Positions 1-17,119 of a stretch of DNA of 17,119 bases are shown here, one piece after another (positions within the stretch are counted from its first letter, which is position 1; each line of letters starts with the position of its first letter). The translations under genes and the position numbers were made by a program. The notes under the pieces were generated by a model. It ran no database searches. It saw nothing but the letters and a program-made list of their open reading frames with translations, and was not told the origin of the DNA. Origin of the DNA: an uncultured bacterium (GTDB lineage Bacteria; CAIJMQ01); the NCBI GenBank assembly GCA_903821905.1, contig CAIJMQ010000030.1, positions 1-17,119 of the forward strand. Reading direction: 5' to 3'.

Positions 1-1
1 C

Positions 2-547
2 CAGAAAGAAACATCGCCGGCAAAGCTTATCTCTCCCTATGCCGCTACCAAAATGGCAGGAGAATTTTACTGCCGTGTTTTCAACGAAACATATAAACTT
101 CAAACAGTCGCTTTAAGATATTTCAACGTTTTTGGACCCAGACAATCTCTTGAAAGCCAGTATGCGGTCGTTATTCCTAAATTCATAAATTGTATTATGA
201 AAGAGGAACAACCGCCTATATACGGAGACGGACTTCAGTCCAGGGATTTCACGTATGTAAGAAATGTAGCTAATTTCAATCTTTTAGCCGCCCTAAAGAA
301 AGAAGCAGCAGGCCAGGCATTTAATGTCGCAATAGGGGAGACATACAATTTATTGGAACTTGTAGAGAACATAAATAAAATCTTAGGCAAAAATATAAAA
401 CCTACATTTCATCCTATTCGTGCAGGAGACGTTAAATACACTTGGGCTGATATGTCCAAAGCGAAGAAAATGCTCGGTTATTCTGCCGAAGTAAACTTCT
501 TTGAAGGTTTAAAGAAAACTGTTGAGTGGTATAAGAAGGGGAAATAG
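2..547 (+). CDS. NAD-dependent sugar-nucleotide epimerase/dehydratase, C-terminal part (5' end outside window)
   Basis: The reading frame is open from base 2, so this is the C-terminal ~181 residues of an extended short-chain dehydrogenase/reductase; the ATG at 53 is internal. The stretch SPYAATKMAGE at the left edge carries the catalytic YxxxK pair (Tyr codon 38-40, Lys codon 50-52). Downstream come RYFNVFGPRQ and YGDGLQSRDFTYV, which are typical of UDP-glucose/UDP-GlcNAc 4-epimerases of the GalE/WbpP/TviC group and their dehydratase relatives, followed by the C-terminal substrate domain ending in EWYKK. The family interconverts or dehydrates nucleotide-bound sugars in the cytoplasm for surface polysaccharide synthesis. 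The Rossmann NAD-binding half is outside the window, so the exact substrate cannot be read. It converges on the nucleotidyltransferase gene with a 13-base gap and no visible terminator. Confidence 0.9.
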   Translation, partial: QKETSPAKLISPYAATKMAGEFYCRVFNETYKLQTVALRYFNVFGPRQSLESQYAVVIPKFINCIMKEEQPPIYGDGLQSRDFTYVRNVANFNLLAALKKEAAGQAFNVAIGETYNLLELVENINKILGKNIKPTFHPIRAGDVKYTWADMSKAKKMLGYSAEVNFFEGLKKTVEWYKKGK

Positions 548-560
548 TACAATACAGGGA

Positions 561-1010
561 TTAGATAAATCCCATGGTTTTTTCCCAGACAAGAATTCCT
601 TTGGATTTTCTATCGACTATTGTCCCAAATTCCGCATTGTGCTTAACGCCGAAACGTTTAGTATCATTTTCGTTTGGAATCCAGTTATGTGAAATATATT
701 CCGAGTCATTCGGAGATGTTTGCTTCCATTCCCAATCCACAAGAGTACCATGTTTCTGATTTTTTCCCCAAGGTTCAATAAATGTATTGCCATTATGCAC
801 AATTAAAAGGTCTATATTATTCTGTTTGAAACTCGAGTTGCTACGCAGTGACTGCAAAATATTATCATTTCCAAATACTAAAAAATCCCAATCTGAATCT
901 GTCTTAGCATAGCTGTTTGCGCGAGAACCAATTAACCATACAGCTTCAATTTGAGGAAATTTTTTTACAAGATGGTCTAAATAGTTCTTAATATCTTTAT
1001 TCAAGATCAT
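561..1010 (-). CDS. Solo MNT-type nucleotidyltransferase domain protein
   Basis: This 149-residue protein has the nucleotidyltransferase superfamily signature: G28-S29-R30, then D40-W41-D42 (the metal-binding DxD), and a third candidate acidic residue, D67, in NNIDLLIV. The family moves NMP groups onto proteins, RNA or small molecules; minimal forms are often antitoxins to HEPN toxins, and others act on aminoglycosides. No HEPN partner (an RxxxxH helical protein) lies next to it: its neighbours are the epimerase fragment and divergent secA. The C-terminal half (WGKNQKHGTLVDWEWKQ) is Trp-rich and I do not recognise it. The start at 1010 is supported by a consensus promoter whose -10 ends six bases upstream; there is no Shine-Dalgarno, so the mRNA is probably leaderless. 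The function is open; the fold assignment is fairly secure. Confidence 0.85.
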   Translation of the reverse strand: MILNKDIKNYLDHLVKKFPQIEAVWLIGSRANSYAKTDSDWDFLVFGNDNILQSLRSNSSFKQNNIDLLIVHNGNTFIEPWGKNQKHGTLVDWEWKQTSPNDSEYISHNWIPNENDTKRFGVKHNAEFGTIVDRKSKGILVWEKTMGFI

Positions 1011-1011
1011 G

Positions 1012-1031
1012 TTTCTAAGATATCTTAGAAA
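1012..1031. promoter_or_regulatory. Perfect 20-bp palindrome, candidate operator
   Basis: TTTCTAAGATATCTTAGAAA reads identically on both strands (centre between 1021 and 1022). It covers the -10 and the start-site region of the nucleotidyltransferase promoter and stops one base short of its ATG. Dimeric regulators bind such sites, and occupancy here would block polymerase. No DNA-binding protein is encoded next to it, so the regulator is unknown. Confidence 0.6.
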
Positions 1032-1045
1032 TGATTTCCTGTCAA
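1017..1045 (-). promoter_or_regulatory. Sigma-70-type promoter for the nucleotidyltransferase gene
   Basis: On the minus strand a perfect -35 TTGACA (1045-1040) is followed by a 17-base spacer and -10 TATCTT (1022-1017). A start about seven bases after the -10 falls at about 1010, the A of the ATG, predicting a leaderless message. Confidence 0.7.
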
Positions 1046-1065
1046 TTTCCCTCTTGTTCCCGCGG

Positions 1066-1074
1066 TGTTATAAT
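1066..1074 (+). promoter_or_regulatory. Extended -10 promoter for secA
   Basis: TGTTATAAT is an exact TGn plus TATAAT extended -10. No good -35 lies at the expected distance (TTTCCC at 1046-1051). The predicted start, about 1081, is only two bases before the secA ATG at 1083, and no Shine-Dalgarno precedes that ATG. Confidence 0.6.
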
Positions 1075-1082
1075 GAACCGTT

Positions 1083-3845
1083 ATGTTAGGCAATATATTA
1101 TCCAATATCCATCAGAAAAAAGAACTTGCTCGGCTTTCCGCAATTGTCGAGGAGATTCATTCTCACGAATCCAAGCTCAAATCGCTTTCTGAGGACGGTA
1201 TTATCAAGAAGACAGAGGAGCTGAAAGCAATAGCATTAGGCAAATATAAAGAGAACGAGGAACTGCTTAAAGAATTTAATATAAAGATTGAGGCGGCTTC
1301 CGGCGCTGAAGAGAAAGGTAGAATCAAGAGAGAGGTTAAGAATCTGTACAATGAGATTCTTGCTGATATTTTGCCTGAGTCATTCGCATTGGTTAAAGAA
1401 GCTTGCAGGAGAATGGTCGGCAAACGATGGAATGTCAGCGATATAGAAATTCAGTGGGATATGGTGCCGTTTGATGTGCAGTTGATGGGCGGTATAGTGC
1501 TTCACGAGGGTAAGATTGCTGAAATGGCTACAGGTGAGGGAAAGACATTGGTGGCGACTATGCCTGCATATCTTAATGCTTTAGTTGGCAGGGGTGTTCA
1601 TATCGTTACGGTAAACGATTATCTTGCGCGAAGAGACAGGGAATGGATGGGTCCTGTATATGAGTCGCTTGGTTTAACTGTCGGAGTGATTCAGTCAAAT
1701 ATGGATACACAGTCAAGAAAACAGGCGTATCACTCGGATATTACTTACGGGACGAACAATGAATTCGGGTTTGATTATCTGCGCGACAATATTTGTGTTA
1801 GGAAAGAAGATATTGTGCAGAGGAATCTGCATTATGCGATTATTGATGAGGTGGATTCTATATTGATTGATGAGGCAAGGACTCCCTTGATTATTTCCGG
1901 ACCGACTGATGATTCGGTAGATTTGTATTTGAAGATTGATAAGACAGTCCGTCGGCTGAAAAAAGATACTGATTATGAAGTTGATGAAAAAGCTCAAGTT
2001 GTTACTTTGACGGAAGATGGGATAGAAAGAGCCCAGGAAATATTGGGGATAGATTCGCTTTATGATACGGTTAATATGGGGCTTGCGGGGTGCATTCAGC
2101 AAGCTTTAAGAGCGCATAACCTGTTCCATGAAGATAAAGATTATCTTATAAAAGATGGACAGGTGCTTATTGTGGATGAGTTTACAGGCAGATTACTTCA
2201 GGGCAGAAGATATTCGGAAGGGTTACATCAGGCGCTTGAAGCAAAGTCGATTAATGAGGGCAAACAAGTAACCATTGAAAGAGAGAATCAAACTTTAGCT
2301 ACGATTACCTTCCAGAATTACTTTAGGCTTTATTATGAGAAATATGCCGGTATGACGGGCACTGCAAAAACGGAAGAGGATGAATTTAGAAGAGTATATG
2401 ACCTTGAAGTTGTCCCGATTCCTACAAATAAACCTTTAAAGAGAACAGGGTTTTCAGATTTAATATATAAGACAAAAAAAGAAATGTTAAATGCGGTGGG
2501 CAAAGAGATAAGAAGATTACACGAAGAGGGAAGGCCTATACTGGTTGGAACCATATCTATTGAGAGGTCTGAAGAGGTTTCAAGGCTTCTTAAAGAAGAA
2601 GGAATAGAGCATGAAGTATTGAATGCGAGATATCATGAAAAAGAAGCGAAAATAGTAGCAGAAGCCGGGGAAAAAGGTAGGGTAACAATTGCGACACAAA
2701 TGGCTGGCAGAGGTACGGATATAAAACTGGAACAAGGTGTTGCTGATTTGGGAGGACTTCATATATTAGGCGTTGAAAGGCACGAAGATAGACGTATTGA
2801 TAATCAGCTCCGTGGTCGTTCAGGCAGGCAGGGTGACCCGGGCTCTTCACAATTTTTCCTTTCATTAGAAGATGACCTTCTTAGAATATTTGGCGGAGAC
2901 AGAATAAAAAGTCTCATGGAACGTTTTGGACTACCTGACAATGAACCTATCACTCATTCCTGGATTACAAAAACTATAGAAGGTGCCCAGAAGAGGGTAG
3001 AAGAGCAGAATTTTGAAATCAGAAGAAATCTCTTGAGTTTTGATGATGTAATGGATAGGCAGCGGGAAGTGATATATAAAGAACGCAGAAGGGCTCTTGA
3101 GGAAAACAACTTGAAGGAGTTTATACTTCAGATGATGGATGATGTCATAGATAATGAAATGTCTTTTTATGCACCTGAAAATGTGCATCCTGAAGACTGG
3201 GATTGGGATAGTTTGAAAAAATTTGTTTCTTCTCATTTCTCCATACCTTTTCCTAAAATTGATTTAAAACAGATAAATACCAAGGAATTAAAACTTATAT
3301 TGAAAGAAGAGATACGGGAAATCTACTCGAAGAAAGAACAGGAAATAAATGTTGATTCTTCTTCCCAGCAGACTGGAATGATGCGACAACTTGAAAAAAT
3401 AATACTGCTTCAGACTATAGACAGATGCTGGAAAGAACACTTGCGTGATATGGATGATTTGAGGCAGGGAATCAATTTGCGCGGTTATGGCGGGTCTAAT
3501 CCTTTAGTGGAATATAAAAAAGAAGCATATGAAATGTTTGGGGCTCTTAATTACAGGATTGAAAAAGAAGTTACTAATTATCTTTTTAAAATCAAGGCAG
3601 TCGAAGAACAAAAGGAAAACGTTTTGGTTTCTCCCCAAATGAGATTTGTACATCCTGATGCCGGTAACTTGATAAGAAGAGAATCTCCCGTATCACCTCA
3701 AATGCAGGGTTCAAAAGCTACCTCCCAGGAAAAAGAAGATAAGATTACACCTTATCGCAGAATACAGCCAAAAGTAGGCAGGAATGATCCCTGTCCTTGC
3801 GGAAGCGGGAAGAAATATAAAAAATGCTGTGGAAAAAATGCGTAA
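1083..3845 (+). CDS. secA: Preprotein translocase ATPase SecA
   Basis: SecA is the cytoplasmic/peripheral motor that drives unfolded preproteins through SecYEG using ATP. The 920 residues match the family length. Visible landmarks are Walker A ATGEGKT (149-155), the Walker B/DEAD-type box DEVD (255-258) followed by [12 protein letters not shown], the preprotein-binding region after it, [13 protein letters not shown], the second helicase domain with [11 protein letters not shown] and [25 protein letters not shown], and the helical scaffold/wing domains. The C-terminal SEC-C zinc finger, [13 protein letters not shown] (904-916), which supports SecB and lipid contacts in other bacteria, is intact. 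The start is set by the conserved N-terminal helix and by the promoter; there is no Shine-Dalgarno. The stop lies 19 bases before the first FHA-PilZ gene, so cotranscription is likely. Nothing looks degenerate. Confidence 0.98.
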
Positions 3846-3864
3846 AATCTTATAGGATATAAAT

Positions 3865-4596
3865 ATGGGCTTTTTCTTTTTTAAAAATAAGGGCAAAGAA
3901 AAAATAGAAGTAAAAGGTGCTCCAGCTTTCCCCATTGTTGTTCTACTCGTGGAAACGGGTGAAAATTCTAAAGTTTATGAGCTACCCAGTGGTAGAGATT
4001 TTCATATTGGACGAGACCCCAATAATGATTTATGTTTGAACGACCCCAAAGTTTCTCCCTTTCACGCAAAAATAAGCCCTGTAAAAAGTAGTTATGTTCT
4101 TTATGATTTGTCATCAGAAACAGGAGTGAAAGTAAATTGCAAAGAGATTCACCAATGTAGATTGAGATTTGGGGACAGGATAATGATTGGCTCTGTCAGC
4201 TTATTTTTTGATTTAAAGGAGGGGTATAGAAAAAGCGAAGAAGAATTCTTTGAGGGGATGGAAAAAAGAAAAGCTGTCAGGATTTCTCCGCCACTAACGT
4301 TAAGGTTTATAGTTTATTCAGCTAATAAATCTAAAGAATTTGTAGCTTTGGTAAAAGATATTAGTTTGGAAGGCGTGAGAATAGAGATTGAAGAAGAACT
4401 GCTTAAGGGCAGCATGATAGAAGCGCAGATGTATTCTAAAGAGCTTGCACCCATTGATATAATAGGGACAATAGTGCGTAAAGTTAATATTGACAAGGGT
4501 GGTAAAATATTAACAGAGGTCGGGATTCAATTTTTGGAAATGAGTGAAGAATCCAGGCAAAAACTCCATGATTATCTTGTTAAGTGTATCTCTTAA
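3865..4596 (+). CDS. FHA-PilZ fusion protein, copy 1
   Basis: This 243-residue cytoplasmic protein joins two signal-reading domains. Residues ~37-115 form a forkhead-associated domain with the phosphothreonine-binding residues G49-R50, S64, H67 and N91. Residues ~131-240 form a PilZ domain with the c-di-GMP-binding RxxxR (R135, R139) and DxSxxG (D165-I-S-L-E-G170) motifs intact. By family knowledge it could bind a Thr-phosphorylated partner and respond to cyclic di-GMP; the output is unknown. No signal peptide or membrane segment is evident despite the start MGFFFF. A weak AGGA lies upstream. It follows secA by 19 bases and is followed at once by a paralogue. No GGDEF, EAL or Ser/Thr kinase gene is in the window. 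Confidence 0.85.
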   Translation: MGFFFFKNKGKEKIEVKGAPAFPIVVLLVETGENSKVYELPSGRDFHIGRDPNNDLCLNDPKVSPFHAKISPVKSSYVLYDLSSETGVKVNCKEIHQCRLRFGDRIMIGSVSLFFDLKEGYRKSEEEFFEGMEKRKAVRISPPLTLRFIVYSANKSKEFVALVKDISLEGVRIEIEEELLKGSMIEAQMYSKELAPIDIIGTIVRKVNIDKGGKILTEVGIQFLEMSEESRQKLHDYLVKCIS

Positions 4597-4598
4597 AA

Positions 4599-5426
4599 AT
4601 GAGAAATATAATAATTAGATTTTTCCCTAATCTACTCAAAAGAAAAGCCAATGTCGATGAGGAAGTAAAAGATACTTCAGTTCTTATAAACAAAGAGATA
4701 GACGGAGACTCTCCTGTTTACAGCCTCGTTTTGGAAAAAATCCCGTATGGAAAGATAGAAGATTCATTAGTTCCTCCTGCTGTTCTTATACATACAAAGG
4801 TTATCGGAGAACCCCCAGTGTATGCTCTACCTACTAATAGAGAATTTATTATTGGGAGAAATTCTGACAACGATTTATGTTTGATAGGGGAAGACATTTC
4901 GAATGTTCACGTGAAAATAAGGCCGGAAAAAAACGATTATGTGCTTTATAGTTTATCATCTGTAAGTGAAGTACATGTAAATTGGAAGAGAGTATCAAAA
5001 CACAAATTAAAACATAGAGATAGAATAAAAATCGGGTCCCATATCTTGGTTTTTGAATTTGTAAAAGAAGAAGAAATTTTTGATGGAATAGAAAGGAGAA
5101 AAACTGTTCGGGTCCAACCGGTCATGACCGTAGAATTCCTAGTTAATTCTGATAATAAACTTGAAGAATATAAAGGTATAGTGAAAGATATTAGTTTGGA
5201 TGGGGCAAGAATAGAAATAGAAAAAGGACTACATAAAGGCACAGTTATCGAAGCTGGGATTTCTTCCTCAGAGCTACCTCTTATAGAAGTTATAGCCCAA
5301 GTTATCTGGGAAAGATTTATAAATAAAGATGATAAGATGTTATATGACGTAGGTCTTCAATTTTTGGAGATGGATGAAAAATCAAGAAAAAGATTAAAAG
5401 ACCATCTATCTAAAACTATATCCTGA
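4599..5426 (+). CDS. FHA-PilZ fusion protein, copy 2
   Basis: This is a paralogue of the preceding gene with the same order. The FHA domain (~residues 73-150, counted from ATG 4599) has G86-R87, S101 and H104; the PilZ domain (~163-272) has R167/R171 in RRKTVR and D197-I-S-L-D-G202. Both ligand motifs are therefore kept, arguing that both copies work. Its N-terminal extension of about 35 residues contains a partial repeat of the FHA leading strand. The ATG at 4599 lies two bases after the previous stop; a GTG at 4584 would add five residues and overlap the upstream gene. Neither start has a clear Shine-Dalgarno, so translational coupling is likely. The tandem arrangement suggests an old duplication, since much of the sequence has diverged while the motifs have not. 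Confidence 0.83.
   Translation: MRNIIIRFFPNLLKRKANVDEEVKDTSVLINKEIDGDSPVYSLVLEKIPYGKIEDSLVPPAVLIHTKVIGEPPVYALPTNREFIIGRNSDNDLCLIGEDISNVHVKIRPEKNDYVLYSLSSVSEVHVNWKRVSKHKLKHRDRIKIGSHILVFEFVKEEEIFDGIERRKTVRVQPVMTVEFLVNSDNKLEEYKGIVKDISLDGARIEIEKGLHKGTVIEAGISSSELPLIEVIAQVIWERFINKDDKMLYDVGLQFLEMDEKSRKRLKDHLSKTIS
4677..4832 (+). repeat. Partial internal direct repeat in FHA-PilZ copy 2
   Basis: Codons 27-45 (SVLINKEIDGDSPVYSLV region) resemble codons 61-78 (AVLIHTKVIGEPPVYALP), which begin the FHA domain. The underlying DNA at 4677-4733 and 4779-4832 shares GTTCTTATA, CGGAGA and other blocks. This looks like a diverged duplication of the FHA leading strand. Confidence 0.5.
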
Positions 5427-5445
5427 TTGTTCTACTAATAAGAGC

Positions 5446-6774
5446 CTACCAAGTAAGTTTTTCTTTAACAACATTCCCCCCAAGTTCATAGGCGTTTGTT
5501 GTTTTAATTTTAATTTTGTAAAAATGGCCAACTTCTGCTTTCCCTTTTATATTTACGACATTATCTATTTCGGGAGCATCGGCTTGTCCTCTTCCCTGAA
5601 AAACTCCGGCACTAATTTTTTTATCTATTAATACTATAATCTCTTTGTTTCTTAGCTTTTTGTTTTTCTTTTCTGAAATCTCTTTCTGTAAAAGAAGTAG
5701 TTTTTCTCTTCTTTTCTGTTTTACTTTTTTCGTCACCATATTTTTTATATTAGCACTTGAGGTATTATCTTGAGAAGAATAAGTAAATGCTCCTATATGG
5801 TCAAACTGCATATTCCTTACAAATTCCAAAAGCTCATTAAATTCTTTGTCTCCTTCCATCGGAAAACCTACAAGAAAAGTAGTTCTTAAGACCAGATTGG
5901 GAATTTGTTTTCTTAATTTCTTTATAAGAATCACAATGTCTTTTTTTGTTACCTTTCTTCTCATTGCTTTAAGAATCCTGTTATTACAGTGTTGCAGGGG
6001 AATATCCAGATACTTACAGATTTTATTGTTAGTTGCTATTGTATCTATTAATTTATTGCTATAGTGTGCCGGATGAGTATAGAGCAACCTTATCCATTGG
6101 ATTTTATCTATGCGTGAAAGTTTCTCCAAGAGTTCAGGTAACATTTTTTTGTTATATATATCTTTACCGTATAAGGTTGTGTCCTGAGCTACTATGTTTA
6201 TTTCTTTAACTCCGGCTTGAGCCAGGACTTTTGCTTCTTCAATAATGTCTTCTATTCTACGTGAAGTATAATCTCCACGTAATTGGGGGATGATACAGTA
6301 ACTGCAGCAGTTATTACATCCATCTGCTATTTTTAGGTAAGCAGAGTGAATTGGGCCTGTAATAAATCGTTGAGAAGATTGAATCTTATATTTTTTATTT
6401 TTGCCTGTATATATTATTTTTGTCTTGAATTGCGCTAATTCTTGGCATACTTTTTCTATCTGACCAATGTTGAAAGGGTTGATGATAGCATCTATCTGTG
6501 GAATTCTCTTGAGTAATTCATCTTTGAACAAAGATACCAAACAACCGGTTACACATAGTCTCTTTTTGCCTTTATTCTTAATAATATCAAGTATGGTATC
6601 TATAGATTCTTGTTGCGCAGATTCTATAAAAGCACATGTGTTAACTATGATTATATCCGCTTCTTTCATTGAAGGGACTATTTCAAAACCTCGTTTTAAT
6701 AAAATCCCGAGCATATGTTCTGAATCAACAAGGTTTTTGGGACATCCAAGAGATACCAAGCCTACTTTAGCCAT
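5446..6774 (-). CDS. rimO: Ribosomal protein S12 methylthiotransferase RimO
   Basis: RimO is a radical-SAM enzyme that adds a methylthio group to the conserved Asp of ribosomal protein S12. The 442 residues show the full architecture. The N-terminal UPF0004 domain has the three cysteines for the auxiliary 4Fe-4S cluster (C11 in SLGCPKN, C47 in NTCAF, C78 in TGC). The radical-SAM cluster cysteines are C153, C157 and C160 in DGCNNCCSYCIIP. The C-terminal TRAM domain ends at the stop. The opening MAKVGLVSLGCPKNLVDSEHM is characteristic of RimO rather than the tRNA enzyme MiaB. An extra Cys (156) sits where many RimO proteins have Arg or another residue. There is no Shine-Dalgarno at the start. 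The gene converges on the FHA-PilZ operon with only 19 bases between the stops. Confidence 0.95.
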   Translation of the reverse strand: MAKVGLVSLGCPKNLVDSEHMLGILLKRGFEIVPSMKEADIIIVNTCAFIESAQQESIDTILDIIKNKGKKRLCVTGCLVSLFKDELLKRIPQIDAIINPFNIGQIEKVCQELAQFKTKIIYTGKNKKYKIQSSQRFITGPIHSAYLKIADGCNNCCSYCIIPQLRGDYTSRRIEDIIEEAKVLAQAGVKEINIVAQDTTLYGKDIYNKKMLPELLEKLSRIDKIQWIRLLYTHPAHYSNKLIDTIATNNKICKYLDIPLQHCNNRILKAMRRKVTKKDIVILIKKLRKQIPNLVLRTTFLVGFPMEGDKEFNELLEFVRNMQFDHIGAFTYSSQDNTSSANIKNMVTKKVKQKRREKLLLLQKEISEKKNKKLRNKEIIVLIDKKISAGVFQGRGQADAPEIDNVVNIKGKAEVGHFYKIKIKTTNAYELGGNVVKEKLTW

Positions 6775-6788
6775 TTTTTATTTTTAAC

Positions 6789-6797
6789 ATTTTATCA
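6789..6797 (-). promoter_or_regulatory. Candidate extended -10 promoter for rimO
   Basis: On the minus strand TGATAAAAT (6797-6789) matches TGn plus TAAAAT. A start near 6782 would leave about eight untranslated bases before the rimO ATG. The -35 region is poor (AAGTCA), so this is only a candidate. Confidence 0.35.
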
Positions 6798-6825
6798 TTT
6801 TTAATATCTAATGACTTAAAATACT

Positions 6826-6854
6826 TTGACAATGTAACCGTTTTACAGTATATT
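6826..6854 (+). promoter_or_regulatory. Sigma-70-type promoter for purM, with an inverted repeat in its spacer
   Basis: Perfect -35 TTGACA (6826-6831), a 17-base spacer and -10 TATATT (6849-6854) predict transcription from about 6861, 11 bases before the purM ATG. The spacer contains TGTAA-CCGTT-TTACA (6833-6847), a small inverted repeat that could be an operator. Confidence 0.7.
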
Positions 6855-6871
6855 TATCACGGAAAAAAACT

Positions 6872-7927
6872 ATGAAAAACAAGAAATCTGCGACCTATGA
6901 GCAATCAGGAGTTGACGTTAACAGGGGGGAGAATTTTGTAGATAGTATAAGCCCAATAGTTAAGCAAACATACAGGAAAGAGGTTATTCCTTCTCTGTCT
7001 GGTTTTGGTTCTCTTTTTTCTCTAAAAAATTACAAAAATCCAATTTTGGTATCTTCTGCTGATGGTGTGGGAACTAAAATGGTTCTGGCAGATTTACTTA
7101 AACGGTATGAAGGAATAGGTATTGACGTAGTAGCTATGAATGTAGATGATGTTCTTGCAATGGGGGCAGAACCTCTTTTTTTCCTTGATTACTTAGCCTG
7201 CGGCAGAATAGATATTAAAGAAGGAAAAGAAATAATTCGCGGAGTAGCCCAAGGATGCAAAAGTGCGGGGTGTTCTTTGATAGGTGGTGAGACGGCGGAA
7301 ATGCCACAGTTTTATGCTAAAGGACAATATGAACTTGTAGGATTTGCAGTTGGCGTATTGGAAAAAGGTGGAATTATAGACGGGTCAAAAGTTAAACCAG
7401 GAGATAAAATTTTAGGTTTTCCATCATCTGGACTTCATTCTAATGGTTTTTCTCTAGTTAGAAATATTTTGTTTAAGAACACAGTTAATACAGAAGAAAA
7501 AATAAGGATTCTTAATAAAAAAGACAAAATGTTGGGTAGAAGCTGGGCGGATGCATTACTTGCTCCAACACGTATTTATACCAAATCGATTCTACCTCTC
7601 ATTCAAAAGAATATGGGTATAACTGGGATTGCTCATGTCACAGGAGGAGGTTTGATGAGAAATATCAAGCGGATATTGCCGGAAGGATGTCAGGCGAATA
7701 TTTCTGCTTGTAAGTGGGGAATACCTCCTGTTTTTACTCGTCTTTGGGAACTTGGTAATGTCAGCAAAGAAGAAATGTATAGAGTGTTCAATATGGGCAT
7801 AGGTATGGTTATAATAATTCGTTCTAACGCAGAAAAATCAATTTTAGAATATTTCAAGAAAGAGAAAGAAAGGGTTTTCTCAATAGGTATAGTAAAAGGT
7901 GGGGATAGAAAAGTAATTATACATTGA
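6872..7927 (+). CDS. purM: Phosphoribosylformylglycinamidine cyclo-ligase (AIR synthetase)
   Basis: PurM closes the imidazole ring in the fifth step of purine synthesis, converting formylglycinamidine ribonucleotide and ATP to aminoimidazole ribonucleotide in the cytosol. The 351-residue length is normal. The diagnostic N-terminal YEQSGVDV (9-16), SADGVGTK (62-69), MNVDDVLAMGAEPLFFLDYLACG, LIGGETAEMP and PSSGLHSNGFSLVR are all present, covering the AIRS N- and C-terminal domains with the glycine-rich ATP loop. No other pur gene is in the window, so the gene sits outside a purine cluster. A consensus promoter lies just upstream. The only possible ribosome-binding element is a weak GGA at 6861-6863 in an ~11-base leader. 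A 13-base gap separates the stop from the next small ORF, suggesting cotranscription. Confidence 0.97.
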   Translation: MKNKKSATYEQSGVDVNRGENFVDSISPIVKQTYRKEVIPSLSGFGSLFSLKNYKNPILVSSADGVGTKMVLADLLKRYEGIGIDVVAMNVDDVLAMGAEPLFFLDYLACGRIDIKEGKEIIRGVAQGCKSAGCSLIGGETAEMPQFYAKGQYELVGFAVGVLEKGGIIDGSKVKPGDKILGFPSSGLHSNGFSLVRNILFKNTVNTEEKIRILNKKDKMLGRSWADALLAPTRIYTKSILPLIQKNMGITGIAHVTGGGLMRNIKRILPEGCQANISACKWGIPPVFTRLWELGNVSKEEMYRVFNMGIGMVIIIRSNAEKSILEYFKKEKERVFSIGIVKGGDRKVIIH

Positions 7928-7930
7928 AAT

Positions 7931-7937
7931 AGGAGGG
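7931..7937 (+). promoter_or_regulatory. Consensus Shine-Dalgarno AGGAGGG for the 33-codon ORF
   Basis: AGGAGGG ends three bases before the ATG at 7941. It is one of only two near-perfect SD sequences in the window and is the main reason for accepting the short ORF that follows. Confidence 0.7.
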
Positions 7938-7940
7938 AAA

Positions 7941-8042
7941 ATGGCAAGAAGCAGCACTAAAATAAAGATAAAGAGGCATCGTTGGGTGCTAAAAAGAAAT
8001 AGAAAGAAAGAACTTAAAAAGATAAACAAACCAAAGAAATAA
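7941..8042 (+). CDS. Very basic 33-residue protein, ribosomal-protein-like
   Basis: The ATG at 7941 opens 33 codons ending in TAA at 8040-8042, preceded by a consensus Shine-Dalgarno and starting 13 bases after purM. The product begins MARSSTKIKIKRHRWVLKRN and is more than half Lys plus Arg, with a single Trp and no acidic residue except one Glu. Such composition is typical of tiny ribosomal or RNA-binding proteins. The KRHRWVLKRNRKK stretch faintly recalls the small bS22/mS38 (AURKAIP1-type) proteins, but I cannot make that assignment. It is too short for usual gene-calling cut-offs. The main alternative is a chance ORF in A-rich DNA, which the excellent SD argues against. Confidence 0.65.
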   Translation: MARSSTKIKIKRHRWVLKRNRKKELKKINKPKK

Positions 8043-8095
8043 GGAACACATAAAGAGAATTCAAATATTGTTTAGTTCTCAAAGTTCTTTGGTTT
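8028..8095. repeat. 11-bp perfect inverted repeat at the end of the small ORF
   Basis: AAACCAAAGAA (8028-8038, the last codons of the 33-residue ORF) is exactly complementary to TTCTTTGGTTT (8085-8095), 46 bases on. GGAAC (8043-8047) and GTTCT (8075-8079) inside it can also pair, giving a nested stem. The 3' flank is ATTAG rather than a T-run, so it is more likely an mRNA 3'-end or protective structure, or a weak terminator, than a classical one. Confidence 0.45.
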
Positions 8096-8109
8096 ATTAG
8101 TTATAAATT

Positions 8110-9168
8110 ATGAAAGCAGCTTTCTTAACAGGTATAAGACAGATAGAAATAAAAGATATTAAAAAGCCAGTTCCTCGAAAGGGAGAAGTTCTTGTTAAAA
8201 TGGTATCTGTAGGTATATGTGGTTCGGATGTCCATTATTATAGAACTGGAAGGATTGGTTCCCAGGTTGTTAAGTATCCGTTTATTGTTGGTCATGAATG
8301 TTCTGGAATTGTGGAGGAAATAACGGATACAGTTACAAATGTGTCTGTCGGCAATAGAGTTGCAATCGAACCTGCTGTTTCATGTGGTGTATGTGAATTC
8401 TGTATTTCAGGACGTCCCAATATATGTCCTAAGGTAAAATTCTTAGGAACTCCTGCTACATCTGGTGCTCCGGCAATTGAAGGAACTTTAAGAGAATATA
8501 TAACTATTCATGCTGGAAATGCTTTACCTATACCTGAGAGCATGAGTTTTGAAGAAGCGACTTTGACAGAGGTTATGGCTATTGCCCTTCATAGCGTAGA
8601 TTTAGCAAAAATCAATCCAGGTGAAACTGTGGCTGTTTTTGGTTCTGGTTCCATAGGATTAGGAATTCTTATAACGGCAAAACTTTCTGGAGCATCAACT
8701 ATATTTGCAACCGATTTATTACAAAGTCGTTTAGATATGGCTAAAAAATTGGGAGCAGATTGTGTAATTAGTCCTCGCCATAAAAACCCTTTGGAAATTA
8801 TTAAAGAAATGACTGGAGGTAGGGGGGTAGATGTAACTTTTGAAGCTGCAGGCGAGCAAGAAACGATTAATCATTCTTTAGATGCAGTGCGAATAGGAGG
8901 TAGAGTTGTTATTGTCGGAATTCCTGAGGTTGATAAGATATCTTATAGCCCAGAGATAAGAAGAAAAGAGCTTGTTATTCATCATGTAAGAAGGTCAAAT
9001 AAAGCAAATAGAGATTTAGAAAGAGTTATTTCTTTAATGGGAAAAGGTATTTTAAAGGTAAACCCTTTAGTTACTCACAAATTTCCTCTAAATAAAATAA
9101 AAGATGCACTGGATATGGTGGATGGATATAAGGATGGCATAATAAAAGCAATGATAAATATGCAATGA
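8110..9168 (+). CDS. Zinc-dependent medium-chain dehydrogenase, sorbitol/xylitol dehydrogenase-like
   Basis: This 352-residue MDR-family enzyme should oxidise a polyol or secondary alcohol with NAD. The catalytic zinc ligands look like C37 (GICGSDVHYY), H62-E63 (GHE) and possibly E154. The four structural-zinc cysteines, C92, C95, C98 and C106, are all present. The Rossmann motif GSGSIG (178-183) and D202 at the end of strand two favour NAD over NADP. The run GICGSDVHYYRTGRIG and the ending VKPLVTHKFPL-type segment (here VNPLVTHKFPLNK) are closest to sorbitol dehydrogenases; threonine or butanediol dehydrogenase remains possible. There is no Shine-Dalgarno before the ATG. It lies between purM and the glycosyltransferases, so a role in making or degrading a sugar alcohol for a glycan is possible but unproven. 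Confidence 0.88.
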   Translation: MKAAFLTGIRQIEIKDIKKPVPRKGEVLVKMVSVGICGSDVHYYRTGRIGSQVVKYPFIVGHECSGIVEEITDTVTNVSVGNRVAIEPAVSCGVCEFCISGRPNICPKVKFLGTPATSGAPAIEGTLREYITIHAGNALPIPESMSFEEATLTEVMAIALHSVDLAKINPGETVAVFGSGSIGLGILITAKLSGASTIFATDLLQSRLDMAKKLGADCVISPRHKNPLEIIKEMTGGRGVDVTFEAAGEQETINHSLDAVRIGGRVVIVGIPEVDKISYSPEIRRKELVIHHVRRSNKANRDLERVISLMGKGILKVNPLVTHKFPLNKIKDALDMVDGYKDGIIKAMINMQ

Positions 9169-9237
9169 AAAAAAATGGTAATTAATAAATTTGCTATATA
9201 AAATTTTTGATATCTATTTTACCAACGCCATCTTAAA

Positions 9238-10359
9238 ATGTATCCCGTAAAAGTAGTTCGTATTATCACGTGGCTGCCTTATGGTGGCATTGAGAAGAAG
9301 ATAGTTGATGTTCTCTCAATGCTTAACCGTAAAAAATTCAATCCCATCGTTTGTTGCCTAAGAAATAAGAAAGGTGTTTATGAAGAAGAATTAAAGAAAC
9401 GTGATATTAAAGTTTATAAATTGAATTTTAAGAGCAGGCTTGACCCAGTAGAATTATTTAAACTCATAAATTTACTTAAAAGAGAAAATATAAAAATTAT
9501 CCATTCACATATGTATAGAGCAAATATACCTTCTATTTTGGCTGGGAAATTGACTAATGTTCCGGTTATTATTCCCCAAGTGCATAATATAGAGGAGTGG
9601 AAAAGTAAAAGAGAGTTTATTTTGGAAAGATTGCTTTATCCTTTGTCGAGTAAAATTGTAACAGTTTCTGATGCAGTGAAAAAGTTCGAAATTAAGAACA
9701 CAAACATTACTCCGAATAAATTCTTTACAATTTACAATGGAGTTGATTTAGAAAAATATAAATCTTTAGAATCCGAAAAACAGAGACTTAGAAAAGAATT
9801 TGGTATAAAAGGTAAAGTCATCGGGATGATAGCAAGGCTTTATCCTCAAAAGGGACACATATATTTACTGACGGCAGCAAAAGAAATATTAAAAGAAATG
9901 CCAGAGGTGAAATTTTTGATTATTGGAGCAGGTCCTTTAGATACATATTTAGAACACAAGACAAAAGAATTGGGTATATATAAAAACTTCATATTTACGA
10001 GTGGAGTCAAAGAAGTTTTAAAATACTATGGTTTAATAGATATTTCCGTGCTTTCGTCTGAGATAGAAGGGTTTTCTAATGTGATTCTTGAATCGATGGC
10101 GTATGGTATACCTGTTGTAGCTACAAGGGTAGGTGGAAATCCTGAAGCTATTATAGATGGAGAAACGGGTTTCTTGGTAAATTATGGAAATTCCAGTGAA
10201 TTAGCCAAGAAAATAACCACCCTTTTAAAAGATGAGAAACTACACGGTGAAATGGGCAGGAAAGCAAAAGAAAGAGCATCTCTTTTTAGTTTAGATAAAA
10301 TGGTAGCAGATGTAGAAAAACTTTATGATGAATTACTTCGAGTTAAACTAAATGTATAA
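9238..10359 (+). CDS. GT4-family glycosyltransferase 1
   Basis: This 373-residue retaining GT-B glycosyltransferase has the N-terminal acceptor domain with the glycine loop YGGIEK (15-20), IIHSHMYRANI, and HNIEEWKS. The C-terminal donor domain has GMIARLYPQKGH (R200, K205) and the EX7E pair E277 and E285 in EGFSNVILESMAYGIPVVAT. These are typical of GT4 enzymes such as capsule, O-antigen or lipid glycosyltransferases using nucleotide sugars at the inner membrane face. Acceptor and donor cannot be read. No Shine-Dalgarno precedes the ATG; a possible TTGCTA-18-TATTTT promoter (9191-9220) would again give a leader of about ten bases. The next glycosyltransferase gene overlaps its end by eight bases. 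Confidence 0.92.
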   Translation: MYPVKVVRIITWLPYGGIEKKIVDVLSMLNRKKFNPIVCCLRNKKGVYEEELKKRDIKVYKLNFKSRLDPVELFKLINLLKRENIKIIHSHMYRANIPSILAGKLTNVPVIIPQVHNIEEWKSKREFILERLLYPLSSKIVTVSDAVKKFEIKNTNITPNKFFTIYNGVDLEKYKSLESEKQRLRKEFGIKGKVIGMIARLYPQKGHIYLLTAAKEILKEMPEVKFLIIGAGPLDTYLEHKTKELGIYKNFIFTSGVKEVLKYYGLIDISVLSSEIEGFSNVILESMAYGIPVVATRVGGNPEAIIDGETGFLVNYGNSSELAKKITTLLKDEKLHGEMGRKAKERASLFSLDKMVADVEKLYDELLRVKLNV

Positions 10360-11467
10360 CATTCTATATTTAAGCGATAGTGTAAATCTTTGGGGAGCCA
10401 GAAGATCACTTTTGGATTTATTTAAAAATATAGATAGAAAAAAGTTTTCTATTTCAGTGGTATGCGGAAAAGAAGGACCTCTGACCGATAAACTCAAGAA
10501 AGAAGGTATTGATTATATGATAATACCTCTTCCTTTATGGCGAAAAAGTAAGAATATCCCTCTTATTCCTTCTTCTATTTTTTCTCTTGTAAGATTAATC
10601 AAAAAAAAGAATATAAATATTATCCATTGTAATTCCCACGGGGTTAATCCTTATGGGGTTATTGCAGGAAAGTTTACAAATGCCAAAGTCATATGCCATT
10701 TGAGAGATATAATTACCTTGGATAAGATAAAAAAGTATTTTATTAATTATTCGGATAAAATAATAACAATCTCAAACTTTCAAAGAAAAATTTTCACCAA
10801 TTATCCAAAACTTAAGGAAAAAATCTATCTTATCTATAATGGTATAGATGTTTCATTTTTTAATCGTTGTAAAAAAACGGAAATATTGGATTTTAAGAGA
10901 AGATTTAATATAAAAGAGAATGATTTCCTAGTTGGATGCGTGGGGCAGATATCATCTCTTAAGGGTCAAGAATATTTGATTAAAGCTATGCCTTTGGTGC
11001 TTAAAGAAATTCCTAATGTTAAATTTTTATTATGTGGAAACGTTAGAAGGGAAAGGGATAAAGGGAAAATAGAGCATTTGGCTGAACAACTTAATGTAAA
11101 AAAAAGTGTTATATTCCTTGGTTGGCAAGAAGATTTACCCATAGTATATTCTTCATTGGATATCTTAGCATTTCCTACTCTTAAAGAAGCATTCGGAAGA
11201 GTAGCAGTTGAAGCTATGGCATGTGAAGTACCCGTGATTGCTACAAAGGTAGGTGGGGTTCCCGAAGTAGTTGAAGACGGAAAAACGGGAATACTAATTG
11301 ACTCTGAAGAACATATTCAATTAGCTGATGCTATAATACGGCTTCTCAATGATTCTAAAATGAGAAAAAATATGGGCGAAGAAGGAAGAAAAAGGGTGAA
11401 GGAGAATTTCAATATAATGAAAGTCGTAAATGATGTCGAAAATATATACGACGCCTTGTTATCTTAA
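10352..11467 (+). CDS. GT4-family glycosyltransferase 2
   Basis: This 371-residue GT-B glycosyltransferase starts inside the end of the previous gene (ATGTATAA overlap, eight bases), so the two are translationally coupled. The N-terminal domain opens with MYNILYLSDSVNLWGARRSL and includes IIHCNSHGVNPYGVIAG. The donor domain has GCVGQISSLKGQEYLI (K204) and the EX7E pair E279 and E287 in EAFGRVAVEAMACEVPVIAT. The resemblance to its neighbour is at family level only, so this is probably not a recent duplicate. Two sequential sugar additions to one lipid-linked or lipid A-type acceptor are the natural reading. The exporter gene follows after 78 bases. Confidence 0.92.
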   Translation: MYNILYLSDSVNLWGARRSLLDLFKNIDRKKFSISVVCGKEGPLTDKLKKEGIDYMIIPLPLWRKSKNIPLIPSSIFSLVRLIKKKNINIIHCNSHGVNPYGVIAGKFTNAKVICHLRDIITLDKIKKYFINYSDKIITISNFQRKIFTNYPKLKEKIYLIYNGIDVSFFNRCKKTEILDFKRRFNIKENDFLVGCVGQISSLKGQEYLIKAMPLVLKEIPNVKFLLCGNVRRERDKGKIEHLAEQLNVKKSVIFLGWQEDLPIVYSSLDILAFPTLKEAFGRVAVEAMACEVPVIATKVGGVPEVVEDGKTGILIDSEEHIQLADAIIRLLNDSKMRKNMGEEGRKRVKENFNIMKVVNDVENIYDALLS

Positions 11468-11485
11468 AAGAATTAACATTAACGG

Positions 11486-11515
11486 TTCACAAAGCAAAAA
11501 GGGTTATGATAAATA
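11486..11515 (+). promoter_or_regulatory. Candidate promoter for the ABC exporter
   Basis: TTCACA (11486-11491), an 18-base spacer and an extended -10 TGA-TAAATA (11507-11515) would start transcription near 11522, about 24 bases before the GTG. The match is moderate. Confidence 0.35.
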
Positions 11516-11545
11516 ATAAAATAATGGAAAAGAGGAACTCATAAC

Positions 11546-13336
11546 GTGCGATTATATCTTCGTTGTCTTAAATATCTTAAACCATATATATGGGTTGTTT
11601 TATTATCTGTTATTTGTATGATTTTTTATTCTGCTTTCAATGCTGCGCCCTTAGCAGTGTTGAAAGTTATCATAGATAAAGTACTTTTGATGAAAGGCGA
11701 GAATACGGTAACTATTGATATCCCAGTAATTAATAAATCATTTCAGTCTGAACCTATTGTGCTTTTGAAACTTGCGTCGGTTTTGATTATTGTTTTGTCT
11801 GTACTTAAAGGTATCTTTGATTATGGACAATCTTATCTTACTAACTATGCTGGCAGTAAAGCAATAATTGATTTAAGGAATAAATTCTTCGAGCAGATAC
11901 ACTCACAGCCCTTAGCTTTCTTTACTTCGGAAAAAACAGGGAAAATTGTTTCTCGAATCACTAATGATGTGGGACTTATTAAAGATTCTCTCACTGTAAT
12001 ATTTAGGGATATTATCCAGGAACCCATAACTATAGCAGTAATTTTGATGGTAATGTTTAATTTTAATAAACAACTAACAGTATTGGCATTGATGGTGTTC
12101 CCTTTCACTTTTTTCTTACTTACAAAATTTGGTAAAAAAATCAGGAGAATTAGTTACAACCGACAAAAAAGGCAAGCAGAAGTTTTGGGAGTTATTCAAG
12201 AATCCATGCAAGGAGCTGGTGTAATTAAGGCTTTCGGAACTGAATCCTATGAGTTATCCAGATTCGACAAAGCCCAAAATCATGCCTTTCGTCTGGATAT
12301 GAAAAGAGCTCGCATTTTAGCTTTATCTTCTCCGACAATGGAATTGATAGGTATCCTAGGAATAAGTCTCATTTTATTCATAGGTGGAAAACAAGTAATT
12401 ACTGGTAAGCTTACTATCGGTCAATTTTCTGCTTTCATGGTTGCGTTAGCTTCTCTTTACGGACCTGTAAAAAAATTAGTCCAGGTAAACAACGAAATAC
12501 AAACCGCTCTTGCCGGAGCACAGAGAGTATTTGAACTTATGGATGCACCCTTGGAAATTAAAGATTTACCAGAAGCTGAAGATCTGCCGCCTTTTAATAA
12601 GGAGGTTAGATTCAATAATGTTTCTTTTTCATATAACCATAAACCCATTCTAAAAAATATAAACCTTAAAATAAAAAAAGGAGAAGTAGTAGCTATTGTT
12701 GGTATATCTGGAGTAGGGAAGACTACTTTACTTAATCTCCTCCCGCGTTTTTATGATCCTGTTGAGGGTACCATAGAAATAGATGGGCATGATATTAAAA
12801 ACGTCAGAATTATATCACTAAGAAAACAAATTGCTATTGTTAGTCAGGAAACTTTTCTTTTTAATGATACTGTAAGAGCCAATATTACATATGGATACAA
12901 TGGTCAGGCTGCAGAAGAAAGAATAATAGAGATTGCCAAGTCAGCTTCAGCCCACGAGTTTATCGAGAAACTTACAAACGGTTATGATACTATAGTGGGG
13001 GAAAGAGGTACTCAACTCTCCGGTGGGCAAAGACAGAGAATAGCCATTGCAAGAGCACTTCTTAAAGATCCATCTATACTTATTCTTGATGAGGCTACAT
13101 CGGAACTTGATAGTGAAGCGGAGAATGTTGTACAAGAGGCATTAGAAAAACTAATGAAAGGTCGTACAACATTTATTATTGCTCACAGATTGTCTACAAT
13201 ATTACATGCTGATAAAATAGCTGTATTAGATAAAGGTACAGTTATTGAAGTAGGAGTTCATGAGGAATTAATTATTAAAGATGGGATTTATAAAAGACTT
13301 TATGAAATGCAGTATAACAAACCAAGGAAAAATTGA
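11546..13336 (+). CDS. MsbA-type ABC exporter, fused permease-ATPase
   Basis: This 596-residue half-transporter should work as a homodimer in the inner membrane. The N-terminal ~330 residues form a type IV exporter membrane domain with hydrophobic spans around 13-35, 72-95, 160-200 and 268-310. The nucleotide-binding domain has Walker A GISGVGKTT (386-394; Thr replaces the usual Ser), a Q-loop in IVSQETFLF, the signature LSGGQ (491-495), Walker B ILILDE (D515, E516 as catalytic base) and the H-loop H547. Its similarity is to lipid A flippases (MsbA) and polysaccharide or peptide exporters. Just downstream of two glycosyltransferase genes, a glycolipid or glycan substrate is most likely. The start is GTG with AGAGGA 9-14 bases upstream; no plausible in-frame ATG is nearby. 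Confidence 0.92.
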   Translation: MRLYLRCLKYLKPYIWVVLLSVICMIFYSAFNAAPLAVLKVIIDKVLLMKGENTVTIDIPVINKSFQSEPIVLLKLASVLIIVLSVLKGIFDYGQSYLTNYAGSKAIIDLRNKFFEQIHSQPLAFFTSEKTGKIVSRITNDVGLIKDSLTVIFRDIIQEPITIAVILMVMFNFNKQLTVLALMVFPFTFFLLTKFGKKIRRISYNRQKRQAEVLGVIQESMQGAGVIKAFGTESYELSRFDKAQNHAFRLDMKRARILALSSPTMELIGILGISLILFIGGKQVITGKLTIGQFSAFMVALASLYGPVKKLVQVNNEIQTALAGAQRVFELMDAPLEIKDLPEAEDLPPFNKEVRFNNVSFSYNHKPILKNINLKIKKGEVVAIVGISGVGKTTLLNLLPRFYDPVEGTIEIDGHDIKNVRIISLRKQIAIVSQETFLFNDTVRANITYGYNGQAAEERIIEIAKSASAHEFIEKLTNGYDTIVGERGTQLSGGQRQRIAIARALLKDPSILILDEATSELDSEAENVVQEALEKLMKGRTTFIIAHRLSTILHADKIAVLDKGTVIEVGVHEELIIKDGIYKRLYEMQYNKPRKN

Positions 13337-13373
13337 TTGTTTTCTGAAAATATATGAAATTTGTCAAGGGGTG

Positions 13374-13402
13374 TTGACTTTCTTTGAATAATCTTATATA
13401 TT
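13374..13402 (+). promoter_or_regulatory. Strong sigma-70-type promoter for the PstS-like gene
   Basis: TTGACT (13374-13379), a 17-base spacer and TATATT (13397-13402) predict a start near 13409 and a leader of about 85 bases. This contrasts with the nearly leaderless genes elsewhere in the window. Confidence 0.7.
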
Positions 13403-13422
13403 CTACATAATATTTAAGAATC

Positions 13423-13443
13423 TTGTGAAGAAGAAGATGGCTA
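13423..13443 (+). repeat. Inverted repeat, left copy (5' leader)
   Basis: TTGTGAA, one extra base, then AAGAAGATGGCTA (13431-13443). Its reverse complement occurs at 13958-13977 beyond the gene, with 20 positions matching and a one-base gap. It overlaps the uORF start and the left arm of the leader hairpin. Confidence 0.7.
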
Positions 13444-13460
13444 CGAAATCCCGTAGCTAT
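13437..13460 (+). promoter_or_regulatory. Leader hairpin
   Basis: ATGGCTACG (13437-13445) pairs with CGTAGCTAT (13452-13460) around the loop AAATCC, giving nine base pairs with one G-U. It lies about 22 bases upstream of the Shine-Dalgarno. No poly-T follows, so it is an mRNA structure rather than an attenuator-type terminator. Confidence 0.6.
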
Positions 13461-13472
13461 ATTAGTAAGTAA
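13437..13472 (+). CDS. Possible 11-codon upstream ORF in the leader
   Basis: The ATG at 13437 opens MATKSRSYISK followed by TAA (13470-13472), 21 bases before the main ATG. A purine-rich GAAGAAGAAG precedes it, but not a true Shine-Dalgarno. Its start codon is inside the left arm of the leader hairpin and inside the left inverted repeat. It could be a regulatory leader peptide or chance. Confidence 0.35.
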   Translation: MATKSRSYISK

Positions 13473-13481
13473 AAGGGTAAA

Positions 13482-13488
13482 AAGGAGG
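13482..13488 (+). promoter_or_regulatory. Strong Shine-Dalgarno AAGGAGG
   Basis: AAGGAGG ends five bases before the ATG at 13494 and fixes the start of the secreted protein. Together with the strong promoter it suggests high expression. Confidence 0.8.
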
Positions 13489-13493
13489 GTTGC

Positions 13494-13943
13494 ATGAAAA
13501 AAGTAGCATTGTGGGCTGTAATGCTCGCGTTAGTTTTTGCTGTACAGACTGTTTCGGCTCGAGCTGAAGTAGTCTTAAGAGGTTCCATGAGAGTTGGTGA
13601 TGTATTAACAGTTCTTGCCAGATCTTATATGGACAAGAATCCTGGTACGTCAATAAAGGTTGATTTCAATTTCCTTTATAAGGCACAGGACCGTGTTTTG
13701 GCTGGAGAAGCAGATGCTGTAATGGTAACAGATAAATACTATAAGGATTTAAAGACAGAAACTTTAAAGTTTACACCTATTGTTAAAAGAACTATCACGA
13801 GAAATGGTAAAATTGTAGGTTATAGCACTTATGGTATTGCAGCTGTGAAAATTTCTCCCGAGCTTCAGAAGTTCCTTAACTTTATTAATTCTGCAGAAGG
13901 AAAAGAGATTATTAAGGGAATACCGAACGTAAGCCCTTTATAA
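13494..13943 (+). CDS. Small secreted PstS-like binding-fold protein
   Basis: This is a 149-residue exported protein. Residues 1-24 are a Sec signal peptide (MKK, hydrophobic core, cleavage after the Ala-Arg-Ala at 22-24). The mature part begins EVVLRGSMRVGDVLTVLARS, has YMDKNPGTSIKVDFNF and LAGEADAVMVTD, and ends FLNFINSAEGKEIIKG then SPL. This order (strand, helix, strand, helix, ... terminal SPEGQ-like helix) matches the first lobe and tail of phosphate/molybdate-type substrate-binding proteins (PBP-like, PstS family), but typical members are about twice as long; the middle lobe seems to be missing. No transporter permease or ATPase of the Pst type is nearby. It may bind an anion or metabolite, or serve as a periplasmic structural/scavenging protein. 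The secretion call is firm; the ligand is unknown. Confidence 0.82.
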   Translation: MKKVALWAVMLALVFAVQTVSARAEVVLRGSMRVGDVLTVLARSYMDKNPGTSIKVDFNFLYKAQDRVLAGEADAVMVTDKYYKDLKTETLKFTPIVKRTITRNGKIVGYSTYGIAAVKISPELQKFLNFINSAEGKEIIKGIPNVSPL

Positions 13944-13955
13944 TGAAGGGGTTTT
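13934..13955 (+). terminator. Possible intrinsic terminator overlapping the stop codon
   Basis: CCCTTT (13934-13939) pairs with GAAGGG (13945-13950) around a five-base loop, followed by GTTTT. The stem is short and contains the TAA, so efficiency is doubtful. Confidence 0.4.
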
Positions 13956-13957
13956 AA

Positions 13958-13977
13958 TAGCCATCTTCTTTTCACAA
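13958..13977 (+). repeat. Inverted repeat, right copy (3' untranslated region)
   Basis: TAGCCATCTTCTTTTCACAA is the near-exact reverse complement of the leader at 13423-13443. The first 13 bases match without interruption. It begins 14 bases after the stop of the secreted-protein gene. Confidence 0.7.
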
Positions 13978-13996
13978 AGGTTTTTGAGAAGTTTTT
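13965..13996 (+). terminator. Second possible terminator downstream of the PstS-like gene
   Basis: CTTCTT (13965-13970) can pair with GAGAAG (13986-13991, one G-U), followed by TTTTT (13992-13996). The 15-base loop is large. The stem shares bases with the right inverted repeat, so pairing with the leader would compete with it. Confidence 0.4.
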
Positions 13997-15137
13997 AGGA
14001 TAGAGAATCAAAAAGAATTGGTATTATATCTTTCCAATTTATTGGTATAGAGAGAAATCTCTTTATTAATGAAGAAGGATAATCAATATCCCCGATCTTT
14101 TTAATTAAAGCAATACTGCTTGGTTGGGAAATAATATTGGACAGTTTGTTCAGTTGTGTATCGTTAAGTTTTACTAGTGTCTGGTGTGCTATCATTCCCC
14201 ATTTAAGTTCTTTTCCTATTTGTTCTCTCCATCTTTTTTCATACTCTCTGAGTGTTCCATTACCATTTAAGTATTTTATTACTGTTTCTGCCGCTATTTG
14301 GGAACAAAGAGTGCCTGTGTAAATACCTCCTCCAGATGTTGGTTTTGCTTGACCGGCAGCATCTCCGCAAAGGAGTATATTCCCACTAACTGTGGTTTCC
14401 GGGGGACCAATTGGTATTAATCCAGCAATTGGTTTTTTCTCTGGTTTACATTTCAAGTGTTCGATTAAATTTTTAAGTCCTTTTTTAGCTATAATGGCAT
14501 TTGAACAAGCCAGTCCAATCTTGGAAAGTTCTTTATTTATAGGTACTATCCATGCAAAGAAACAATCTGAATAATGAGAACAGAAGAAAAGTTCTACAAA
14601 ATTTTTATCATCTGCAATATATTGAGCTGTTATTTGAAGTCCATATAGGATTTTCTTGGGTAATGGTAAGCTTGTAAATAGGTTTCTCTTGCTGTATCTT
14701 GCCCCATAGGCACCTATAAACACATCCGCTGTTAAATGTTTTGTTTTTCCATTCTGTTTGATTTTTATTTTGTTCCCGCATATATTCAAAGCTTCAGTTT
14801 CAAGATTGACTTCAACTCCTTTTTTTTGTGCTTCAAGTAGAAGTTCTTTGTCAAAAGTTTCCCTGTCTACAACATAAGCTTTAATTTCTTGAGTACCAAT
14901 AGTTATTCTTTTACCATTAGGGAAATGGACATAAGCACCTTTTATTTCATTTAAGATAGAATTTTGACTTACTTTAAGAGTTTCTACGGCTCTTTTGCTG
15001 ATCAGACCCGTGCAGTGAACAGGTCTTCCTATATGTTGTTTCTTATCTATTAGGAGGGTTTTTAGATTATGGCTTGCTGTTTCTTTTGCTGCTACCGAAC
15101 CACAGGGCCCTCCTCCTATAACAATAACATCGTACAT
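13995..15137 (-). CDS. Geranylgeranyl-reductase-family FAD-dependent oxidoreductase
   Basis: This 380-residue flavoprotein resembles the family that saturates isoprenoid chains (archaeal digeranylgeranylglycerophospholipid reductase, bacterial menaquinone-chain and chlorophyll geranylgeranyl reductases). It shows the FAD Rossmann motif GGGPCG (G8, G10, G13), D31 at the end of strand two, the conserved Cys region PVHCTGLISKRAV (C42), DRETFDKEL (91-99), the substrate-side FAWIVP (194-199, a variant of YxWxFP) and the second FAD motif GDAAGQAKPTSGGGIYTG (from G258). It starts one base after the stop of the upstream 4,6-dehydratase gene, so the two are cotranscribed. The substrate cannot be read; quinone tail, membrane lipid or lipid carrier are options. 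A halogenase/hydroxylase-type flavoprotein is less likely. Confidence 0.85.
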   Translation of the reverse strand: MYDVIVIGGGPCGSVAAKETASHNLKTLLIDKKQHIGRPVHCTGLISKRAVETLKVSQNSILNEIKGAYVHFPNGKRITIGTQEIKAYVVDRETFDKELLLEAQKKGVEVNLETEALNICGNKIKIKQNGKTKHLTADVFIGAYGARYSKRNLFTSLPLPKKILYGLQITAQYIADDKNFVELFFCSHYSDCFFAWIVPINKELSKIGLACSNAIIAKKGLKNLIEHLKCKPEKKPIAGLIPIGPPETTVSGNILLCGDAAGQAKPTSGGGIYTGTLCSQIAAETVIKYLNGNGTLREYEKRWREQIGKELKWGMIAHQTLVKLNDTQLNKLSNIISQPSSIALIKKIGDIDYPSSLIKRFLSIPINWKDIIPILFDSLS

Positions 15138-15138
15138 T

Positions 15139-17010
15139 TTAGAGTGAAGGTGATTTATATTCTGGAACCAATTCTTTTAACTTTTCTATTACCCTATCTT
15201 TATCGTAAAGTTTAGCATGATTTATTAATTCATCGATTCCTTCAAGAAGTTTATCTTTCCCTATACTACTATTCCTATCAGTAACTAAGAATAATTTGCT
15301 ATCATTAACTCTTTTTAAATTTTCGTACTCATAATGAAGTTCTTCTACCAGTTTTTCCCCTGGTCTTAAGCCGATATACTCTATGTTAATTTTGTCTTTG
15401 GTTTCGCCATTAGAATAAAATTCTATAAGCTTTTTTGCTATATCTTCGACTTTTAGAGGGTTTCCCATATCTAATATGTATAAATTACCATTTTTCCCCA
15501 ATGCGCTTGCATTCAAAATCAATTGAACAGCTTCAGGTATAGTCATAAAATATCTTAAACATTCAGGATGAGTAATAGTAACGGGTCCTCCTTCTTTTAT
15601 TTGCTTTTCCAAAATAGGAATTAAACTTCCTCTACTCCCAAACACGTTACCAAATCTTACAGAAATAAAAGCAGCAAGATTTTGGTCAACCAACGATTTT
15701 ACAAGAAGTTCCCCGACTCTCTTTGTTGTACCCATTATTGAAGTAGGGTTAACAGCTTTGTCCGTTGAGATATAAACAAATTGTTTGCTTTTTGATGCCA
15801 TAGTAATTTTTGCCAATTGAACTGTTGCTTCTATATTATTGAGCACACCCTCTATAATTTCCTTTTCAAGCACAGACACGTGTTTATAAGCAGCAGCATG
15901 AAAAATAATATCTGGCTGTTTTTCATTAAATATTCTCTCAATATCAGTTTTATTTCTTATATCGGTCAAATAAAAACTGAGTTTCTTAGTACGACCCTTT
16001 TCTTTCATAAACTTCTCGATTTTGCCACTTAATTCATACAACGCAGTCTCTTCTTTATCTATTAACAGGAGTTCTTTGATTTCATATCCTGCTATTTGTT
16101 TTGAAAGTTCTGAGCCGATAGAACCCGCAGCTCCCGTAACCAGTACACATTTATCTTTAAGATGTTTGGTTATTTGGGTAGTATCTAATTTGATAGTATC
16201 TCTTCCAAGAATATCTTCAGGTTGTATGTTGCGTATCTGGCTTAGAGAAATTCCTCTGTCTAGAAGTTCACTTATACGTGGAACCATGGAAACAGATACG
16301 TTTGCCTGATGACAAAGCTTATAAATACGTGATATATCATCTCCTGTAGCAGAAGGTATAGCTATAATTACCCTTTCAACATTAAATTCTTTCACTATGC
16401 TGGGTATACTTTTCGTGGTACCTAGAACTCTAAAACCATGAATAGAAATTCCCTGTTTAGTTAGATTATCATCAATAAAACCAGTCAAATTATAAGAATC
16501 TTTTGCTTCGCTCAGAATGTTTCTTAATAGTTGTTCTCCTGCACTGCCTGCTCCAACAATTAAAATCTTTTTACCTGAAGAAGGTTTTTTAAAAAGTTCT
16601 TCTACTGCTCTTTTTGAAAAACGAATTCCACCACAAGTTAAAAAAACTAGGAATGCAGAAATCGAAAACACTGACCTTGGGAATCCAAGGAAAATGTTCT
16701 CTCTTAAAAAAAATAAAATAGTTCCAATAAGAATAAAATCACCTATAATGGCTTTGATAAGTCTTGAAAGTTCGGAAACACCAATAAAACCCCAGCTGAA
16801 ATGATAAAGGCGGAAATAATAGAAAACAGGTATAGTTGAAATATTAACAAGAAGAATAAAATTTCTCATTAAAGATAAATATTTTTGAGGAATATCTCCA
16901 TCAAACCGTAAGAGGAAAGCTGCCCAAATTGAAAGAGAAATTAGCAGAATATCACCAATTGTGAATAAAAATACTCGCTTTTTTAGAGTATTCAAAAATG
17001 TAATTTTCAT
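15139..17010 (-). CDS. Membrane-bound UDP-sugar 4,6-dehydratase, FlaA1/CapD/PglF/WbpM family
   Basis: This 623-residue enzyme has about four membrane helices in residues 1-128 and then two Rossmann domains. The first, with GAGSAG (153-158), is the degenerate CoA-binding-like domain of long family members; the second, with GAAGSIG (293-299), is the catalytic SDR domain. The active-site run is STDKAVNPTSIMGTTKR, with T416-D417-K418, M426 and K430, where the usual Tyr is replaced as in PglF/WbpM-type dehydratases. Such enzymes convert UDP-GlcNAc to the 4-keto-6-deoxy sugar, the precursor of bacillosamine, QuiNAc, FucNAc and similar residues. The gene follows a sugar-phosphate transferase gene by ten bases, fitting glycan initiation. 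No Shine-Dalgarno is visible; MKITF at 17010 is the natural start. Confidence 0.93.
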   Translation of the reverse strand: MKITFLNTLKKRVFLFTIGDILLISLSIWAAFLLRFDGDIPQKYLSLMRNFILLVNISTIPVFYYFRLYHFSWGFIGVSELSRLIKAIIGDFILIGTILFFLRENIFLGFPRSVFSISAFLVFLTCGGIRFSKRAVEELFKKPSSGKKILIVGAGSAGEQLLRNILSEAKDSYNLTGFIDDNLTKQGISIHGFRVLGTTKSIPSIVKEFNVERVIIAIPSATGDDISRIYKLCHQANVSVSMVPRISELLDRGISLSQIRNIQPEDILGRDTIKLDTTQITKHLKDKCVLVTGAAGSIGSELSKQIAGYEIKELLLIDKEETALYELSGKIEKFMKEKGRTKKLSFYLTDIRNKTDIERIFNEKQPDIIFHAAAYKHVSVLEKEIIEGVLNNIEATVQLAKITMASKSKQFVYISTDKAVNPTSIMGTTKRVGELLVKSLVDQNLAAFISVRFGNVFGSRGSLIPILEKQIKEGGPVTITHPECLRYFMTIPEAVQLILNASALGKNGNLYILDMGNPLKVEDIAKKLIEFYSNGETKDKINIEYIGLRPGEKLVEELHYEYENLKRVNDSKLFLVTDRNSSIGKDKLLEGIDELINHAKLYDKDRVIEKLKELVPEYKSPSL

Positions 17011-17020
17011 GATGTGTTTA

Positions 17021-17119
17021 TTAATGTTGGACGTCTTCTCCTCTAATCACTGCGATAACAGTTATAAACAAAATTTTAAGGTCAAATAAGAAAGATTTAT
17101 TTTTCAGATAATACTCATC
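17021..17119 (-). CDS. Bacterial sugar-phosphate transferase, C-terminal tail only (rest outside window)
   Basis: On the minus strand the frame is open from base 17119 to the TAA at 17021-17023, giving 32 residues that begin DEYYLKNKSFLFDLKILFIT and end VIRGEDVQH. The pattern FDLKIL-hydrophobic-V-x-R-G is the conserved C-terminus of polyprenyl-phosphate sugar-phosphotransferases (WcaJ/WbaP/PglC type), which attach the first sugar phosphate to undecaprenyl phosphate at the inner membrane. The stop lies ten bases before the dehydratase ATG. The piece is short, so the call rests on this motif and on context. Confidence 0.7.
   Translation of the reverse strand, partial: DEYYLKNKSFLFDLKILFITVIAVIRGEDVQH

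Follow-up and report, generated by a model that had tools for sequence, protein, structure and literature searches.

A small gene in the genome of an uncultured Omnitrophota-like bacterium is bracketed by a long inverted repeat. The reading that we favor, with moderate confidence, is that the two arms are strands of a conserved helix formed in cis between the 5' and 3' untranslated regions (UTRs) of a single mRNA, a clamp that, by analogy with known systems, would most likely govern the stability of that message. The arms lie on the plus strand at 13417-13452 (core 13425-13452) and 13949-13985 (core 13949-13975) of the window, by which we mean the whole 17,119-nucleotide stretch of DNA analyzed, and were delimited by alignment, folding and conservation. 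The element is real, conserved and unusual; its novelty lies in the length and evolutionary maintenance of the 5'-3' UTR pairing, not in the type of regulation.

An inverted repeat brackets a small gene

The original prediction described a near-exact inverted repeat around this gene, and the alignment bears this out: 13423-13443 (TTGTGAAGAAGAAGATGGCTA) and 13958-13977, reverse-complemented (TTGTGAAAAGAAGATGGCTA), agree in 20 of 21 columns, with one single-base gap that is the probable cause of its being overlooked by an automated repeat search. Within this match 13 bases are exact (AAGAAGATGGCTA; 13431-13443 on the plus strand, 13958-13970 on the minus strand), and a search of the 1.30 Mb genome for other copies, suggested along with the prediction, placed this 13-mer at these two positions only. 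Inward, the match continues through AAATCCC/GGGGTTTT; outward, it reaches 13417/13985 if G·U pairs are allowed, for a total of about 33 pairs between 13417-13452 and 13949-13985, longer than first described. Local alignment of the leader with the reverse-complemented 3' region scored 38 in the window and 41 and 36 in two relatives, compared with a maximum of 27-28 among 2000 shuffles per species.

The gene itself (13494-13943, plus strand) encodes a secreted protein of 149 amino acids that weakly resembles the PBP/PstS superfamily, at scores below Pfam cut-offs; a structure prediction of low confidence (mean pLDDT 66.8) had no significant counterpart in the PDB. A consensus scan and conservation point to a sigma-70-type promoter upstream of the left arm (TTGACT-17-TATATT, 13374-13402, plus strand), the elements of which, TTGACT and TATA(T/C)T, are preserved in both relatives. 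Given the predicted start near 13409, the left arm begins about 8 bases into the message. The leader, also on the plus strand, carries a predicted hairpin (AUGGCUACG-AAAUCC-CGUAGCUAU, 13437-13460), whose sequence is kept in three species and whose energy ranges across them from -8.6 to -11.2 kcal/mol, and the gene's Shine-Dalgarno sequence AGGAGGG (13483-13489), which is conserved in the relatives. Sequence and alignment also indicate a possible uORF, MATKSRSYISK (13437-13472, plus strand), without a convincing Shine-Dalgarno of its own; it reads MATKSRSYIS in one relative (G002), while in the other (G003) it starts with GTG and ends in SYIN. At the opposite end of the gene, folding recovers a conserved hairpin that holds the stop codon and resembles a weak terminator (AAGCCCUUU-AUAAUG-AAGGGGUUU, 13931-13954, plus strand; -9.3 to -9.7 kcal/mol). 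The right copy of the repeat had been thought to overlap a possible terminator stem; 13958-13977 instead sits immediately 3' of this hairpin, and only the extended arm overlaps it. In an Rfam scan of the three loci, the sole listed match was far under its cut-off and fell outside the element.

On the minus strand, opposite the right arm, lies a tiny open reading frame (13938-13964) that reads MAIKTPSL in the window, MTTKTLPL in G002 and MATKTPPL in G003 and mirrors the MATKS... of the leader uORF; it is probably a by-product of the repeat.

The arms are conserved across two genera

Orthologs of the gene were found in two other genomes only, G002 (JAHJCU010000003.1, "Ca. Omnitrophota") and G003. 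Both belong to the family of the window and to a different genus, and the three loci thus span two genera. A profile of the three proteins found no ortholog beyond these three species among 290 genomes, and a search of a genome collection returned the G002 locus as its only hit. An ABC transporter gene precedes the small gene in all three species. The convergent neighbor, which ends at 13995, encodes a flavoprotein of the geranylgeranyl-reductase family (GGR); it is intact in the window and in G003 and is represented in G002 by a remnant with stops (G002:C10:170574-170780). No copy of the small gene turned up in G001, a sister of G002 with a 96% complete assembly. The G001 contig stops 74 bases past the ABC transporter gene (G001:C89:1-74), and its last 25 bases diverge from G002 ahead of the promoter and not at the arm; with the contig ending there, G001 does not provide a clean empty site.

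Each of the three genomes carries both arms, and a search allowing up to 2 mismatches in 17 bases gave two copies per genome, so that the arms do not belong to a repeat family. The seven genomes of the class contained no further copies apart from one unpaired partial match in the distant G006, which lacks a second arm to pair with and was attributed to chance, and a search of viral contigs for the conserved leader found no copy. Pairwise identity between species is 86-96% for the arms (24-26 of 27-28 positions in the left core, 24-25 of 26 in the right arm), compared with 76-79% for the coding sequence, 57-63% for fourfold degenerate sites and 45-70% for the 14-20 bases flanking the arms. Conservation in the leader continues past the left arm through the hairpin and the Shine-Dalgarno region, and it drops just past the right arm, a noncoding stretch between convergent genes. 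Since the arms are more conserved than the coding sequence, the fourfold degenerate sites and the flanks, this sequence comparison suggests that both are most likely held by selection.

Pairing between the 5' and 3' UTRs is predicted in all three species

RNAalifold, applied to the three transcripts, predicted a helix of 33 pairs, corresponding in the window to 13417-13452 with 13949-13985. Folding of the individual transcripts, a check put forward with the original prediction, gave the same outcome, as the minimum-free-energy structures of all three hold the helix, with pairing probabilities close to 1 over most of the core. The fold of the full window transcript, which includes the helix, has a z-score of -5.4 relative to shuffles. 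The predicted duplex energy is -46.9 kcal/mol in the window and -43.9 and -47.7 kcal/mol in the two relatives, which makes the locus an outlier among 669 ORFs drawn from the window and from 740 kb of G002; in the other 668, 5'-3' duplexes reach at best -33.9 kcal/mol (mean -14.7, sd 5.1).

The pairing is also maintained in evolution. Over the 33-pair helix 94.9% of 99 cells are paired, a figure that falls to 41-60% when the partner is slid by 1-3 columns. In the core of 25 pairs, 73 of 75 cells are paired in the three species, whereas simulations of neutral change at 0.15-0.25 per lineage left a mean of 58 to 49. The window helix contains two adjacent broken pairs (C.A and G.A), and the outer extension beyond the core surpasses shuffles only by a narrow margin (combined p = 0.03). 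When arms were swapped between species, a preference for the cognate arm appeared in the window and G003 and none in G002. Changes on both sides affect 3 pairs, and the resulting covariation score was equalled by 77 of 500 shuffles, a comparison in which three sequences could scarcely yield a clearer signal. The proposal of 5'-3' RNA pairing stands as the best-supported reading of the repeat on the grounds of arm conservation, maintained pairing, G·U bias (see below) and predicted folds.

The long-range helix is mutually exclusive with the leader hairpin and with the 3' hairpin, and it is predicted to be about 25 kcal/mol more stable than the two combined. As had been proposed, the predicted fold excludes the leader hairpin and covers the uORF start with the left arm. 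The left arm stops at 13452, leaving the main Shine-Dalgarno sequence outside the helix; in the window and in G002 this sequence is predicted to be open whether or not the helix forms. G003 alone differs: without the helix its start codon would be covered by the 5' end, and helix formation is predicted to free the Shine-Dalgarno and start region.

These features suggest an order of events. During transcription the leader would fold into its own hairpin first. The emerging pyrimidine-rich strand of the 3' UTR could then pair with the unpaired, purine-rich stretch on the 5' side of the leader hairpin, which would serve as a toehold, although this order is itself deduced, and the leader and 3' hairpins would subsequently open as about 33 pairs form. 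The closed form would bury both ends of the RNA together with the uORF start and leave the main Shine-Dalgarno sequence outside. Pairing probably controls the life or the use of the message. Because the main Shine-Dalgarno sequence is left free of the helix, stability appears a likelier target than translation, and the likeliest consequence would be that complete messages are shielded from end-dependent decay and from RNase Y, as in the hbs mRNA of Bacillus subtilis. RNase Y is encoded in seven of seven genomes of the class and RNase E/G in four of seven. More tentatively, the message may be bistable, its end hairpins fusing on completion into the maintained helix of about 33 pairs, so that the mRNA closes itself and finished copies are marked for protection.

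Alternative explanations for the repeat

The same complementarity and conservation would be expected if the right arm were an antisense element acting in trans, the partner of the leader being either a short RNA released from the 3' UTR or the 3' UTR of a second molecule of the same mRNA. RNase III would then limit expression, through feedback of the OppZ/CarZ type or negative control of the icaR type, for both of which there are precedents (PMC7821165, PMC3868564). By eye, no intrinsic-terminator pattern common to the three species is present 3' of the right arm, and the main Shine-Dalgarno sequence is free of the helix, unlike in icaR. A duplex of this length is sufficient for RNase III, which counts in favor of action in trans. 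On balance we regard this explanation as rather unlikely.

The chief doubt about the cis helix concerns how far the transcript reaches. The promoter stands upstream of the left arm, and a terminator-like hairpin with a T-rich tail (13934-13950) precedes the right arm. If transcription ended there, the repeat would have no role in RNA and its conservation would have another cause, such as signals belonging to the convergent gene that ends at 13995. The best-energy stem of this hairpin, however, takes in the greater part of the T run, and the stop codon lies within the hairpin, so that termination would be weak in a translated message. The right arm persists in G002 even though the convergent GGR gene is a mere remnant there, and conservation falls just beyond the arm. 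We consider early termination distinctly unlikely and infer that transcription proceeds through the right arm and that pairing occurs in cis.

It is less probable still that the arms function as DNA, as two oppositely oriented sites used, for example, by a gene-looping regulator. Each genome does have a pair of conserved sites of about 26 bp, one on either side of the gene; further sites, which would normally be expected for a regulator, are absent from the genome. The strand asymmetry of the repeat also speaks for RNA. The duplex of the mRNA strand is 9-11 kcal/mol stronger than that of the minus strand in all three species, the latter reaching -37.4 kcal/mol in the window and -35.0 and -36.7 kcal/mol in the relatives. 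Differences between arms over the whole helix yield G.U on the mRNA strand in 13 cells and A.C in 1. This count leans to the mRNA strand, whose own folding supplied the register; Watson-Crick matches fix the register in the core, and there the ratio is still 5:1 in favor of G.U.

A relic of a small mobile cassette was offered originally as the alternative to RNA pairing. Such a cassette or relic, with the arms as its terminal inverted repeats, would fit inverted repeats around one gene and the failure to find that gene in the G001 assembly, but we judge it very improbable in view of the two copies per genome at the same place in three species, the lack of extra copies in seven genomes of the class, the identical upstream neighbor across two genera, the position of the promoter outside the left arm, the absence by eye of an obvious target duplication outside the arms, and the departure of G001 from G002 before the promoter at a contig end.

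Comparison with known 5'-3' UTR interactions

As in icaR and hbs, the 5' and 3' UTRs of one gene are complementary to each other; in the present case the complementarity is extended and above chance, and both the arms and their pairing are maintained in relatives. Of these two systems, the cis helix proposed here appears by analogy to resemble hbs more closely. In B. subtilis hbs, the 5' UTR is shielded from RNase Y by an interaction of 14 nt with the 3' UTR (Braun et al. 2017, reviewed in PMC7821165), and the 3' UTR is reported to be unconserved in close relatives (PMC7821165). The pairing in both cases lies within a short single-gene mRNA, and RNase Y is present in both settings; the helix described here has about 33 pairs, both of its arms are kept across two genera, and an effect on decay is suggested by analogy. 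In Staphylococcus aureus icaR, a UCCCCUG motif of the 3' UTR covers the Shine-Dalgarno sequence and blocks translation (PMC3868564). That 3' UTR likewise pairs in cis with the leader of the same mRNA to give double-stranded RNA, whereas here the helix is far longer and the 3' arm covers neither the Shine-Dalgarno sequence nor the start codon, pairing no further than 13452 when the Shine-Dalgarno sequence begins at 13483.

Two further systems share some of these features. RNAIII of S. aureus, which is also a regulatory RNA, has a 5'-3' pairing of about seven pairs (PMC7821165), and resembles the present case in the long-range contact between the ends of a short mRNA; here the helix has about 33 pairs and there is no sign of a regulatory-RNA role. 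OppZ and CarZ of Vibrio cholerae are autoregulatory sRNAs that are cut from 3' UTRs by RNase E and repress translation initiation (PMC7821165). In these, too, 3' sequence is complementary to part of its own transcript, with the difference that a separate sRNA is involved, whereas nothing at the present locus points to a separate RNA.

Bacterial 5'-3' UTR pairing has so far been described for only a few mRNAs, whose helices are short and reportedly not conserved in relatives. If our reading is correct, this self-closing message would be far longer in its pairing and more conserved than those known, and a long conserved case from an uncultured lineage would offer a clean, testable model of how bacterial mRNAs are closed. 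It also suggests that such elements may be found through cross-species comparison of the two ends of genes.

Two other features of the window may be recorded. Within the signal-peptide codons of the small gene, a terminator-like hairpin followed by TTAGTTTTTG (13510-13538) is kept in the three species and is possibly an intragenic attenuator. Elsewhere, at 3865-5426, two adjacent genes encode related proteins that combine FHA and PilZ domains and are likely readers of phosphothreonine and c-di-GMP.
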